Positions 1 to 64,000 of a DNA stretch of 64,000 nucleotides are shown one piece after another. The notes below the pieces were generated by a model. It searched no databases and was not told the origin of the DNA. It saw only the letters and a program-made list of their open reading frames with translations. The position numbers and the translations under genes are program-made. Every line of letters starts with the position of its first letter. Positions within the stretch are counted from its first letter, which is position 1. Source of the DNA: Pseudanabaena sp. FACHB-2040 (lineage in GTDB: Bacteria > Cyanobacteriota > Cyanobacteriia > Phormidesmidales > Phormidesmidaceae); the NCBI RefSeq assembly GCF_014696715.1, contig NZ_JACJQO010000005.1, positions 248,001-312,000 on the forward strand, in the 5' to 3' direction.

Positions 1-94
1 CTACCTCGCCCGGTTTTACCGAGAGGCTCTGGGCCTGCACCACCCAAGGCAAATGAGGCTCGTAGCGAAACCAAAGTTCTTCACCGATCAGCAT
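1..94 (-). CDS. ABC transporter ATP-binding protein, N-terminal fragment (DppF/OppF position)
   Basis: The gene begins with ATG at position 94 and runs off the left edge, so only about 31 residues are visible. They read like the first beta strands of an ABC ATPase: MLIGEELWF, then an aromatic patch and SLSVKPGEV, which normally comes just before the Walker A loop. The start overlaps the end of the preceding ATPase gene by 14 bp, which indicates translational coupling. As the second ATPase of a peptide/nickel-type importer operon it would pair with the upstream ATPase to drive the two permeases. The Walker motifs lie outside the window, so activity cannot be judged. Confidence 0.8.
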   Translation of the reverse strand, partial: MLIGEELWFRYEPHLPWVVQAQSLSVKPGEV

Positions 95-1010
95 GGATGC
101 ACCTCACTAAACCTTCCCGCACCGCCCGCAGCGCTGGCCGCTCGGCCCGGCAAGCCTCTGTCACCCAGGGGCAGCGATCGCTAAATAAGCAGCCCACCGG
201 CAGCGCCTCCGGACTGGGCTGATGCCCCGGCACCGGCACAAAGTCATTTTGCGGCAGAGAGCGCCACAGGGCCTGAGTGTAGGGATGGCGCAGATTACCG
301 CTAGCGAAGTCTTTAGCGGCAGCAATCTCCACCGTGGTTCCGGCATAAAACACCGCCACTCGATCGGCTATCTGCAAAGCCGCTTCGATGTCGTGAGTAA
401 TTAAGATCACGCCCCGTCTATCCTGGGCTAGCTCGCGCAGGTGGCTTAGCGTTTCTGTCACCACATCTGGATGCAGGCCTGGGGTAGGTTCATCGGCAAT
501 CACCAGCTCGGCCTGACTAACAACTGCTGTAGAAACCAGCACTCGCCGTGCCATGCCGCCAGAGATCTGAAAAGGGTAACGCTGCTGGGTTTTAGACGGC
601 AGATCGTAGCGCCGAAAGGTGCGATCAACCGCTGTTTTGGCCACTGATTTCGGTAGCCCATTGAGTTGAGCTACCCGCTGCACCTGCGGCCCCACTCGCA
701 TGAGCGGATCGAGATAGCCTACCGACTGGGGGATCAAAGCAATAGTCTTACCCCGAAGTCTCTGGCACCGTTCTAGGGTCAGCGGTTCTCCCCGAAACAG
801 CATTGTTCCACTGAGGGCCGCATTCTCTGGCAAAATTCCCAAAATTGCGTGGGCCAGCAGGCTTTTACCCGAACCGCTGGCCCCGACAACGGCCACCACT
901 TCCCCCCGTCGCACCTCTAGATCTAGATCAGTAATGACTGTAAGCTGCTTGCGGTGCAGCCCTTGCTCATATTGGGTAAAGGTAACGCCCAGATTAGCAA
1001 TGGAAAGCAT
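81..1010 (-). CDS. Peptide/nickel-type ABC transporter ATP-binding protein (DppD/NikD-like)
   Basis: This 309-residue ATPase has a complete ABC cassette: Walker A GASGSGKS at residues 43-50, Q-loop Gln95, signature ISGGM at 149-153, Walker B IADEP near 171-175 and the H-loop His206. The C-terminal extension contains the three-Cys pattern GCLFSDRCPW...C typical of the oligopeptide/dipeptide/nickel transporter subfamily. It lies 2 bp downstream of one permease gene and overlaps the second ATPase gene, so it belongs to a five-gene importer operon. It energises uptake at the inner face of the cytoplasmic membrane. The substrate (peptide, nickel or another chelate) cannot be read from the ATPase. 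Confidence 0.93.
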   Translation of the reverse strand: MLSIANLGVTFTQYEQGLHRKQLTVITDLDLEVRRGEVVAVVGASGSGKSLLAHAILGILPENAALSGTMLFRGEPLTLERCQRLRGKTIALIPQSVGYLDPLMRVGPQVQRVAQLNGLPKSVAKTAVDRTFRRYDLPSKTQQRYPFQISGGMARRVLVSTAVVSQAELVIADEPTPGLHPDVVTETLSHLRELAQDRRGVILITHDIEAALQIADRVAVFYAGTTVEIAAAKDFASGNLRHPYTQALWRSLPQNDFVPVPGHQPSPEALPVGCLFSDRCPWVTEACRAERPALRAVREGLVRCIHADR

Positions 1011-1012
1011 CT

Positions 1013-1873
1013 CTATTCCTGACTGGTTTTAGGATCAAGCAAGGTCCGCAGGTTTTCGCCCAGCCAGTCAAAGGCTTTGACCGACAGCAGCAGCAGCAGA
1101 CCGGGCAACACCCCTAGCCACCAGTAGCCGGTAGACAGGTGCCGCATCGACTCGGCCAAAATAATGCCGATGGCAGGCAGGTGGGGCGAGAGGCCAATGC
1201 CGATAAAAGACAGGGCCGCCTCATGCAAAATCGCGTGGGGAAACAGCAAAATCAGCCCCACCAGCAGCTGTGGCATGATGTGGGGCACCATGTGGTGGCG
1301 AGCAATCCAGGCGGGGGAGCGGCCCAGCCGGTGAGATAGCTGTACGTAGTCTGAGCTGTTGACCTGCAAGACTTCCGCCCGAATGACCCGAGCCAAACTG
1401 GGCCAGTGGGTCAAGGCCACTGCAATGATCACGCCTCGGGTGCCGCCGCCAGCGGCAAAGGCAATCAAAATCAGCAGCACCAGGTGGGGCAGGCTCAAGC
1501 AAACGTCAACTACCCAGGTGATCAGGCCATCTACCCAGCCGCCGAGGGTGCCTGCTGCTAAGCCTAATAGGGCTGCAATCAGGGCGCTCAGGGTGGCCGC
1601 CAGCAGGCCGATGCGCAGACTGAGAGACATGCCGTGCAGTGAGCGGGTCAGCATATCTCGCCCTAGCCAGTCTGTACCAAAGGGGTGGGCCAGGGAAGGC
1701 GGCTGGTTGCGCTGGGCCAACACTGGGTTGAGCCCGGTATCTCCCAAGAACCAGGTGCTGAGGATGACAGCGACCAGAAAGAACAGGCATAAGCCGATGA
1801 TCCAGAGGGTTTGCTGCCGCCGGTTGCCTCGACCTTCTCGAACCTGAGGGCTTACAGGAGCGGTAAGGGTCAT
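1013..1873 (-). CDS. ABC transporter permease (DppC/NikC-like)
   Basis: This 286-residue inner-membrane permease has one N-terminal membrane segment (about residues 24-45), then the BPD_transp_1 fold. The early motif HPFGTDWLGRDMLTR is characteristic of DppC-type subunits. The cytoplasmic EAA loop sits around SDYVQLSHRLGRSPAWIARHHMVP, and AALSFIGIGLSP follows near the C-terminus. The start overlaps the stop of the partner permease by 4 bp (ATGA). It would form a heterodimeric channel with that partner. The length is normal for the family. Confidence 0.93.
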   Translation of the reverse strand: MTLTAPVSPQVREGRGNRRQQTLWIIGLCLFFLVAVILSTWFLGDTGLNPVLAQRNQPPSLAHPFGTDWLGRDMLTRSLHGMSLSLRIGLLAATLSALIAALLGLAAGTLGGWVDGLITWVVDVCLSLPHLVLLILIAFAAGGGTRGVIIAVALTHWPSLARVIRAEVLQVNSSDYVQLSHRLGRSPAWIARHHMVPHIMPQLLVGLILLFPHAILHEAALSFIGIGLSPHLPAIGIILAESMRHLSTGYWWLGVLPGLLLLLSVKAFDWLGENLRTLLDPKTSQE

Positions 1874-2880
1874 GCTGCCCCCCTGCCACCCAGGCGAATT
1901 CGGGGATCAATCACTTGGTAGGCCAAATCAGCCAGGGTATTGCCGCTGTAGACAAACAGAGCGCTAAAGAAAACGATGCCCACCAGCAGCGGCACATCAC
2001 TGCGTAGGGCTGCTTGCACCGTGGCTTCTCCCAAGCCGGGGTAGGCAAATACCTGCTCCACCAGCACCGACCCGCCAAACAGTTCGCTCAGCGAGGCAAA
2101 CTGCAGGGTTAGGGCAGGCAGCAAAATGTTTCGCAGCCCGTGATGTTTTAAGATGCCTCCCAGGGTCTCACCTTGGGCTCGGGCAAACAGCACATAGTCG
2201 CTGCTGAGCACCTCAATCAGCTTTTGACGGGTATGCAGAGCAATGTTGGCAACTCCAATAATGCTGAGGGTGATGGCAGGCAGCAGCAGGTGGTGCAGGT
2301 GCTGCCAGAAGGTGACGTTTTGAGACAGCACGCCCGGTGGGGCGGCACAGCAGATCGGGGTAACCCGCAGCGACACGGAAAAGAAAATCAGCAGCAGCAG
2401 CGCTACCCAAAAGGTGGGTGAAGAGGCCAGGGTGTAGGCATAGAGGCGAATGCCCCGATCAATCCAGGTGCCCTCAAAGGCCCCAGCTAGCACTCCTAAG
2501 CCCAGCCCCAGCAGGCCAGAGATCAACCATGCGATCGCAAGCAGCTGCAGCGACACCTGAAACCGCTGGTTAATCACCTGCGCGACGGGCTGGTTAAACA
2601 CCATTGATGTGCCCCAGTTACCCTGAACTAGCTGCCCCAGCCAGTCCCCAAATCGGCCTAGCATTGGCTGATCGAGGCCCCAGCGCTGGGCGATTAGCTC
2701 TCGCTGCTCTGGGCTAATTTGCAGCATGTCGGCCCCGATGTAAGCCTGCACCGGATCGATAGGCGATAGGCTCAGCAGCACAAAGGTCATGACCGCTACG
2801 GCCAGCAGCAGCAGCGCTAGCCGCACCAGCTTGCGGCTGAGAAATATCAGAATCGGCCTTAGCTGCATGTCCACGTCCAC
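1870..2880 (-). CDS. ABC transporter permease (DppB/NikB-like)
   Basis: This 336-residue permease has a DppB-type N-terminus: a membrane segment near residues 15-35, followed by LSPIDPVQAYIG and WGLDQPMLGRFGDWL, the periplasmic pattern of this subunit. The EAA loop is around SDYVLFARAQGETLGGILKHHGLRN, and GGSVLVEQVFAYPGLG is the conserved late motif. It overlaps the binding-protein gene upstream by 22 bp and the DppC-like gene downstream by 4 bp, so translation is probably coupled. The family is clear; the substrate is not. Confidence 0.93.
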   Translation of the reverse strand: MDVDMQLRPILIFLSRKLVRLALLLLAVAVMTFVLLSLSPIDPVQAYIGADMLQISPEQRELIAQRWGLDQPMLGRFGDWLGQLVQGNWGTSMVFNQPVAQVINQRFQVSLQLLAIAWLISGLLGLGLGVLAGAFEGTWIDRGIRLYAYTLASSPTFWVALLLLIFFSVSLRVTPICCAAPPGVLSQNVTFWQHLHHLLLPAITLSIIGVANIALHTRQKLIEVLSSDYVLFARAQGETLGGILKHHGLRNILLPALTLQFASLSELFGGSVLVEQVFAYPGLGEATVQAALRSDVPLLVGIVFFSALFVYSGNTLADLAYQVIDPRIRLGGRGAA

Positions 2881-4487
2881 TCAGCGATGTTGGCTGTAAT
2901 GGGCCAGCCGTGGCCGTGGGGTTCAACCTGGGGTTGGCCAATGTCTAGGCATTCACTGACAAAGTAGGTATGGTTCAGGTTCACCAGCCAGGCCCAGGCC
3001 GCATCGCCCTTGGCTGTAAAGCCTTGCTCACCGTCCCACTGGGCCGCCTGCCAAAATGCGATCGCTTCTGCTTCTGAGGGCGCGCCCATCGCCAGATCCA
3101 GCGTTCTATCAATGGCCTCGTTGGCGTAGTAGCCCGCGTTATAGAAAGCGCCCTGAGCCGCCTTGCTGTGGTAGAGGTTGTACATTTCCGATTGGTCGTG
3201 GCTGCCCCAGCCAAATAGCACCGCATCACTGTGCACCCGGGGCGTAATCTCGTCCCAGCTCTTGCCCTCTACATTGATCTGAATGCCAACTGGCCTGAGC
3301 ATTTCCGCCACCGATAGCGCCAGCGCCTGACGGGTGCTGTCACTGGCCGGGTAGAGCAGGGTAAATTCGGCCCTCTGCCCAGCTTTTTCAACAATGCCGT
3401 CTCCGTTGGTGTCAGACCAGCCTCCCTCTGCCAAAATTTGGCGGGCCTGCTCTGGCTGTGCATCTTCAATGTTTGCCCTAGGTTCCTCCCAGGCCAGCCC
3501 AGAAACGGGGCCATAGGCAGGCGAGCCATACCCCTCCAACACACCCTCCACCAACGCCTGCCGATCAACGGCGTAGTTCACCGCCTGTCGAATTGCCAGA
3601 TCGGAGGTTACCGGATTGCCAATGGGTCGGCCATCAGGGGTAGTTTGACCCGTTGGCGGTGGATAGGGGAACATCAGCCCCCGGTTATCCACGCTGGCCA
3701 CGTCGTACAGCTTCATGCCGCTCAGGCTCTGCACTGCTAGAGACTGGGGCACGCTGACCACCTGCGCCTGCCCCGCTCTTGCCGCCGCAAAAGCCGCATC
3801 TTCTTCGGTAAAGAGAAAGACCAGCCGCTGAATGCCGGGGGCCTCGCCATAGTAGTTGGGGTTGGCTTCGACAATGAGCTGCTGGCCCTCATCCCACTGC
3901 ACCATCTGGTAGGGGCCAGAGCCAACGGGATTGCGAGCATAGTCGGGGCCATGGGCGTGCTGAGGCACAATGCCCAGCGTGATCAGGCGGTTTACAAAGG
4001 CGCTCTGAGGCTGCTTTAGCCGCAGTTCTACTGTGTAGTCATCGGTGGCTACCGCTTCTTCCAGCGCCGTGACATCAGTGAGGCCGCCGCTTTCGGCTGC
4101 TTTGTTAAAGGTGTAGGCGACATCGGCTGCCGTTAATGGCTCGCCATCGGAAAATTGAGCATCCTGGCGAATCGTCACGGTCCAGGTTCTGCGGTCATCG
4201 CTGACGGTGTAGCCCGTAGCCAAATCATTGACGATATTGAGATCTTGGTCGCGCCTGAGCAAGGTGCTTTGGAACAGGGGTGACCCGTAGCGGCCCCAGC
4301 CCAACGTAGGATCGTAGCCCTCCGAACTCTCCCCACCAATCGCTAAGACGATCTGCTCTGCAGACCCCCCCTGACTAGGAGCAGAAGCCGTTGAGTCGGA
4401 CGAATCAGAGGCACACCCGGCCAGCAGTTGTCCGGCTAACAGCACACCTGCAGACCAAATTGAAACTTTGAGGGTTGAAACCATCAC
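2859..4487 (-). CDS. ABC transporter substrate-binding lipoprotein, SBP_bac_5 family (peptide/nickel type)
   Basis: This 542-residue protein begins with a lipoprotein signal peptide whose lipobox LLAGC places the lipidated cysteine at residue 25, followed by a Ser-rich linker. The rest is a family 5 binding protein: ESSEGYDPTLGW, the FSDGEPLTAADVAYTFN motif, GSGPYQMVQWDEG and NPNYYG. The C-terminal tail has a His-rich element, EPHGHGWPITAN (His524 and His526), which resembles tails of nickel-chelate binding proteins. Together with the adjacent coaR/coaT genes this suggests a Ni/Co-chelate substrate, but that is inference and a peptide remains possible. It is the first importer gene, 150 bp downstream of coaR on the same strand. 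Confidence 0.9.
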   Translation of the reverse strand: MMVSTLKVSIWSAGVLLAGQLLAGCASDSSDSTASAPSQGGSAEQIVLAIGGESSEGYDPTLGWGRYGSPLFQSTLLRRDQDLNIVNDLATGYTVSDDRRTWTVTIRQDAQFSDGEPLTAADVAYTFNKAAESGGLTDVTALEEAVATDDYTVELRLKQPQSAFVNRLITLGIVPQHAHGPDYARNPVGSGPYQMVQWDEGQQLIVEANPNYYGEAPGIQRLVFLFTEEDAAFAAARAGQAQVVSVPQSLAVQSLSGMKLYDVASVDNRGLMFPYPPPTGQTTPDGRPIGNPVTSDLAIRQAVNYAVDRQALVEGVLEGYGSPAYGPVSGLAWEEPRANIEDAQPEQARQILAEGGWSDTNGDGIVEKAGQRAEFTLLYPASDSTRQALALSVAEMLRPVGIQINVEGKSWDEITPRVHSDAVLFGWGSHDQSEMYNLYHSKAAQGAFYNAGYYANEAIDRTLDLAMGAPSEAEAIAFWQAAQWDGEQGFTAKGDAAWAWLVNLNHTYFVSECLDIGQPQVEPHGHGWPITANIAEWTWTCS

Positions 4488-4512
4488 CTGCCCATATTCG
4501 GTAGATTGCAGC

Positions 4513-4542
4513 GTGAAATCCCCTTCTAGAGAAAGGCTTCAC
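4513..4542 (-). other. Leader hairpin between coaR and the ABC importer
   Basis: On the minus strand an imperfect stem-loop (GTGAA...TTCAC outer arms, CCTT/AAGG inner arms) lies about 26 nt before the binding-protein start codon. It could influence translation or mRNA stability of the importer operon. No known riboswitch was recognised in this 150-bp gap, and no strong terminator follows coaR, so read-through from coaR is possible. Confidence 0.3.
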
Positions 4543-4637
4543 GACTTTTGAGGCTATCATCGCCACTCCTTCGCAACAATCCCGGGGTAAGGGATATAAA
4601 GAGGAAAAAAAGAGAAAGAAATGCCAGATTAAGCCCT

Positions 4638-5747
4638 TTAGGGAGCGCTCAAGTAGCAGTGGCAGTCTGGCTTGTCTAATAGAGATTCCACTAAGGCATT
4701 GAGCGTTGCGGCAGCTAGCAGCCCGCCGCCCAACGTGCCCTCTAGAGTGAAGCAGGGAACTCCCGCCTGGAGCAGCCGCCGCTTGGCCGCAGGGGCATGG
4801 CTGAAGCCGATAGGCATGCCAATGATTAGGGCAGGCTGAAGTTTTCCTTGTTCAATCAGGTCGCAGGCTGTTGTTAAAACCGAGGGCGCGTATCCCACCA
4901 GTAAGATGCTCCCTGTGGGCATTTGCTGCAGGTGGTGCTGCCACAGGTGATCTTGCCAAAAGGCCTGCTCGGCGTCATGAGCATCGGTGATGTGGGGGTC
5001 GGCAATGAGGGTGCTTACCGGACAGCTCAGGTGGGCCAGCCGAGTGTGGTCAAGGGCAGCCGTGACAGCAGGCACGTCTCCTACAATCTGGCACTCGGCC
5101 TTTAGCGCCTCTCGGGCTGCTGCGATCGCATCTCCGCTGCGCCGCACAAAGGGCACCAGGCTGACATCTCCGCAGGCGAGCACCAGTTTTGTCAGCAGAT
5201 GAACTTCGATCTCAGATCGCCCAGAGAGATCCGGCAGCAGTCGCTGCAGCGATTCTTCAAAGGCTTCAGGATGGGTCGCCGTTTCGGCATCCAGGCGCTG
5301 CCACAGATGTTCTAGCGACACTAGACCTGATTGGGTTTCGGCCTCCAGCCAGCGAAGCTGTGCGATCGCATCGGCCTGCACAGACTGACACTTGCGATCG
5401 CGCCCCAGCACCCCTTCAAGCGCCATAGCCGTTTGCCTCAGACGCGATAGCTGCTGGATGACAGTGCGGTAATGCTGCTGCAGCTGGGCCAACATCACCT
5501 GTTCCCCCGGCAGTTCATCGCCCTGCAGCAACTGCTGAATGTGCGCTAGCTGAAACCCCTGTTTCTTGAGTGCCACAATCCGAGACAGCTGCTGCACATC
5601 CTGCTCGGTGTAGAGGCGATAGTTGTTGGCAGAGCGCTGAGGCTGGGGCAATAGACCCAGGTTGTGGTAGTGCCGCACCATGCGCGGAGTTACCTCGCCC
5701 CCCACCGCTTGGGTGAGTTCTTTGATCGTGAGATAGCGGCCCATCAT
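4638..5747 (-). CDS. coaR: CoaR-like cobalt-responsive MerR regulator with precorrin isomerase-like domain
   Basis: The 369-residue protein fuses a MerR-type DNA-binding domain (about residues 5-75, with TPRMVRHYHNLGLLPQP and the wing NNYRLYTEQDV) to a CbiC/CobH-like precorrin-8X methylmutase domain (about 175-355, with PHITDAHDAEQAFW, GYAPSVL and IGMPIGFSHAPAAKRRL). It ends with Cys-His-Cys at residues 362-364, the C-terminal motif known in Synechocystis CoaR to be needed for cobalt sensing. It is divergent from coaT, and the 97-bp gap holds a MerR-type promoter. The expected role is cobalt-dependent activation of coaT. ATG codons at 5747 and 5744 are both possible starts. Confidence 0.93.
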   Translation of the reverse strand: MMGRYLTIKELTQAVGGEVTPRMVRHYHNLGLLPQPQRSANNYRLYTEQDVQQLSRIVALKKQGFQLAHIQQLLQGDELPGEQVMLAQLQQHYRTVIQQLSRLRQTAMALEGVLGRDRKCQSVQADAIAQLRWLEAETQSGLVSLEHLWQRLDAETATHPEAFEESLQRLLPDLSGRSEIEVHLLTKLVLACGDVSLVPFVRRSGDAIAAAREALKAECQIVGDVPAVTAALDHTRLAHLSCPVSTLIADPHITDAHDAEQAFWQDHLWQHHLQQMPTGSILLVGYAPSVLTTACDLIEQGKLQPALIIGMPIGFSHAPAAKRRLLQAGVPCFTLEGTLGGGLLAAATLNALVESLLDKPDCHCYLSAP

Positions 5748-5783
5748 TTGTTTAGTTTAAGTCGGCCAATCAGAATCACCAGG

Positions 5784-5815
5784 TTGACATTGACATTGAT
5801 GTCAATGTTTAGGCT
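5784..5815 (+). promoter_or_regulatory. coaT operator-promoter, MerR type
   Basis: A consensus -35 box TTGACA (5784-5789) and a -10 box TAGGCT (5810-5815) are separated by 20 bp. This long spacing is a hallmark of promoters activated by DNA distortion by MerR proteins. The spacer holds a perfect dyad: ACATTGACA (5787-5795), 4 bp, TGTCAATGT (5800-5808). The layout fits CoaR binding and cobalt-dependent activation of coaT, whose start codon is 30 bp downstream of the -10 box. Confidence 0.85.
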
Positions 5816-5844
5816 AAACGGGCTGGCATACCCTCTGCATCGCC

Positions 5845-7770
5845 ATGACCTTCACCCTAACGCTACGTCATTTGCCGACGCTATCGAAAGAACACCCTGA
5901 GACAGTTGCAGCTGCCCTCTGCGGTTTGCTGGTGCTGCTGGGGTGGCTAACGCTGCACTGGGGCTGGCTGGGGATTAGCCTGCTGCTTCTGCCTGCCGCC
6001 TATGTCATTGGTGGGTATGAAAGCGCCCGTGAAGGATTGACCACCCTCTTTCAAGACAAAGAACTCGATGTTGACCTGCTGATGATCGTGGCAGCGCTAG
6101 GGGCTGCCGGATTGGGTCTGTGGCGGCAAGAATATACCCTGATCATCGACGGGGCCATTCTGATTCTGATTTTTTCGATCAGTGGGGCCTTAGAAAGCTA
6201 CGCCATGCAGCGCACTGAGCGCAGTATTCGCGCCCTCATGAGCCTCACTCCCGATACCGCCAGTGTGCTGCGGCAAGGGCAGGAGCACACCGTGCCAATT
6301 GCTCAGCTCCAAGTCGGCGATTGTGTACTCGTCAAGCCAGGAGAGCTGGTTCCAACCGATGGCGTAATTGAGGAAGGTTTTAGCACGTTAAACCAGGCTC
6401 CCATTACCGGAGAATCGCTACCCGTCGAGAAAGGAGTGGGCAGCGAGGTCTTCGCAGGCACCCTCAATGGCAGAGGAGCGCTAAAACTAAGAATTCATCA
6501 GCCGCCCGAGAGCAGCCTCCTGCAGCGGGTCATTCGCCTGGTCGAACAAGCTCAGACCGAAGCCCCACCCTCCCAGCAATTTGTTGAGCGCTTTGAGCGG
6601 GGCTATGCCAAAGTGATTGTGCTGTCAGGCATTTTGCTGGCAACTCTGCCGCCTTTCCTCTGGGGCTGGGATTGGGAAACGACCATCTATCGAGCCCTGA
6701 TTTTTCTGGTGGTAGCCTCTCCCTGTGCGCTGATGGCGGCAATCATGCCAACCTTGCTCTCCGGCATTGCCAACGGCGCACGGCAGGGAATTTTGTTCAA
6801 AAATGGAGCGCAACTAGAGACTATCGGGCGAGTTCGAGCCATTGCCTTCGACAAGACAGGAACATTAACTACCGGCACCCCTAAGGTAGTGAGCTGGCAG
6901 GCCGTGGACCGGCCAGAAACAGAGCTGCTGCGGGTGGCCGCCGCGTTAGAAAGCCTCTCCGAGCACCCCATCGGCAATGCCATTGTTCAGCTGGCGCGTG
7001 AGCAGGGCCTGTCGTGGGCAACAGCTCAAAACGGCCAGGCCCATGCTGGGCAAGGCATCACCGGGGACGTCGAGCAACAGTCGGCCTTGGTGGGCAGTGC
7101 CGCCTTTGTGCAAGCCCAGGTAAAGCGTTGCCCCGAAGATTTAGCCCAACAAAGCCAGCAGTGGGAAGCGGAGGGCAAGACCGTTGTTTGGGTTGCCGTG
7201 CAGGCTGCCGTAATAGGCATCATTGCCGTAGCCGATACGGTTCGTCCGGAGGCAGCTCAGGCGATTGCCGGACTCAAGCAGCTAGGGCTCGAATCGGTGG
7301 TGATGCTGACCGGAGACAACCCCCGCACGGCCCATCACATTGCTGAAAAACTGGGGGTCGATCAGGTTTATGCCCAGCTTCTACCAGAGGATAAAGTCAA
7401 CGTCATTCGGCAGCTCCAGCAGCAGTATCAGACGGTAGCTATGGTGGGCGACGGCATTAACGATGGCCCGGCCCTAGCGCAAGCTTCGGTAGGCATTGCT
7501 ATGGGGGCAACCGGCAGTGATGTGGCCCTAGAAACGGCTGACGTGGTGCTGATGGCAGACCGCCTAGAAAAATTGGAGCATGCCATTCGCTTAGGGCGTC
7601 GTTCACAGGTGATTGTCAAGCAAAATATTGCCTTTGCGCTCGGCTTTATTGTGTTGCTGCTAGTGACTAATTTTGCCGGACAGATTACTCTTCCCCTCGG
7701 CGTTATTGGCCATGAGGGGTCAACGGTTCTAGTCACCTTAAGTGGGCTGCGTCTGCTCCGGCTTAGATAG
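5845..7770 (+). CDS. coaT: CoaT, cobalt-exporting P1B-4-type ATPase
   Basis: This 641-residue P-type ATPase carries the actuator motif TGES (188-191), phosphorylation motif DKTGT (336-340), the P1B-specific HP pair (374-375), TGDN (489-492) and GDGIND (535-540). Metal selectivity motifs are SPC in membrane segment 6 (292-294) and HEGST in the last membrane segment (623-627), which define the P1B-4 (cobalt-type) subgroup. There is no N-terminal CxxC metal-binding domain, as expected for P1B-4. It should pump Co2+ (possibly also Zn2+) out of the cytoplasm. It is divergent from coaR, and its 3' end overlaps the convergent oxidoreductase gene by 8 bp. Confidence 0.95.
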   Translation: MTFTLTLRHLPTLSKEHPETVAAALCGLLVLLGWLTLHWGWLGISLLLLPAAYVIGGYESAREGLTTLFQDKELDVDLLMIVAALGAAGLGLWRQEYTLIIDGAILILIFSISGALESYAMQRTERSIRALMSLTPDTASVLRQGQEHTVPIAQLQVGDCVLVKPGELVPTDGVIEEGFSTLNQAPITGESLPVEKGVGSEVFAGTLNGRGALKLRIHQPPESSLLQRVIRLVEQAQTEAPPSQQFVERFERGYAKVIVLSGILLATLPPFLWGWDWETTIYRALIFLVVASPCALMAAIMPTLLSGIANGARQGILFKNGAQLETIGRVRAIAFDKTGTLTTGTPKVVSWQAVDRPETELLRVAAALESLSEHPIGNAIVQLAREQGLSWATAQNGQAHAGQGITGDVEQQSALVGSAAFVQAQVKRCPEDLAQQSQQWEAEGKTVVWVAVQAAVIGIIAVADTVRPEAAQAIAGLKQLGLESVVMLTGDNPRTAHHIAEKLGVDQVYAQLLPEDKVNVIRQLQQQYQTVAMVGDGINDGPALAQASVGIAMGATGSDVALETADVVLMADRLEKLEHAIRLGRRSQVIVKQNIAFALGFIVLLLVTNFAGQITLPLGVIGHEGSTVLVTLSGLRLLRLR

Positions 7771-8998
7771 CTACCGAGGCAAAGCCGCGATCTGAGCGAT
7801 AGGCTTTTGGAATAGGGGTTTGCTGCTGGCCTGCAATCATTTCAGCCAGCGCTTTTCCGGCCAAAAAGCCGACAGACATGCCATGTCCTGTGTACCCAGC
7901 CGCAAGGTACTCCCCTGGCTGGCCGGGCAGTTCCCCGATCAGAGGGTTTTCGTCGGGGGTGTACCCCATAATGCCCGTCCACTCGTATTCGATTTTGGCT
8001 TCTCTGAGAGGTGCAAAGGCTTCACACAGAAATCCTCTCAAGCCCTGGCTGACATTGGGCTCAATAACGGTAGCATCCTCAGTACCAATTTCTCGGGTTG
8101 GGGAGCGCCATCGCATACCGCCAAAGACAATCCGGCCATCAGGCCGTTGAATTGCGTACTCGTAGCCGTCGTTGGCAAGCCAGTCGAAGTCCCAAAGGCG
8201 AGGAACGGGCTCTGTGGCAATAACCTGCCCTCTAACCGGAGTGATGATGCTTTTAAAGTTTGGCAGGAGGTGATGGGTAAAGGCATTGGTTGCATACACC
8301 ACAGACTGGGTTTGGATTGCGCCCCGGCTGGTTTGGAGAGTGAAACCGCCTGAATGCCTTTTTACAGCCTCGACATTGGTTGCAGGGTAGATGGTTGCCC
8401 CCTTTTGAGAGGCCACCTGAGCCATGCCCAGCACTAGCTTGGCAGGCCATATCTGAGCGTGCTGAGGTTCAACCAGTGCTGCTTGAAAGACTGAGCTGTG
8501 AGTTTGCTTGTCTACCTCCGCTTTATTCCAGAGGTCAATAGCGAGGTTGTGAGCAGCCATCAGGCTGTAGTTTTCCTGCAGGGCCGATGCCTGCTCGGGC
8601 GTGAGCGCTAGGGTGACCCACTGGTTAAAGTGCAGATCACAGAGAATGTTGTGATCCTCAACAAACTGACGCATGAGCTCAGTACTCTGCTGGGTGAATG
8701 CCCAAAGGGCAAGGGTTTCTTCTAGCCCAACATTTTGGACAGACTCACCAAAGTTTTGGTTAGGGCCAATGACAACATGGCCGCCGTTGCGCCCTGTAGC
8801 CCCCGAAGACAGATTGCCTCGCTCTAGCAATGTCGTCTGGATTCCCAGTGAACTTAGCCAGTAGGCCGTGCTGACTCCGGTTAGACCGCCGCCGATTACC
8901 ACGACATCCGAGGATGTGGGCAGGTCTTGGCTATCTGGCAGCGGTGGAAGCTCCAGGTTAGCTAGCCAGAAGGATTGACTCGATGTTTGAAAGTTCAT
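7763..8998 (-). CDS. FAD-dependent oxidoreductase (DAO family, PuuB/glycine oxidase-like)
   Basis: This protein of 411 residues has an FAD-binding Rossmann motif near the N-terminus (VVVIGGGLTGVSTAYWLSSLG) followed by the ERG residues that bind the ribose and by SGATGRNGGHV. The late motif WTGIMGYTPDENPLIGELP and the C-terminal GYTGHGMSVGFLAGK are typical of DAO-family amine oxidases such as gamma-glutamylputrescine oxidase. I chose the ATG at 8998, preceded by TTTAGGT, over an upstream in-frame TTG at 9034. The substrate is probably an amine or amino acid; the exact one is unknown. It converges on coaT with an 8-bp overlap. Confidence 0.85.
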   Translation of the reverse strand: MNFQTSSQSFWLANLELPPLPDSQDLPTSSDVVVIGGGLTGVSTAYWLSSLGIQTTLLERGNLSSGATGRNGGHVVIGPNQNFGESVQNVGLEETLALWAFTQQSTELMRQFVEDHNILCDLHFNQWVTLALTPEQASALQENYSLMAAHNLAIDLWNKAEVDKQTHSSVFQAALVEPQHAQIWPAKLVLGMAQVASQKGATIYPATNVEAVKRHSGGFTLQTSRGAIQTQSVVYATNAFTHHLLPNFKSIITPVRGQVIATEPVPRLWDFDWLANDGYEYAIQRPDGRIVFGGMRWRSPTREIGTEDATVIEPNVSQGLRGFLCEAFAPLREAKIEYEWTGIMGYTPDENPLIGELPGQPGEYLAAGYTGHGMSVGFLAGKALAEMIAGQQQTPIPKAYRSDRGFASVAI

Positions 8999-9098
8999 AC
9001 CTAAATCTTGCAAGCTGTTGACGCTCGCTGGCAATCCTCGACTGCCTCAGATTATCTTGTAGGCTGATTCACAATGCAGCAGCGAAAAAGGTTTCCCT

Positions 9099-10439
9099 AT
9101 GGGCAGTGGCACAGATTGCCTTAGTCGGGCAATTGTTATCGGCGGCAGTATCGCAGGGCTTCTGACGGCTCGTGTTCTGTCTGAGGCGTTTCAAGAAGTT
9201 GTTATTGTTGAGCGAGATCAGCTGCCTCAAAGCAGTGCGCCCCGCAGAGGTGTGCCGCAATCTGTTCAGCCTCACATTCTGCTAACTAAGGGTTATCGGA
9301 TTCTAGAAGCGCTATTTCCAGGAATTGGAGCAGATCTTCACTCTGCTGGGGCTTTGCCGATTGACTGGGGCAGAGAGTTTCACTACTACCACCGCGGTGG
9401 CCGCAATGCCACGTCTGAAGGCGATTCTGGTCTAGTGTCGTTTACGTGTACTCGACCCCTACTAGAGGCTACTGTGCGCAGTCGCGTAGCCAAGCTGCCG
9501 AATATAAAGTGGCTTGAGAGCTGCCGCGTCTGTGGGCTGGTGGGCGATCGCAACCAAGTGAGCGGCATTCGATATCGGCTGAGCCGTCCAACTGAGCAGG
9601 AGCAGCACCTTTCTGCTGATTTAGTGGTAGATGCCAGTGGCCGGGGTTCTCTTGCGCCTAAATGGCTCGGTGACATTGGGGCTGATGTTCCGGCTGCGAC
9701 TGTTATAAATCCCTACGTTGGCTATGCCACCCAGCGATTGCAGATTCCGGAGGGCTGGCTTGCCGATTGGAAGGTGCTGCTGGTTAGCCAAGAAGCGCCG
9801 CATAACCCTCGCTTGGGATACCTAGCCCAGGTTGAAGGGGGAGAGTGGATTGCTACGCTCGGTGGCTATGGTAAAGACTACCCACCTCTGGAGCACAGTG
9901 GCTTTCTCGACTTTGCTAAGAGCTTGGCTAGCCCAGAATTTTATGAGGCAGTGAAGGCGGCTCAGCCAGTAACCGAGATTACGGCACACCGGGCAACAGC
10001 TAACCGGCTGTATCACTACGAACGCCTTCAAATGCCTCGTGGTTTTGCCGCTTTGGGCGATGCTGTCTGTGCCCTATGCCCTGTATACGGGCAAGGAATG
10101 ACCCTTTCTGCTATTGCCGCAACAGTGCTTCAAGACTGGTTGCAGCAGCTCAAAGGCAATCAGCCGATGGATACCTCTAGCTTCCAACAGAGGTTAGCTA
10201 AAGGTTCGCAGTTTCCCTGGGGTGTGGCTACAGGATCAGATTCGCAGTTTCCTGGTACTGAAGGGGCTATTCCGTCGAAGCCATTGGGCGGACTGTTCCA
10301 GAAATACGTAGAGCAGCTGATTCAAAAGTCGCAGGAAGAGGCCTGGATCCACATTCGCTTTACAGAAATTGCCCATATGGTGAAGCCGCCCACAGCGTTT
10401 TTTGAGCCGCGGCTTGTGCTAAAAGCGCTGAGTCGGTAG
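9099..10439 (+). CDS. FAD-dependent monooxygenase-like protein
   Basis: The 446-residue protein starts with a dinucleotide-binding fold (IVIGGSIAGLLTARVLSE, then VERD), followed by PRRGVPQSVQPHILL. That sequence is typical of an epoxidase/hydroxylase-like FAD subgroup of the PHBH superfamily. DLVVDASGRGS matches the DG-type motif and GFAALGDAVCALCPVYGQGM matches the second FAD-binding GD motif. It probably hydroxylates or epoxidises a hydrophobic or secondary metabolite substrate. The neighbours give no pathway. It is divergent from the preceding oxidoreductase, with about 100 bp between start codons. Confidence 0.8.
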   Translation: MGSGTDCLSRAIVIGGSIAGLLTARVLSEAFQEVVIVERDQLPQSSAPRRGVPQSVQPHILLTKGYRILEALFPGIGADLHSAGALPIDWGREFHYYHRGGRNATSEGDSGLVSFTCTRPLLEATVRSRVAKLPNIKWLESCRVCGLVGDRNQVSGIRYRLSRPTEQEQHLSADLVVDASGRGSLAPKWLGDIGADVPAATVINPYVGYATQRLQIPEGWLADWKVLLVSQEAPHNPRLGYLAQVEGGEWIATLGGYGKDYPPLEHSGFLDFAKSLASPEFYEAVKAAQPVTEITAHRATANRLYHYERLQMPRGFAALGDAVCALCPVYGQGMTLSAIAATVLQDWLQQLKGNQPMDTSSFQQRLAKGSQFPWGVATGSDSQFPGTEGAIPSKPLGGLFQKYVEQLIQKSQEEAWIHIRFTEIAHMVKPPTAFFEPRLVLKALSR

Positions 10440-10577
10440 CTGCTTATTCTGCTCGGGTGTCTCGCTTAAATCGTGGTTGAGAGCACTAGCGTGTTTTGAT
10501 GGGCACGCTTTGCTTTGTCCATCGTACAAAACTGCTTATCCTGCTGTTTAGTGGATGACTTGCATGTGGCAAGGGTT

Positions 10578-10597
10578 GGAGATGCGATCGCATCTCC
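10578..10597. repeat. 20-bp perfect palindrome containing HIP1
   Basis: GGAGATGCGATCGCATCTCC is its own reverse complement and extends the cyanobacterial HIP1 octamer GCGATCGC by 6 bp on each side. It could form a hairpin in RNA, but it has no T tract, so it is not a clear terminator. Confidence 0.7.
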
Positions 10598-10648
10598 CCA
10601 AATTTCCTGCTGCCCAACTTCACTAGCACAGCCCGAAAGCGCTATTGC

Positions 10649-10691
10649 TTGAGCCCGCTTCTTAGTTTAGGATATAGTACAAAAATACTAT
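10649..10691 (+). promoter_or_regulatory. Candidate promoter and operator of the SWIM-MoxR-VWA operon
   Basis: TTGAGC (10649-10654), an 18-bp spacer and TATAGT (10673-10678) form a plausible sigma70-type promoter about 110 bp before the SWIM gene. The -10 box lies inside an inverted repeat, ATAGTA (10674-10679), 6 bp, TACTAT (10686-10691), which could be a repressor site. This rests on sequence pattern only. Confidence 0.4.
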
Positions 10692-10791
10692 TTTAGTTGA
10701 ATAGCCCTGGGGGAATACTGATGACGCTGGCTAGCGGGTAAAGCTATCAACGCTTTAAGGGTTCTGAGCCATCAACCAAGTCTGGAGGGCT

Positions 10792-12147
10792 ATGCAAACT
10801 CAATGGACACCTGAACAAGTGCTGGCATTAGCACCTGATGCGGCCTCTGCCAAAAATGGCCGGGGCCTCGCGATTGGTCACAAGTGGTCTTCTTTGGGAA
10901 CGCATCAGTCAGCAGTTTGGGGCGAGTGCCAGGGCAGCGGCAAAAATCCCTACCGCACCCAGATTGACTTGAGTGAACCGGCCTTTCGCTGTAGCTGCCC
11001 CAGCCGCAAATTTCCCTGCAAGCACGGCTTGGCGTTGTTTCTGCTGCTGGCTGAGCAGTCCTCGGGATTTGCAGAGCAGGAACCGCCAGATTGGGTAGCT
11101 GAGTGGCTTTTGAGCCGAACCCAACGAAGTCAAAAACAGGCCCAAAAAGAAACCCAACCAAAGGAGCAGACGGCTGACCCTCAGGCTCAAGCGAAACGAG
11201 CCGCCGCCCGTCAGCAGAAGGTCAGTGCTGGCATTCAAGAATTGCGCCTTTGGCTCGAAGACCGGATACGCCAGGGATTGGCCACTTTACCGCAAGAATC
11301 CTATCAACTTTGGGACACGGTAGCGGCCCGCATGGTCGATGCTCAAGCCCCTGGGCTGGCCCGCCGTTTACGAGACTTGGCTGGAACCGTCCACAGCGGA
11401 GCAGGCTGGTGTGACGCTACCTTAGCCAGCATGAGCCAGATCTACCTCTTGCTAGAAGGATGCGATCGCATTGAAACCCTACCCCCTGAAGTACAGGCCG
11501 AGCTGCGAACTCAGATCGGCTGGGCCATCTCCCAAGAAGAGGTGCTCGCTGGAAAAGCCCATGCTGATCTGTGGCTGATAGTCGGGCAGCGGATTCAGCA
11601 AGAAGACCGTTTAAAAGTTCGCCGCACTTGGCTCTACGGGTTAGAAAGCTCAACCTCGGCGATGCTGCTCGATTTTGCCCACGGTCAGCAGCCCTTTGAG
11701 CAAACCCTGCTGCCGGGAACCTGCTTAGAAGCAGAACTGGTTTTCTACCCCAGTGCCTATCCTCTACGGGCTTTAGTCAAAACACGCCGGGAATCGGTGC
11801 CGCTGTCTAAGAGCCCACCAGGATATGCCGGAATAGAAGATGCGATCGCTTCGCTGACCGGTCAGGTCGCATCCTATAGCCAAGCCTATGCCGCCTGTCC
11901 TTGGCTGGAGCAGTTTCCCCTGCTGCTGCAGGCGGTTGTGCCGCTGCGAGATGGAGAACGCTGGCTGCTGCGAGACGCTCAAGGATTAGTCTTGCCTTTG
12001 CTGAGTCGGCTAAAACCTCAGCAAGGCTGGCAACTTCTGGCACTCAGCGGAGGTCATCCCCTCACTCTATTTGGTGAATGGAATGGGACGGAACTGCTGC
12101 CATTAAGCGTTTGGGTAGAGGAGGCATTTTATGGGTTGGCAAGCTGA
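10792..12147 (+). CDS. SWIM zinc-finger protein
   Basis: This 451-residue protein has an N-terminal SWIM-type zinc finger of pattern CxCx6CxH: Cys67, Cys69, Cys76 and His78, within FRCSCPSRKFPCKHGLAL. A charged Gln/Lys-rich linker follows (about residues 107-143), then a mainly alpha-helical region. SWIM domains bind zinc and usually mediate DNA or protein contacts. It is the first gene of the five-gene operon, and its end overlaps the next gene by 17 bp. Its partnership with a MoxR ATPase and a VWA protein suggests a role in that machine (inference). The specific target is unknown. Confidence 0.88.
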   Translation: MQTQWTPEQVLALAPDAASAKNGRGLAIGHKWSSLGTHQSAVWGECQGSGKNPYRTQIDLSEPAFRCSCPSRKFPCKHGLALFLLLAEQSSGFAEQEPPDWVAEWLLSRTQRSQKQAQKETQPKEQTADPQAQAKRAAARQQKVSAGIQELRLWLEDRIRQGLATLPQESYQLWDTVAARMVDAQAPGLARRLRDLAGTVHSGAGWCDATLASMSQIYLLLEGCDRIETLPPEVQAELRTQIGWAISQEEVLAGKAHADLWLIVGQRIQQEDRLKVRRTWLYGLESSTSAMLLDFAHGQQPFEQTLLPGTCLEAELVFYPSAYPLRALVKTRRESVPLSKSPPGYAGIEDAIASLTGQVASYSQAYAACPWLEQFPLLLQAVVPLRDGERWLLRDAQGLVLPLLSRLKPQQGWQLLALSGGHPLTLFGEWNGTELLPLSVWVEEAFYGLAS

Positions 12148-13696
12148 TTCTCCCTGGCAGGCGGTTGTTTCTGCAGCCCTGTTGGGCACTGAGCGGCAGC
12201 CCTTCACTTCCCCCACTGCACCGGGAAAACTGGGGCAGCTACTCGCGCAGTTAACCTCCCATGCACCAGAATCTGCGCTGTTGACAGCGGCTGCTGCCCT
12301 TTCGCTGCATCAGCGGGCTGGGTGGTTTCCTGAAAACTATTCAGGTTCAGCGCCAGCACCCTGCAGCCTTGATGACTTGCCTCGCTGCAGTACCCGTGCA
12401 GGTCGATTTCTTCAGCAAATGCTTCAACGACAGTACTCACCCGTTTTGCCAGAATGGCTTGGACTGGCAACCCAGCTAGGGCAACGAGTTCCCGACATCT
12501 ATCTGCCCCAACTGCTGAACCTGGGCCAGCAACAGCGAGACTTACGCAGCCTCATCCTGCCAGTTTTGGGACAGCGGGGCCGCTGGTTAGCAGCTCAAAA
12601 CTTAGACTGGAGCTATGCGGTCGAGGTTGCTACTGAAGCAGATTGGGAAACGGGATCTCAGGCCGCACGGTTGCTATATCTAAAGGAACTGCGCTCTCAA
12701 GATCCAGAGCGAGCCCGAGAATTGCTGGCGGCGACCTGGAGCCACGAACCCGCCAGCGATCGCACCCAATTCCTCGAAACCTTTCGCACTGGCTTAAGTC
12801 TGGCAGATGAGCCTTTTCTAGAGGAAGCCCTCACAGATCGCAGTAAGGAAGTGCGCCGCACTGCCGCCGATCTGTTGGCCAGCCTACCCGAATCTCGCCT
12901 GTGTCAACGCTTGGCTGAGCAGGTTCAGCAGCATATCTTTCTCAACCCGACTCAGGTTCCTACTCTGACCGTTCAGCTACCAGACTCCCTCAATCCGGCT
13001 CTGATTCACGACGGGATTGAACCCAAGCCCAGTCAGTTTGTCGCCACACAGCTAGGCGAAAAAGCCTGGTGGCTGCTGCAAATGATCGGAGCCACTCCCC
13101 TCAGCTTCTGGAGCGAGACTTGGAAGATCCCCCCTGCAGAAATCGTCGGACACGCTAAAGACCACGAGTGGGAAGCCGTCTTGCTAGAGGGCTGGGCACT
13201 TGCAGCAAAACGGCAGCAAAATGCCGACTGGGTGCAAGCTTTATTAGGAATTTGGCTGGCGGAAGGAGTAGTCAGAACCCCTGTGCTGCCGGACGTGAGG
13301 CTAGATAGCCTGCTAAACATTCTTTCCTTTAATCAGCAAAGTGCCGTTTTGGTGGACCTTCTCAAATCTGGGCCGGGCAAGGTCAATGATTTTCTTACCC
13401 TCTCCCTTTTGCGTAGCCGGGATGGTTGGAGTCTGAAGCTGGCAGAAACCGTGCTGGATCACCTTGAAGATTACCTTTCTCACCAAAATCCCGCGATGAA
13501 TCAGGCCTGGGAACTTCACGCTGCCTTGAAGGAATTTGCTCGGGTCATCCCAATTGGGCTGCTGCCGAGAGCAGTTCAGCTGCAGGAGGGGCTGCCTCCA
13601 GATTCACCTTGGGCTGCCAGCGTTAGAGAGTTCTTAGCGCTATTGAGATTCCGGCAGAAGATGGTGCAGGCCTTTGAGGTGACAGACAGCGGTTAG
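12131..13696 (+). CDS. DUF5691-like helical protein of the SWIM-MoxR-VWA operon
   Basis: This 521-residue protein starts with WQAVVSAALLGTERQPF, the opening I associate with DUF5691 proteins that are neighbours of SWIM and MoxR genes. The rest is Leu/Gln-rich and helical. A central stretch (about residues 185-265, with DPERARELLAATW, EPFLEEALTDRSKEVRRTAADLLASLP) reads like HEAT-type repeats. No catalytic motif or membrane segment is visible. It overlaps the SWIM gene by 17 bp, so the two products are probably made together and may form a complex. A scaffold role is inference. Confidence 0.8.
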   Translation: MGWQADSPWQAVVSAALLGTERQPFTSPTAPGKLGQLLAQLTSHAPESALLTAAAALSLHQRAGWFPENYSGSAPAPCSLDDLPRCSTRAGRFLQQMLQRQYSPVLPEWLGLATQLGQRVPDIYLPQLLNLGQQQRDLRSLILPVLGQRGRWLAAQNLDWSYAVEVATEADWETGSQAARLLYLKELRSQDPERARELLAATWSHEPASDRTQFLETFRTGLSLADEPFLEEALTDRSKEVRRTAADLLASLPESRLCQRLAEQVQQHIFLNPTQVPTLTVQLPDSLNPALIHDGIEPKPSQFVATQLGEKAWWLLQMIGATPLSFWSETWKIPPAEIVGHAKDHEWEAVLLEGWALAAKRQQNADWVQALLGIWLAEGVVRTPVLPDVRLDSLLNILSFNQQSAVLVDLLKSGPGKVNDFLTLSLLRSRDGWSLKLAETVLDHLEDYLSHQNPAMNQAWELHAALKEFARVIPIGLLPRAVQLQEGLPPDSPWAASVREFLALLRFRQKMVQAFEVTDSG

Positions 13697-13751
13697 CGCG
13701 CCCCTGAACCAGACAATCTCTCCCACCTTTAACGCAATTCAGTCTTAAACA

Positions 13752-14876
13752 ATGGCAACCCCAAAATCTAAAGCGACTAGTTCCGCAGTCCAGTCACCCA
13801 ATGCTCTCCTGCGAGAGCACGCCGAGCAGCAGTTTGCTCACGAGTTAGAAGAGCTGACAAAGGCAGACACCCGCCAGCGGCCCCCCAACTGGAAGCTTTC
13901 TCCCTGGGCTGTCTCCCTGTATCTGCTGGGCGGTACCCTGGAAAACGGTTTCGAGATATCGCCTAAGTACATTGGCAATCAGCGGCTAATGGAAGTTGCG
14001 ATCGCAACTCTAGCCACCGACCGCGCGCTGCTGCTCTACGGCGTTCCCGGCACCGCCAAATCCTGGGTATCAGAACACCTAGCGGCGGCAATCTCTGGAG
14101 ATTCAACCCGGCTGATTCAAGGAACAGCAGGCACCAGCGAAGAAGCCATCCGCTACGGCTGGAACTATGCTCGCCTGCTGGCAGAGGGGCCATCGATGGA
14201 GGCGCTAGTCACCAGTCCCATGATGCGGGCCATGTCAGAGGGCCGCATTGCTCGGGTCGAAGAGTTGACCCGCATTCCCTCAGATGTGCAGGACACGCTG
14301 ATCACCGTGCTCTCTGAGAAGACCTTGCCCATTCCCGAGCTGAACACCGAAGTTCAGGCAGCCAAGGGATTCAACGTCATTGCCACGGCAAACAACCGTG
14401 ACCGAGGGGTGAATGAACTCTCCAGCGCGCTCAAACGCCGCTTCAACACAGTAATTCTGCCTGTACCTGACACTATGGAGGCTGAGGTAACCATTGTTCA
14501 ACAGCGGGTAACTAGCTTGGGGCGGGCTCTGGAGCTGCCTGCAGAAGTTCCCGCCCTGGAAGAAATTCAGCGAGTGGTCACCATCTTTCGAGAGCTGCGC
14601 AATGGAGTCACGATCGACGGCAAAACCAAGCTCAAGTCTCCTACCGGCACTCTCAGCCCAGCCGAAGCGATCTCAGTGGTGAATAGCGGCATGGCCCTTT
14701 CTGCCCACTTTGGCGATGGCTCGCTCAACGCTAGCGACCTAATCTCTGGCCTGGTCGGCGCAGTGGTCAAAGACCCAGTTCAAGATCAGGTGGTCTGGAA
14801 GGAATACCTGGAAACCGTGGTCAAAGAACGGGATGGGTGGAAAGACCTGTACCGGGCCAGTCGGGAAATGCTCTAG
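13752..14876 (+). CDS. MoxR-type AAA+ ATPase
   Basis: This 374-residue ATPase has Walker A GVPGTAKS at residues 97-104, a Walker B region where the usual DE pair reads EE (ARVEELTRIP, about 167-176), sensor 1 ATANN (211-215) and an arginine-finger segment ALKRRFN (226-232). MoxR proteins act with VWA-domain partners as chaperones that mature or remodel a target, sometimes by inserting metal cofactors. Here the VWA partner is two genes downstream. The following DUF5682-like gene starts 10 bp after the stop. The Asp-to-Glu change in Walker B is conservative. Confidence 0.92.
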   Translation: MATPKSKATSSAVQSPNALLREHAEQQFAHELEELTKADTRQRPPNWKLSPWAVSLYLLGGTLENGFEISPKYIGNQRLMEVAIATLATDRALLLYGVPGTAKSWVSEHLAAAISGDSTRLIQGTAGTSEEAIRYGWNYARLLAEGPSMEALVTSPMMRAMSEGRIARVEELTRIPSDVQDTLITVLSEKTLPIPELNTEVQAAKGFNVIATANNRDRGVNELSSALKRRFNTVILPVPDTMEAEVTIVQQRVTSLGRALELPAEVPALEEIQRVVTIFRELRNGVTIDGKTKLKSPTGTLSPAEAISVVNSGMALSAHFGDGSLNASDLISGLVGAVVKDPVQDQVVWKEYLETVVKERDGWKDLYRASREML

Positions 14877-14885
14877 GAGCCCACC

Positions 14886-17174
14886 ATGTCGGTTCATATT
14901 TTTGGCATTCGTCATCATGGTCCTGGATCGGCCCGGAGTTTGTGTCAGGCATTAGACGCGCTGCAGCCAGACATTGTGCTGGTAGAGGGGCCGCCCGATG
15001 CTCAGGCGGCGCTGCCCTTGCTAGTGCATTCGCAGATGCGGCCCCCAGTAGCGCTGTTGGTCTATGCTCCAGACAATCCTCAGCAGGCGGTTTACTACCC
15101 TTTTGCTGTCTTTTCGCCGGAGTGGCAGGCCATTCGCTACGGTCTGCAGCAGCAAATTCCGGTTCGCTTTATGGACTTGCCCCAGGCCCATCGCTTTGCC
15201 TTGAGTCAGGCGGCTGAATCGGAGGAATCTAAACAGCAAGAGACTGAGGTTCAGGAGACAGAAGCGGTAGACGCTGCTGGAGCGACCCATCCTCCAGCCT
15301 ATCGAACTGACCCCTTGAGTCTGCTGGCCCAAGCCGCAGGGTATGGCGACGGTGAACGCTGGTGGGAACACTTGGTCGAACAGCGCCAAGACAGCACTGA
15401 ACTATTTGCAGCCATCTTGGCAGCGATGACGGTGCTGCGAACGGAGGTGAAGGAAGAGGTTGCCTGGGCAGATCCCCTAGAAGCCTATCGAGAAGCCTAC
15501 ATGCGCAAAACCCTTCGCGAGGCTCAAAAAGGTGGTTTTGAAAGAATTGCTGTGGTCTGCGGCGCATGGCACGCCCCGGCGCTTGCCCAAATGCCTCCGG
15601 CTAAGGAAGATAACGCCCTGCTAAAAGGACTGCCCAAGTGCAAGGTCGAGGCTACCTGGGTGCCCTGGACCTATGGCCATCTGCTGATGAGCAGCGGCTA
15701 CGGAGCCGGAATCGAGTCTCCCGGCTGGTATCACCACCTGTGGAAACAGGGGGAGAAGAGGCAAAAAGACAACTCGACTGCTAATAGCTCTATTCGCTGG
15801 ATGACTAAGGTGGCGCGGCTGTTGCGATCGCAAGATCTCGATGCCTCCTCCGCCAGCGTTATTGAAGCGGTGCGCCTAGCTGAAACTCTCGCAGCTTTGC
15901 GAGATCTCCCCCTCCCCGGCTTATCTGAACTCAACGAAGCGACCCAAACCGTCCTTTGCTTTGGCGACGCTCTCCCCATGCGGCTGATCCACAGGCAGCT
16001 CATCGTGGGGGAACGGCTGGGTCAGGTGCCTGATGAAACGCCGATGGTGCCACTTCAGCAAGATCTGCAGCGACAGCAAAAGCGCCTGCGGCTAAAGCCC
16101 GAAGCCAATGAGAGACTGCTGGATCTGGATTTGCGCAAGCCTGGAGATCGAGAGCGATCGCACCTCCTGCATCGGCTCACCCTTCTCAACCTACCCTGGG
16201 GACAGCCCCAGTCAGCGGGCAACACCAAAGGTACGTTCCGCGAGTCTTGGCGCATGCAGTGGCAGCCGGAGTTTGCCGTTCGCCTGATCGAAGCAGGCAT
16301 TTGGGGCAACACAATTGAAATTGCGGCCACTGCTCGAACGTGCGATCGGGCGAACAAAGCCGATCTGCCAATCCTCACTCAACTGATTGATCAGACCCTC
16401 TTGGCCGAGCTGCCCCAGGCCATCAACCATCTGATGAATCGCCTACAGTCAGAAGCCGCGCTTGCTAGCGACATCACCCACCTGATGTCAGCCCTGCCGC
16501 CTTTGGTCAATGTAGTGCGTTACGGCACAGTGCGCCAGTTTGAAACCGAGGTCATCGGTCATGTTGTAGAGGGGTTAATCACCCGCATTTGCATTGGGTT
16601 GCCGGTTGCAGCAGCTTCCCTGGATGACGAGGCAGCGGCCACTCTCTACTCTCTGATAATTTCAGTGCATGGGGCCATAGGTTTACTCCAAAACGCAGAA
16701 GCCCTCACAATGTGGCAGGGAGTTTTGGCTCAGATGGCAGATCAGCAGGGCTTACACGGGCTGTTGTCTGGTCGCTGCTGTCGGCTGCTGTTTGAGGCAG
16801 GCGTATTTCAGGCAGAAGATACGGCCCGTCGTTTGGGTTTGGCGCTCTCTACTGCCGCTGAACCTGCCCAAGCCGCCACCTGGATCGAGGGCTTCCTGTC
16901 TGGCAGTGGGCTATTGCTTCTGCACAATCCTGCCCTCTGGCAAGTGCTCGATCACTGGGTTGCGGGGCTGCCAGCCGATACCTTCATTGCCCTTTTGCCC
17001 CTACTACGCCGCACTTTTTCTACCTTTCCGGCTCCAGAGCGGCGTCAGATGGGTGAACGGGTCCGCCAGGGCAATGAGAACCCGCAGGTGCTGGTTCCGG
17101 CCGGTGAGTTTGATTGCGATCGCGCCGATGCTGTTCTTCCCTTAGTCGCTCAACTCCTGGGCCTTTCATTGTGA
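14886..17174 (+). CDS. DUF5682-like protein with TraB/TIKI/EreA-type motifs
   Basis: This 762-residue protein opens with IFGIRHHGPGS (about residues 5-15) and VLVEGPPD with Glu34. Later come RWWEHLVE (158-165), YREAYMRKTLREA (201-213) and VVCGAWHAPAL with His229. The order His motif, Glu, ERNxxM-like helix, His resembles the metal-dependent hydrolase superfamily of TraB, TIKI, ChaN and EreA proteins. The remaining 500 residues are helical and lack recognisable motifs. It lies 9 bp after the MoxR gene and 10 bp before the VWA gene, so it belongs to the same machine. Peptidase or esterase activity is inference; family naming rests on memory. Confidence 0.82.
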   Translation: MSVHIFGIRHHGPGSARSLCQALDALQPDIVLVEGPPDAQAALPLLVHSQMRPPVALLVYAPDNPQQAVYYPFAVFSPEWQAIRYGLQQQIPVRFMDLPQAHRFALSQAAESEESKQQETEVQETEAVDAAGATHPPAYRTDPLSLLAQAAGYGDGERWWEHLVEQRQDSTELFAAILAAMTVLRTEVKEEVAWADPLEAYREAYMRKTLREAQKGGFERIAVVCGAWHAPALAQMPPAKEDNALLKGLPKCKVEATWVPWTYGHLLMSSGYGAGIESPGWYHHLWKQGEKRQKDNSTANSSIRWMTKVARLLRSQDLDASSASVIEAVRLAETLAALRDLPLPGLSELNEATQTVLCFGDALPMRLIHRQLIVGERLGQVPDETPMVPLQQDLQRQQKRLRLKPEANERLLDLDLRKPGDRERSHLLHRLTLLNLPWGQPQSAGNTKGTFRESWRMQWQPEFAVRLIEAGIWGNTIEIAATARTCDRANKADLPILTQLIDQTLLAELPQAINHLMNRLQSEAALASDITHLMSALPPLVNVVRYGTVRQFETEVIGHVVEGLITRICIGLPVAAASLDDEAAATLYSLIISVHGAIGLLQNAEALTMWQGVLAQMADQQGLHGLLSGRCCRLLFEAGVFQAEDTARRLGLALSTAAEPAQAATWIEGFLSGSGLLLLHNPALWQVLDHWVAGLPADTFIALLPLLRRTFSTFPAPERRQMGERVRQGNENPQVLVPAGEFDCDRADAVLPLVAQLLGLSL

Positions 17175-17184
17175 GCTGCTGGCT

Positions 17185-18393
17185 ATGACTAACTCCCCCT
17201 CTCAAGAACGACTTCGGCGCTGGCGGCTCATCCTAGGCGGTGGCGCTGCCGATGGCATCTGCGGCCAGGATGGTGACCTGGAGACAGACGGGTTCACCCT
17301 GGAAACCGCTGACCAGGGTATTGATAAGGCTTTGGAAGCGCTTTATGACTGCGATGGCCCTGGGGAGTCATCCTCTAGCGATCGCAAAGGCGGCCTCGGT
17401 GGATCTTCCCCCAAAGTTGCTCGCTGGCTGGGAGATATTCGCAGATACTTCCCCACCTCCGTCGTCAAAGTTATGCAGCAGGATGCCCTAGAGCGGCTCA
17501 ACCTGCGGCAAATGCTGCTAGAGCCAGAGCTACTAGAGGCGGTAGAACCCGATGTCCATCTAGTCTCCAATCTCTTGTCCCTCAGCAATGTAATGCCCGG
17601 TAAGACAAAGGAGACAGCCCGGATCGTCGTGCAGCGAGTGGTAGACGATTTGCTCCGCAAGCTGGAGAACCCGACCCAACAAGCCATCCTCGGCAGCCTC
17701 AACCGCGCCACCCGCAACCGCCGCCCACGCCACAACGAAATCGACTGGCATCGCACTATCCGCGCCAACCTAAAACACTACCAGCCCGACTACCGCACCA
17801 TTATTCCCGAAGTCCGGATTGGCTACGGGCGCAAGCGCTCTGCTCTAAGAGACATCATCCTCTGCGTGGATCAGAGCGGTTCAATGGCTACCTCTGTTGT
17901 CTATGCAGGCATTTTTAGTGCCGTGCTGGCCTCTCTGCCAGCCGTGCAAACCCGCCTCGTGGTCTTCGATACCGCTGTCGTCGATCTGACCGACCTACTG
18001 CAAGATCCAGTTGAAGTTTTGTTTGGTACCCAACTGGGCGGCGGCACTGATATCAACCAGGCATTGGCCTACTGCCAAAGCCTGGTGCGTCAACCCCAAG
18101 ACACCATTTTGGTGCTGATCAGCGACCTGTACGAAGGCGGCAACCAAACCGAGATGCGAAAGCGCATCAGTTCCCTCGTCTCCTCAGGCGTTCAACTGGT
18201 GACGCTGCTGGCGCTCAATGATGATGGTGCCCCCTGCTATGACCATGACAATGCTCACTTCATGGCAACGTTGGGAGTCCCAGCATTTGCCTGCACGCCT
18301 GACCTTTTCCCCGACCTAATGGCAGCCGCCATTAATCGCCAGGATTTGGGGCAGTGGGCAGCGGCGCGAGAAATTGTCACGGCCAGTCCCTAA
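17185..18393 (+). CDS. VWA (CoxE-like) protein with complete MIDAS
   Basis: This 402-residue protein has an acidic, Gly/Ser-rich N-terminus, a helical middle and a C-terminal von Willebrand A domain from about residue 222. The metal-ion-dependent adhesion site is complete: DQSGS at 229-233, Thr288 within GGGTDIN, and Asp314 in LISDLYEGG. VWA proteins of this type pair with MoxR ATPases and present substrate through the bound Mg2+. No signal peptide or membrane segment is seen, so the protein is cytoplasmic. It is the last gene of the five-gene operon. No clear terminator follows. Confidence 0.92.
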   Translation: MTNSPSQERLRRWRLILGGGAADGICGQDGDLETDGFTLETADQGIDKALEALYDCDGPGESSSSDRKGGLGGSSPKVARWLGDIRRYFPTSVVKVMQQDALERLNLRQMLLEPELLEAVEPDVHLVSNLLSLSNVMPGKTKETARIVVQRVVDDLLRKLENPTQQAILGSLNRATRNRRPRHNEIDWHRTIRANLKHYQPDYRTIIPEVRIGYGRKRSALRDIILCVDQSGSMATSVVYAGIFSAVLASLPAVQTRLVVFDTAVVDLTDLLQDPVEVLFGTQLGGGTDINQALAYCQSLVRQPQDTILVLISDLYEGGNQTEMRKRISSLVSSGVQLVTLLALNDDGAPCYDHDNAHFMATLGVPAFACTPDLFPDLMAAAINRQDLGQWAAAREIVTASP

Positions 18394-18599
18394 ATTGCCT
18401 GGCTGATTTGCAGTGTTTTTGGAGCAGGAAGCTGGTTTGGGTGGATAGGTGGATGGGTGGCGAATGCGGGTGAGAATTTCTGTAATGTGGTGTCTTGAAT
18501 TTGCATTGGACGGTTATTAGCGTATCTCGACAGGTTTGCGTGGAAAGCAGACTCAAATGCCGCCTTATTCCAAGCAAACCCTGTCTTTAGAGGTTGTCG

Positions 18600-18884
18600 T
18601 TAATCTAGCTGCCGATAGCGCAGCAGATAGCTAAACACTTCCCCCTGCTCTGGCGTAATAAAAATGCCTGATGCTGGGATGGTGAATAGCTTGCTCCACT
18701 GCGACTGCTCGGCATACTGGAGCACATGCAGGTGATTGATCGCACCCCGCACTCCTTCCGGCGAACCTATCACTAGATGTCGCAAGGGCTCTCGACCCGG
18801 CTGGGCAGCCGGATTTGCTAGCAGCAGCGGATTTGCCGCCCCGCCCCGGTGGGCAGACGACAGCAGATAGGGTAAACACAACAT
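18600..18884 (-). CDS. Small conserved protein, paralogue of the 44470 gene
   Basis: I chose the ATG at 18884 because a strong Shine-Dalgarno stretch AGGAGGAG lies 7 nt upstream; the open frame continues further upstream without such support. The product has 94 residues. Its C-terminal half, LVIGSPEGVRGAINHLHVLQ followed by YAEQSQWSKLF, matches the 77-residue protein encoded at 44470-44703 (VYGSLLGCDRIIKTLHVLHF, then AEPNDW). The shared pattern is GSxxGxxxxIxxLHVLxxAExxxW. The function is unknown; no membrane segment or catalytic motif is visible. Confidence 0.7.
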   Translation of the reverse strand: MLCLPYLLSSAHRGGAANPLLLANPAAQPGREPLRHLVIGSPEGVRGAINHLHVLQYAEQSQWSKLFTIPASGIFITPEQGEVFSYLLRYRQLD

Positions 18885-19187
18885 ATTGGGACTCCTCCTA
18901 ATGAAACGGATGGTAGGAAAGTCCCAAAAACTTGGCCGCCCCAAACGATTACAGCGCGGGACGGCCAACGAGTACCATGGTACTCAGCCTCCGAGACTGG
19001 TTGGTTCAGGCTTGGGGGTCAGCCGCTGGTTGGAGGCCCTAATCTCCTTCCAGTGGCGTTCGACCAAATTTTTGGGGCAAACAGGCTGCACGCAGACAGC
19101 CATAGTTTAGGAATCTAACCCATTTGCGATCGCGTTGCAAGTCAAAATTGCTACAGAGCCCGTGCCGTCTCGAAGCTTAACAGGGCA
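18885..19187. other. Intergenic region with no recognised gene
   Basis: The gap between two leftward genes holds one HIP1 octamer (near 19127). An open frame on the plus strand here (18886-19110) lacks conserved character and a ribosome site. I see no RNA gene, repeat or strong terminator. Confidence 0.5.
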
Positions 19188-19637
19188 TCAATCATCATCC
19201 TTGACCCAGACGTAACGGGCAGGCTCAAACTCTAGATGCCGCTTAAAGTCGTGAAGCGGCTTGAGGACATCATCTAGGGACTCAGGGTTCTGAACTCCCT
19301 CCTTCCAAGTTTTGCGATCTAAGGTGCCCACGACTAAATACTCATTGCCGACTAGGTTGGGATAGTACTGCAGGGATATCTTCTTAAGTAGCCGATCGAG
19401 TTCGTCTTTGTGAGCAATCAGCAGGTCGCAGTTGGGGCAGTAGCGACAGGTTTTATTCAAACTCACCGGCTGAGCAGGTTTGATGAGAATCATCAGCGGC
19501 TTTTTTCGCAGCTTAGTTGTGCTGTCGCACTTAGGACAGCGGGTGAAGCGGGCATCGCTGTGAGGATTGAGGAAGAAGTCGTACTGAGGCGGTTGATGGC
19601 CGAAGTACTTTGTTTTTTTACCCTGTTTCTTTCCCAT
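19188..19637 (-). CDS. Zinc-ribbon-like hypothetical protein
   Basis: This 149-residue protein has a basic N-terminus (MGKKQGKKTKYFG) and two pairs of cysteines, CPKC (about residue 34) and CPNC (about residue 67, preceded by another Cys), spaced as in a zinc ribbon. The C-terminal half contains an EYLVVGTLDRKTWKEG segment and an acidic end. A short basic protein with a zinc ribbon could bind nucleic acid, but this is inference. It is divergent from the next gene, with about 50 bp between them. Confidence 0.75.
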   Translation of the reverse strand: MGKKQGKKTKYFGHQPPQYDFFLNPHSDARFTRCPKCDSTTKLRKKPLMILIKPAQPVSLNKTCRYCPNCDLLIAHKDELDRLLKKISLQYYPNLVGNEYLVVGTLDRKTWKEGVQNPESLDDVLKPLHDFKRHLEFEPARYVWVKDDD

Positions 19638-19688
19638 AAGAAGCCACTACTCTATTAATTTAAGGTACAAGGTTGACTGGGATGCCTC

Positions 19689-21140
19689 ATGGCTAGTTCA
19701 CCACCGCTAGCGAAATTACTGGCAAAGCGCAGCCGAGAAGATCTGCTGGAAATGATTGAGCAGATGGTGCAGCGCCATCCTGATTTGATTGCCGTGGTAG
19801 ATGCGCCTCAGACCCCAACCATCGGTCGGCAACCGGATCTCGCTAAATATCAGCGCCAAGTGGAACGGATCTTTCAAGGCTCCGAGATGCGCCCAATGGT
19901 AGCTGGACTAGAAGCTCTGGCGGGTCACGGTGAACGGCTCAGTGAAAGCAGCGACTGGATTCATGCGGGGGATGTGTATCACCTACTGCTGGAAGCCGCC
20001 AATGAACACTACGACGACAGCGCGTTGGAGGTTGACTACAACGGTGAGGTTGGCTGCGTGATTCAAGAGATTGCCGAAGGGCTGAGTGATTGCCTCAAAC
20101 GCGCCAAAGGTCTTGATGCAGATCGCCGCCGGGCCTGGATAGAAACCCTGTTTAACGCCGTTTTGAAAGACATTGAGCTGGGTGGTATAGATTATGCCTA
20201 TTTCGCTAGAGATACTGTTCTATTTCACACCACTGATGAAGATTGGGTCTGGCTGGAGCCACGGATTCAATCGGAAATTCAGAATGCGCTCGTACGGAAG
20301 TCCTTTGGCTCTTGGGCCCGTGAGCGCCTGGTCAATCTGCTTGCAGAACGGGCCAACCATAGCGGCAAAGCCCAAATGGCAGAGGAGATTATCCTCGAAC
20401 TAGGAACACCTGAGCAGCGGGCCTTTTTCCATTTGCAACACCACGATCTGGAGACGGCGGTTGAGATCGCACGCGTTCACTTCAAGTCCCTGCCAGGGTT
20501 AGTCATTCAGTTTGCCGATAGTCTCTTGCAGGCCAATGCCCCAGATCTGGCCCTAGAGTTTGTGCAGGAGTGTACCCAAGACGGCCGCCACAGCTATGAG
20601 GAATGGTTGGCAAAGTTCTACAAAAACCACGGTCAACCAGAACAATTTGTCGCAGCCCAGATTGACTTGCTCAAGACCTGCTTTACCCTTAAGGGCTACC
20701 GAGATTTGCAGGCTCAGGCAACGCCTTTGGGAAAGTGGAAATCGCTGCGTCAGGCGCTGCTCTCAGCATTGGAAGCGCAGAAGAGTTATCGCTCTCTCAT
20801 TGATGTGGCGCTGCTAGAACAGGACTGGGACTCGGCACTGTGCTATCTCAAAAAGATGAGCCCTTGGAACAGGGAATCCCATCAGGCGCGAGTGGCTGAA
20901 AAAATTCAAGCTGATCGGCCTGAGGTTGCGATCGCACTTTGCCAAGAACTCATTCAAGCTGCCATCAACCAACGTGGGCGAGACAACTATCGCAGAGCAG
21001 TCCAGCATCTCCAAGTCACCCAACGCCTTTATAAACGACTGCGCCAGGAAAGCGAGTTTCAACAGTATGTGCAGAGCCTACGAACTCAACACAAGAACCT
21101 GCCCGCCCTTAAGCAGGAACTCAGCAAGGTAGGGCTTTAG
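19689..21140 (+). CDS. Helical repeat protein resembling the C-terminal part of SWIM-family proteins
   Basis: This 483-residue protein is alpha-helical with TPR/HEAT-like character. The C-terminal part (IQAAINQRGRDNYRRAVQHL, QRLYKRLRQESEFQQYVQSL, RTQHKNLPALKQEL) matches the end of many bacterial SWIM zinc-finger proteins, but no CxCxnCxH motif is present anywhere. It may therefore be a SWIM-less version that works with a separate zinc-binding partner, such as the divergent zinc-ribbon protein. Activity is unknown. It starts with ATG at 19689 and has no obvious operon partner downstream. Confidence 0.75.
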   Translation: MASSPPLAKLLAKRSREDLLEMIEQMVQRHPDLIAVVDAPQTPTIGRQPDLAKYQRQVERIFQGSEMRPMVAGLEALAGHGERLSESSDWIHAGDVYHLLLEAANEHYDDSALEVDYNGEVGCVIQEIAEGLSDCLKRAKGLDADRRRAWIETLFNAVLKDIELGGIDYAYFARDTVLFHTTDEDWVWLEPRIQSEIQNALVRKSFGSWARERLVNLLAERANHSGKAQMAEEIILELGTPEQRAFFHLQHHDLETAVEIARVHFKSLPGLVIQFADSLLQANAPDLALEFVQECTQDGRHSYEEWLAKFYKNHGQPEQFVAAQIDLLKTCFTLKGYRDLQAQATPLGKWKSLRQALLSALEAQKSYRSLIDVALLEQDWDSALCYLKKMSPWNRESHQARVAEKIQADRPEVAIALCQELIQAAINQRGRDNYRRAVQHLQVTQRLYKRLRQESEFQQYVQSLRTQHKNLPALKQELSKVGL

Positions 21141-21191
21141 AGCCGATCTTGACAAATAACTCTTTAATAGTTGTTACTTAGAAACAAAACT

Positions 21192-21208
21192 CCAAATTAC
21201 ACCCGAGA
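21192..21208 (+). repeat. 17-bp direct repeat, left copy, flanking the integrase gene
   Basis: CCAAATTACACCCGAGA recurs with one mismatch at 22622-22638, on the other side of the integrase gene. It contains the motif TTACACCC found several times near the integrase. It may be an integrase-binding arm site or one end of a small mobile unit. Confidence 0.6.
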
Positions 21209-21358
21209 AAAGGAACTGTTTCTCCTAGGAAAGCGTTCGGGTTAATGGCTAAAAGAAAATCTTTGCAATGGAGCTACCAACATGCTTTCGATATAGGTCT
21301 GGTAGCTCGGCTGAACAGGTGAACAGGTCAAAGTGGAACTGAATCTTTATGAGAAACA

Positions 21359-22555
21359 TCAAAATTCAGGTACAAAAAGTTCTCGCTTGTTCCCGGCATA
21401 GTGTTGGTAAATTACCTCAGGCGAGTTCCCTACCAGACGAGCCACATCTTTTGCGTCTAATTTTCCAGTCTCTAGAGCGTGTGTTATGAAGGTGTGGCGG
21501 GTTTGATAAACTTTGCGGTATTCAATACCAAGACCTTTGAGAACGGCTTTCCACGTTCGGTTTCTGAAATTATTGAAATCAATCGGCTTTCCCTCTGGAG
21601 AGGGAAAAACAAGATCTTCCCCGTTTACATTCTCTGGCTTGATACTTCTAAGCAAGTTTCTAAGCTTCTCGTTGCAAGGGAAGCGACGTCTTTCCTGGGT
21701 TTTCAGGCCCTTTCGAACCTTTCTACCTGAATCGGTACCAATTAAAGCTTGTTCAAAAACAACTTGGCTACAGTCTTCAGCAACGTGCTTCCACTGCAGC
21801 GCGACTGCTTCAGAGGGACGGCAGCCAGTGGAAAACAGAAATGTAATCAATGGGGCATAACGGCTGTGCTTGAAAGCCGACTTGTGAGGGCAAAACTGAT
21901 CTGTCTCAATAGCTTTTAGAATGGCATCTCGTTCTTCTATCGAGAACGGACTGATATCACTGAACCCTTCTCCTCTAGAAGCTTTCGGCGACTTAATCTC
22001 TGTAGCCATCCCCAAGAAGGGGTTCTGGGCTATGGAACCTGCCTTCACTGCTAAGTCGCAGCAGGCACTTAGGCGAGTGATGAAACGCTTAGCAGAATTT
22101 AGGGGTATTGTCTTCAAAATATAGTCTCGAATCCTGGCAGCATCACTTAGCTCATGACTCGGAAGCTTCTTGATGTAGCCCGTGTACACCCCGTAGGTGT
22201 ACTTCATAGTGTTTTCGGAGCACTGTGGGCGTTTGAACTCAATGAACTTCTCCCAGAGGTCAACTAGCAAAGGCTCGGGTGTAACCTTGGGTGTAATGTC
22301 AGGTAAAGCAGTACTGAGAGCAGTCTGGGGCTTGTACTTAGCAAGGGTTGCGTCAAAGTTTCCTGAGACAATGTCTAGCTCTATCTGGCGAGCTTTTGCT
22401 TTTGCCGCTTTGCGGTTGATTTTGGTATCAGGCAACCCCAAGCTTAGATAATGCCGTTTCTCGCCGTATCTGAATCTAAGCTGTAGTCGACCATTAGAAT
22501 TAATGACTTGAACAGACCCTTTTGAAGCCTTTTGCTGCGGAGTATCAGAATACAT
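21359..22555 (-). CDS. Tyrosine-type site-specific integrase
   Basis: This 398-residue recombinase has an N-terminal arm-binding region (QVINSNGRLQLRFRYGEKRH, resembling DUF3596), a core-binding helical domain and a catalytic domain with Arg246 (STGCRPSEA), Arg353-His354 (YQTRHTF) and the nucleophile Tyr386 (VIYQHYAG). The usual first His of HxxR is Tyr350 and the LGH motif reads VGN, as happens in divergent members. It is encoded at the 3' side of a tRNA-Gly gene, the classical integration setting. No excisionase or cargo genes are evident between the flanking 17-bp repeats. It is probably functional, since all key residues are present. Confidence 0.92.
   Translation of the reverse strand: MYSDTPQQKASKGSVQVINSNGRLQLRFRYGEKRHYLSLGLPDTKINRKAAKAKARQIELDIVSGNFDATLAKYKPQTALSTALPDITPKVTPEPLLVDLWEKFIEFKRPQCSENTMKYTYGVYTGYIKKLPSHELSDAARIRDYILKTIPLNSAKRFITRLSACCDLAVKAGSIAQNPFLGMATEIKSPKASRGEGFSDISPFSIEERDAILKAIETDQFCPHKSAFKHSRYAPLITFLFSTGCRPSEAVALQWKHVAEDCSQVVFEQALIGTDSGRKVRKGLKTQERRRFPCNEKLRNLLRSIKPENVNGEDLVFPSPEGKPIDFNNFRNRTWKAVLKGLGIEYRKVYQTRHTFITHALETGKLDAKDVARLVGNSPEVIYQHYAGNKRELFVPEF
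22277..22296 (-). repeat. Two GGGTGTAA motifs within the integrase gene
   Basis: GGGTGTAA at 22277-22284 and 22289-22296 is the reverse complement of the TTACACCC motif repeated upstream and downstream of the gene. It lies in coding sequence, so it may be chance. Confidence 0.4.
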
Positions 22556-22584
22556 TGCCTGCTTAGTTCATTTGTATCGATATC

Positions 22585-22638
22585 TTACACCCGTTTTACA
22601 CCCAAAGTTACCTGAGAATACCCAAATTACACCCAAGA
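22585..22638 (+). repeat. TTACACCC repeat cluster and right 17-bp direct repeat
   Basis: Three TTACACCC motifs occur at 22585-22592, 22596-22603 and 22627-22634, just upstream of the integrase start. The last lies in the right copy of the 17-bp repeat (22622-22638). Clustered short direct repeats next to a tyrosine integrase gene commonly serve as arm-type binding sites. Confidence 0.6.
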
Positions 22639-22680
22639 TTGGATCCAAGTTAGACTTATTAGCCCTCTCCTTAGACAGCT

Positions 22681-22714
22681 AAAAGCCCCGAAAACAAGAG
22701 CTTTCGGGGCTTTT
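22681..22714 (-). terminator. Intrinsic terminator of tRNA-Gly (bidirectional)
   Basis: A perfect 13-bp stem, AAAAGCCCCGAAA (22681-22693) with TTTCGGGGCTTTT (22702-22714), and an 8-nt loop form a GC-cored hairpin with T tracts in both directions. It lies just past the tRNA 3' end and separates the tRNA from the integrase. Confidence 0.9.
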
Positions 22715-22721
22715 AGAATGA

Positions 22722-22793
22722 AGCGGGTGAACGGACTCGAACCGTCGACATTCAGCTTGGGAAGCTGACGTTCTACCACTGAACTACACCCGC
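22722..22793 (-). tRNA. tRNA-Gly(CCC)
   Basis: On the minus strand the acceptor stem is GCGGGTG pairing with CACCCGC. The D-loop contains AGTGGTAGA. The anticodon stem TCAGC/GCTGA closes the loop TTCCCAA with anticodon CCC, which reads GGG glycine. The T arm GACGG-TTCGAGT-CCGTT follows. The 3' CCA is not encoded. A perfect terminator follows, and an integrase gene lies beyond it. Confidence 0.95.
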
Positions 22794-23139
22794 AGAGGCT
22801 GTGCTAGATAGCACAAATCCTACTTAGAAGCTCTAAGCCTGAGAAATCATTATAGGGCATTGCCCGGGCTCTATTCTTCGGAGGGCGTCAATTTAAGTTC
22901 TGATGTAGTTTGCAACAGATTGATCCGAATCACAACAGAATGGCAAATAACCTGTTGTAATAGCCAATAGTCTCGAAGCTTAGCGTCGCTTGCGATCGCA
23001 CTTGTTTCTACCCATTAAGTTCTTAGGGTCAGGTGGGCAGACTTGTGAGTATACTTCAGAGATATTTCGATGGGCACCGTCTGCTCTGGTTCACGACACT
23101 ACTAAACCAGCCACCTATCTAGAGCCATAGGCTTTCAGC
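22794..23139. other. Intergenic region between tRNA-Gly and the HD-domain gene
   Basis: No gene is seen. It contains an inverted repeat ACAACAG (22932-22938) with CTGTTGT (22952-22958), 13 bp apart, which could be a regulator site, and a HIP1 octamer near 22991. Otherwise nothing stands out. Confidence 0.5.
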
Positions 23140-23988
23140 ATGTTCAACGCCACTGAAATACTGATATCCGACTTTGTGGGAAAGCTCAGGGCGGGCTATC
23201 GGCGCACCTATGGAGGGCAAAACCCCAATTACGAAGACATCATTGCCTGGGCAGGCAGTATGGCTTTGGAAAATATTGCCAACAGTGATGCTCTTTACCA
23301 CAACGTCGAGCACACGATCTTAGTTGCTCTAGTCGGGCAGGAGATTCTGAGAGGCAAGCACATCCGAGAGGGTGGGGTAACCTGCGAAGACTGGCTGCAC
23401 TTTATTATTTCCCTGGTTTGCCATGACATCGGCTACGTCAAGGGGGTCTGTCGAGCCGATCAAGACAAGAACCACCTTTACGCAACGGGGCAGGGCGATC
23501 GCATGGTGCACCTGCCGCCAGGGGCTTCGGATGCCTCCTTGACCCCCTACCACGTAGATCGGGGCAAGCTCTTCATTGAAGAGCGCTTTGGCGGCAACAG
23601 CATCATTAAATCCGAGACTGTCAAGCGCAATATTGAGCTCACTCGCTTTCCGGTGCCCCAAGAAGAAGACCATCAGGACACAGTTTATTTCCCAGGTTTG
23701 GTACGGGCGGCTGACTTAATCGGCCAGCTAAGCGATCCTCGCTATTTGAAGAAAATCAGCGCGCTCTACTATGAATTCGAGGAAACCGGGCAGACCAAGG
23801 TCTTGAAGTATGAACATCCTGGGGATTTGCGGCGCAACTACCCCAAGTTCTACTGGAATGTGGTGCATCCTTATATTCAAGACGGGCTGCGCTATTTGTC
23901 TCTGACCCAGGAAGGCAAACAAATTATTGCTAACCTGTACTCTAATGTGTTTATGGTGGAGAACGAAAGAGATATAGTTCCCACCTAG
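23140..23988 (+). CDS. HD-domain metal-dependent phosphohydrolase-like protein
   Basis: The 282-residue protein carries an HD-superfamily metal site: HNVEH (His54 and His58) and the His95-Asp96 doublet in SLVCHDIGYVKG. A later segment, PYHVDRGKLFIEERF, and a RAADLIGQLSD motif with Asp agree with a cyanobacterial HD family. Such enzymes hydrolyse phosphoesters, including cyclic nucleotides, but the substrate here is unknown. There is no signal peptide. The downstream permease gene starts only 11 bp after the stop, so the two may be co-transcribed, although a functional link is not obvious. Confidence 0.82.
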   Translation: MFNATEILISDFVGKLRAGYRRTYGGQNPNYEDIIAWAGSMALENIANSDALYHNVEHTILVALVGQEILRGKHIREGGVTCEDWLHFIISLVCHDIGYVKGVCRADQDKNHLYATGQGDRMVHLPPGASDASLTPYHVDRGKLFIEERFGGNSIIKSETVKRNIELTRFPVPQEEDHQDTVYFPGLVRAADLIGQLSDPRYLKKISALYYEFEETGQTKVLKYEHPGDLRRNYPKFYWNVVHPYIQDGLRYLSLTQEGKQIIANLYSNVFMVENERDIVPT

Positions 23989-23999
23989 ATAGCTAGCTT

Positions 24000-25046
24000 A
24001 TGAACTGGTGGCAAAAGTTTAGGCGCAATCGGCTGGCTCAGCTAGGCGCTGCTATATTGGTTTTGATGTATTTGGTGGCTATTGGAGCAGGCTTTGTGGC
24101 TCCCTATGGCCCCTATGAGTCTCAGGCTAATGGATCGCTGCTGCCGCCAACGACAGTGTACTGGCGACATCAGGAAACTGGGGAATGGCTCGGTCCTCAC
24201 GTCTACCCCACAGCCCAGGGCCCGGTTGAGCTTGACACTGGAAACCGGCAGGTGACGGTTGACTACAGTGAACCATCGCCAATTCGCTTATTTACCCGAG
24301 ACGAGCAGGAGCAGCTTCATTTATTTGGCACGGATGGGCCGGGGCGCTTGAATCTGCTGGGAACCGATGAGCAAGCGCGAGATCAGTTTAGCCGTCTGCT
24401 GTACGGCAGTCGGATTAGCTTGAGCGTGGGTCTAGTGGGAATTGCGATCGCATTTCCCATCGGTATGTTGGTGGGCGGACTGGCGGGCTACTTTGGTGGC
24501 ACCATTGATGCTGTCTTGATGCGGCTGGTAGAGGTGATCATGACGATCCCCAGCATTTATCTGCTGGTGGCGCTGGCCGCCGTTTTGCCCCCTGGCTTGA
24601 GCAGCGCCCAGCGGTTTATGCTGATTGTGCTGATTACCTCATTTATCGGCTGGGCCGGACTGGCGCGGGTCATTCGAGGACAGGTCTTGTCGATCAAAGA
24701 GCGAGACTTTGTCCAGGCCAGTAAGGTGATGGGGGGGCGCTCGTTTTACATTGTGGTTCGCCACATTTTGCCTCAAACCGCGACCTACGGTATTATTGCG
24801 GCAACTTTAGCGATACCCGGATTTATTTTGGCTGAGGCTGTATTGAGCTTTATTGGCCTCGGCATTCAGCAGCCCGATGCCTCTTGGGGCAACATGCTGA
24901 CGCTGGCAACCAACGCCTCCATTCTGGTGCTGCAGCCCTGGCTAGTGTGGCCGCCGGCAGTGCTGATTGTGGTCACCTCTCTGGCCTTTAACCTGCTGGG
25001 AGACGGTTTACGAGACGCGCTTGACCCCCGCACCCTAAAGCAATAA
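24000..25046 (+). CDS. Orphan ABC transporter permease (DppC/OppC-like)
   Basis: The 348-residue permease has an N-terminal membrane segment (about residues 14-34), a long extracytoplasmic insertion (about 40-118, with TVYWRHQETGEWLGPHVYP), then LLGTDEQARDQFSRLLYGSR and five membrane segments of the BPD_transp_1 fold. The EAA-type loop is around ERDFVQASKVMGGRSFYIVVRH. LSFIGLGIQQPDASWGNML closes the pattern. It looks like a complete OppC-type subunit of a peptide importer. No partner permease, ATPase or binding protein is adjacent, so its partners must be elsewhere. A HIP1 site lies in the gene. Confidence 0.92.
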   Translation: MNWWQKFRRNRLAQLGAAILVLMYLVAIGAGFVAPYGPYESQANGSLLPPTTVYWRHQETGEWLGPHVYPTAQGPVELDTGNRQVTVDYSEPSPIRLFTRDEQEQLHLFGTDGPGRLNLLGTDEQARDQFSRLLYGSRISLSVGLVGIAIAFPIGMLVGGLAGYFGGTIDAVLMRLVEVIMTIPSIYLLVALAAVLPPGLSSAQRFMLIVLITSFIGWAGLARVIRGQVLSIKERDFVQASKVMGGRSFYIVVRHILPQTATYGIIAATLAIPGFILAEAVLSFIGLGIQQPDASWGNMLTLATNASILVLQPWLVWPPAVLIVVTSLAFNLLGDGLRDALDPRTLKQ

Positions 25047-25063
25047 ACCATAGTGGACCGAAA

Positions 25064-25480
25064 TTGGTGACGCGAGTGCTGGGTTGGACAAAAGCTTGGA
25101 ATTGGCGAGTGCTCAAGGCTCTCGTTGTCACAGCTTTGGCTTTGTCGCTCATGGCCTGCGGTGGGCTGAGCGGTGCTCCTGCCAATGACGTAATTGAGCA
25201 AGCTGTGGTGCGTCAGTTCGAAACCACGCAGCAGGAACTTCAGCGGCAGCTGTCGCTAGAAGATGCTTCGGCCTCTAGCTTTCAAGTTTCTGGAGTGAAG
25301 GTTGATCGCACTCAGCGAATGACGCTTCAAAATCTGCCCGCGTACCAGGTTCAGGGCACCTACAGGCTAACGGGACGCGGCCTTTCCCGAGCAGTACGGC
25401 GGGCTCGCAATCCATTTGAGATTTATCTGCAGAGTCAGGATGAGGGCGAGACTTGGGTGCTAGTGAAGCCCGGAATCTGA
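25064..25480 (+). CDS. Small putative lipoprotein
   Basis: This is a 138-residue product (start TTG at 25064 or GTG at 25067). Residues 14-33 form a hydrophobic signal ending in LSLMAC, a lipobox with the lipidated Cys near residue 32. The mature part is a compact mixed-structure domain with QLSLEDASASSFQVSGVKVD and a C-terminal VLVKPGI. No family was recognised. It follows the orphan permease by 17 bp and may be co-transcribed. Confidence 0.7.
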   Translation: MVTRVLGWTKAWNWRVLKALVVTALALSLMACGGLSGAPANDVIEQAVVRQFETTQQELQRQLSLEDASASSFQVSGVKVDRTQRMTLQNLPAYQVQGTYRLTGRGLSRAVRRARNPFEIYLQSQDEGETWVLVKPGI

Positions 25481-25667
25481 GGTGACTACCAGCCTTTCTC
25501 TAGTTTTTGGCTACAGATTTGCTTGAAATTAACCGATTTGATCCTCGGCGTACTGGTTGGATCTCAGGAATATTCCAGCATGGAGAGGCACATCCAAATT
25601 GGGCAAGTTGAGCATGTCTGCCAAAGCCAACGCCTCGATTTAAAGTGTCCCGTCCAATTGAACGCTC

Positions 25668-25943
25668 CTAGTGGACAAGGGAGCGGGCTGCCTGCTCGAC
25701 TACCTGAAGTTGGGCGCAGGAAACCTGCTCGATTAGAACTGGCTTGCCCGACTGGGTCGCGTAAATCTCAAGGATCGCCTCAAGGTGGCTCCAAAACATC
25801 CACCGCTGACCGGGAAACAGAACTTGCTCCAGACGCAAACCGGGCAGGTTAGACACTAGCGCTACTTGGACGTGGCTGCTGTGGTTGCTGTAGTAGCACA
25901 GGATGCGCTGTGACACGTCAGAAAACGAGGGGATATAGCTCAT
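25668..25943 (-). CDS. DUF1830 family protein
   Basis: This 91-residue cyanobacterial protein matches the DUF1830 pattern: an ILCYYSNHSSHVQVALVSN strand segment, EQVLFPGQRWMFWSHLEAIL, then EIYATQSGKP and a late VSCAQLQ. No signal peptide or membrane segment is visible, and the function is unknown. An overlapping plus-strand frame (25523-25852) lacks conserved character and is rejected. Confidence 0.82.
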   Translation of the reverse strand: MSYIPSFSDVSQRILCYYSNHSSHVQVALVSNLPGLRLEQVLFPGQRWMFWSHLEAILEIYATQSGKPVLIEQVSCAQLQVVEQAARSLVH

Positions 25944-26150
25944 GGGTTGATCCGTTAACTAAATCTAGGCTAACCGTGAGGAATAACCTACAGCCAGCCA
26001 TTAGGTAGAGATTTTGCGGAATTTCAGTTAACTATTTTTGTCAACAGCGCTCTTAGCGAGTGCAGAAGATGAACCTGCCATCTCAGATAGTGTCTTCTTG
26101 TCAGTCTTAGACCAGGTCTCGTCGCCGATCCGGTTCAATCCTCGATCGCA

Positions 26151-29100
26151 TTACATGGACAGCAGGATTTGCGATCCATCCTCGGTTTTGTGAATGTCAA
26201 TTCGGGCCTGAAAGGCTTCCCGGAAGTGGGGAATGTGGGTGACTGTGAGGATACAGGCAAAGTCGGCTGCGATCGCACTAATTGCTGCAATTAAGCGATC
26301 GCAACCCTCCACGTCCTGGGTGCCAAAACCCTCATCGATAATCAGCATTTGTAGGGGCATGCCTGAGCGCTGGGCTAGCAGTCGGGCCAGGGCCAGCCGA
26401 ATGGCAAAGTTGACCCGAAAGGCTTCGCCGCCTGAGTAGGTTTCGTAAGGGCGGGTGCCTCGGGTATCGGCAATCAGGATGTCGAGGGTGTCGATTAGCT
26501 TGTTTTGGCGACGACTGGCCCGCTGAGTCACAAACTGTACGTGCAGCTGGTTGCCGCTGAGGCGGCTGAGAATGTGATTGGTTTCGGCCTCTAGCTGAGG
26601 CAGCAGGTTTTCAATCATCAGAGCTTGGATGCCGTTGCGGCCAAAGGCATAGGCCAACTCCTGGTACACCCGCGCCTGGGTGCGGGCGGCCTGCAGCGCT
26701 TGCTGCTGAGACAATAGCTGAGCCTGGAGCTGGTCAAGCTGCTGAATCTGCTGCTGGAGCGCGCCCAGTTGAGCCAGAGTATAGTCGCGCTGCACCTGTT
26801 GGGCCTGCAGCTGTCCCTCTAGTTCCTGAATCTGCTGCTGGGTATCAGGCGTTTGGCCCAGAGCGACCTCTAGCTCAGCTATCTGCTGGTTTAACAGGTC
26901 TAGTTCTTGGGTACGGGTCTGGGCGAGCTGCTCAATGTTAGCCTGCCGCTGCCGCAACTCGGGCTGCTGCTGTTGGGCCTGCTCTAGGGCCTGAAAGCGC
27001 ATCTGCCAGGGCTGCTGGGCTTGAATAGCTTGTCGCAGCTGGTTATGCCCATCGAAGGAGTAGCCGATGGCGGCTAGCTGCTGGTCAAGCGTTGCGATCT
27101 CATGCTGTAAGGGGGCTTGCTTTAGGCTTGCCAGTTCAGCCTGCAAAGCTGCGATCCGAACTGCCAGTTCGGGCTGCTGGGCTAGTAGCTTTTCCCGGCG
27201 ACGATTAGCGTGCTCAATTTCCGCCTGCTTAATCTCGGCCCAGCGCAGCCGATCCATCTGACCTCGAACCAAGGCATGATCGCGGTCGTCGTAGTGAAGC
27301 TGGGCCAGGCTCTGGTCAATCTGGGTCAGTTCTTGCTGCACGTCTAGGGCGAAGTGGTTTTCCTGCAGGCAGTGCTCTAGCTGCTGCCGCTCGGCCTCTA
27401 GCTGCTGCAGGCGGCTCTGCACATCGGCGCTTGAGCGGAGTTGGGCTTCTAGCTGGCCGCGCTGCTGTAGCGCTGGGCTATAGCGGTCTAGCTCTGCTTC
27501 TAGATCTCGGTACTCTTGCCGCAGCACCTGAATTTCTCGCTCTGAGGTAGTAAGCTGCTCTCGGATTACCCAAAGCTGGTCCTGCAGCTCTTTCTGCTGA
27601 ATCCGCTGACGCTCTAGTACGAGCTGCCAGTGGTGCTCGTCTAAGGGGCGATCGCAGAGTGGGCAGACGGCATCGGGTTCTGACAGCAGGCGAATTTTTT
27701 GATCGACCTGGTTTAGTTGGGCCTCGTAAGTGCGTTGGTTGGCCTGCAGCCGCTCCATAAAGCTGCGCCGCTCTAACCCCTTCTCGCGCACCTGAGCCTG
27801 GTAGCCCCGCCGCTTCTCTAGATACTCTAGGGTGTGGGCTACCTCCATCACGGCCTGCATTAGCTGGGGCTGCTGAGCGTGCTGGTGCTGTAGCTGCTGC
27901 TCAGAGCTACAAAGTTCTTCTAGCCGAGTGTTGAGCCGAGTTTGGGCCCGCTCCAGAGAAACCTGCAGTGTCTGACGGCGTTGCAGCAGGGGCGCGGCCT
28001 GCATCTGCAGTTCATCGAGCTGTCTAAGCCGGGTTTTGGCAGCCTGGAGCTGCCCCAAAGCGATCTTGACTTCAGGGGCTTTAGCCAAAATCGGCTGGCA
28101 CTCCCGCAGCTGTTCCTCTAGAGCGGTCTGCTGATGCTGTAGCTGCCGCAGCCGGTCGGTCAACTGCTGCTGCTGCTGCTGATACTGCTCCTGAAGCTGG
28201 CGGCGCTGCTCTTGGAGCTGTTGGTGCTGTTGAAACTGGGCCGATAGAGCTAGCTCTTGGGCCTGGAGCTGCTGCAGGTGCTGGTACTGAGCTGCGATCG
28301 CATCCGCTTCTTGCAGCACCGCCTCAGTTCGCTGCAGCTGTTCTTCTAGGCTGCTCTGCTCTCCCCGCAGCCGCTCCAACGCCTGCTGCAAATGCCCCTG
28401 TTGCTGTCGCTGCAGTTGGATCTGCTGCTGCCACACCTGCCGCTGCTGGTTCAAGCTGTGCAGCTGCTCCAGACGCTGCTGTAGGCTTTGCTGACCCTGG
28501 CTAAGCCCCTCCAAAAAAGTCTGTAGGCTTTGGTGGTTTTGAACAACCTGGCTGCGCTGCTCTAGCCGAGTTTCTAGATCTTGGCTCTGCGCCTCCAGCA
28601 CGCCAATTTGGACTTTGGCTTCCCGCAACCGGTCTTTGGCCCGCTCGGCCAGATGATCGTACTGCTCCAGCTTCAGCAAATCCGCTAGGATCTGCTTGCG
28701 CTCGCTGGGCCGCTTCAGCATGAACTCATCTGCCCGGCCCTGGCGTAGGTAGGCAGAATTGACAAACGTGTCGTAATCGAGCTTGAGCTGTTGACAAATC
28801 AGCAGCTGAGTTGCCCGCATGCCCCGCTGGGTCAGCACCTGATAACCCTGCTCAGTCAGCACCTGAAACTCTAGGCTGCTAGCCTGATTGCGACGGCGGC
28901 TGCGAAGAATGCGGTAAACCTGGTGGCTGTGCTCAAAGACAAAATCAACCCGCGCCTCTAGCTCGCCCTGGTAGATCACATCGTCTTCAGCCGCTGCCCG
29001 ACTGTGGCCCCAAATCGCCCAGACAATCGCCTCTAATAGGGAAGATTTGCCCGCCCCATTAGGGCCGGAAATACAGGCTACGTGCAGCCCTTCAAAGTTA

Positions 29101-29156
29101 AGGGTCGCTTCCCGGTAGCTCAGAAAATTCTTAAGGGTCAACTGCCTGGGGATCAT
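26151..29156 (-). CDS. sbcC: SbcC/Rad50-like ATPase of a DNA exonuclease complex
   Basis: This 1001-residue SMC-like protein has Walker A GPNGAGKSS (31-39), a long Gln-rich coiled coil, a zinc hook CPLC with Cys498 and Cys501, a second coiled coil, the signature YSGGE (907-911) and Walker B LIIDEGFGTQD with Asp941-Glu942. This is the classic SbcC/Rad50 order. With SbcD it would process DNA ends and hairpins. No sbcD gene lies next to it in this window. The coiled coils are unusually rich in Gln and Leu, which also makes the DNA CTG/CAG-rich. Confidence 0.95.
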   Translation of the reverse strand: MIPRQLTLKNFLSYREATLNFEGLHVACISGPNGAGKSSLLEAIVWAIWGHSRAAAEDDVIYQGELEARVDFVFEHSHQVYRILRSRRRNQASSLEFQVLTEQGYQVLTQRGMRATQLLICQQLKLDYDTFVNSAYLRQGRADEFMLKRPSERKQILADLLKLEQYDHLAERAKDRLREAKVQIGVLEAQSQDLETRLEQRSQVVQNHQSLQTFLEGLSQGQQSLQQRLEQLHSLNQQRQVWQQQIQLQRQQQGHLQQALERLRGEQSSLEEQLQRTEAVLQEADAIAAQYQHLQQLQAQELALSAQFQQHQQLQEQRRQLQEQYQQQQQQLTDRLRQLQHQQTALEEQLRECQPILAKAPEVKIALGQLQAAKTRLRQLDELQMQAAPLLQRRQTLQVSLERAQTRLNTRLEELCSSEQQLQHQHAQQPQLMQAVMEVAHTLEYLEKRRGYQAQVREKGLERRSFMERLQANQRTYEAQLNQVDQKIRLLSEPDAVCPLCDRPLDEHHWQLVLERQRIQQKELQDQLWVIREQLTTSEREIQVLRQEYRDLEAELDRYSPALQQRGQLEAQLRSSADVQSRLQQLEAERQQLEHCLQENHFALDVQQELTQIDQSLAQLHYDDRDHALVRGQMDRLRWAEIKQAEIEHANRRREKLLAQQPELAVRIAALQAELASLKQAPLQHEIATLDQQLAAIGYSFDGHNQLRQAIQAQQPWQMRFQALEQAQQQQPELRQRQANIEQLAQTRTQELDLLNQQIAELEVALGQTPDTQQQIQELEGQLQAQQVQRDYTLAQLGALQQQIQQLDQLQAQLLSQQQALQAARTQARVYQELAYAFGRNGIQALMIENLLPQLEAETNHILSRLSGNQLHVQFVTQRASRRQNKLIDTLDILIADTRGTRPYETYSGGEAFRVNFAIRLALARLLAQRSGMPLQMLIIDEGFGTQDVEGCDRLIAAISAIAADFACILTVTHIPHFREAFQARIDIHKTEDGSQILLSM

Positions 29157-29363
29157 GGATAAGGGTCAACCACTTACCCTCTACCATAGCAGTACACTCG
29201 ATCTTAAAGTACGCCTGATCGTCAATACGCCTGATCTTTGATAGGTGGGATCGCTTTAAATAAGTAGGGCTGATCGGTAAAAGTACTTAGAGAGCGGGAA
29301 AGATGCAGAGAGAAGAGGCCGCAGGAGAGGAGAACACGCGTCTCCGTACCCCTCAATTACCCC
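29157..29363. other. Short intergenic region with small direct repeats
   Basis: TACGCCTGATC occurs twice in 27 bp near 29210-29236, and CCCCTCAAT occurs twice near 29350. A purine-rich stretch (about 29298-29335) resembles filler seen at 42355-42395 and 44704-44725. No gene or terminator was recognised. Confidence 0.4.
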
Positions 29364-30185
29364 TCAATACATCGCCTGCATCAGCTTCTTCCGGTACGTG
29401 CTGGTCATGGGATCGTCGTCGCCTAGGATCTTAAAAACGGTGATCATAGCTTTGCGGGCACCGTCGTTGCGGTAGGTGCGATCGCACTCCACTACAGTCA
29501 GAAATTTGGCTAAGGCATCTTCGAATCTACCGGCAACGGCTGCTTCACAGGCCGCCAGATACGTTTGGTCTAGCTCAGACTCTCCGCCTCCGGCCTGGAT
29601 TGTTTGCTGAAACTCGATCTGACCCTGTAAGCTTTCGACCTGGCTGCCATACTCGCGGTCGTGGGCCGAAAGCTGGGTTAGGAACTGACGGGCCTGATCG
29701 GGCTGGTTTTGCCGGAGCGCGCGCTGGGCCGCTGCCAAAATTAGAGCGGGGTGATCTGGAAACTGAGTCAGCAGGCGAGTGAGGATCTGCTCCGCTTCTG
29801 GGGCGTTACCGGCTTGTTCCGCCAGGTGCATCTGCTCTAAGCCAATTTCCAGTGCAGACTTGAGCTTGAGCCGGCCTAAAAAATCTCGAATTTGCGGCTC
29901 TGTTAAAACACCGACAAAGCCTTTGTCTACCTGCCCCTGCATCGCTATTCGCACATCGGGCACACCCTCTACCTTATAAGTGCTGGCCAGGGCTGGATTT
30001 TGATCAATGTCTACCTTAGCCAGTACAAAGTCATACTCCTGAGCCAGCTTTTCCAAAATAGGCTTGAGAATCTGGCAGGGGCCACACCACTGGGCAAAAA
30101 AGTCGATCAACACCGGAGTTTGAAAAGACTGCTGCAGCACCGCCTCGGCAAACGTTGCTTCACCGACTTCAATAGACAAACCCAT
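29364..30185 (-). CDS. Thioredoxin-domain protein with TPR-like C-terminal part (CnoX/YbbN-like)
   Basis: The 273-residue protein has an N-terminal thioredoxin fold with active site WCGPC (Cys34 and Cys37) and the cis-Pro segment VEGVPDVRI. The C-terminal half is helical with TPR character (AEQAGNAPEAEQILTRLL, ALRQNQPDQARQFLTQL) and ends with GDDDPMTSTYRKKLMQAMY. This layout matches E. coli CnoX (YbbN), a chaperone that protects proteins from oxidation and hands them to chaperonins. Unlike E. coli CnoX, whose motif is SxxC, this one keeps the full CxxC. It is cytoplasmic. Confidence 0.9.
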   Translation of the reverse strand: MGLSIEVGEATFAEAVLQQSFQTPVLIDFFAQWCGPCQILKPILEKLAQEYDFVLAKVDIDQNPALASTYKVEGVPDVRIAMQGQVDKGFVGVLTEPQIRDFLGRLKLKSALEIGLEQMHLAEQAGNAPEAEQILTRLLTQFPDHPALILAAAQRALRQNQPDQARQFLTQLSAHDREYGSQVESLQGQIEFQQTIQAGGGESELDQTYLAACEAAVAGRFEDALAKFLTVVECDRTYRNDGARKAMITVFKILGDDDPMTSTYRKKLMQAMY

Positions 30186-30255
30186 GAGTCATCCCCTATC
30201 TTGTGATTCACATTTTTTCAGGATGTAGGTATCTTTCAACCCTGAGCCTTTAACC

Positions 30256-31056
30256 TTAGCTTCGAAAAACCAGGTCGTACAAAGACAGCAAAATTTCTAC
30301 CACAATCAAAATAACTACATACAGCTCCAAACGCAGCCCCGTTTTTTGCTGCTGCAGGTCTAGGGCTGTTTCTGCAGTGCGCGTGACGAGTTCCAGCTTG
30401 CGCTCTAGGGCTGAGTGTCGCTCTCGAATTTCGTATTCATCCTCCAATCGTAGGTAGAGACGATCGAGATCAGGAAACTCCCAGAGCAACTCGGGTTTAT
30501 CAATAATCTCAACTCGTCCCACCATCTTGTGTTGAATCATCAGCGTATTGCCAATTTGCTTGAGCAGTACGGCTCCTTGCTGGCGGGTCTGGTTTAAGTT
30601 TTGCAGGCTAACTGCAAAAGGCTCAATTTGATCAAAGACTTTGGCGGCTCCCATTTCGTACTGGGCTAAGACCACGCTTTTGGCCATGACCTCAGCTACA
30701 ATTTGCAGACTGGGAACATCTAGTGAGGAGAGTAAGATGTTGCCATTCTCTACTTTACCCATGTTTACAGGGGCAATTTGAATCACGGCACCCTCAGTTT
30801 CAGGATCTTCAAAAACGCCCTCAATTAGTGAATGAATATCTTGAAGGAACTTAGCTTGTTCTACGGCAGGCAGGCCAAAAAGAACGGCGACTCCATAGGG
30901 AAACAAAACGGCACACCCATGGGTGCCAGCTTCGACCATTAGCGGAGAAACCGCCATCGGCATAGCATTGGTAAAAGGCTTTAGGTCGATGCGCTGTCCT
31001 AGAAACAGAGCCTGGACTTGGACGGTCTCCTGGTCAACAAAGAGCAGTTTGGACAT
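30256..31056 (-). CDS. RMD1/YagE (DUF155)-like membrane protein
   Basis: This 266-residue protein ends with a single strong membrane segment (LYVVILIVVEILLSLYDLVF, residues about 245-264). The soluble part contains AKVFDQIEPFAVSLQNLNQT, LLWEFPDLDRLYLRLEDEYEI and ERHSALERKLELVTRTAE. These are the late conserved features of the RMD1/DUF155 family, found in bacteria and mitochondria. It is likely anchored with the bulk on the cytoplasmic side. The bacterial function is unknown. Confidence 0.85.
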   Translation of the reverse strand: MSKLLFVDQETVQVQALFLGQRIDLKPFTNAMPMAVSPLMVEAGTHGCAVLFPYGVAVLFGLPAVEQAKFLQDIHSLIEGVFEDPETEGAVIQIAPVNMGKVENGNILLSSLDVPSLQIVAEVMAKSVVLAQYEMGAAKVFDQIEPFAVSLQNLNQTRQQGAVLLKQIGNTLMIQHKMVGRVEIIDKPELLWEFPDLDRLYLRLEDEYEIRERHSALERKLELVTRTAETALDLQQQKTGLRLELYVVILIVVEILLSLYDLVFRS

Positions 31057-31203
31057 GGATGATGGGATCTGTGAGGATCTTTATATAGAAATTAGGGGCA
31101 AGAGATCAGGGGCAGTATCTGGCTTAACGGGGTTTGATTGTGACCACGATTTTTGCAGGGGCAGATTCAGTAAAATAATCGTTCTTCACTAAGGCAGCAG
31201 TTT

Positions 31204-31770
31204 ATGAAGCGTGTGCTGTTCATACTAGGTGTGTTTGAGGATGACGATGTCGATTGGCTAATCACAGCCGGGGAACGGCTGGCTCTCACCCAAGGGGACG
31301 TGCTAATCCGTGAAGGAGAGCCTACAGACGCAATCTATCTGCTTCTGGATGGTACTCTACACGTTACCGTCTCTGCTCTCAAGGAGCAGGTCATCGCTGA
31401 ACTTTCTAGCGGTGAGGTGGTCGGCGAGATGTCTTTTGTAGATACTCAACCCCCTTCTGCTACGGTGGCCGCTGAAGGATCTGCAGTTGTCTTGGCAATT
31501 CCCTGTCAGGTGCTGCAGGAAAAGCTGGACAAAGATACCTGGTTTGCCTCGCGGTTTTACAAGGCGCTAGCTATCTTGCTCTCTAGCCGTCTGCGCAGCA
31601 CGGTCAAACACCTTGAAGGTGAGCATTGGCGACCGATTGCCATTGACCATGAAGGGTTTGTTGGAGAGATGGCTGATGTGATTGCCGTAGGCGGTATTCG
31701 CTTTGACTGGATGCTGCGGCGGCTGCGCGACTCAAATTCTGATCCGTGGATTGATTTACAGGGTGGCTGA
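31204..31770 (+). CDS. Cyclic nucleotide-binding-fold protein
   Basis: The 188-residue protein has one cNMP-binding domain (about residues 14-135): LTQGDVLIREGEPTDAIYLL, then LSSGEVVGEMSFVD. The position that holds the phosphate-binding Arg in true cAMP receptors reads PPSATVAA here, so the Arg is replaced. Ligand binding may be altered or lost. A short helical C-terminus follows and there is no HTH, so this is not a CRP-type regulator. It is divergent from the RMD1-like gene. Confidence 0.82.
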   Translation: MKRVLFILGVFEDDDVDWLITAGERLALTQGDVLIREGEPTDAIYLLLDGTLHVTVSALKEQVIAELSSGEVVGEMSFVDTQPPSATVAAEGSAVVLAIPCQVLQEKLDKDTWFASRFYKALAILLSSRLRSTVKHLEGEHWRPIAIDHEGFVGEMADVIAVGGIRFDWMLRRLRDSNSDPWIDLQGG

Positions 31771-31936
31771 TCGCAGGTCTTTAAGGTTAAATTCGACTAA
31801 GCCTAACCCCGCCCTGGCAAAGACCGCTTGCGATCGCGATATTTTCGCTCCATGCAAGATGTGGCGCTAGACTAGGTGAGGAGTCTTGGCAGTCCATTCG
31901 TCGGCCTTAGCCAACCCTGAAATTCAGCGTCCTAGC

Positions 31937-32389
31937 ATGAACCCAAATTCGAAGCTCAGCAGCATTTTGATCGTTGAGGATAGTAAAGGACGGCGAGAAA
32001 TTGTCCTAGACGGTTCGGTTTACTCCATTGGGCGAGACCCTAAGTGCGATATTAGGCTTTCTTCCCAGTTCGTCTCGCGGCACCACGCAACACTAGTTCA
32101 GCTGCCTAAGGACGACAGTACTTTTTATTACCGGATTGTTGACGGCAACTTGAAGGGCAAACCCAGCGCCAATGGGATGCTGATCAACGGGCGCAAGCTG
32201 CAGGCCCACGACCTCAAAAACGAGGATGAAATCGTCTTTGGCCCTCAAGCCCGAGCAATCTACTACCAGCTCCGGCGAGACAGTTTGGCGACTCTACCGC
32301 CCGATGAGTTTGACATTACCCTGATTAGTCCCAACATGGTTGAAGAGGCAGACGAAGATTCAACTGCCGACGAATCTAATAGCTACTAG
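31937..32389 (+). CDS. FHA-domain protein
   Basis: The product (150 residues from the ATG at 31937) has a Forkhead-associated domain with VYSIGRDPKCDIRLSS, SRHHATLV and NGMLINGRKL, the motifs that bind phosphothreonine. The tail is acidic (EEADEDSTADESNSY). An in-frame TTG at 31886 extends the N-terminus by 17 residues, but its GAGGAG is only 2 nt away, so I prefer the ATG. FHA proteins read Ser/Thr-kinase signals; the partner kinase is not in the window. Confidence 0.85.
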   Translation: MNPNSKLSSILIVEDSKGRREIVLDGSVYSIGRDPKCDIRLSSQFVSRHHATLVQLPKDDSTFYYRIVDGNLKGKPSANGMLINGRKLQAHDLKNEDEIVFGPQARAIYYQLRRDSLATLPPDEFDITLISPNMVEEADEDSTADESNSY

Positions 32390-32505
32390 GGCCTCTACTA
32401 GAGCACGCCCTAGCTGAACGCTGGCAGAATCTCGGGGAGCGCTACTAATAGATCGCTCGGGCGTTGAACACCTACCAAGACTTGGCCTGCGGCTGGCAAA
32501 TGGGC

Positions 32506-32826
32506 CTAGAAGGCAGCTGTACCAAGAGCTTCGTTGACCGTAGAGAATACACGGTGACAGTGGTTGTTGAAACTCAGCGCCAGTTCCTCGTTACGAACTA
32601 CCAGGTTGACCTTGGCCTGGGCGTCTTCTGTGGTGGGTGGATTGATCAAAACCTCCACTGTAGCTAACTGGTTCATAGACACATGGCCGGGCTTTTCCTT
32701 GGCCACCAGGTAGTCTGTGGTCTCATATACCATGTTTAAGCCGCACGACTTCAGGGTGTTGACCAAAAAATCATGCAGGTTGGAGGTGGTTTTTGAAACC
32801 TTGATGAAATTGCTGTAGCGAGCCAT
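32506..32826 (-). CDS. Conserved hypothetical cyanobacterial protein
   Basis: The 106-residue product starts at the second Met (MARYSNFIKVSKTTSNLHDFL), three codons into the longest frame. It is a compact mixed alpha/beta domain (LKSCGLNMVYETTDYLVAKE, ATVEVLINPPTTEDAQAKVN, VVRNEELALSFNNHCHRV) without catalytic motifs. The function is unknown. It has no same-strand partner. Confidence 0.7.
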   Translation of the reverse strand: MARYSNFIKVSKTTSNLHDFLVNTLKSCGLNMVYETTDYLVAKEKPGHVSMNQLATVEVLINPPTTEDAQAKVNLVVRNEELALSFNNHCHRVFSTVNEALGTAAF

Positions 32827-33122
32827 AGGAAACACTCAACTAATAGCGACAGCAGTTATCTATAGACTGCAGCCAGAACAGAACTGTTCCGGATAAACTG
32901 CTTCTTAATTTTGCAGCTTGCTCTCAAATATAGCGAGAGGCCAGAGCCCCTTCCACCAGCAGCGGCCTAAATGGTGGAGCTCGCTTCTCCGGAACGACCT
33001 TAATTTAAAGGCCGAGTTTAGCGATCGAATGTATGCAATATTACTTAATCCTAGAGTTGCCCCAAGGGTCGCTGGGGGGAGTTTAGAAAGAGTTCGGCAT
33101 CCTAAATCAGTTGGGTCTATTC

Positions 33123-33797
33123 ATGCAAGGAAAACTTATTGTTTTTGAAGGAATTGAGGGGTGTGGCAAGTCTACCCAACTGCAGCAGCTTGATCTATGG
33201 CTAAAAGGCTATGCCCCCTTTCAGGCGCTCCAAGCACGGGGCTTAGTGGGCCAGGTAGGGCTAACGCGAGAACCGGGCGGCACCCCTCTTGGAGCCTCCT
33301 TGCGACAAATTTTGCTGGGCTTAGACCCAGCTCTGGCCATTGCCGATCGAGCAGAGCTTTTGATGTACGCAGCAGATCGGGCTCAACATGTTGAGACGCT
33401 GATCCGGCCAGCTCTGGCGCGAGGGGACTGGGTGCTGTGCGATCGCTTCATTGACTCTACCCTGGCCTATCAGGGCTACGGCCGAGGGCTAGATCTAGAA
33501 ACCATTGCTCAGCTCAACCAGATTGCCACCGGAGGTCTGGTGCCCGACCTGACGCTGTGGCTGAAGCTGCCTGCCGAGGCTGGCCTAGCCCGCACCCGGC
33601 AGCGGGGAATGGTCGATCGCCTAGAGCAAGCTGGTCTGGCCTTTCATCAGCGGGTGCAGGAAGGTTTTGAGCAGCTGGCCTTGGCTCACCCAGAGCGAAT
33701 TACAGCGGTGGATGCTCAGCCGGAACCGACAGCAGTTAGCCAAGCGATTCAGCAGGTTGTGGGGCAGTATATAGCGCAGTGGTATGGAGACATTTAA
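33123..33797 (+). CDS. tmk: Thymidylate kinase
   Basis: The ATG at 33123 (MQGKLIVFEG) fits the family start better than the upstream TTG at 33111. The 224-residue product has the P-loop FEGIEGCGKST (about residues 8-18), REPGGTPLG, the DRFIDSTLAYQGYGRG motif and LKLPAEAGLARTRQRG. It converts dTMP to dTDP in DNA precursor synthesis. The end overlaps holB by 14 bp, so the pair forms a translationally coupled replication operon. Confidence 0.96.
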   Translation: MQGKLIVFEGIEGCGKSTQLQQLDLWLKGYAPFQALQARGLVGQVGLTREPGGTPLGASLRQILLGLDPALAIADRAELLMYAADRAQHVETLIRPALARGDWVLCDRFIDSTLAYQGYGRGLDLETIAQLNQIATGGLVPDLTLWLKLPAEAGLARTRQRGMVDRLEQAGLAFHQRVQEGFEQLALAHPERITAVDAQPEPTAVSQAIQQVVGQYIAQWYGDI

Positions 33798-34752
33798 AGA
33801 TCTCAAGGGCCAAGAGATGGCGGTTGAGTTACTGGGGCGGGCAGTGCAGCAGCAGCGCATTGCCCCAGCCTATTTGTTTGCAGGGCCAGAGGGGGTGGGG
33901 CGGCGGTTAGCGGCAGAGCGCTTTGCTGAGGTGATTTTGACCCACTTTGGCAAGCAGAGCCAGTCTACTCCTGTGCTCAGGCGGCGCATTCACCAGCGCA
34001 ACCACCCCGACCTGCTCTGGGTAGAGCCGACCTATCTGCACCAGGGGCGACGGTTGACGGCGGCAGCGGCGGCTGAGCAGGGTCTTAAGCGCAAAAGCAC
34101 GCCCCAGATCCGGCTGGAGCAGATTCGGGAAATTGGTCAGTTCCTCAGTCGCCCACCGCTGGAGACAGCGCGGGCAGTGGTCGTGCTTGAGGGGGCAGAG
34201 ACGATGGCAGAAGCGCCTGCCAACGGCCTGCTCAAAACATTAGAAGAACCGGGAGCGGCAACCCTAATTTTGCTGGCCCCCGACACCAGTGCCCTGCTCC
34301 CTACGCTGGTGTCTCGCTGTCAGCTAATTCCCTTTCGGCGACTGGGTCAAGCGGAAATGGCCGCTGTGTTGTGCGACAGCGGCCACGAGGCGGTTTTGGA
34401 TCAGCCGGATCTCATGATGCTGGCGCAGGGCAGTCCGGGAAGTGCGATCGCAGCCTACGAGCAAAAGCAGGCCATCCCTGCTGACCTGCTGGCGAACCTG
34501 CTGCAGCCCCCAGCCGACCTGCGCGATGCCCTAGAGCGAGGTCGTCAGATTGCCAATTTGCTTGATACCGAGGCTCAACTCTGGCTGGTGGACTACCTGC
34601 AGCACTGCTATTGGCAGCAATCTTCTTCTATCAGTCCTGCTGGGCTGCAACACCTGGAGCAGGCCCGCAAGTACCTGCGCAGCTACGTGCAGCCCCGGCT
34701 GGTGTGGGAGGTGACCTTCATGCGGCTGCTGGAGGCGACAGCACCATCTTGA
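33784..34752 (+). CDS. holB: DNA polymerase III delta-prime subunit
   Basis: The 322-residue protein has the clamp-loader AAA+ fold: DLKGQEMAVELL at the start, GPEGVGRR as a degenerate Walker A that lacks the catalytic Lys as in other delta-prime subunits, VVLEGAETMAEAPANGLLKT and LLAPDTSALLPTLVSRCQLI near the sensor region. Delta-prime is the rigid, ATP-independent member of the clamp loader that places the beta sliding clamp. The start overlaps tmk, a common pairing. The 3' end overlaps the convergent TetR gene by 35 bp. Confidence 0.94.
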   Translation: METFKDLKGQEMAVELLGRAVQQQRIAPAYLFAGPEGVGRRLAAERFAEVILTHFGKQSQSTPVLRRRIHQRNHPDLLWVEPTYLHQGRRLTAAAAAEQGLKRKSTPQIRLEQIREIGQFLSRPPLETARAVVVLEGAETMAEAPANGLLKTLEEPGAATLILLAPDTSALLPTLVSRCQLIPFRRLGQAEMAAVLCDSGHEAVLDQPDLMMLAQGSPGSAIAAYEQKQAIPADLLANLLQPPADLRDALERGRQIANLLDTEAQLWLVDYLQHCYWQQSSSISPAGLQHLEQARKYLRSYVQPRLVWEVTFMRLLEATAPS

Positions 34753-35344
34753 TCAGGCAGTCCACTAGGCTGTCATCGGGCAGAGGCATCAGGTGCTTGC
34801 CGTGTAGCACCTCTTGGGCCAGGATATGGCAGACCAGAGAGCCAAAAAAAATGTGCGATCGCGCCTCTAGCTGATCTAGATCGAGACCAGGGTGGTCGCG
34901 GAAGTAGGTTGAAAGTACCCGGTTGCCCTCCTGAATCACCTTCTGATAATAGAGCTGAGCCAATTCGGGAAAGCGCCCCGACTCGGCTATCAGCAGCCGA
35001 AAAAAGGCAATGTACTCGGGATCTTCTCGAAGCTTTAGCAAAATGCTGGCGAGGCGATGCAGCACCTGCTCTGGAGAACTGTCTAGGGGCAGCTCGCAGC
35101 CCGACTCACCAAACTCAATATGAAAGCGGCGCAGCACCAGCCTTTCAATCAGCGCGTTAAAGAGTCCCTCCTTGTCATTGAAATGGCTGTAGATCGTGTG
35201 TTTAGAGACTCCGGCTTGGGCGGCGACCCGATCCATGCTGGTGCCCGCATAGCCAGCGGCTAAAAAAACCGCCATTGCACCGCCCAAAATTTGTTCGGCT
35301 TTGTTCGAGGCCAAAGAGTCTTCGCTGGTCAGGGAAGTAGTCAT
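34718..35344 (-). CDS. TetR-family transcriptional repressor
   Basis: The 208-residue protein has an N-terminal TetR helix-turn-helix (AEQILGGAMAVFLAAGYAGT, SMDRVAAQAGVSKHTIYSHF) and a helical ligand domain with the YRFxxLA-like AFFRLLIAES segment. It is divergent from a DevB-DevC-DevC-DevA exporter operon, and the gap holds a dyad fitting a TetR operator. It probably represses the exporter and itself, with release by an export substrate or stress signal (inference). Its end overlaps holB by 35 bp. Confidence 0.92.
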   Translation of the reverse strand: MTTSLTSEDSLASNKAEQILGGAMAVFLAAGYAGTSMDRVAAQAGVSKHTIYSHFNDKEGLFNALIERLVLRRFHIEFGESGCELPLDSSPEQVLHRLASILLKLREDPEYIAFFRLLIAESGRFPELAQLYYQKVIQEGNRVLSTYFRDHPGLDLDQLEARSHIFFGSLVCHILAQEVLHGKHLMPLPDDSLVDCLIKMVLSPPAAA

Positions 35345-35445
35345 AGGGTCTATAGCCGGCTCAGTGGGGGCGATTGGTTCGATGGGTAAAAAATAGATGG
35401 ACAGGCATAGATTGCACTACCAACAGAATATGTGAAATTTACTAG

Positions 35446-35465
35446 ACTGCACGGTGTAGTGCAGT
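35446..35465. promoter_or_regulatory. Candidate TetR operator in front of the DevBCCA exporter
   Basis: ACTGCAC (35446-35452), 6 bp, GTGCAGT (35459-35465) form a perfect dyad of 20 bp midway between the divergent tetR and devB-like genes. A related half-site, TTGCACTAC, lies near 35412. The position and size suit a TetR-family operator. Confidence 0.55.
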
Positions 35466-35519
35466 TAATCTAGAATCATCTTTTAAGAACCATTGCAAAC
35501 ATAAAGGGCGCAGACGGGG

Positions 35520-36707
35520 ATGGCTGCCAATCAATCTCGACCGTGGAAAAGACCTGGTCTATGGGCGTTAATCGGGGCTCTCCTGGTAGTAGGAGGGATA
35601 TCGTTTGTGACGGTACGCAATGTTCTCCAGAGCCGGCAAGAAGCTCGTGAGCTAGAGGCCCTGCCTCCGCCCCAGCAAGTTCAGGTAGCGGCATTGGGAC
35701 GTTTAGAGCCCCAGGGACGAGTCGTAGATGTAGCGGCTCCTGAAATGGGGCGACTGGGCGAAATTCAAGTCAAGGAGGGAGACTTGGTAGAAACGGGCCA
35801 GATTTTGGCCTATATGGACACCTACGAAATTCGCCAGGCTGAGCGCGACTACGCCGCCAGTCAGCTAGAAGAGGCCCGCACCCAGCTAGCAGCTGAGCGT
35901 CAGCGGGGCACATCTCGCGTTCAGGAGGCAAACACCCGCATTACCCAGGTTGATCCGCCCCAGCAGGCCGGAATTGCGGCCCAGGAAGCGGCGATTGACA
36001 GCCTGCAGGCCCAGCTTGACGTGGCCGAGATTGATCTGACCCGATTCCAGCGGCTTAGCGAGAGTGGGGCCTTATCTCGGCAAGAGCTAGATCGGCAGCA
36101 GGCGACGGTCGAGCGGCTCCGGGCCGACCTGCAAAATGCCCGCGCTACCCGCGATCGGCTGGTGCGGGAACGGGAAGGCAACCTCAGCAACGCCCAAGCT
36201 CAGGTGCAGTCGGCCCAGGCCGAAAACCGGCTGGCAGAAGTGGCAACTCGGGTACAGTCGGCTGAGCAAAATCTGGCGCTGGCCCAGGCTCAGCTAGATC
36301 GCACAGTGATCAAAGCGCCCCAGGCTGGGCAGGTGCTCGATATTTATGTCGAACCTGGTGAAGCAGTCTCTCCAGCAGAAACGCCGATTCTGGCCCTGGG
36401 CAATACCACCCAAATGTATGTAGTCGCCGAGGTTTACGAGACCGATATCGGACTGGTGCGGGCAGGGCAGCCGGTCACTATCACTAGCCGTAACGGAGCC
36501 TTTGATCAGGTTTTGACCGGCACTGTGGAGCGGGTTGGGCTGCAGATTTTCAAAAACGACATTCTTGACGATGATCCGGCAGCTAATGCTGATGCCCGTG
36601 TGGTGGAGGTGTGGGTGCGGGTCGATCAAAGTGAAGTAGTGGCCGGACTGACTAACCTTCAGGTCGATGTGGCTATTGATATTGAAAGGGCAGCGATCGC
36701 ACCATGA
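35520..36707 (+). CDS. DevB-like membrane fusion protein (HlyD family)
   Basis: The 395-residue protein has an N-terminal membrane anchor (about residues 13-33), a lipoyl-like half motif (VAALGRLEPQGRVVDVAAPE, then LGEIQVKEGDLVETGQ), a long coiled-coil hairpin (about 100-250), the second lipoyl half (TVIKAPQAGQVLDIYVEPGEAV) and a beta-barrel domain. It matches the DevB family of adaptor proteins that link a DevC/DevA ABC exporter to an outer-membrane TolC-type channel. It is the first gene of the operon and overlaps the next by 4 bp. Confidence 0.92.
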   Translation: MAANQSRPWKRPGLWALIGALLVVGGISFVTVRNVLQSRQEARELEALPPPQQVQVAALGRLEPQGRVVDVAAPEMGRLGEIQVKEGDLVETGQILAYMDTYEIRQAERDYAASQLEEARTQLAAERQRGTSRVQEANTRITQVDPPQQAGIAAQEAAIDSLQAQLDVAEIDLTRFQRLSESGALSRQELDRQQATVERLRADLQNARATRDRLVREREGNLSNAQAQVQSAQAENRLAEVATRVQSAEQNLALAQAQLDRTVIKAPQAGQVLDIYVEPGEAVSPAETPILALGNTTQMYVVAEVYETDIGLVRAGQPVTITSRNGAFDQVLTGTVERVGLQIFKNDILDDDPAANADARVVEVWVRVDQSEVVAGLTNLQVDVAIDIERAAIAP

Positions 36708-37852
36708 AACGGGTTCCTCTGTCGGTTCTAAATTTGCTGCACGACCGCACCCGGCTGCTGGTTGCGATCGCAGGTGTAGCCTTTGCCGTGTTGCTGATTT
36801 TCATGAACCTGGGCTTTTTGGGGGCGCTGCTGAGCACCACCACCAATTTCTTTGAGCAGTTCAATGGCGACATCTTTTTGATGTCGCCCCAATCACTAGA
36901 AATTAGCTCCACCGAGCCCTTTCCCCGCACCCGACTAAATCAGGTGGCGGGCATTGAAGGGGTGCAGCGGGTGATGCCCCTCTACTCCGACTATGCCCTC
37001 TGGAAAAACCCTGAGACTGGCCTCAGTCGAGCCATGTTTGTCTATGGCTACAATCTCCAAGATCCGGTTTTCCTCATGCCGGAGGTCAACACGCCCGAGG
37101 GCATCCGTATTTTGCAGCAGCCCAATACGGTCTTTATTGATCGGCTGTCTCGGCCCGAGTTTGGCCCCCAGACAACTGGGCTGGAAACCGAATCTGACCG
37201 GCGACGGGTCACTATCGGCGGTCAGTATAGCTTAGGTGGCGGCTTTGCTGCCGACGGCACCCTGCTGATGAGCGATCAAAACTTTCGCCGCTACTTTGCG
37301 CCCCGCCCGCTGACCCAGGTCAATCTAGGGGTGGTTTTGCTAGAGCCTGGGGTCAACCCGCAAAAAATGAAGGAGTCTATGCGGGCCTTGCTGCCTGCCG
37401 ATGTCAACATCTTTACCAAAGCTGAGATTATCGAGCACGACAGCACCTACTGGCTGCAGGCCACTTCTATCGGCTTTATCTTTGGCTTGGGCGTGCTGGT
37501 CTCTTTTGTGGTTGGCACCGTGATTGTCTACCAGATCCTCTATACCGATATCCGCGACCACCTGCGGGAATACGCCACCCTCAAAGCCATGGGCTATAGC
37601 AGCTGGTATTTGTTTAAGGTGGTGCTGCAGGAGGCGGTACTGCTAGCAGTCATGGGATACGTACCAGGCCTGATCGTTTCCCTGGGCCTTTACGCGATGA
37701 CCGTCAATGCCACTGATGGTGCTTTGCCAATGCAGATGACGCTGTTTCGAGTGGGGTTTGTGCTGACGCTGGCCCTGCTGATGTGCAGCCTCTCTGGGCT
37801 GATCTCAGTGCGGCGGGCTATGACGGCTGATCCTGCCGAAGTCTTTGCGTGA
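36704..37852 (+). CDS. DevC-like ABC exporter permease, first copy
   Basis: This 382-residue protein has the MacB/FtsX-like layout of DevC: one membrane segment at the N-terminus (about residues 20-44), a large extracytoplasmic domain (LMSPQSLEISSTEPFPRTRL, ALWKNPETGLSRAMF) and three membrane segments at the C-terminus, with the loop DHLREYATLKAMGYSSWYL. It overlaps the devB-like gene by 4 bp and is followed 8 bp later by a second, diverged devC-like gene. It may pair with that paralogue as a heterodimer. Confidence 0.9.
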   Translation: MKRVPLSVLNLLHDRTRLLVAIAGVAFAVLLIFMNLGFLGALLSTTTNFFEQFNGDIFLMSPQSLEISSTEPFPRTRLNQVAGIEGVQRVMPLYSDYALWKNPETGLSRAMFVYGYNLQDPVFLMPEVNTPEGIRILQQPNTVFIDRLSRPEFGPQTTGLETESDRRRVTIGGQYSLGGGFAADGTLLMSDQNFRRYFAPRPLTQVNLGVVLLEPGVNPQKMKESMRALLPADVNIFTKAEIIEHDSTYWLQATSIGFIFGLGVLVSFVVGTVIVYQILYTDIRDHLREYATLKAMGYSSWYLFKVVLQEAVLLAVMGYVPGLIVSLGLYAMTVNATDGALPMQMTLFRVGFVLTLALLMCSLSGLISVRRAMTADPAEVFA

Positions 37853-37860
37853 GGTGAGCG

Positions 37861-39039
37861 ATGTTTTTTAAGCGAACGCCGCTGGCGCTGCTCAACTTAA
37901 TCCACGACCGCCGCAAGTTTCTCACCTCAATGGCGGGTGTGGGGTTTGCGGTGGTGCTGATGTTTCTCTTTACAGGGTTTATGAATGCCCTGTTTGATAG
38001 CCAGCTGCAGCTGCTAGAGCGGTTCAATGGCGAGATTGTCATGGTCAACCGGCTTAAGACCAACATGTTTGTGCCGCGTGCCTTTGCCCGCAGGCGGCTG
38101 TACCAGGCCCGTTCCTTTGAGGGGGTAGAGGCGGCGTTTCCGATCTACATCAGCGATGCCAACTGGAAGAACCCAGAAACTCAGCGCACTCGGCCGGTGC
38201 GGGTGCTGGCCTTTAATCTGGCGGATCCGGTGCTGCTGCTGCCGGAGGTGTCGGCCCAGCTGAGCCAGCTACAGTTACCCGATACTGCCCTAATCGATCT
38301 GCGCGCCCGAGAAGAGGTGGGGCCAAAGCAGGCCGGGGTAATTTCTGAATTGGCTAAGCGGCAGCTCCGCATTGTCGGCACCTTTAGCCTGGGCACTGAC
38401 TTTGCCTCTGGCAATGGCAATCTAATCATGAGTGACCAGAACTTTCTGCGGTTTTTTGCCAACCGAGGCCCCAACGAAGATGAGCGCAGCTTTGCCACGA
38501 CCGACATTGGCCTAATCAAGGTGGTGCCGGGCACAGACGTAGACCGCCTGGTGCAAACGCTGCAGGCCAGCCTGCCTAATGATGTGTTGGTTTTGGCGAA
38601 GGATGGGCCAAATGGTTTTGTTGAGCGGGAGCGGACCTACTGGCAGGAAAACACCACCATTGGCTTTGTCTTTACGCTGCTGACGGCGATGGGCTTTGTC
38701 GTTGGCATTATTCTGGTCTACCAGATTCTCTATACCGATGTGGCCGATCACTGGTCAGAATATGCCACGCTCAAGGCAATGGGTTACAACAACCTGTTTC
38801 TACTGAATGTGGTGCTGCAGGAAGCCATTATTCTCTCGGTGCTGGGATTTATTCCTGGCTTTTTGGTCAGTGCGTTGATTTACAACGCAGCGGCGGGCAC
38901 TACAGGTCTGCTGTTTAAAATGACGACAGGGCGGATCATCGGCCTCTATGTCGCCACGTTTTTTATGTGCCTGATTTCAGGTGCGATCGCAGTTCGTAAA
39001 GTCCAGGCAACCGACCCTGCAGAGGTATTTGGTCTATGA
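37861..39039 (+). CDS. DevC-like ABC exporter permease, second copy
   Basis: This 392-residue DevC-type protein is clearly related to its upstream neighbour (FFKRTPLALLNLIHDRRKF, ANWKNPETQRTRPVR, DHWSEYATLKAMGYNNLFL), with differences throughout, so the pair is an old duplication. One N-terminal and three C-terminal membrane segments are visible. It overlaps the devA-like gene by 4 bp. Heterodimer formation with the first copy is inference. Confidence 0.9.
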   Translation: MFFKRTPLALLNLIHDRRKFLTSMAGVGFAVVLMFLFTGFMNALFDSQLQLLERFNGEIVMVNRLKTNMFVPRAFARRRLYQARSFEGVEAAFPIYISDANWKNPETQRTRPVRVLAFNLADPVLLLPEVSAQLSQLQLPDTALIDLRAREEVGPKQAGVISELAKRQLRIVGTFSLGTDFASGNGNLIMSDQNFLRFFANRGPNEDERSFATTDIGLIKVVPGTDVDRLVQTLQASLPNDVLVLAKDGPNGFVERERTYWQENTTIGFVFTLLTAMGFVVGIILVYQILYTDVADHWSEYATLKAMGYNNLFLLNVVLQEAIILSVLGFIPGFLVSALIYNAAAGTTGLLFKMTTGRIIGLYVATFFMCLISGAIAVRKVQATDPAEVFGL

Positions 39040-39827
39040 AACCTGCCAGCTCGACTGCTCCGGTAGATGCTTTTTCAGACGAGGCGGCCTCCAATAGCGC
39101 CGTTCACATCCGCAACCTAAACTACTTCTTTGGCCAGGGCGAGCTGAGAAAGCAGGTCCTGTATGACATCAATTTGAGCCTGCCCAAGGGCCAGATCGTG
39201 ATCATGACCGGCCCGTCTGGTTCGGGCAAAACCACGCTGCTCACCCTGATTGGGGCGCTGCGCTCAATCCACGAGGGCAGCCTGCAGGTGCTCGGCCAAG
39301 AATTGCGGGGTCTGGGCAACAGCAAGCTCGTCGAGGTGCGCCGCAATATTGGCTTTATTTTCCAGGCTCATAACCTGTTTGAGTCGCTGACGGCTTCCCA
39401 GAACGTAGAGATGGCGGTAGAGCTGGTAGGCAACTTCAAGAGCAAACGGCAGCAGGCCGCTACAATGCTCGGCCAGTTGGGTCTAGGCGAGCGGATTAAC
39501 TACAAGCCTGCCTCGCTCTCAGGGGGGCAGAAGCAGCGAGTTGCGATCGCACGTGCCCTAGTCAATGAGCCCCAGCTCATCTTGGCCGACGAACCGACCG
39601 CTGCCCTTGACAAAAAATCTGGCCGCGACGTGGTCACCATCATGCAGCACCTGGCCAAAAACGAAAACCGCACCATTCTCATGGTCACCCACGACAACCG
39701 CATCCTTGACGTGGCCGACCGCATTATCAACCTGGTAGACGGTCGCCTGGAGTCAGACGAAACCCTGGGCCACTTCCGGGAGACTCACGACCCCCAAAAA
39801 CTCGACGGCCAAATGTTTATTCTGTAA
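39036..39827 (+). CDS. DevA-like ABC exporter ATPase
   Basis: The 263-residue ATPase has Walker A GPSGSGKT (59-66), a signature LSGGQKQRVAIARAL, Walker B LILADEPTAALD and an H-loop in MVTHDNRI. It belongs to the DevA/LolD subgroup and would energise the two DevC-like permeases next to it. The start overlaps the second devC gene by 4 bp (ATGA), and the following gene begins 4 bp after the stop. DevBCA-type exporters in heterocyst formers export glycolipids, but many homologues are in non-heterocystous strains with other substrates. Confidence 0.94.
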   Translation: MKPASSTAPVDAFSDEAASNSAVHIRNLNYFFGQGELRKQVLYDINLSLPKGQIVIMTGPSGSGKTTLLTLIGALRSIHEGSLQVLGQELRGLGNSKLVEVRRNIGFIFQAHNLFESLTASQNVEMAVELVGNFKSKRQQAATMLGQLGLGERINYKPASLSGGQKQRVAIARALVNEPQLILADEPTAALDKKSGRDVVTIMQHLAKNENRTILMVTHDNRILDVADRIINLVDGRLESDETLGHFRETHDPQKLDGQMFIL

Positions 39828-39831
39828 CCCT

Positions 39832-40326
39832 ATGCCGATTCAGTTTGCTAGCGAAGTTCAGCAGCTGACCTACCAGAAAGTGGCCGACTACCTAGAAGGC
39901 TCTACCCTCTTTGGGGACACCTTGCGAACCAATCCCGACCTGCCCCAGTTCACCCTGCTCTACGGCTCCACCATGGTGGAGGTCGAGGTGCTGCCCTGGG
40001 AAGTTCACCCCTGGGAAGAAGCAGATCTCTGCACTGTGCGAGCCACTAGCTGCGTCACCATTGGCAGCAGCATCGACCACGAGTTGATGCACTTTCTGCT
40101 CACCGAAAACCGGCGGATGCGCTTCGGGGCCTTTCACTTAGACGGCGCTAACCAGGTGCTCTTTGCCGAAAATGTTTTGGGCGGCGAAAACATGGATCTG
40201 ATGGAGCTGCAGACCTGTATTCTCTCGGTTGTCACCATTGCCGACACCTACGACGACATCATTGCTCAGCGCTTTGGCGGGCAGCGAGCAGTAGATCTGC
40301 TAGCCGCGAATCCTCTACTCCTGTAA
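39832..40326 (+). CDS. YbjN-like (T3SS chaperone-fold) protein
   Basis: The 164-residue protein is a single alpha/beta domain with YQKVADYLEGSTLFGDTLRT, TLLYGSTMVEVEVLPWEV, ELMHFLLTENRRMRFGAFHL and LMELQTCILSVVTIADTYDD. This resembles the YbjN/type III secretion chaperone-like fold. It starts 4 bp after the exporter ATPase, so it is probably co-transcribed with the exporter. No catalytic motif is seen. The function is unknown. Confidence 0.75.
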   Translation: MPIQFASEVQQLTYQKVADYLEGSTLFGDTLRTNPDLPQFTLLYGSTMVEVEVLPWEVHPWEEADLCTVRATSCVTIGSSIDHELMHFLLTENRRMRFGAFHLDGANQVLFAENVLGGENMDLMELQTCILSVVTIADTYDDIIAQRFGGQRAVDLLAANPLLL

Positions 40327-40338
40327 GAGTGCCTGATC

Positions 40339-40752
40339 ATGACGCTTGAAAATCCCAGTATCCTTTCTCACGTTTCTATCGGCACCCAAGATTTTGACCG
40401 GGCGGTGGCTTTCTACGATGCCGTCTTGTCTACCCTGGGCTGTAAGCGAGTGATGGAGCACCCAGGGGCAGTGGCTTACGGCAAGCTGTATCCAGAATTT
40501 TGGGTAGGCATTCCCTTCGACAACCAGCCAGCCACGGTGGGCAATGGCACTCACTTTGGCTTCATTGCCCCTACCAAAGAGGCCGTCCATGCTTTTTATG
40601 AAGCGGCCCTAGCGGCAGGTGGAATAGGAGATGGCCCTCCTGGATCTCGCTCTGACTATGGCGAACCCTATTACGGCTGCTTTGTCCGCGACCCAGATGG
40701 ACACAAAATAGAGGCTGCCTTTTGGGACGAAACGCTAGCAGCATCTGATTAA
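40339..40752 (+). CDS. VOC-family (glyoxalase/dioxygenase-like) protein
   Basis: The 137-residue protein has the paired beta-alpha-beta modules of the VOC superfamily: LSHVSIGTQDFDRAVAFYDA at the start and PYYGCFVRDPDGHKIEAAFW at the end, with the metal-ligand positions His in LSHVSIG and Glu in KIEAAFW. Such proteins bind a divalent metal and act as lyases, dioxygenases or resistance proteins. The substrate is unknown. It lies 12 bp after the YbjN-like gene. Confidence 0.85.
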   Translation: MTLENPSILSHVSIGTQDFDRAVAFYDAVLSTLGCKRVMEHPGAVAYGKLYPEFWVGIPFDNQPATVGNGTHFGFIAPTKEAVHAFYEAALAAGGIGDGPPGSRSDYGEPYYGCFVRDPDGHKIEAAFWDETLAASD

Positions 40753-41060
40753 CCCAACACTGACCGGCTTTGATTAAAGCATTTGTCGTAGTGGTTTGGC
40801 TTTGCTAGTCCACTAGAGCCAAAGAGTAAGATTTGAGCGTTTTTGTTTTCGTGCCTGCTGCGATGCTTAGGGCATTCGCTTTAGGCTGCAGCAATTTTTG
40901 GGGGAAGCGGACCCATCAAACCTTTGGACGTCTTTGAATCTAACTCAGGACTTTAATCTGGCCTAGACCTTCTTACCTTCTACAGAAACGGCTAAAGAAA
41001 TGTAGCGTTACGATGTCAATAGACATTCATAAAAGTTCACGCTAGGTAACATTTCTGGTT
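40753..41060. other. Intergenic region with no recognised gene
   Basis: No open frame of interest, RNA gene or strong hairpin was found. It probably holds the promoter of the small downstream membrane protein, but no confident -35/-10 pair was identified. Confidence 0.5.
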
Positions 41061-41324
41061 ATGATTCCCGATTTGCTAGAGGCTACCCAAGACTACATGC
41101 AGCAGCTAAGCGCGCTAGAGGCCGCCTATCAGCGCGACGAAATTTCCATCGAAGAAGTCGATGCCAAGGTGGAAGAGCTGATGGTTGACCTGGGGCGCAC
41201 CCGGCGAGAGGCATTCAGCGCTCTTTGGGCTAGCTTCAGCAACGTTCTGCAAACTCAGTGGGAGACGGTAGCCGGATTTACAGGCATTGGCGTGCTGACC
41301 TATCTCTGGCTGGTAATTCGTTAG
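41061..41324 (+). CDS. Small membrane-anchored hypothetical protein
   Basis: The 87-residue protein has a charged helical N-terminal part (LLEATQDYMQQLSALEAAYQ, EISIEEVDAKVEELMVDLGR) and a C-terminal membrane segment (TVAGFTGIGVLTYLWLVIR). This is a tail-anchor-like layout. No family was recognised. It is upstream of a dehydrogenase gene on the same strand. Confidence 0.65.
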   Translation: MIPDLLEATQDYMQQLSALEAAYQRDEISIEEVDAKVEELMVDLGRTRREAFSALWASFSNVLQTQWETVAGFTGIGVLTYLWLVIR

Positions 41325-41399
41325 AGGCCTCCAGTGGGTAGAGGCAGTTTAGGCAGATGGTTTATTAAGCTCTGTCCAGGGTGTTTAAGAATTGTGCCT

Positions 41400-42350
41400 A
41401 TGAAAGCTGCCATCATTAATCGCTACGGCGAATCTTATGTCTTGCGATATACCGATGTTGAGCTTCCTCGCATCAAGTCCAATCAGATGTTAGTCAGGGT
41501 TTATGCAAGCAGCGTCAATCCGGTGGACTGGAAGATCAGAAAGGGCCTGCTCAAGCCGCTGACGGGCAGGCGGTTTCCAATGATTTTGGGATTTGATGTT
41601 GCAGGTGATGTGATACAGATTGGTAACGGGGTTACTCGGTTTCGGCCCGGAGATACGATCTACGCCCGGCTCGATCAGCTAGCTGGCGGAGCCTACGCCG
41701 AATATGCCGCAGTTTCCGAAAAAGTAGCGGCGCTTAAGCCAGCGAACATGTCCTATGAAGAGACAGCAGCAGTGCCGCTAGCCGGACTAACCGCCCTTCA
41801 GGCCTTGCGGGACGAAGGCAAGCTCAAGCCGGGCCAGAAGGTGCTGATTAATGGGGCTTCTGGTGGAGTGGGCACCTACGCTGTGCAGCTCGCTAAAGTG
41901 CTGGGTGCAGCTGAAGTGGTTGGCGTATGCAGCGCTAAAAATTTCGATCTAGTTAGGGAGCTGGGATGCGATCGCACCCTCGACTACACTAAACAAGACT
42001 TTACTCAGGAAGATACCCGCTACGACATCGTTTTTGACATTGTGGGCAACTGCTCCTTTGCCGACTGCAAACGGGTGCTGCAGCCAAGAGGCTTTTACAT
42101 CACCACTCAGCCCTACCCCCAAAACTTCCTCAAAAGTCTCGGGACAGCTCTGCTGCCCGGTCCTACCTACAAAGTAATTTTGCTCCGCTCCAACAGCCTC
42201 GACCTGACTTTTCTCAAAACTCAGATCGAGGCTGGCAAAATTCAGTCAGTGATTGACCGCACCTATCCACTCTCTGAGACAGCTGCTGCCCATGATTACA
42301 GTGAAGCGGAACACGCTACTGGGAAAATTGTGATCAGCACAGTGGCTTAG
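41400..42350 (+). CDS. NAD(P)-dependent alcohol dehydrogenase / quinone oxidoreductase (zinc-independent MDR)
   Basis: The product (316 residues from ATG 41400, MKAAIINRYG) has an MDR fold: a catalytic domain with ASSVNPVDWKIRKGL and GFDVAGDVIQIGNGVTRFRPGD, then a cofactor domain with NGASGGVGTYAVQLAKVLGA. It lacks the structural zinc Cys cluster, which points to the quinone oxidoreductase branch. It would reduce quinones or enones with NADPH. An open frame upstream to 41334 is not supported by a start signal. Confidence 0.88.
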   Translation: MKAAIINRYGESYVLRYTDVELPRIKSNQMLVRVYASSVNPVDWKIRKGLLKPLTGRRFPMILGFDVAGDVIQIGNGVTRFRPGDTIYARLDQLAGGAYAEYAAVSEKVAALKPANMSYEETAAVPLAGLTALQALRDEGKLKPGQKVLINGASGGVGTYAVQLAKVLGAAEVVGVCSAKNFDLVRELGCDRTLDYTKQDFTQEDTRYDIVFDIVGNCSFADCKRVLQPRGFYITTQPYPQNFLKSLGTALLPGPTYKVILLRSNSLDLTFLKTQIEAGKIQSVIDRTYPLSETAAAHDYSEAEHATGKIVISTVA

Positions 42351-42404
42351 GTTGAGGACACAGGAGAGGTAAGAGAGACGGAGAAGGTAAACGCGGTGGG
42401 ATAC

Positions 42405-42439
42405 GAGCCGGTGTTAGGATCAGTGAGAGACACCGGCTC
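42405..42439. other. 10-bp inverted repeat upstream of prxQ-like gene
   Basis: GAGCCGGTGT (42405-42414) and ACACCGGCTC (42430-42439) form a perfect stem with a 15-nt loop between the dehydrogenase and the peroxiredoxin genes. No T tract follows, so it may be a leader hairpin or weak terminator. A purine-rich stretch precedes it. Confidence 0.5.
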
Positions 42440-42473
42440 CAAAGCCTAAGCAATTATAAGGAGACATAGAGGT

Positions 42474-42911
42474 ATGGTTCTGTCTGTTGGCACTGAAGCG
42501 CCTGGATTTTCCGCCAAAGACGATGCTGGCAACACCGTTTCTCTCTCTGACTTCGCTGGAAAGACTGTAGTTTTGTATTTCTACCCTAAAGACGACACGC
42601 CTGGCTGCACTGTCGAGGCCCAGGGATTTCGTGACAAGTATGATGACTACCAAGGTAAAGACGCTGTTGTCCTAGGCGTTAGCCGCGATGACGAAGCTTC
42701 TCACAAGCTGTTTAAGGAAAAGCACGGCCTGCCCTTTTCCCTGCTGGCCGATACCGATGGCACCATTACCCAGTCCTACGATGTGGATGGTGGCGGCTAC
42801 TCTAAGCGCGTTACCTATATCATCAACGGCGATGGCGTGATTGATAAGGTCTTTGAAAAGGTGCAAACCTCTAGCCACGCTATCGATGTTTTGGCTGAAG
42901 TCGGCGCGTAG
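42474..42911 (+). CDS. Peroxiredoxin, BCP/PrxQ family, one-Cys form
   Basis: The 145-residue protein has the BCP/PrxQ core YFYPKDDTPGCTVEAQGFRD with the peroxidatic Cys45. The usual resolving Cys five residues on is Gln50, and there is no other cysteine in the protein. It must therefore use an external thiol, unlike two-Cys PrxQ enzymes. It reduces hydrogen peroxide and organic peroxides. The gene has its own promoter region with a 10-bp inverted repeat and ends at a good intrinsic terminator (42954-42990). Confidence 0.92.
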   Translation: MVLSVGTEAPGFSAKDDAGNTVSLSDFAGKTVVLYFYPKDDTPGCTVEAQGFRDKYDDYQGKDAVVLGVSRDDEASHKLFKEKHGLPFSLLADTDGTITQSYDVDGGGYSKRVTYIINGDGVIDKVFEKVQTSSHAIDVLAEVGA

Positions 42912-43361
42912 TTAAGGCTGTAAAGCGGCAGCTAACGGTATAAAGCGAAAAATAAGGGTGTGCCTCAAGCAGGCGCACCCTTGTTCTTTATCTACCGATG
43001 TTGTGACAGCTTACTGTGCCAGTTGACCTAGGTGACTGCTTTTAGCAAGCAATCTGCTCGCTGTCTGCCCTCTCATAATGTGCCCTAAGTAACCAAACGA
43101 GGAGCCTAGGCCCTTTCAGCACTGCCCTTTTCAGGCCTTTTCAGGGTTGGCAGTGTAACCGAGCAGGTTTTGCTGACACTCCACGAAGTGGTATAGCCCC
43201 GGGATATGAACCCCCCTCCCTGGCGCTACAACTATGAATACGAGGGCGAGCAACACCTCAAACTCGACACTCAAACCTCCCTGAATTAGCAAGGCTCAAA
43301 CAACCTCTAACGCCTCAGGGAATGTCTCAACTACACGCAGTTTGTTTCTTGGAGAACGTTC
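42912..43361. other. Intergenic region between prxQ-like gene and outer-membrane barrel gene
   Basis: It holds the terminator at 42954-42990, an inverted repeat CACTGCC...GGCAGTG (about 43119-43156) enclosing two CTTTTCAGG copies, and a small hairpin CCAC-GAA-GTGG near 43180. A 27-codon ORF at 43206-43289 has no support. This looks like a structured leader of the barrel gene or a small RNA. Confidence 0.5.
42954..42990 (+). terminator. Intrinsic terminator after the peroxiredoxin gene
   Basis: AAGGGTGTGCCT (42954-42965), loop CAAGC, AGGCGCACCCTT (42971-42982) form a 12-bp stem with one G-U pair, followed by TGTTCTTT. Confidence 0.85.
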
Positions 43362-43847
43362 ATGAAAGCTCGTCTATTCGCTTCTATCTCTTTGGGTCTC
43401 GCTGCTGCTGCGATCGCAGTTATGCCCACTGCTGCTAACGCTCAAACCGCCGCTACAGACTACAACTACATCGGTGCTGGTGTCGGCGCTGGTGGCCTAG
43501 GTGGCAGCAACATCGGTCTATCTGTTAACAGCAAACTCTCCGTTGCTGACCAGGTTTCTGTCCGCCCCGGTGTAATCACCAACTTTGACTTCGACAGCGA
43601 AGGCACCATCATCTCTGTGCCTGTGACCTACGACCTAGCTCCCATCACTGACGATGGTCGTCTGCTGCCCTACGTTGGCGGCGGTGTCTCTGTCGTCACT
43701 GGCGGTAATACCTCAGTAGGTCCGATGGCAACTGCAGGCGTTGACTACCGACTGAATGATAACTTCGTCCTCAACAGTGGCGTCAACGTGTCTTTCACCG
43801 GCAACACCCGCGTTAATGGCACTCTGGGCGTAGGCTACACGTTCTAA
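43362..43847 (+). CDS. Small outer-membrane beta-barrel protein
   Basis: The 161-residue protein has a signal peptide ending near residue 27 (TAANAQ), then amphipathic strands rich in Gly and aromatic/aliphatic alternation (YNYIGAGVGAGGLGGSNIGL, RLLPYVGGGVSVVTGG) and a C-terminal Phe (LGVGYTF), the usual terminal signature of outer-membrane barrels. It could be a small porin or structural barrel of 8 strands. The ATG at 43362 is preceded by GGAGA. Two inverted repeats follow the stop. Confidence 0.82.
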   Translation: MKARLFASISLGLAAAAIAVMPTAANAQTAATDYNYIGAGVGAGGLGGSNIGLSVNSKLSVADQVSVRPGVITNFDFDSEGTIISVPVTYDLAPITDDGRLLPYVGGGVSVVTGGNTSVGPMATAGVDYRLNDNFVLNSGVNVSFTGNTRVNGTLGVGYTF

Positions 43848-43863
43848 GTAGCCTGGAAAGCTT

Positions 43864-43895
43864 CTTGAAGGTTGAAAGCTAGCTCAACCTTCAAG
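43864..43895 (+). terminator. Inverted repeat after the outer-membrane barrel gene
   Basis: CTTGAAGGTTGA (43864-43875) and TCAACCTTCAAG (43884-43895) form a perfect 12-bp stem with an 8-nt loop. ATTTCT follows, a weak T tract. It probably ends the barrel gene transcript together with the next hairpin. Confidence 0.65.
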
Positions 43896-43956
43896 ATTTC
43901 TAAAAGGTCACCAGTCGTTAGGTTATTGGTGACAGCGAAAGACAAATAACATATAG

Positions 43957-43998
43957 CCAGAGAAGCTGATCCAACTGGGTCAGCTTCTCTGGTTTAAG
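43957..43998 (+). terminator. Strong intrinsic terminator
   Basis: CCAGAGAAGCTGA (43957-43969) and TCAGCTTCTCTGG (43980-43992) form a perfect 13-bp stem with a 10-nt loop. TTTAAGCTTT follows. Confidence 0.8.
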
Positions 43999-44104
43999 CT
44001 TTAGAAAGATTTCTTCGCAGCACCTTGAAAAGAGATGCCCTGTTTAGAGGTCATCGTGAGTTACTGAGTCTCAACCTTCCCTGCAAAAAATTTGTACTCT
44101 ATAG

Positions 44105-44133
44105 TTGACGCGCAGGCACAGCTATTCTATGCT
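44105..44133 (+). promoter_or_regulatory. Consensus-like sigma70 promoter of a candidate RNA
   Basis: TTGACG (44105-44110), a 17-bp spacer and TATGCT (44128-44133) make one of the best promoter matches in the window. There is no gene within 330 bp downstream, so it drives either a small RNA or a long leader of the gene at 44470. Confidence 0.6.
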
Positions 44134-44138
44134 CTGTC

Positions 44139-44321
44139 ATTAAGCTGTCACTAAGACAGCATAGACACAGGACTCGAAAGCTCTGGCGCTGCCCGAAGGT
44201 GTTGAGACCACCAACGGACAGCTGAACCCCCAAAACTGAGTAAGCAGTCTGGAGATCTAGGGTGATGATAAACCCTGATCATCCACATCTGCACTATGCG
44301 GTGGGATCGATCAGGGTTTTT
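44139..44321 (+). ncRNA. Candidate structured RNA or attenuator leader
   Basis: From the predicted start near 44139 the sequence folds into several hairpins. GCTGTC/GACAGC closes a 5-nt loop (44144-44160). A longer stem pairs GCTGCCCG with CGGACAGC (about 44191-44224, one mismatch) around an inner GGTG/CACC helix. A terminator hairpin, AAACCCTGATC (44270-44280) with GATCAGGGTTT (44309-44319), runs into TTTTT at 44317-44321. GATGAT (44264-44269) can instead pair with ATCATC (44278-44283), which would break the terminator stem. The layout suits an attenuator or riboswitch for the 77-residue gene at 44470, or an independent RNA of about 180 nt. No known family was recognised. Confidence 0.45.
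44270..44321 (+). terminator. Terminator hairpin of the candidate RNA
   Basis: An 11-bp perfect stem (44270-44280 with 44309-44319) is extended inside by ATCCAC with GTGGGAT, and five T residues close it. A competing hairpin overlaps its left arm. Confidence 0.6.
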
Positions 44322-44469
44322 GAGTTCTGGTTTCCTCAACCTGCTGGCTCTGTTGGGGCGAGTCAAGCGAAGTGGTTTCGAGAGGGGTTGCTCTCTGGAG
44401 ATGCCGCGCTGCGATCGCAACGACAGAGAAGCAGACTTTATCCACACAATAAAAGGAACCCAGAAGCTC

Positions 44470-44703
44470 ATGTTTCAATCTCCCGAATCGGGCGCACAGC
44501 CGCCCACAGTTTCGTTTGACCTTTCGCCCCATAGCGAGAAAGTTCGCATAGCGGTCTACGGCAGTTTATTGGGCTGCGACAGAATTATCAAAACTCTGCA
44601 CGTGCTCCACTTTGCTGAACCCAACGATTGGACAGATCCGCTGCCCACGGGCAGGCCCAACGAGTGGGTGCGGATGGTGACGAAGCAGCTATTGATTGAA
44701 TAG
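44470..44703 (+). CDS. Small conserved protein, paralogue of the 18600 gene
   Basis: The 77-residue product starts at ATG 44470, with AAAGGA about 12 nt upstream. Residues 25-53 (RIAVYGSLLGCDRIIKTLHV, LHFAEPNDW) match the C-terminal half of the protein at 18600-18884, giving the shared pattern GSxxGxxxxIxxLHVLxxAExxxW. The open frame extends further upstream through the candidate RNA, but that part has no protein character. The function is unknown. The leader may regulate it. Confidence 0.65.
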   Translation: MFQSPESGAQPPTVSFDLSPHSEKVRIAVYGSLLGCDRIIKTLHVLHFAEPNDWTDPLPTGRPNEWVRMVTKQLLIE

Positions 44704-44989
44704 GAGGACGCGGAGACACGGGGAAACTTTAGGGGCGGGGCTTTGTAAGTGGCTCGAACACTGCTCTCCCGTCCCTAAAGCTGCTCTTCGGAGTCGTTTT
44801 GGGCCAAGCAATCAGATTGAACCTTGAAGAAGGGGGCTAGATGGCCTCTCTGGGCCGCACCTCCGCAAACTTGCTTCCTTAGGCTAGGATCAAGGCGTCT
44901 GAGGCAGAGGAGTGGCTACTGCATTAGAAGCCACATGCTTCAGCAAATCAGCCCCTACCTCACTTCTGACGAAATTTATGAGGTAGCTC

Positions 44990-45169
44990 ATGTCTGATTA
45001 TGAAACCGCCTTAGCCGCCTATCAGGCTCATTGCGAAGTCGCCAACATCCCCTGCGAAACTGCTCAAGAAGAGCTTTCTCAGGTGGTAAATGGTGTTGTG
45101 TATCTGCGGGCTAGACCGACCGGATACATTGCCCGCTATGACGTGCGGCGGAGTCAGCTAGTCGTTTGA
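44990..45169 (+). CDS. Small hypothetical protein (59 residues)
   Basis: The ATG at 44990 follows GAGGT with 6 nt spacing. The product reads MSDYETALAAYQAHCEVANI, then PCETAQEELSQVVNGVVYLR and a basic C-terminal segment (RPTGYIARYDVRRSQLVV). It is soluble, has two Cys, and is plausible in codon use. No family was recognised. A leftward gene follows 161 bp later. Confidence 0.55.
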   Translation: MSDYETALAAYQAHCEVANIPCETAQEELSQVVNGVVYLRARPTGYIARYDVRRSQLVV

Positions 45170-45330
45170 TTGGCAGGCTGGGCTAGGAAGCTAGCTCGGT
45201 AAAATTGCTTTTAGGCGCATTAGGGGTAGGTTAGCCAAAGCCACTGACCCACCCCACTCCACCGAGATACCCGCTTAAACGGGCATTCAACGCAAAACTT
45301 GAAATTCAGCTAACCTCTAGACTTGGGTTT

Positions 45331-47016
45331 TTACGGTGAAGGCGCGGTTAGCGCTACCGGCACCGGTTCTTCTAGCATCATCAGGCCATACTCCAGCCCC
45401 TCTACGACTGCCTGGTAAGACGCTTCGATGATGTTGGCCGAAACGCCCAGCGTAGTCCAGCGGCTGCGGCCATCGCCAGATTCCACCAGAACACGAGTGA
45501 TGGCAGCGGTGCCAGCGGTACTGTCGAGAATTCTCACCTTGTAGTCGGATAGCTGAAAATCTGCGATCGCAGGGTAAAAATTTAGCAACGCCTTTCGCAG
45601 GGCCTGGTCAAGAGCGGCAACAGGGCCATTACCCTCAGCAGCTTCTAGAATGTCCTGATCGTTCACCGTGACTTTGACCGTGGCCAGAGAATGCGTGCCC
45701 CAGGGGTCGCTGCCCGACAGCCGATGATCAAAGACCGGCCCCTTAGGCCCATCGCACTGCACCTTGAACCCCTGCAGCCTGAAGTAGTGGGGTCGACGGC
45801 CCAGCGCCTCGCGTACCAGCAGTTCAAAGCTGGCCTCTGCCGCCTCAAACTGATAGCCCTGGCGCTCTAGTTCCTTGAGCCGCTCTAGCAGCTGCCGCGC
45901 GACCGGGTCTTGCTTCTCTAGCACAATGCCAAAGCTGCGGGCCTTAGAAATCACGTTGCTCAGCCCCGCCTGATCCGATACGACGATGCGGCGACAGTTG
46001 CCCACCTGCTCCGGCACAATGTGCTCGTAGGTCAGCGGGTTGCGCTCAACTGCGCTAACGTGAATGCCGCCCTTGTGAGCAAAGGCCGAACGACCGACAA
46101 ACGGGGCATGGTCGTCGGGAGCCAGGTTAACCACCTCGCTGACAAAGCGACTGGTTTCCGTCAAACTCGCTATCTGCTCTGGGGGAATGCAGGGTCGGCC
46201 CAGCTTGAGCTGCAGGTTAGGAATGACGCTACACAGGTCGGCATTGCCACAGCGCTCGCCGTAGCCGTTGATCGTGCCCTGTACCATTGTCGCGCCAGCC
46301 ATGACTGCCGCTAGAGCATTAGCAACGGCAGTGCCACCATCGTTATGAGTGTGGATGCCGAGTTGAGGTAATCTGTCGCAGTTTTGAGTCAACAGCCAGT
46401 TCTGTATCTGCTGCACAATGGCCGTAATCTCGTGGGGCAAGGTGCCGCCATTGGTGTCGCAAAAGACCAGCCACTCGGCTCCCGCTGCTAGCGCCGCCGC
46501 AAGAGTTTGCAGCGCATAGTCAGGGTTGGCCTTGTAGCCATCAAACCAGTGCTCAGCATCGTAGATAATTCGGCGGCCCTGGCTGCGCAAAAAGGTAATG
46601 GTGTCGCTGATCATCGCCAGGTTCTCGGCCAGAGTTGTGTGTAGCCCTGCCGTGACATGCAAATCCCAGGACTTGCCAAACAGCGTTACCCAACGAGTGC
46701 CTGCCGAGAGAATCGGCTGCAGCATAGGGTCTTCGGCCGCCACTTTGCCAGGGCGGCGGGTGGAGCAAAAAGCCACAATCTCAGCCTGCTTCAGCGGCTG
46801 CTCTTGCAGCTGCCAAAAAAACTGCACATCTTTAGGGTTGGCTCCGGGCCAGCCTCCCTCAATAAAAGGAATGCCCAACGCATCCAAGCGGCGGGCAATG
46901 TGCAGCTTATCCTCAATCGAAAGCGCCAGTCCTTCTCGCTGGGCTCCATCGCGCAGAGTGGTGTCGTAAACAGAGATGGCTGAAGCAGAGCCGACACCCG
47001 CGTTAGTTTGCATCAT
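45331..47016 (-). CDS. cimA: (R)-citramalate synthase
   Basis: This 561-residue protein of the LeuA superfamily has YDTTLRDGAQREGLALSIED at the start, GGWPGANPKDVQFFW (the CimA variant of the substrate loop), a metal motif LGIHTHNDGGTAVANALAAV, GTINGYGERCGNADL and HKGGIHVSA. The C-terminal part (from about 410) is the LeuA-type regulatory domain. CimA joins pyruvate and acetyl-CoA to make citramalate for isoleucine synthesis without threonine. Feedback by isoleucine is known in the family. Confidence 0.93.
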   Translation of the reverse strand: MMQTNAGVGSASAISVYDTTLRDGAQREGLALSIEDKLHIARRLDALGIPFIEGGWPGANPKDVQFFWQLQEQPLKQAEIVAFCSTRRPGKVAAEDPMLQPILSAGTRWVTLFGKSWDLHVTAGLHTTLAENLAMISDTITFLRSQGRRIIYDAEHWFDGYKANPDYALQTLAAALAAGAEWLVFCDTNGGTLPHEITAIVQQIQNWLLTQNCDRLPQLGIHTHNDGGTAVANALAAVMAGATMVQGTINGYGERCGNADLCSVIPNLQLKLGRPCIPPEQIASLTETSRFVSEVVNLAPDDHAPFVGRSAFAHKGGIHVSAVERNPLTYEHIVPEQVGNCRRIVVSDQAGLSNVISKARSFGIVLEKQDPVARQLLERLKELERQGYQFEAAEASFELLVREALGRRPHYFRLQGFKVQCDGPKGPVFDHRLSGSDPWGTHSLATVKVTVNDQDILEAAEGNGPVAALDQALRKALLNFYPAIADFQLSDYKVRILDSTAGTAAITRVLVESGDGRSRWTTLGVSANIIEASYQAVVEGLEYGLMMLEEPVPVALTAPSP

Positions 47017-47146
47017 GAAACGTTATTTAATCGGTAGCTATTTCTATCATGATCTATAGCTGATGAAGTCCTGCAAAACCCTTAAAAAGCTTTAGACTGG
47101 TGAGCGCTACAGCCTGTGTTTTTTGCCGTTTCTCAGACTCAAATCT

Positions 47147-47491
47147 ATGCCGAAAGTGACCGCTCAGGGAAAGACCTTCGACTGTAAACCAGGGGCAAAT
47201 TTACGACAAGTTCTCTTACAAAACGGCATCGATCTCTACAACGGCCAATCTCGACTAATCAACTGTCGCGGCATCGGCACCTGCGGCACCTGCGCTGTCG
47301 AAATCGAAGGCGCTACTTCTGAAGCTAACTGGCGCGATCGCACCCGCCGATCTTTGCCACCCCATAGTAGCGATCGCAACCTCCGCCTAGCCTGCCAAAC
47401 CCAAGTCTTGAGTGACATCCAAGTGACCAAATACGACGGCTTTTGGGGACAGGGGCAGACGCGGGTTTGGAGTCCGAGGGTGGAGGGGTAG
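47147..47491 (+). CDS. 2Fe-2S ferredoxin-like protein
   Basis: From the ATG at 47147 the product has 114 residues with a plant-type ferredoxin cluster: Cys40, Cys46, Cys49 (NCRGIGTCGTCAVEI) and Cys83 (LACQTQV). An extra Cys13 is not expected to bind the cluster. It transfers electrons in the cytoplasm or chloroplast-like stroma equivalent; the partner enzyme is unknown. It is divergent from cimA. A GC-rich, low-complexity stretch follows. Confidence 0.88.
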   Translation: MPKVTAQGKTFDCKPGANLRQVLLQNGIDLYNGQSRLINCRGIGTCGTCAVEIEGATSEANWRDRTRRSLPPHSSDRNLRLACQTQVLSDIQVTKYDGFWGQGQTRVWSPRVEG

Positions 47492-47645
47492 GGGGTGGAT
47501 GAGTGGGAGAGTGGATGAGCAGGAACTTCCCTATCTCCCCTATCTCCCCCATCCCCCCACCTTTAATCTATCTTCGCCACCTTCCCGTCCCCCCTCCCAC
47601 TCATCTACCCATCCACCCCCTACCCTCTATCCCCCCTTCCACCCT
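47484..47645. repeat. Low-complexity G/C-rich repeat with imperfect long inverted arms
   Basis: A G-rich left arm (about 47484-47515, with GTAGGGGGTGGATGAGTGGG) and a C-rich right arm (about 47598-47635, with CTCCCACTCATCTACCCATC) are near-complementary; the right arm has an extra 8 bp. Between them CTATCTCCC-type units repeat. Related G-rich text occurs near 18437-18470 and a C-rich version lies inside the thiO-thiG linker. Confidence 0.65.
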
Positions 47646-47710
47646 CCGGACGTGGTGATCTCTGGCATCGTGAGCGATTATAGAGAAGTGCCGTTGTGTG
47701 GAGTTTGGGC

Positions 47711-48124
47711 ATGAACCGATACCTGCTTGCTGGAATTTTGGGAATACTTGCCCTGTTTGCTGTTTTTGGATCGGGTATGGCTAGTTGGCTTGGCGGCCTA
47801 AACACTGGTGCCGCAGGGCTGCAGGCAAACAACGCTGCAGGCAATGGTGCTGCAGATGATGGCGCAGTTCAAGATCCGGTAGGTCAAGCTGGGCGGCTAG
47901 TGCAGCGTCAGAGCAGTCCCGTTGCAGCGACGGGCCAGACGGCTGGGGGAAATGGCGCTGGGGTAGATCCGAATGCGGCTGCCAACGGTCAGGGGCAACC
48001 TGGCGCGACTGGCACTACTGGAGCGACTGGAGCGACTGGAGCGCAGGTGCAGCCACCGACTACAACGGCTCCGGCGGGAACTCCCGCGCCCGCGAATCTA
48101 GAAGCAATTCCGGCTCTGTGGTAG
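47711..48124 (+). CDS. Membrane-anchored low-complexity protein with GAT repeats
   Basis: The product (137 residues from ATG 47711, MNRYLLAGILG) has an N-terminal membrane segment (residues 4-24), then a low-complexity Ala/Gly/Asn-rich region and a short collagen-like run of Gly-Ala-Thr/Gly-Thr-Thr triplets near residue 105. It ends with a Pro/Thr-rich tail. No catalytic motif is seen. It may act as an extracytoplasmic linker or surface anchor. No family was recognised. Confidence 0.6.
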   Translation: MNRYLLAGILGILALFAVFGSGMASWLGGLNTGAAGLQANNAAGNGAADDGAVQDPVGQAGRLVQRQSSPVAATGQTAGGNGAGVDPNAAANGQGQPGATGTTGATGATGAQVQPPTTTAPAGTPAPANLEAIPALW

Positions 48125-48186
48125 GGCGTATTGATTTAGCAATAGATTTAGCGGTTTAATCAGTTTTCAGTTTTTGAGAGTGAGGC

Positions 48187-50184
48187 ATGGTAGATCGGAC
48201 GAGCGATGTCCTGGTCATTGGGGGCGGCGTTGTCGGCCTTGCGATCGCGCTTGAGCTACAGCAGCAAGGCGTGTCGGTAACTGTGCTCAGCCGGAATTTC
48301 CAAGAAGCCGCTAGCCATGCGGCGGCGGGAATGCTGGCCCCCCATGCTGAAATGCTGCCGCCTGGCCCCCTGTTGGAGCTGTGCCAGCGTAGCCTATACC
48401 AGTATTCAACCTGGGTGCAGAAGCTCGAAGCGTTGACCGGAAGATCCGTTGGCTACTGGCCCTGCGGCATTTTGGCTCCCCAGTTTACGCCTCCGCCCTT
48501 TGACTTTCCTGCCGATGCCCCGGCCTATCGGTTAGATGCTGCTATTCACAACTATCAGGTGGGCCTCAGCCCCGAAGTGCAGGGCGGCTGGTGGTTTCCC
48601 GAAGACGGCCAGATCGACAATCGCGCTCTAGTGCAGGCCCTGCGAGTTGCTGTACAGGACTTGGGCATTCCCGTTCACGAAGGCGTTACGGTCAAGGCGC
48701 TTCAGCAGCAGCGCCGCCGCATTACCCAGGTGATTACCAGTGCCGGTGAGTTCACAGCCGATCAGGTGGTGCTGGCAACCGGGGCTTGGTCGAGCGATTT
48801 GGTGCCGGTGCCCGTTTTCCCTCGTAAAGGCCAGATGGCGGCGCTGCGGGTGCCTCAAAACTATGCACAGCCCCAACCCTTGCAGCGAGTGCTCTACGGC
48901 GAATCGATCTATATCGTGCCCCGGCAGGATGGTCGTATTGTGTTGGGAGCCACCAGCGAAGACGTTGGCTTTACCCCCGGCAATACTCCAGTAGGTGTGC
49001 AGCAGCTTCTAAGCAGCGCCATGCGGCTGTACCCGGAGCTGGCCCATTTCACCCTAGAAGAATGCTGGTGGGGCTTTCGCCCCGCGACCCCGGATGAAAT
49101 GCCGCTGCTAGGGCAAGGCCCCCTAGAAAATCTGATCTTAGCGACGGGGCATTACCGCAACGGCATTTTGCTGACGCCGATAACGGCGCACCTAGTAGCT
49201 CAAGCAGTGCAAGGCAAGTTTGACCCACTGCTAGAATCTTTCTCTTGGGAACGGTTTGCCCGGCCCTCCTCTTTGGCGGACGCAAGCCCTTACACCCCTA
49301 CCAAAAGTCAACTCCTCCCTCCTTCCTCCCTCCTCCCTCAACCTATGCAAATTCTCGACAAACAACCCCAGTCCACCTTCCAACTGGCTGAAGATGCCCC
49401 CCTGATCATTGCTGGTCGTCCCTTTAAGTCTCGGCTGATGACGGGCACTGGCAAGTATGACAGTTTTGAGGTGATGCGCCATAGCGTGGCTGCAAGCGGG
49501 TGCGAGATTGTGACGGTGGCAGTGCGGCGAGTGCAGACCAATGCCCCTGGCCACGAAGGGCTGGCTGAGGCGCTGGACTGGTCGAAGATCTGGATGCTGC
49601 CGAATACAGCGGGCTGTAAGACTGCCGAAGAAGCGATTCGGGTAGCGCGGCTAGGCCGAGAAATGGCTAAGCTACTGGGCCAGGAAGACAACAACTTCGT
49701 CAAGCTAGAAGTGATTCCCGATGGCAAGTATCTGCTGCCTGATCCTATTGGTACGCTAGAGGCGGCAGAGCAGCTGGTCAAAGAAGGCTTTGCGGTGTTG
49801 CCCTACATCAACGCTGATCCGCTGCTCGCTAAGCGATTGGAAGAAGTCGGTTGCGCCACAGTCATGCCCCTAGGTTCGCCCATCGGATCGGGTCAGGGCA
49901 TTCGCAATGAGGCCAATATTCAAATCATCATTGAGAATGCGACGGTGCCGGTGGTGGTTGATGCGGGTATTGGTGCCCCTAGCGAGGCGGCCCAGGCGAT
50001 GGAGATGGGGGCTTCGGCGCTGCTGATTAATACTGCGATCGCAAAAGCCACCAACCCCATTCAGATGGCCCGAGCTATGGGCCTAGCCGCCGAAGCCGGA
50101 CGCTTGGCTTATCTGGCAGGCCGCATTCCCATTCAAGGTACTGCTAGCGCTAGCTCTCCGTTGACTGGGCGCATCACCGAGTAG
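48187..50184 (+). CDS. thiO/thiG: ThiO-ThiG fusion, glycine oxidase plus thiazole synthase
   Basis: This 665-residue protein has two domains. Residues 1-365 are a ThiO glycine oxidase ([20 protein letters not shown], then [15 protein letters not shown], and [19 protein letters not shown]). Residues from about 387 on are ThiG thiazole synthase ([32 protein letters not shown], the Lys in VKLEVIPD and [20 protein letters not shown]). Glycine oxidase supplies dehydroglycine to ThiG for the thiazole of thiamine. The linker (about 370-386) is encoded by C-rich, CCTCC-type repeats. Such fusions occur in other cyanobacteria. thiS is not nearby. Confidence 0.94.
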
Positions 50185-50194
50185 CTTATTTAGC

Positions 50195-50602
50195 TTAATT
50201 ATGAACTGAGCGAGAAACTGACTCTGCCTGACGGGGGCAATAGTCGGAGCAATCGACCGCCTCTTTTCTCAAAGCCATTGCTGGGTTTACAGCACAGGGC
50301 ATAAAGGTGTTGGGGTGGAAGTAGTGGCAGTTTTGGCAGGGAATAGCGCTGCGGCCGTCTAAATCGCCTGTGGCGGTGCGATGCAAGGCTTTGTCTCGGG
50401 AACTGGCACGCCGCAGCATGAACAAAACCCCTGCTAGCAGGAAGATCCCAGCAATGGCAGATACCCCTTCCTGAACGTAGGATGCTGGTTGGTTGTAGGG
50501 TTGGGTGGGTACCTGTTCCGTCGTTAGAGAATTGCCCGATGGCGTTAATTCCTCGTTGCGCCCTCCCGCTCCACTGGCGAAGGCTAGATATTGGGTCTGC
50601 AT
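50195..50602 (-). CDS. Single-pass membrane protein with six-Cys C-terminal motif
   Basis: The 135-residue protein has a Ser/Thr/Pro-rich N-terminus, one membrane segment (about residues 49-65, AIAGIFLLAGVLFMLRR) and a C-terminal cysteine cluster: IPCQNCHYFHPNTFMPCAVN then VDCSDYCPRQ. The spacing CxxC, Cx, CxxxC with conserved aromatic and Pro residues fits a metal-binding knuckle found in small cyanobacterial proteins. The function is unknown. It converges on thiO-thiG, 10 bp from its end. Confidence 0.75.
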   Translation of the reverse strand: MQTQYLAFASGAGGRNEELTPSGNSLTTEQVPTQPYNQPASYVQEGVSAIAGIFLLAGVLFMLRRASSRDKALHRTATGDLDGRSAIPCQNCHYFHPNTFMPCAVNPAMALRKEAVDCSDYCPRQAESVSRSVHN

Positions 50603-50885
50603 AGTAATTCTCTACTACCCGTCCGGGTTCACTGGTTCCAGCCTAGGTCTTTCTTTAGGGATGAGCACTCTGTCTTTTGACAGAAACAAACGTGTCAGAT
50701 GACAGAAGGCGGATTCTGTTTGAAATTGCTACGGTTCCAGTGTTCGCACGGAGTGTGAGCCGCCCTTAGATGGGTCTTTTAAGTGGGCTTTCAGTGCAAA
50801 GGATTGCTGTAGACAGACGCTTCACTGTCCGTTTTTATTGCACTGGCTCTACCACTGACTTTGCCAATACTGCGAAAAATTTGCC

Positions 50886-52073
50886 ATGCAACTTCTCTCT
50901 AAAGCCGAACTAAAATCTCTGATTAACCTGGCAGATGGCCCCTGCGTTTCTCTGTACTTGCCCACCCAGGTAGCAGGCCCCGAGACCCGGCAAAACCCCA
51001 TTCTCTTCAAAAACTTAGTTAGGGAAGCCGAAGCTCAGCTGCAAGACTCTGGCTTGAGCAGCAGCGAAATTGCCAGCTTGCTCGAACCGGCCACCACCCT
51101 ACTGGAGGGACATTTCGAGTTTTGGCAGCACCAAGATCATGGCCTAGCCTTCTTCCTCACCCGCAATGGCTCACGCTCCTACCGTCTGCCGCTTAGTTTC
51201 GATGCTCTAGCAGTGGTCAGCGACCAGCTTCACCTGACGCCGCTGATGCCCCTCTTCAGCGGTACTGGCTATTTCTACATTCTGGCCCTAAGCCAAGAGC
51301 ACGTGCGGCTGTTTCAGGCGACGGAACATGCGATCGCAGAAATTTCCCTAGAAGAGGTGCCCAAAAATATTGATGAGGCCCTGCAATACGACACTCAAGA
51401 GGATCTGGAGCGGCGACAGGCTACAGCCAGCGGGGTCGGCGGATCTTCTGGAACCTATCACGGTCAGGGTATTGACCCAGCGATTGATAAGGAGTCGATT
51501 CACCAGTATTTCCTGGTTCTGGATAAAGCGTTGCACCCCTATCTCCGAGAAGAGACTGCGCCCCTGGTATTGGCCTGTGTTGACTATCAGCATTCAATTT
51601 TTAAGAGTGCCAGCAAGTATAACCATCTGCTGGATCAGCACATCTCTGGCAGTCCTGAAATCATGAAGCCAGAGGAACTGCATACTGCCGCTTGGCCCTT
51701 GGTCGAGCCCTACTTCCGGGAGGCTCAAGAGCAGGCTGTCAACCAGTTCCACGAACTGCAGGGCACCGGCAAAGCAGGCGTGCAGATCGAACAAATTGTC
51801 CCGGCAGCCTACCGAGGGCAGATCGACACCCTGTTTACTGTGGCGAACGTCCACTGCTGGGGCCAGTACGACCCCGATACCGACACACTAGAGCAGCACG
51901 AACCCAATCAACCAGAAGACAGCGACCTGCTCAACTTTGCCGCTGTGCAAACCCTGCTTCAAGGCGGCACCGTGTTTGTCGTAGATCAAGAAGAGATGCC
52001 CGAAGATGCTCCCGTTGCAGCCATCTATCGGTACGGCTTGCCCACTGAAGTGGAGGCCGCTCCTCGACAGTAG
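50886..52073 (+). CDS. baeRF7-like protein (bacterial archaeo-eukaryotic release factor family)
   Basis: The 395-residue protein has an N-terminal domain with DGPCVSLYLPTQVAGPETRQ and a middle/C-terminal part with FYILALSQEHVRLFQATEHA, YFLVLDKALHPYLREETAPL and DTLFTVANVHCWGQYDPDTD. These are features of bacterial relatives of the archaeo-eukaryotic release factor eRF1 fold (baeRF7 type). They may act on the ribosome or on RNA, but the role is not established. It is followed 17 bp later by a BON-domain gene. Confidence 0.82.
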   Translation: MQLLSKAELKSLINLADGPCVSLYLPTQVAGPETRQNPILFKNLVREAEAQLQDSGLSSSEIASLLEPATTLLEGHFEFWQHQDHGLAFFLTRNGSRSYRLPLSFDALAVVSDQLHLTPLMPLFSGTGYFYILALSQEHVRLFQATEHAIAEISLEEVPKNIDEALQYDTQEDLERRQATASGVGGSSGTYHGQGIDPAIDKESIHQYFLVLDKALHPYLREETAPLVLACVDYQHSIFKSASKYNHLLDQHISGSPEIMKPEELHTAAWPLVEPYFREAQEQAVNQFHELQGTGKAGVQIEQIVPAAYRGQIDTLFTVANVHCWGQYDPDTDTLEQHEPNQPEDSDLLNFAAVQTLLQGGTVFVVDQEEMPEDAPVAAIYRYGLPTEVEAAPRQ

Positions 52074-52090
52074 TTACTGAGGATAAGATT

Positions 52091-52492
52091 ATGAGCTGGC
52101 TAGAGAGAGTCTCAGCAGCACCGCCAGACGCTACCACCACTCCCGTTCCCTCTGGCAATGCTATGAAGCTGGGACATCCTGAAACCTTCAATTCAGAACT
52201 GCGGGAAAAAGCTGGAATGCATTCCCCGCCAACGCCTCCCGAGTATATGGGCTTTGAAGGGGAGTATGACACCACTGGCCTAGCCAAGCGAGTCGCTAAG
52301 CAGCTAGACGAAGATGCCCAGGTAGAGGAGGTGTCTACGCTGGAGATTATTCAGCGAGAGGCAGTCATCTCCTTTGCCGGGACAGTGCCCAACCAGACTG
52401 CGCTGGATCGCATCATGGATATTGCTGCTCATGTAGATGGTACCCAGGCAGTAGACGTTAGCCAAGTTTCGATAGAAACAGAGGCAAAATAA
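52091..52492 (+). CDS. BON-domain protein
   Basis: The 133-residue protein has a disordered Pro/Ser/Thr-rich N-terminal half and a C-terminal BON domain (residues about 65-130: LAKRVAKQLDEDAQVEEVST, REAVISFAGTVPNQTALDRI, VDGTQAVDVSQVSIETE). BON domains bind membranes or ligands and help in stress responses. There is no signal peptide. It follows the baeRF7 gene closely, which suggests co-expression. Confidence 0.8.
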   Translation: MSWLERVSAAPPDATTTPVPSGNAMKLGHPETFNSELREKAGMHSPPTPPEYMGFEGEYDTTGLAKRVAKQLDEDAQVEEVSTLEIIQREAVISFAGTVPNQTALDRIMDIAAHVDGTQAVDVSQVSIETEAK

Positions 52493-52805
52493 CGTTTATT
52501 CCCCTAAATCTCCCCTAAAGGGGTAGCCTTTGTCCGCGATTTATCTCAATGATAAGAATAGATTTCTTAGATGGACTTTCTGGGCTGCCCCATGCCCCAA
52601 AGAACCCATAATCCGCTGTTAAGGAATGACTCTTTTACCTTAGAAGGGCATTCTGGCCGCTGGTGTCGATTCTATGGAGCCCCGAGCAGCTGCTTTTTAA
52701 AAAAGAAATCTGACTCTCCATAGAGGCCTGGGAGTTCCTTCGATCGCTTCGCCCTCGTTAAAGGCTCCCGGCGGCCCTAGTTAACCCAATTCAGCGATTA
52801 AGAAA
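52493..52805. other. Leader region of ppsA
   Basis: It holds a possible promoter, TTGTCC with TAAGAAT (about 52529-52560), whose -10 region overlaps the repeat TTATC-5-GATAA. Further on, CTATGGAG and CTCCATAG form an 8-bp inverted repeat around AGCAGCTGCT and CTTTTTAAAAAAG (about 52672-52727). No protein gene is seen. The repeat may be a leader hairpin. Confidence 0.5.
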
Positions 52806-55208
52806 ATGGGACCAGAATCACCTTTTGTACGTTGGTTCGACGGCTTGACCAATCAGGACGTGGAAATTGTTGGCGGTAAGAATGCTTCTTTGGGAGAACT
52901 GATCGGTTCTCTTAAGGAAAAAGGCGTCCAGGTGCCGGATGGCTTTGCCACCACCTCCGAAGCTTATTGGCGCTTTGTGCAGACCGATGGCTTAAAAGAT
53001 AAAATTTGCGATCACCTAGAGCAGTTCAAAGCCGGAAAAGAATCTCTGGCAGAGACGGGCAAGGCTATTCGCAAAGCCTTTTTACACACGCCTTTCCCGG
53101 ATGAAATGGCCGAGCCAATCCGGCAGGCCTACCGAGAATTGAGCCGTCGCTACGGCCGCGATGAGGTAGACGTGGCTGTTCGCAGCAGCGCCACTGCCGA
53201 AGATCTGCCCGACGCCAGCTTTGCCGGACAGCAAGAAACCTTTTTAAATATCAGTGGCGAGAAGGAACTGCTCCACGCCTGCCGGGAATGCTACGCCTCG
53301 CTCTTTACCAACCGCGCCATTAGCTACCGAGAAGAAAAGGACTTTGACCACCTGACCGTGGCCCTGTCTATTGGTGTGCAGAAGATGGTGCGCTCAGACA
53401 AGGCTGGGGCAGGAGTCATGTTCTCGATTGATACTGAGAGCGGCTTTCCCAATGTGGTGCTGGTTACGGCCTCTTGGGGGTTGGGGGAAATGGTAGTGCA
53501 GGGCAGCGTCACGCCCGACCAGTACAGTGTCTTCAAGCCGCTGCTAGATAAAAAAGGGGTGTGCCCAGTTCTGGAAAAAACCCTCGGCGATAAAGCCAAA
53601 AAAATGGTTTATGGCCCTGAGGGGGGCAAGTCTACTCGCATCATCAAGACGCCTGGCAAAGAGCGCGAGGCGTTTGTGCTGAACGATGATGAGATCTTGC
53701 AGCTAGCCCGATGGGCCTGCGTGATTGAGCAGCACTACGGCTCGCCGATGGATATGGAGTGGGCCAAGGATGGCGATACGGGTGAACTGTTCATTGTGCA
53801 GGCGCGGCCTGAAACGGTGCAGTCGCAGAAGAGTGGCGGCTCACTCAAGACCTATCGGCTGAAGGAGCCGGGTGAGGCGATTTTGACCGGGCTGAGCATT
53901 GGCGATGCGATCGCATCTGGCAAAGTTTGCCGTGTGCTCAGTGCCAAAGATATTGATCAGGTCACTGACGGCAGCATTCTCGTCACCGAGATGACCGACC
54001 CCGATTGGGTGCCGGTGATGAAACGGGTGGCGGGCATTATTACCGACTACGGGGGCCGCACCTGCCACGCCGCTATTGTCAGCCGAGAGCTGGGCATTCC
54101 GGCTATTGTCGGGACGGGTCACGCCACTTTGGATCTCAAAGACGGTCGTCCCATTACCCTCTCTTGTGCCGAGGGCGATCAGGGCGTGGTCTACAACGGC
54201 GAGCTGAAGTTTGAAGCAACTGAGGTCAGCCTAGAAGATCTGCCCGAAACCCGCACTCGCATCATGATGAACATTGCTAGCCCTGGCGCGGCCTTTAGCT
54301 GGTGGCAGCTCCCGGCTAAAGGCATTGGCCTGGCCCGGATGGAGTTCATCATCAACAGTCTGATCAAAATCCACCCGATGGCGCTGATCCACTACGACGA
54401 CCTGGAGGACAAAAGCGCCTGGAAACAAATCCGCGAACTCACCCAGGGCTACACCGACAAGCGCGAATACTTTGTCGATAAGCTGGCGCGCGGCATCGCC
54501 AAGATTGCTGCTTCCCAGTATCCTCATCCGGTGATTGTGCGGATGAGCGACTTCAAAACCAACGAATACGCCAACCTGATCGGCGGCAGCGCTTTTGAAC
54601 CCAAGGAAGAAAACCCCATGCTGGGCTTCCGGGGCGCATCTCGCTACTACAGCGATCGCTATCGCGAAGGTTTTGAGCTAGAGTGTCGGGCGATCAAGCG
54701 GGCGCGGGAGGATCTGGGCCTCGACAACATCAAGATCATGGTGCCCTTCTGTCGCCGCCTGCAGGAAGCTGATCGAGTGCTAGAGGTAATGGCTAATAAC
54801 GGTCTCAACCGGGGCGATAACGGCCTGGAAATCTACGTCATGTGCGAGATTCCCTCTAACGTGCTGTTGGCGAGCCAGTTTGCTGACCGCTTCGACGGCT
54901 TTTCCATCGGCAGCAACGACCTCACCCAACTCATTCTGGGCGTGGATCGTGACTCTGGCGAACTCTCAGATCTATTTGATGAGCGTGATGAAGCCGTCAA
55001 ACGAGCCATCGAAATGGTGATCAAAGCAGCCCATGAAAAGGGCCGCAAAGTCGGCATCTGCGGCCAAGGCCCAAGCGACCACCCCGACTTTGCTGCTTTC
55101 CTAGTGCGAGCTGGAATTGATTCGATGTCGCTAAACCCCGACAGCGTGATTTCCGTCATCCGTGAGGTTGCCCGCCAAGAAGCCGAAATGGCTGCTCCGG
55201 TAGCGTAA
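52806..55208 (+). CDS. ppsA: Phosphoenolpyruvate synthase
   Basis: The 800-residue enzyme has the three PEP-synthase domains: an N-terminal ATP-grasp-like domain (VGGKNASLGELIGSLKEKGV, VAVRSSATAEDLPDASFAGQ), the phospho-histidine domain with GGRTCHAAIVSREL and His421, and a C-terminal PEP/pyruvate barrel (GLARMEFIINSLIKIHPMAL, SIGSNDLTQLILGVDRDSGE). It converts pyruvate and ATP to PEP, AMP and phosphate for gluconeogenesis. The length is normal. A cyanobacterial palindrome follows the stop codon. Confidence 0.96.
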   Translation: MGPESPFVRWFDGLTNQDVEIVGGKNASLGELIGSLKEKGVQVPDGFATTSEAYWRFVQTDGLKDKICDHLEQFKAGKESLAETGKAIRKAFLHTPFPDEMAEPIRQAYRELSRRYGRDEVDVAVRSSATAEDLPDASFAGQQETFLNISGEKELLHACRECYASLFTNRAISYREEKDFDHLTVALSIGVQKMVRSDKAGAGVMFSIDTESGFPNVVLVTASWGLGEMVVQGSVTPDQYSVFKPLLDKKGVCPVLEKTLGDKAKKMVYGPEGGKSTRIIKTPGKEREAFVLNDDEILQLARWACVIEQHYGSPMDMEWAKDGDTGELFIVQARPETVQSQKSGGSLKTYRLKEPGEAILTGLSIGDAIASGKVCRVLSAKDIDQVTDGSILVTEMTDPDWVPVMKRVAGIITDYGGRTCHAAIVSRELGIPAIVGTGHATLDLKDGRPITLSCAEGDQGVVYNGELKFEATEVSLEDLPETRTRIMMNIASPGAAFSWWQLPAKGIGLARMEFIINSLIKIHPMALIHYDDLEDKSAWKQIRELTQGYTDKREYFVDKLARGIAKIAASQYPHPVIVRMSDFKTNEYANLIGGSAFEPKEENPMLGFRGASRYYSDRYREGFELECRAIKRAREDLGLDNIKIMVPFCRRLQEADRVLEVMANNGLNRGDNGLEIYVMCEIPSNVLLASQFADRFDGFSIGSNDLTQLILGVDRDSGELSDLFDERDEAVKRAIEMVIKAAHEKGRKVGICGQGPSDHPDFAAFLVRAGIDSMSLNPDSVISVIREVARQEAEMAAPVA

Positions 55209-55215
55209 TATCACA

Positions 55216-55247
55216 GTGTAGAGACGCGATTAATCGCGTCTCTACAC
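55216..55247. repeat. Dispersed cyanobacterial palindrome (GTAGAGACGCGATT type)
   Basis: Two perfect 16-bp arms, GTGTAGAGACGCGATT (55216-55231) and AATCGCGTCTCTACAC (55232-55247), form a 32-bp palindrome between ppsA and the PRPP synthetase gene. Very similar sequences are scattered through many cyanobacterial genomes. It could act as a terminator hairpin or mRNA stabiliser. Confidence 0.85.
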
Positions 55248-55289
55248 ACTGCTTCGCGCGCCTCCCCTGCTCCTTCTCAGCCCCACCCT

Positions 55290-56210
55290 ATGCTCCTATT
55301 CTCCGGCAGCTCACACCCTGACCTAGCCCATGCGATCGCAAATAGCCTAGCCATGAGCCTGGGTCGCTGCACACTCCAGCGCTTCCCCGATGGCGAAGTT
55401 TCAGTGGTGATTGAGGAGGAGGTGCGAGACCAGGAGGTGTTTTTGGTGCAGTCTACCTGCCCCCCGGTAGACAATCACCTAATGGAGCTGTTGGCAATGG
55501 CCGATGCCTGTCGTCGGGCCGCGGCTGCCCGCATTACAGCAGTCATTCCCTACTTTGGCTATGGCCGCTCTGACCACCGCAACAGTGAAGGTCGGCCTAT
55601 TATGGCTAGTGTGGTGGCTAAATTGCTGGAATCGGTTGGCATTGATCGGGTGCTCACCTTTGACCCGCATGTGCCTCAAATGGAAGGGTTTTTCCAGATT
55701 CCTCTGGAAAGTTTGACGACCACGCCGCTTCTGCTCAAGGGTATTAGCGACCATGTGAGTAAAGACGTTGTGGTCGTGTCGCCCGATGCCGGACGACTCG
55801 GTCTAGCGCTCCACTATGCCGATCATCTCAAGACCGAAGTAGCCGTGCTTCACAAGCAGCGGCACAGTGGCAACAAAACCCAAATTCACCGCCTAGTTGG
55901 CGATGTTAAGGGACGTAGCTGCCTGATTGTAGATGATTTGATCTCTACCGGAGGCACGCTCAAAGATGTCATCGAAGCCCTGCTGGCCGCCGAGGCAGTA
56001 CCAGAAATAGCCATTGTCTCAACCCATACTCTGCTGTGTGCCGCCGCCGCAGACGTGTTGCAGCATTCAGCCATCAAATATTTCATCACCACAGATACGG
56101 TACCGCAGTCCTTAGATCTGCCCCATGTCAAAGTGGTTTCGGTGGCCTCCCGCATTTCCACTGCTATTGAGCGCACGCTGGCAGGCCAATCGCTAGAGAG
56201 CCTTTATTAA
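55290..56210 (+). CDS. prs: Ribose-phosphate pyrophosphokinase (PRPP synthetase)
   Basis: The 306-residue protein has FSGSSHPDLAHAIANSLAMS, a divergent ATP-site segment PYFGYGRSDH (canonical GYARQDR), the flag region VVVVSPDAGRLGLALHYADH and the PRPP-binding loop IVDDLISTGGTL. It makes PRPP from ribose-5-phosphate and ATP for nucleotide and amino acid synthesis. The altered ATP-site segment and slightly short length suggest that it may be a second, divergent copy; the main prs may be elsewhere. It lies 80 bp after ppsA. Confidence 0.88.
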   Translation: MLLFSGSSHPDLAHAIANSLAMSLGRCTLQRFPDGEVSVVIEEEVRDQEVFLVQSTCPPVDNHLMELLAMADACRRAAAARITAVIPYFGYGRSDHRNSEGRPIMASVVAKLLESVGIDRVLTFDPHVPQMEGFFQIPLESLTTTPLLLKGISDHVSKDVVVVSPDAGRLGLALHYADHLKTEVAVLHKQRHSGNKTQIHRLVGDVKGRSCLIVDDLISTGGTLKDVIEALLAAEAVPEIAIVSTHTLLCAAAADVLQHSAIKYFITTDTVPQSLDLPHVKVVSVASRISTAIERTLAGQSLESLY

Positions 56211-56302
56211 AAGCCTTCATTAGAAATCGCTCCAACCAGTCTTTAAGGTTCCTGGTCGGGTCTAAACTAGGCCAGAACCCATGCGGGTAAGGGGCAGGGG
56301 CC

Positions 56303-57214
56303 ATGGATTTATCTGCATCAATCGAACTTGACCCAGCCCAGTTAGCCGCATGGGCCAAAGAAGCTGCTGCCAAAGCTGCCCAAGGGCAGGTGAACACGCG
56401 AATTTCGCTGCTGGCTCAGAGTGACCCGGCCTGGTTTGCAGCGCAGATCATGACCCGAGAGGGCACATGGAGTTGGGGCGACACTGAGCGAGTCTTTCCG
56501 CTGATGAGTGTGGTTAAGCCCTTTCTGCTGCTTTACCTGTTGGAGCACTGCGGGCAAGAGCAGGTCTTTCGGTGGGTGGGCATGACCCCTTCCGATGCAC
56601 CCTTTAACTCGCTGGAGCAGCTTATTGCCGATGGTGGCTGGCCGCGCAACCCGATGATTAATAGTGGTGCGATCGCACTCTCGGCCCACCTAGCAGAAGC
56701 AAGCCAAGACGCCACAGGTCATCTCTGCAGTTGGCTCAATCAGCAGGCAGGCTGTGACCTGCGCCTTGATGAAGATCTGCTAGCCTCGGTGCGGCAGGCA
56801 GGCCGAGAGCCCAACCAGGCCCTCTTAAAAGTCTTGGTGCAGGCGGGCCAAGTGCAGCATTCCGAGGCGGCTCTGGATGCCTACGAACGGGCCTGCTGCT
56901 TGTCGGGCCGGATCGAGGATTTAGCGAAATTGGGAAAACTTCTGACCTTTGAGCAAGCGGTGGCTTACCAGCATCGCTGCACTGTCAATGCCCTAATGCT
57001 GACCTGCGGTCTATATGAGGCTTCGTCTGCGAGTGCAGTGCGAGTAGGATTGCCGCTCAAGTCAGGCATTAGCGGGGCACTGCTGGCGGTGGTGCCCGGA
57101 TGGGGGGCTATTGCCGCCTACAGCCCGGCCCTCGATTCAGTAGGGAACCCAGTGGCGGCGCTGGCTTGGGTAAAGCAGTTGGCGCAAGGGCTGAGACTAA
57201 GCGTGTTTGGGTGA
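56303..57214 (+). CDS. glsA: Glutaminase
   Basis: The 303-residue protein has the serine-dependent glutaminase core: SVVK at residues 69-72 (Ser-x-x-Lys nucleophile and base), RNPMINSGAIALS with Asn120, a Tyr/Lys segment, and a late GLPLKSGISGALLAVVPGWG. It hydrolyses glutamine to glutamate and ammonia. In cyanobacteria such enzymes may balance nitrogen pools. The start ATG at 56303 follows a GGGGCAGGGGC stretch. It is convergent with the Usp gene. Confidence 0.92.
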   Translation: MDLSASIELDPAQLAAWAKEAAAKAAQGQVNTRISLLAQSDPAWFAAQIMTREGTWSWGDTERVFPLMSVVKPFLLLYLLEHCGQEQVFRWVGMTPSDAPFNSLEQLIADGGWPRNPMINSGAIALSAHLAEASQDATGHLCSWLNQQAGCDLRLDEDLLASVRQAGREPNQALLKVLVQAGQVQHSEAALDAYERACCLSGRIEDLAKLGKLLTFEQAVAYQHRCTVNALMLTCGLYEASSASAVRVGLPLKSGISGALLAVVPGWGAIAAYSPALDSVGNPVAALAWVKQLAQGLRLSVFG

Positions 57215-57255
57215 ACGTTGGGACATTCACCCCAGATTTGTCCCCGATGTAGTAG

Positions 57256-57813
57256 TTAAGACCGGCCTATAGGAGCCATTGCCGCCGCCGGCTGGGGCCG
57301 TTGCCGTTTCACGCTCTGGGGAATACCCAGCACCGGGCAAGGCAAGGTCGAAACTAGCTGCTTTACCAGAGAATGCTTCTCTGAGTGGCAGCCTAGCACC
57401 AGCAGATCAGCCTTCTCGGAGGTCACAATCTCTTTTAATCCGGCCGCTGTACGACCGAACTGCAGGTGGGTTGTGAGAGAACCGCGCCATTCCTCGGCTA
57501 GATACCGGGCCTGGTAAAGAATCCGGTCTGCCTGCTCAAATTGCTTGCCCTCGATAACATACACGACATGAACCATCACCGGGCGCTGCGTTGCGAGGCG
57601 GGTTTGATGGGCCATACACAGAGTCAGATCAAGGGCTGTCAGGCTGTTGGGAGAGCCGCTGTAGCCAACAACTAGGTTGATCGTTTCTGTCGGTTGAGCC
57701 CAGTCTGTCTCAAAAAATCGCTTTCCGGGAGATAAAACGACTGGTTGGGGCAGTCCATCGCGTCCTAGGGCACTTTGTAGCTTTACCAGCATGGGTTTAG
57801 TTTTCACAGCCAA
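57256..57813 (-). CDS. Universal stress protein
   Basis: This is a 185-residue Usp domain protein: [20 protein letters not shown] near the start, [20 protein letters not shown] and [20 protein letters not shown] near the end. The usual G-x2-G-x9-G-S/T ATP loop is only partly kept ([16 protein letters not shown]), so ATP binding is uncertain. GTG at 57807 with AGAGG nine nt upstream is an equally good start. It converges on glsA. Confidence 0.88.
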
Positions 57814-58402
57814 GAACCTCTCAAAAAGAAGGACAGGTGAGAGGTGGGTTCACAATCAGATGCGATCGCTCCTAAAAGCGACTCACCCAATTAAGGAGCT
57901 GCCAGTGACGCGGCTATCCGCAAAAGTCTTAGGTTGCTCCTTCCATATGCCGACGGAGTTAGCTGACGGGCTAAGACTGGAAGGTGTCTCTCTCAGGTTC
58001 AGGCTGAGATTAGCCCCAAAGGTTGGTTCCTCCGCTCTAGTTCATGGGGGAACTAGATTAGGCAACCCACTCTATTAAGTCATCTAAAATTGTAGCCAAG
58101 CCATCACCTGAAGCGCACTATTTAGAGGATTAAATTAATCTTTGTGTAAAGTTGACAAGCTACTCCTAAAGATAGAGGCTTTGATTTAAATCACACTAGC
58201 GTTGCTTTAGGAGCTGGTTCATAAAGGAAAGCTTTCATGAAGGAAAGCTTAAGGTTCTATAGAAAGCTGCTTTATGCCTTGATCCCCACTGCTTTCTTGG
58301 CAAGGAGGGAAACCGCACTTGACTATTAAGTTCCCTTAATCAAGAAATGGGAGAGAGGGAAATCTAGGTTTATAAATAGGCTCTGAGCGAAGTTTTAAAG
58401 AG

Positions 58403-58432
58403 TTAGCCTGATAGCTTTAGCTATCAGGCTAA
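58403..58432 (-). terminator. Second terminator of the hemerythrin-like gene
   Basis: TTAGCCTGATAGC (58403-58415), loop TTTA, GCTATCAGGCTAA (58420-58432) form a perfect 13-bp stem. On the minus strand it is followed by CTCTTTAAAAC. Confidence 0.75.
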
Positions 58433-58440
58433 AAGGTCAA

Positions 58441-58466
58441 TGCTGCTGGCTATTGGGCCAGCAGCA
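58441..58466 (-). terminator. First hairpin after the hemerythrin-like gene
   Basis: TGCTGCTGGC (58441-58450), loop TATTGG, GCCAGCAGCA (58457-58466) form a perfect 10-bp GC-rich stem 8 nt after the stop codon. Confidence 0.7.
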
Positions 58467-58474
58467 GCTAATTA

Positions 58475-59521
58475 TTATCCTCTCGCAGCAGCCATTTCTT
58501 GCTGAATTCTGCCCTTAGCCGCCTTAAAGTCAGACGCCATTTGTTCCTTCTGCGTGTCACTAAAGTTGCGATCAATAGCGGCAAATAGCGTACTTTCCTC
58601 TTGCCGAACGTGGTCACCCACGACATCTGCTAGCTGCTTAATTTTCGAGCGAAATAGATCAGAAGATGCCGGATTAATGGCCCGGATCTCATCTAGCATC
58701 TGCTTCATTTCAGCTTGCTCGCTGTACAGTTCCTGGGTGTTGTCTTCGCCGTAAAACGAGCGAACTTTAGGATAGACAACCTCTTCTTCTGCCTGGGAGT
58801 GGGCCAGCAGATCTTTATAAAGCTGTCCGAAATATTCCTGGAGCTTTTCTGGATTCTTAGTTGCTGCCACCTCGGTGAAGAGGGTATTCACCTTGTTGTG
58901 ATCTAGCCGAATCAGGGTCTGGATATTTAGATCTTGTTTATCACTGTTTTGGGTGACTACACTGCCTGCTATCCCAGAGAGGGCTGCGATCGCATCCTGC
59001 ACCCGGCCCCAAAGCCCCTGGTCAGGATCTTCACCTGTCATCTCCCGTACGCCAACCTGTTCGAGCAAACCCTTGAGCTGCTCCTGGTGGGCTCGACCCT
59101 CAAAGTTCACGGTATTGAGGGGGGTGATAGCAACCTCAATATCTGCGCCAACCTTTTGTGCTGCTTTGTGGATCATCAGCCCGCTCATCGCCTGGCCGTG
59201 CTTTAAAAGCTCGTGCTGGATCAGCTTCTGATAAAAGCTCAGCCCCTCGCCTGTCAGCATCTCCTCAAACCGGCTCAGAAAGGTTTGAGTGGCCTCGTTT
59301 GACTCAGATTGAATGCCGTATTGAATGATGACAGTGTCAATAATGCCAATATTTTTCTGGTCATCTGCCAGCATGCTCTGCAGGCGTTCCCGAACATCTG
59401 GGTAAGGGCAATTTTCGATCAGCGTTTGATCGTTTTTGATGATCAGGTTCTGAAAGTTTCTGAGATCTGCCAGCCTTTGGGCAATGGAGATCCGCTTGGT
59501 ATCGTCTAACGTGCTAACCAT
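58475..59521 (-). CDS. Hemerythrin (HHE)-domain protein
   Basis: The product (348 residues from ATG 59521, with AAGGA seven nt upstream) has an N-terminal helical domain resembling DUF892/ferritin-like bundles (LADLRNFQNLIIKNDQTLIE, LIQHELLKHGQAMSGLMIH) and a C-terminal HHE domain with LDHNKVNTLFTEV, AHSQAEEEVVYP and VVGDHVRQEESTLFAAI. The ligands are the His and Glu residues of those helices, which bind a di-iron centre. It may sense or store O2, NO or metal. An open frame extends upstream to 59602 without a better start. Confidence 0.85.
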   Translation of the reverse strand: MVSTLDDTKRISIAQRLADLRNFQNLIIKNDQTLIENCPYPDVRERLQSMLADDQKNIGIIDTVIIQYGIQSESNEATQTFLSRFEEMLTGEGLSFYQKLIQHELLKHGQAMSGLMIHKAAQKVGADIEVAITPLNTVNFEGRAHQEQLKGLLEQVGVREMTGEDPDQGLWGRVQDAIAALSGIAGSVVTQNSDKQDLNIQTLIRLDHNKVNTLFTEVAATKNPEKLQEYFGQLYKDLLAHSQAEEEVVYPKVRSFYGEDNTQELYSEQAEMKQMLDEIRAINPASSDLFRSKIKQLADVVGDHVRQEESTLFAAIDRNFSDTQKEQMASDFKAAKGRIQQEMAAARG

Positions 59522-59672
59522 TAAAATTCCTTGAATGAAAGCTACAGGCCTGTTTAGGGCCTTGTGTATTTCGATTGTGGCCAGGCTGTAGCTTCCGTCC
59601 ATCGGACTGCAGTTAGAGTTTGCTGCGTATCGGCTTAGTCAGCGGTTAGAGTTGCCAAACCCGCACACACCC

Positions 59673-60170
59673 CTAACTGAGGCTTACTGCTGCCGCCGGA
59701 ATCGTATTGGGGCTGGGAAACGGGCTGCGAAAGGAGAAGGCATAGGCTGTAGATCCGTGCTGGCGCAGGTGGTCTAGCCGCTCCTTGGCCTCTGCTACGG
59801 TAGGCCGATGGCCTGCTGGTACCCACCAAAGCGCCAGAATAGGCTGGGCCGCTGGCTCAAACCAGCGGCGGCGATCGCGCATGACGCCTGCATGAGCGCT
59901 GCGGTAAACGTAGGTAGACAACCCCTCAAACGACTGCCAGACCGTCAGCGTAATCAAAATCCGCTCATCTTCAAAGGCGCGAATGCTGGTGGCATCGTCG
60001 GCTCCTTCGGCCCGTAGCCGCCAGACAAATTCAGGGTCGGCATCTGCGATCGCATTAATCTGCTGAATTTGAGCCACAAAGTCTGTCATTCCAGGGTCGT
60101 GCAGGGGAGCCCGCAGAGTTGCTGTATTGACTTGAGCAAGATGGTAGCCGACTGACTTAATTAGCTGCAT
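59673..60170 (-). CDS. DUF3291-domain protein
   Basis: The 165-residue protein matches DUF3291: HLAQVNTATLRAPLHDPGMT, FVAQIQQINAIADADPEFVW, ILITLTVWQSFEGLSTYVYR and MRDRRRWFEPAAQPILALWW. It has no signal or membrane segment. Family members are monooxygenase-like in fold, but function is unproven. It is divergent from the methyltransferase gene. Confidence 0.85.
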   Translation of the reverse strand: MQLIKSVGYHLAQVNTATLRAPLHDPGMTDFVAQIQQINAIADADPEFVWRLRAEGADDATSIRAFEDERILITLTVWQSFEGLSTYVYRSAHAGVMRDRRRWFEPAAQPILALWWVPAGHRPTVAEAKERLDHLRQHGSTAYAFSFRSPFPSPNTIPAAAVSLS

Positions 60171-60426
60171 AGGTGTAGAGAAATAACAGCAATCAATAGT
60201 CTGGCACAGTCATCTATCTAAAGAAGTATTTAAATACCCCGAATTACTAGTTTCTTATCGCAATCAGTATGAGTCCGTTCGCTTAAAACCGCGTTTCGAT
60301 AATTTCACCTGCTGCTTCTGTGGGCTGAAATTTCTGCCCGCCCTCCTCAAAAAAACTTAAACTGGCAAAGGCTCTCAAACCGCAAAGCAGCCTGTTTAAG
60401 CTTGCCATCAGGAAATTTTCAGCACT

Positions 60427-61170
60427 ATGCAGCAGCGCAACGATCTAGAGTTTTACGATCGAGTTGCCCATGAATGGTGGAGCGAAACTGCCAAAATTTA
60501 TGCGCTCAGTCATCTAAACGCTCCACGATTTGAATATTTTGATCGCTATATCTCCACCTGGCAGGGGCTAAAAGTTTTAGATGTGGGCTGTGGGGGCGGC
60601 TTTACCTGTGAGTTCTTAGCAACCCGAGGCGCTGTGGTCTCAGGAATTGATCAGTCACAGAATTTGATTGATCAGGCGCAGCAACATGCGGCTGTCAACC
60701 AGTTGCCAATAGACTACCGGCATGGCTATGGAGAGGAATTGCCCTATACCGACAGAACTTTTGACGTAGTTGTGTGTGTCGATGTTTTAGAGCATGTGGC
60801 CGATCTGCAGCAAACGGTCTCAGAGATTCACCGGGTGCTTAAGCCGGGCGGTTTTTTCTGTTTTGACACCATTAACCGCACTTTTAAGTCAAAGCTGATC
60901 ATGATTTGGCTGCTGGAAGATTGGCTGCGGCAAATTCCGCACGGCGTTCATGACTGGCAAAAATTTATCAAGCCGGAGGAGCTAGCAGCCCTAATGGTAC
61001 AGCTAGGCTTCCACGACATTGAGTTTGCCGGATTCAACATCTTTGGCGAAACCATGGCGGATAACGTCAGGACTTACTTGCACTATCAGAGAACTAAGAC
61101 GTTCGAAATCGGCATTAATCAAGACACGTCTGTGATGTACATCGGTAAGGCTAGAAAAAGTCTGTCGTGA
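60427..61170 (+). CDS. UbiG-like class I methyltransferase
   Basis: The 247-residue protein has the SAM-binding motif LDVGCGGG (51-58), an Asp in GIDQSQNLIDQA and the VLKPGGFFCFDTINRT segment, all in UbiG/COQ3 style. The N-terminal FYDRVAHEWWSETAKIYALS also matches UbiG. Cyanobacteria use plastoquinone rather than ubiquinone, so the true substrate is another phenol or an unknown metabolite. A short inverted repeat downstream (61297-61315) may terminate it. Confidence 0.85.
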   Translation: MQQRNDLEFYDRVAHEWWSETAKIYALSHLNAPRFEYFDRYISTWQGLKVLDVGCGGGFTCEFLATRGAVVSGIDQSQNLIDQAQQHAAVNQLPIDYRHGYGEELPYTDRTFDVVVCVDVLEHVADLQQTVSEIHRVLKPGGFFCFDTINRTFKSKLIMIWLLEDWLRQIPHGVHDWQKFIKPEELAALMVQLGFHDIEFAGFNIFGETMADNVRTYLHYQRTKTFEIGINQDTSVMYIGKARKSLS

Positions 61171-61606
61171 CTACAGGATTTGGGGACTGGGGAGATTGCT
61201 TCGCTGCGATCGCAATGGCATTTCCCATAGTTCGGGTTAAGGCCAAGCAAAACCCAACAATCCTTTTTAGTGTTGAGTCGTGCTGGGCCTGATGCCAACT
61301 GCAGGGACTGCAGTTCTTTAGTTCAGTGTTGAGGGGTAAAGCTAGCACCCATGAGCAGGGACAGTGCTGTCTTCAAACGATTGTTCCGGGTCTTTAACCC
61401 TGCTGCACTCACCACAAAAATGCAGTCTCTCAATCAGCTAGTCTTAACAACTCCGCTCTACTTCCGAGGAAAAGCCCAAAGCGGGCCTGATCGAATTTCC
61501 AACCTAGCTTTGCCGATGGTAGTAGAAGAAGCCGCATCCGAAAAACAGCTACTTTTGATTTTTACTTAACAGCTAGCTAGGGTTGGTAGGTTCCTGTTTA
61601 GGAAAA
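61171..61606. other. Intergenic region after the methyltransferase
   Basis: It holds an 8-bp inverted repeat with CTTTAGTT after it (61297-61315) that may terminate the methyltransferase. A 72-codon frame at 61351-61569 lacks a ribosome site and conserved features. A HIP1 octamer lies near 61206. Confidence 0.5.
61297..61315 (+). terminator. Possible terminator of the methyltransferase gene
   Basis: AACTGCAG (61297-61304), GGA, CTGCAGTT (61308-61315) form a perfect 8-bp stem, then CTTTAGTT. The stem is short and the T tract interrupted. Confidence 0.5.
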
Positions 61607-62143
61607 CTATTTCTTCTTTTTCTTGCCTTTTTTCTTAGATTTCTTAGATTTCTTTGACTTGCTTGAAGAATTTTGAGGCTTGTCCGGTGTCAGGGCATCA
61701 ATTGCGTTACGAGCGCTGGTGGTAATGCCCTGCACAATTGATTCAGGAGAGTTGCTCAAACCGTTTACGGATTTGTCCTTGAGCCGTTGTCCGGCGTCTT
61801 GAAGTATACCTACAAGATCACCTAGGTAGGGAGCCAGGTCGCTGGCAGAAGCTTGAACGGAATGAGCTGCGCTGCCCACTGTTGAGCCGACGTCTTCTAC
61901 CTGGTCTCCTGCCTTGGCAGCCACAGATTTAACGGACTTCAGCGGGTTTAAGCGATCGCTGCCATTGGTACCATCTTCAGAAGAATCTGACCCTTCACTC
62001 TTCTGAACCAAGCGTTGTGTAGCGGCCTGTACGAGTTCACCGACGATGACTCCAGCTACCGTAACGCCAAGCTGTCTGACATCAACTCCCAAAACTTCGG
62101 TTCCGCCTTTACTGGTTTGCTGTTTAGAGATTTTCTTACCCAT
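61607..62143 (-). CDS. Hypothetical protein with Lys-rich C-terminal tail
   Basis: The 178-residue protein has a basic N-terminus, a hydrophobic segment (LGVTVAGVIVGELVQAATQR, residues about 26-45), a helical middle with Ser/Ala repeats (SVAAKAGDQVEDVGSTVGSA) and a long Lys/Ser tail (SSKSKKSKKSKKKGKKKKK). The tail suggests nucleic-acid or membrane binding, but this is inference. No family was recognised. Confidence 0.65.
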   Translation of the reverse strand: MGKKISKQQTSKGGTEVLGVDVRQLGVTVAGVIVGELVQAATQRLVQKSEGSDSSEDGTNGSDRLNPLKSVKSVAAKAGDQVEDVGSTVGSAAHSVQASASDLAPYLGDLVGILQDAGQRLKDKSVNGLSNSPESIVQGITTSARNAIDALTPDKPQNSSSKSKKSKKSKKKGKKKKK

Positions 62144-62424
62144 TACCTTTCTAATTTGTCTAACTTTTCTAAGGCTTTCTAGCCTAATAATTGAGCTGTT
62201 GTTATGACATCTGTAGAAGGATCAGGCTTTGGGTAAAAAGCCTCTCCTGTTTGAAGGATTTAATCTTTGTGACCTGACGTGGGTTGCCAGAAAGCTGAGT
62301 ACCCCTAGAAAAAATCCGTAAGCGAACTCGATCTTTAACGAATAATCCCCTTGGGGCCAGAGGGCAAAGGGTTGCTCCCTCCGTTAGCTTTGGAAGAGCC
62401 GTGCAGAAGGAGATATCCGGTTGA

Positions 62425-64000
62425 ATGGTTTTTTCGCATTTTGCAATCAGCCTGTTTGAGATCCCTCAATCAGCCCTGCACCTAGCTCAACTGCAGCCGA
62501 TTTGGTCAGTTGAGCAGTCTCCCTCGCTGTTGGCTCAGCTGCTGACGACGTTGGCGGTGGGGCTGCTCATGGCGTTTGGTTTTCAGCTTCTGCTGACGAA
62601 CCTGGGCATTGCTCTGGGCATTTCTGTACTCACGGTTTCGGCGGGTTCCGAGTCTGATGACGACAGCGCTGAGGACAAGGCATCGGTTGACCTAGCGGGG
62701 TGGTTAGGGCCAGGAATTTTAGTGACCGTGAATGTGGTGCTGTTCGCGGCTTGTTTTTTGTCGGCTCGGTTTAGCCAGGTGGAGGAGCCGTTAGGCGGTG
62801 CGATCGCAGGTCTGACGATCTGGTCAGCCTACCTGCTGATCTTGATTTGGCTGAGCACTAAAACCCTCAACTCCGTTGCCGGATTTATCTTCGACTGGAC
62901 CACAGGTGGGCTGCGCCGCCTAGTCTCTGTGATTGCGGCTGCGCTGGAACCCGCAGAAGTAGAGCCGCTGAGCGAAGCGCAAATGCTGGAGAGCATTCGG
63001 CAGGAGGTGCGCTCATCGCTAGACTCTGCCGAACTGCGGAGCCTGATTGCGGCCCAGCTACAAACGCTTACTTGGCAAGCTGCGGCTCAGCCGGGTGCAA
63101 CAGCCTCCAATGGTCGGTCTTTGACTAGCACAGCGGAGCAGCCCCCATCGCTAACTCCGCAAGCTTTGGTGGAGCCAGACTTCTGGCAGCCCATTGAGGC
63201 TTATTTGACTGAAACTAGCTCCAAGAGCCTGACGCCCAAGCGCCTTAACCGGCGGCTGCAAAAGCTGCTGCAGTCAGCCTATGAAGCAGTACCCATAGAT
63301 ACTGAAATGCCGCCTCTGCCCACTGACCTGCTGGCAGCCCAGATAGACCAGCGGGAAGACCTCAGTGATAAGAAAAAACAGCGAATTTTGGCGCAAATAG
63401 AGACTACATGGGCTGAGTTCTGTGCTGATCTAGAGCCGCGATCGGGGCCAGTAGACAGTTCAGAGGCAGGCTCTGAGGCTGAGGACTCAACCGGATTTGA
63501 CCCCGCTGCCATTTCCCAAGATTTGCTCAAGTCAGCTGCTGAAACCGCGTTAAAGCAGGTTCTCTCTGGCTTGCCTGACCTACTGCAAAAGGTCAAGCCG
63601 GATCTGCCCTATGGTTTGGGGATGGCTTCGATTATGCTCGCCGAGGCGCTACCCGACCTGCAGCCTGAGTCGCTGCTAGACTCTTTGCCCGTTGAGGCTG
63701 CTGAGGTGAGGCAGTACGTAGACCACCTTTTGGACGAAACTCAGGGCCAGATGGCTCAATTGGGGAAAGCCTCGCTGTATCAAGCCGAGCATCTGCGTGA
63801 ATTGGCGCTCAAGCCAGTTGAGCGGGTGCAGCAGGGCGTGGAGGCACGGGTAGATGCGCTGAAGCAGCAGGCCCGTGAACAGGCTGAAGCTACCCGCAAA
63901 GCAGCGGCAACGGCTGCCTGGTGGCTCTTTGCAACAGCCTCAACGGGAGCCGTTTCGGCGGCCTTGGCTGGGGCTTTGGCAACCGAGTGGCTCTGGCCCT
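62425..64000 (+). CDS. Large cyanobacterial membrane protein, 3' end beyond the window
   Basis: From ATG 62425 an uninterrupted frame continues past the right edge, so at least 525 residues are present and the C-terminus is missing. The N-terminal part has three membrane segments (LLTTLAVGLLMAFGFQLLLT, PGILVTVNVVLFAACFLSAR, IAGLTIWSAYLLILIWL), followed by a long cytoplasmic helical region rich in Gln, Leu and Glu. Near the edge a further hydrophobic stretch (WWLFATASTGAVSAALAGAL) begins. An AAGGAG lies 12 nt before the start. No family was recognised. Confidence 0.75.
   Translation, partial: MVFSHFAISLFEIPQSALHLAQLQPIWSVEQSPSLLAQLLTTLAVGLLMAFGFQLLLTNLGIALGISVLTVSAGSESDDDSAEDKASVDLAGWLGPGILVTVNVVLFAACFLSARFSQVEEPLGGAIAGLTIWSAYLLILIWLSTKTLNSVAGFIFDWTTGGLRRLVSVIAAALEPAEVEPLSEAQMLESIRQEVRSSLDSAELRSLIAAQLQTLTWQAAAQPGATASNGRSLTSTAEQPPSLTPQALVEPDFWQPIEAYLTETSSKSLTPKRLNRRLQKLLQSAYEAVPIDTEMPPLPTDLLAAQIDQREDLSDKKKQRILAQIETTWAEFCADLEPRSGPVDSSEAGSEAEDSTGFDPAAISQDLLKSAAETALKQVLSGLPDLLQKVKPDLPYGLGMASIMLAEALPDLQPESLLDSLPVEAAEVRQYVDHLLDETQGQMAQLGKASLYQAEHLRELALKPVERVQQGVEARVDALKQQAREQAEATRKAAATAAWWLFATASTGAVSAALAGALATEWLWP

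Follow-up and report, generated by a model that had tools for sequence, protein, structure and literature searches.

A five-gene operon of the YehL-type MoxR-VWA family in Pseudanabaena sp. FACHB-2040, with a predicted TraB/PrgY-type domain in its DUF5682 protein

In the RavA-ViaA, NorQ-NorD, CoxD-CoxE and CbbQ-CbbO chaperone pairs, an AAA+ ATPase of the MoxR family adjoins a MIDAS-bearing VWA protein. Larger assemblies are found in the MoxR-vWA-VMAP/iSTAND/beta-propeller systems, which combine MoxR and a CoxE-type vWA with further partners (Kaur et al., 2020; PMC7159879). Among the named subfamilies of MoxR is YehL (PMC3893208), and E. coli K-12 carries the row yehI (DUF4132), yehK, yehL (MoxR), yehM, yehP (VWA) and yehQ (SWIM). 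Our search of the open-access literature found no function for yehLMPQ, and a search on DUF5682 and DUF5691 found no paper. E. coli DGF-298 tolerates deletion of the whole yehI-yehQ region (PMC10652928). The neighbors of yehL include the molR genes, whose name refers to the use of molybdate (Lee et al., 1990, as cited in PMC8533742 and PMC4245954), and molR shows a synthetic growth defect with lepA (PMC4245954).

The window, the 64,000-nucleotide stretch of Pseudanabaena sp. FACHB-2040 DNA that was analyzed, contains a five-gene operon that is a new arrangement of the known YehL-type MoxR-VWA family, not a new kind of system. It resembles the four described pairs in that MoxR adjoins a MIDAS-bearing VWA protein matching VWA_CoxE, a likeness of gene linkage and motifs only, and it differs from them in adding three conserved subunits. 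Like the systems of Kaur et al., it joins MoxR and a CoxE-type vWA to further partners, but Pfam and PADLOC scans of its five proteins revealed neither a VMAP, STAND or propeller domain above cut-off nor any variable effector. The useful additions of this work are the predicted TraB-type assignment of DUF5682 and the synteny of the operon across phyla.

The operon and its MoxR-VWA core

A preliminary description of this region, made from the sequence, listed five consecutive plus-strand genes, for a zinc-finger protein, a helical repeat protein, an AAA+ ATPase, a putative hydrolase and a VWA partner, and proposed an HMM search of each product. All five ORFs are present with their motifs intact, and Pfam gave a match for every one. 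The first gene (10792-12147) encodes a SWIM zinc-finger protein of 451 aa (PF04434, 7.8e-6), and the second (12131-13696) a DUF5691 protein of 521 aa (PF18944, 1.2e-140). These are followed by a 374-aa MoxR AAA+ ATPase (13752-14876; AAA_5, 4.1e-38), a 762-aa DUF5682 protein of the YehM family (14886-17174; PF18934, 5.2e-297) and a 402-aa CoxE-like VWA protein of the YehP family (17185-18393; PF05762, VWA_CoxE, 9.1e-54). The SWIM and DUF5691 genes overlap by 17 nt, and the remaining junctions are gaps of 55, 9 and 10 nt. Promoter and terminator scans did no better than on shuffled sequence.

The core of the operon, described beforehand as a MoxR-VWA pair with a complete MIDAS and intact catalytic motifs, bears out that description, with the residues concerned invariant or nearly so in homologues. 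In MoxR, the Walker A motif GVPGTAKS (14040-14063) and the Walker B acidic pair in R-V-E170-E171 (14253-14264) are conserved across the homologue alignment. The same degree of conservation, invariant or nearly so, was seen for the VWA MIDAS residues D229-Q-S231-G-S233 (17869-17883), T288 (18046-18048) and D314 (18124-18126). All of these motifs lie on the plus strand.

Sequence comparison places the window MoxR in the YehL subfamily of MoxR AAA+ ATPases. It is 40% identical to E. coli YehL and 18% identical to RavA, and in the tree it falls inside a 28-row clade with YehL (support 100/99), within which the E. coli-type MoxR sequences form a branch of their own. Both RavA and two other MoxR proteins found in the same genome lie outside this clade, though the exact distance to RavA means little because RavA sits on a very long branch. 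A search with the MoxR profile was set aside as circular for RavA, as the alignment itself included RavA. MoxR and VWA are the slowest-evolving subunits, with low divergence across phyla (73-91% for MoxR and 61-88% for VWA), and this points to a fixed, ancient client.

Relation to the E. coli yeh cluster and conservation of gene order

The five-part arrangement had initially been called undescribed. That label has to be dropped, given that its MoxR, DUF5682 and VWA proteins belong to the family of yehL, yehM and yehP, with the window proteins 40% identical to YehL, 28% to YehM (533 alignment columns) and 36% to YehP. The three homologous genes stand in matching relative order in the E. coli cluster, and both loci encode a SWIM-finger protein. 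The clusters differ in that E. coli YehQ cannot be aligned beyond the SWIM finger and is placed last, and in that E. coli has DUF4132 (YehI) upstream; a control search found no DUF5691 in E. coli. We distinguish two ARRANGEMENTS: type A, to which the window belongs, and type B, which consists of MoxR-DUF5682, DUF4132, VWA and a YehQ-type SWIM protein, lacks DUF5691, and is found in E. coli, Iodobacter, Agrobacterium and Sinorhizobium. The window operon is assigned to type A and not to the E. coli type because its SWIM protein is of the other type and no DUF4132 was found in the Pseudanabaena sp. FACHB-2040 genome. The absence also means that DUF4132 is not obligatory for type A, even if 15 Chitinophaga loci have a DUF4132 gene downstream of a type A operon.

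Gene order was examined in 79 loci taken from named genomes, 55 of which had enough flank for the count. The exact order SWIM-DUF5691-MoxR-DUF5682-VWA recurs in 43 of these 55 loci, and the layout is therefore far from chance. Chitinophaga accounts for 15 of the 43; when it is left out, the order is kept in 28 of 40. As the sample was seeded with the window's DUF5682, these counts measure the constancy of the partners of DUF5682, not how often the partners occur on their own. The loci come from about ten phyla, among them Cyanobacteria, Chloroflexota, Planctomycetota, Acidobacteriota, Armatimonadota, Bacteroidota, Pseudomonadota and Thermodesulfobacteriota. Further loci, in records filed as plasmids, belong to Deinococcus, Rhizobium, Methylosinus and Nonomuraea, and the exact order was also found in Deinococcus, Rhizobium and Nonomuraea.

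In all 12 exceptions the genome still contains the VWA gene, mostly away from the other genes. Where DUF5691 and SWIM are missing from the locus, both were present elsewhere in seven of the eight genomes tested (as adjacent genes in six), and the sole genome without them is a MAG. The five proteins thus travel together even where the operon is broken. The genes that flank the operon differ between phyla, from which we conclude that the unit is self-contained. It is also patchily distributed, with 11 of 292 sampled same-phylum genomes above the cut-off. A survey of genome neighborhoods had been proposed at the outset, with failure of the five genes to co-occur elsewhere as the outcome that would count against a single functional unit; the retention of gene order across about ten phyla, together with the co-retention of dispersed partners, is instead strong comparative evidence that the five genes form one.

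Several variants were noted in the course of the survey. One cyanobacterial copy has an SMI1/KNR4 (SUKH) gene between DUF5682 and VWA (L021, 12356-12961). In a genome of the same class, a divergent pair combines MoxR with a large protein that matches DUF5682 weakly, at 95 bits (L012, 69-4164), and could be a third subtype. The YehL-type family is also represented by MoxR-DUF5682-VWA on a gut scaffold filed, unverified, as "Bacteriophage sp." (MT835988.1, 253-4879; L128), which is probably bacterial DNA. The profile of YehI (DUF4132) is matched in E. coli by yehF and by the pseudogene yehH (L001, 4475-8270), which thus resemble fragments of DUF4132 copies arranged in tandem.

The DUF5682, SWIM and DUF5691 proteins

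The TraB superfamily includes the Tiki proteases, the EreA esterases and ChaN, and some TraB/Tiki relatives are not enzymes. What is new in our analysis is the assignment of the DUF5682 N-terminus to TraB/PrgY, followed by a helical-repeat tail. An AlphaFold2 model of the protein (pLDDT 87) has an alpha/beta N-terminal domain and then a long helical region. The N-terminal domain (residues 1-241; 14886-15608, plus strand) was recognized by fold, by profile match and by motif conservation; the C-terminal region of mostly alpha-helical repeats (residues 427-762; 16164-17171, plus strand) was recognized in the model, with HEAT/ARM-type structures in the fold list. In VIA re-ranking of matches to the whole-protein model, the top hit was 7w5z_E over residues 1-241 (Z 9.5, rmsd 4.5 Å, 184 residues aligned, 15% identity). 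This chain is a TraB family protein by its PDB name, and a later paper on the complex also gives a TraB-family subunit (PMC10060162). The TraB match came from the VIA re-ranking only; Foldseek with the whole model returned mainly helical-repeat proteins, all with E >0.001.

Profile comparisons point in the same direction. With hhalign, the DUF5682 N-terminal profile gave probabilities of 82% (local) and 90% (global) against a combined TraB profile, and 93.5% (global) and 53% (local) against PrgY-type TraB on its own; it aligns with the PrgY-including TraB sequences along its full length. Reversed and unrelated profiles stayed below 1%, and EreA (0.1%), ChaN (2%) and GumN alone (3.2%) were also low. 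The positive result required PrgY-type TraB sequences and a more diverse DUF5682 profile, and shallow TraB, EreA and ChaN sets were negative. A PrgY-type TraB query reached 7w5z_E (E 0.0015) and a GumN-type query did not. A Pfam scan of DUF5682 gave no TraB match by sequence, and a sequence-profile search of the PDB with the DUF5682, SWIM and VWA profiles returned nothing useful.

The near-invariant motifs RH, E, RE and GxxH of the N-terminal domain are R9 H10, E34, R202 E203 and G226-x-x-H229, and D97 is conserved too. In register with TraB, G-x-R-H-H corresponds to GTaH, E34 to VE, R202 to R(D) and G226-x-x-H229 to G-x-x-H, residues that are still conserved in relatives at just 25% identity. 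The predicted domain shares with TraB/PrgY (Tiki) both the fold and the GxxH...E...R...GxxH pattern. It differs from PrgY-type TraB in having the long helical-repeat tail in place of the PrgY C-terminal membrane-like segments. On the basis of the sequence profiles and the model, we take the DUF5682 N-terminal domain to be a real but remote, divergent member of the TraB/PrgY (Tiki) group. Membership of this group makes the putative hydrolase of the preliminary description plausible, not proven, with the activity predicted from a remote match to a hydrolase-like domain. The assignment would also make yehL-yehM-yehP, a long-unexplained cluster of E. coli, testable, and offers H10, E34, R202 and H229 as candidate active-site residues for mutation.

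The zinc ligands of the SWIM protein, C67-x-C69-x6-C76-x-H78 (10990-11025, plus strand), are invariant in 32 homologues, which together with the Pfam match agrees with its first reading as a zinc-finger protein. Its model (pLDDT 91) has an N-terminal ZSWIM-like zinc domain, a helical middle and C-terminal OB-like barrels. Residues 2-115 match ZSWIM8 from the ZSWIM8-CUL3 complex (9rwz_N; Z 9.5, 109 aligned, 4.1 Å), and residues 248-443 align mainly with OB folds (SSB, RPA and telomere proteins) at Z up to 7, a resemblance between model and structures that may just be a common arrangement. Weak HEAT matches in the Pfam scan fit the helical repeat protein of the first reading, and DUF5691 is probably a HEAT-like helical repeat. 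It is the fastest-evolving subunit (homologues 21-57% identical to the window protein), a rate that might fit the expectation for an adaptor.

A possible remodeling machine and its alternatives

We favor, at a probability of about 0.5, a reading in which the operon encodes one multi-subunit YehL-type MoxR-VWA remodeling machine for one conserved client, which would also comprise an adaptor pair and a hydrolase-like subunit of the TraB type. In such a machine, the MoxR ring would hydrolyze ATP to remodel the client, and the VWA MIDAS would couple the ring to the client, by analogy with RavA-ViaA, NorQ-NorD and CoxD-CoxE. The adaptor pair that binds or presents the client could be formed by SWIM and DUF5691, the latter with its helical repeats; the client is possibly nucleic-acid-linked, given the OB-like barrels in the SWIM model. 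The TraB-type site of DUF5682, on its own helical scaffold, might then carry out a hydrolytic or metal-dependent step after remodeling, and overall one conserved client complex would be matured or activated. The role in protein maturation is suggested by other MoxR-VWA pairs; the patchy distribution of the operon and its dispensability in E. coli DGF-298 do not point to a maturation step that is essential. That DUF4132, a recurrent partner elsewhere, is missing from the window genome counts against the reading. Since the unit is common to about ten phyla, identifying the client in E. coli or a cyanobacterium would inform many bacteria; possible leads to it are the SUF genes directly upstream of the operon in Chitinophaga (one genus only), the molR-molybdate link and the molR-lepA defect.

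A sharper version of this machine, which we put forward tentatively, has the MoxR-VWA motor driving DUF5682 as a TraB/Tiki-type metallo-hydrolase, while the SWIM/OB and HEAT-like adaptors choose one conserved client. If true, the unit would be an ATP-powered processing enzyme of a new class, widespread and also present in E. coli as YehL-YehM-YehP.

A defense or conflict system along the lines of the MoxR-vWA ternary systems (Kaur et al., 2020; PMC7159879) would have the adaptors sense an invader and the MoxR-gated DUF5682 hydrolase released as an effector. The patchy occurrence of the operon, the copies on some plasmids, one mobilizable plasmid on which the E. coli-type version adjoins a restriction-modification locus, and a marginal match of the window MoxR to the bpMoxR ternary-system profile (28.4 bits with a cut-off of 27) are all consistent with this. 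Against these stand the good conservation that MoxR and VWA show from phylum to phylum, with no swapping of effector domains, and the lack of a strong PADLOC match in any of the five proteins; SWIM and Yeh terms are also absent from the text of the eLife paper (PMC7159879). The flanking genes do not look like defense islands: a scan of 108 flanking proteins by themselves was a weak negative that showed no concentration of defense models; the commonest models matched only three members each, and these matches are probably generic kinases, because Pfam shows three protein kinases there. We consider a defense role unlikely.

Ranked below it, and doubtful, is a machine for inserting a metal, Fe-S or molybdenum cofactor, like NorQ-NorD or CoxD-CoxE, which would be a narrower form of the remodeling machine. 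The CoxE-like window VWA would suit this, as would the Chitinophaga operons, which lie on the same strand as, and after, the Fe-S assembly genes sufB-sufC-sufD-sufS-sufE (SUF) and a DUF59 gene (L053, 264-5861, and other loci), but the SUF adjacency is confined to that genus and no metalloenzyme recurs in the other flanks. The naming of molR beside yehL for molybdate use (as cited in PMC8533742 and PMC4245954) would also fit, yet this link is old, and the window genome lacks DUF4132.

A role in stress or repair linked to nucleic acids, in which the SWIM/OB-like protein would bind DNA or RNA while MoxR-VWA-DUF5682 removes or processes proteins there, seems improbable to us. The OB-fold alignments of the C-terminal half of the SWIM model speak for it, as does the partnership with DUF4132 elsewhere, depletion of DdrO being known to strongly upregulate a Deinococcus DUF4132 gene (PMC8533742; not placed near a YehL-type operon). 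Against it, the OB alignments stay at Z <=7, in the range of common arrangements, repair genes do not recur in the flanks, and DUF4132 is missing from the window genome.

The surroundings of the operon in the window gave some further observations. An integrase-like ORF, assigned by eye (21359-22555, minus strand), lies beside tRNA-Gly(ccc) at 22722-22793, the two spanning 21359-22793 on the minus strand. We considered and rejected a genomic island at this tRNA around the operon; no second copy of the tRNA-Gly 3´ end was found in the window within 3 mismatches, so the limits of an island enclosing the operon cannot be set. A 483-aa ORF (19689-21140, plus strand), which has no SWIM finger of its own, matches PDC-S62, a SWIM-containing defense candidate, at 2e-7, with the match limited to the C-terminal part (445-550 of 566). 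A cysteine-rich protein of 149 aa (19188-19637, minus strand) weakly matches an MqsA-type antitoxin profile.
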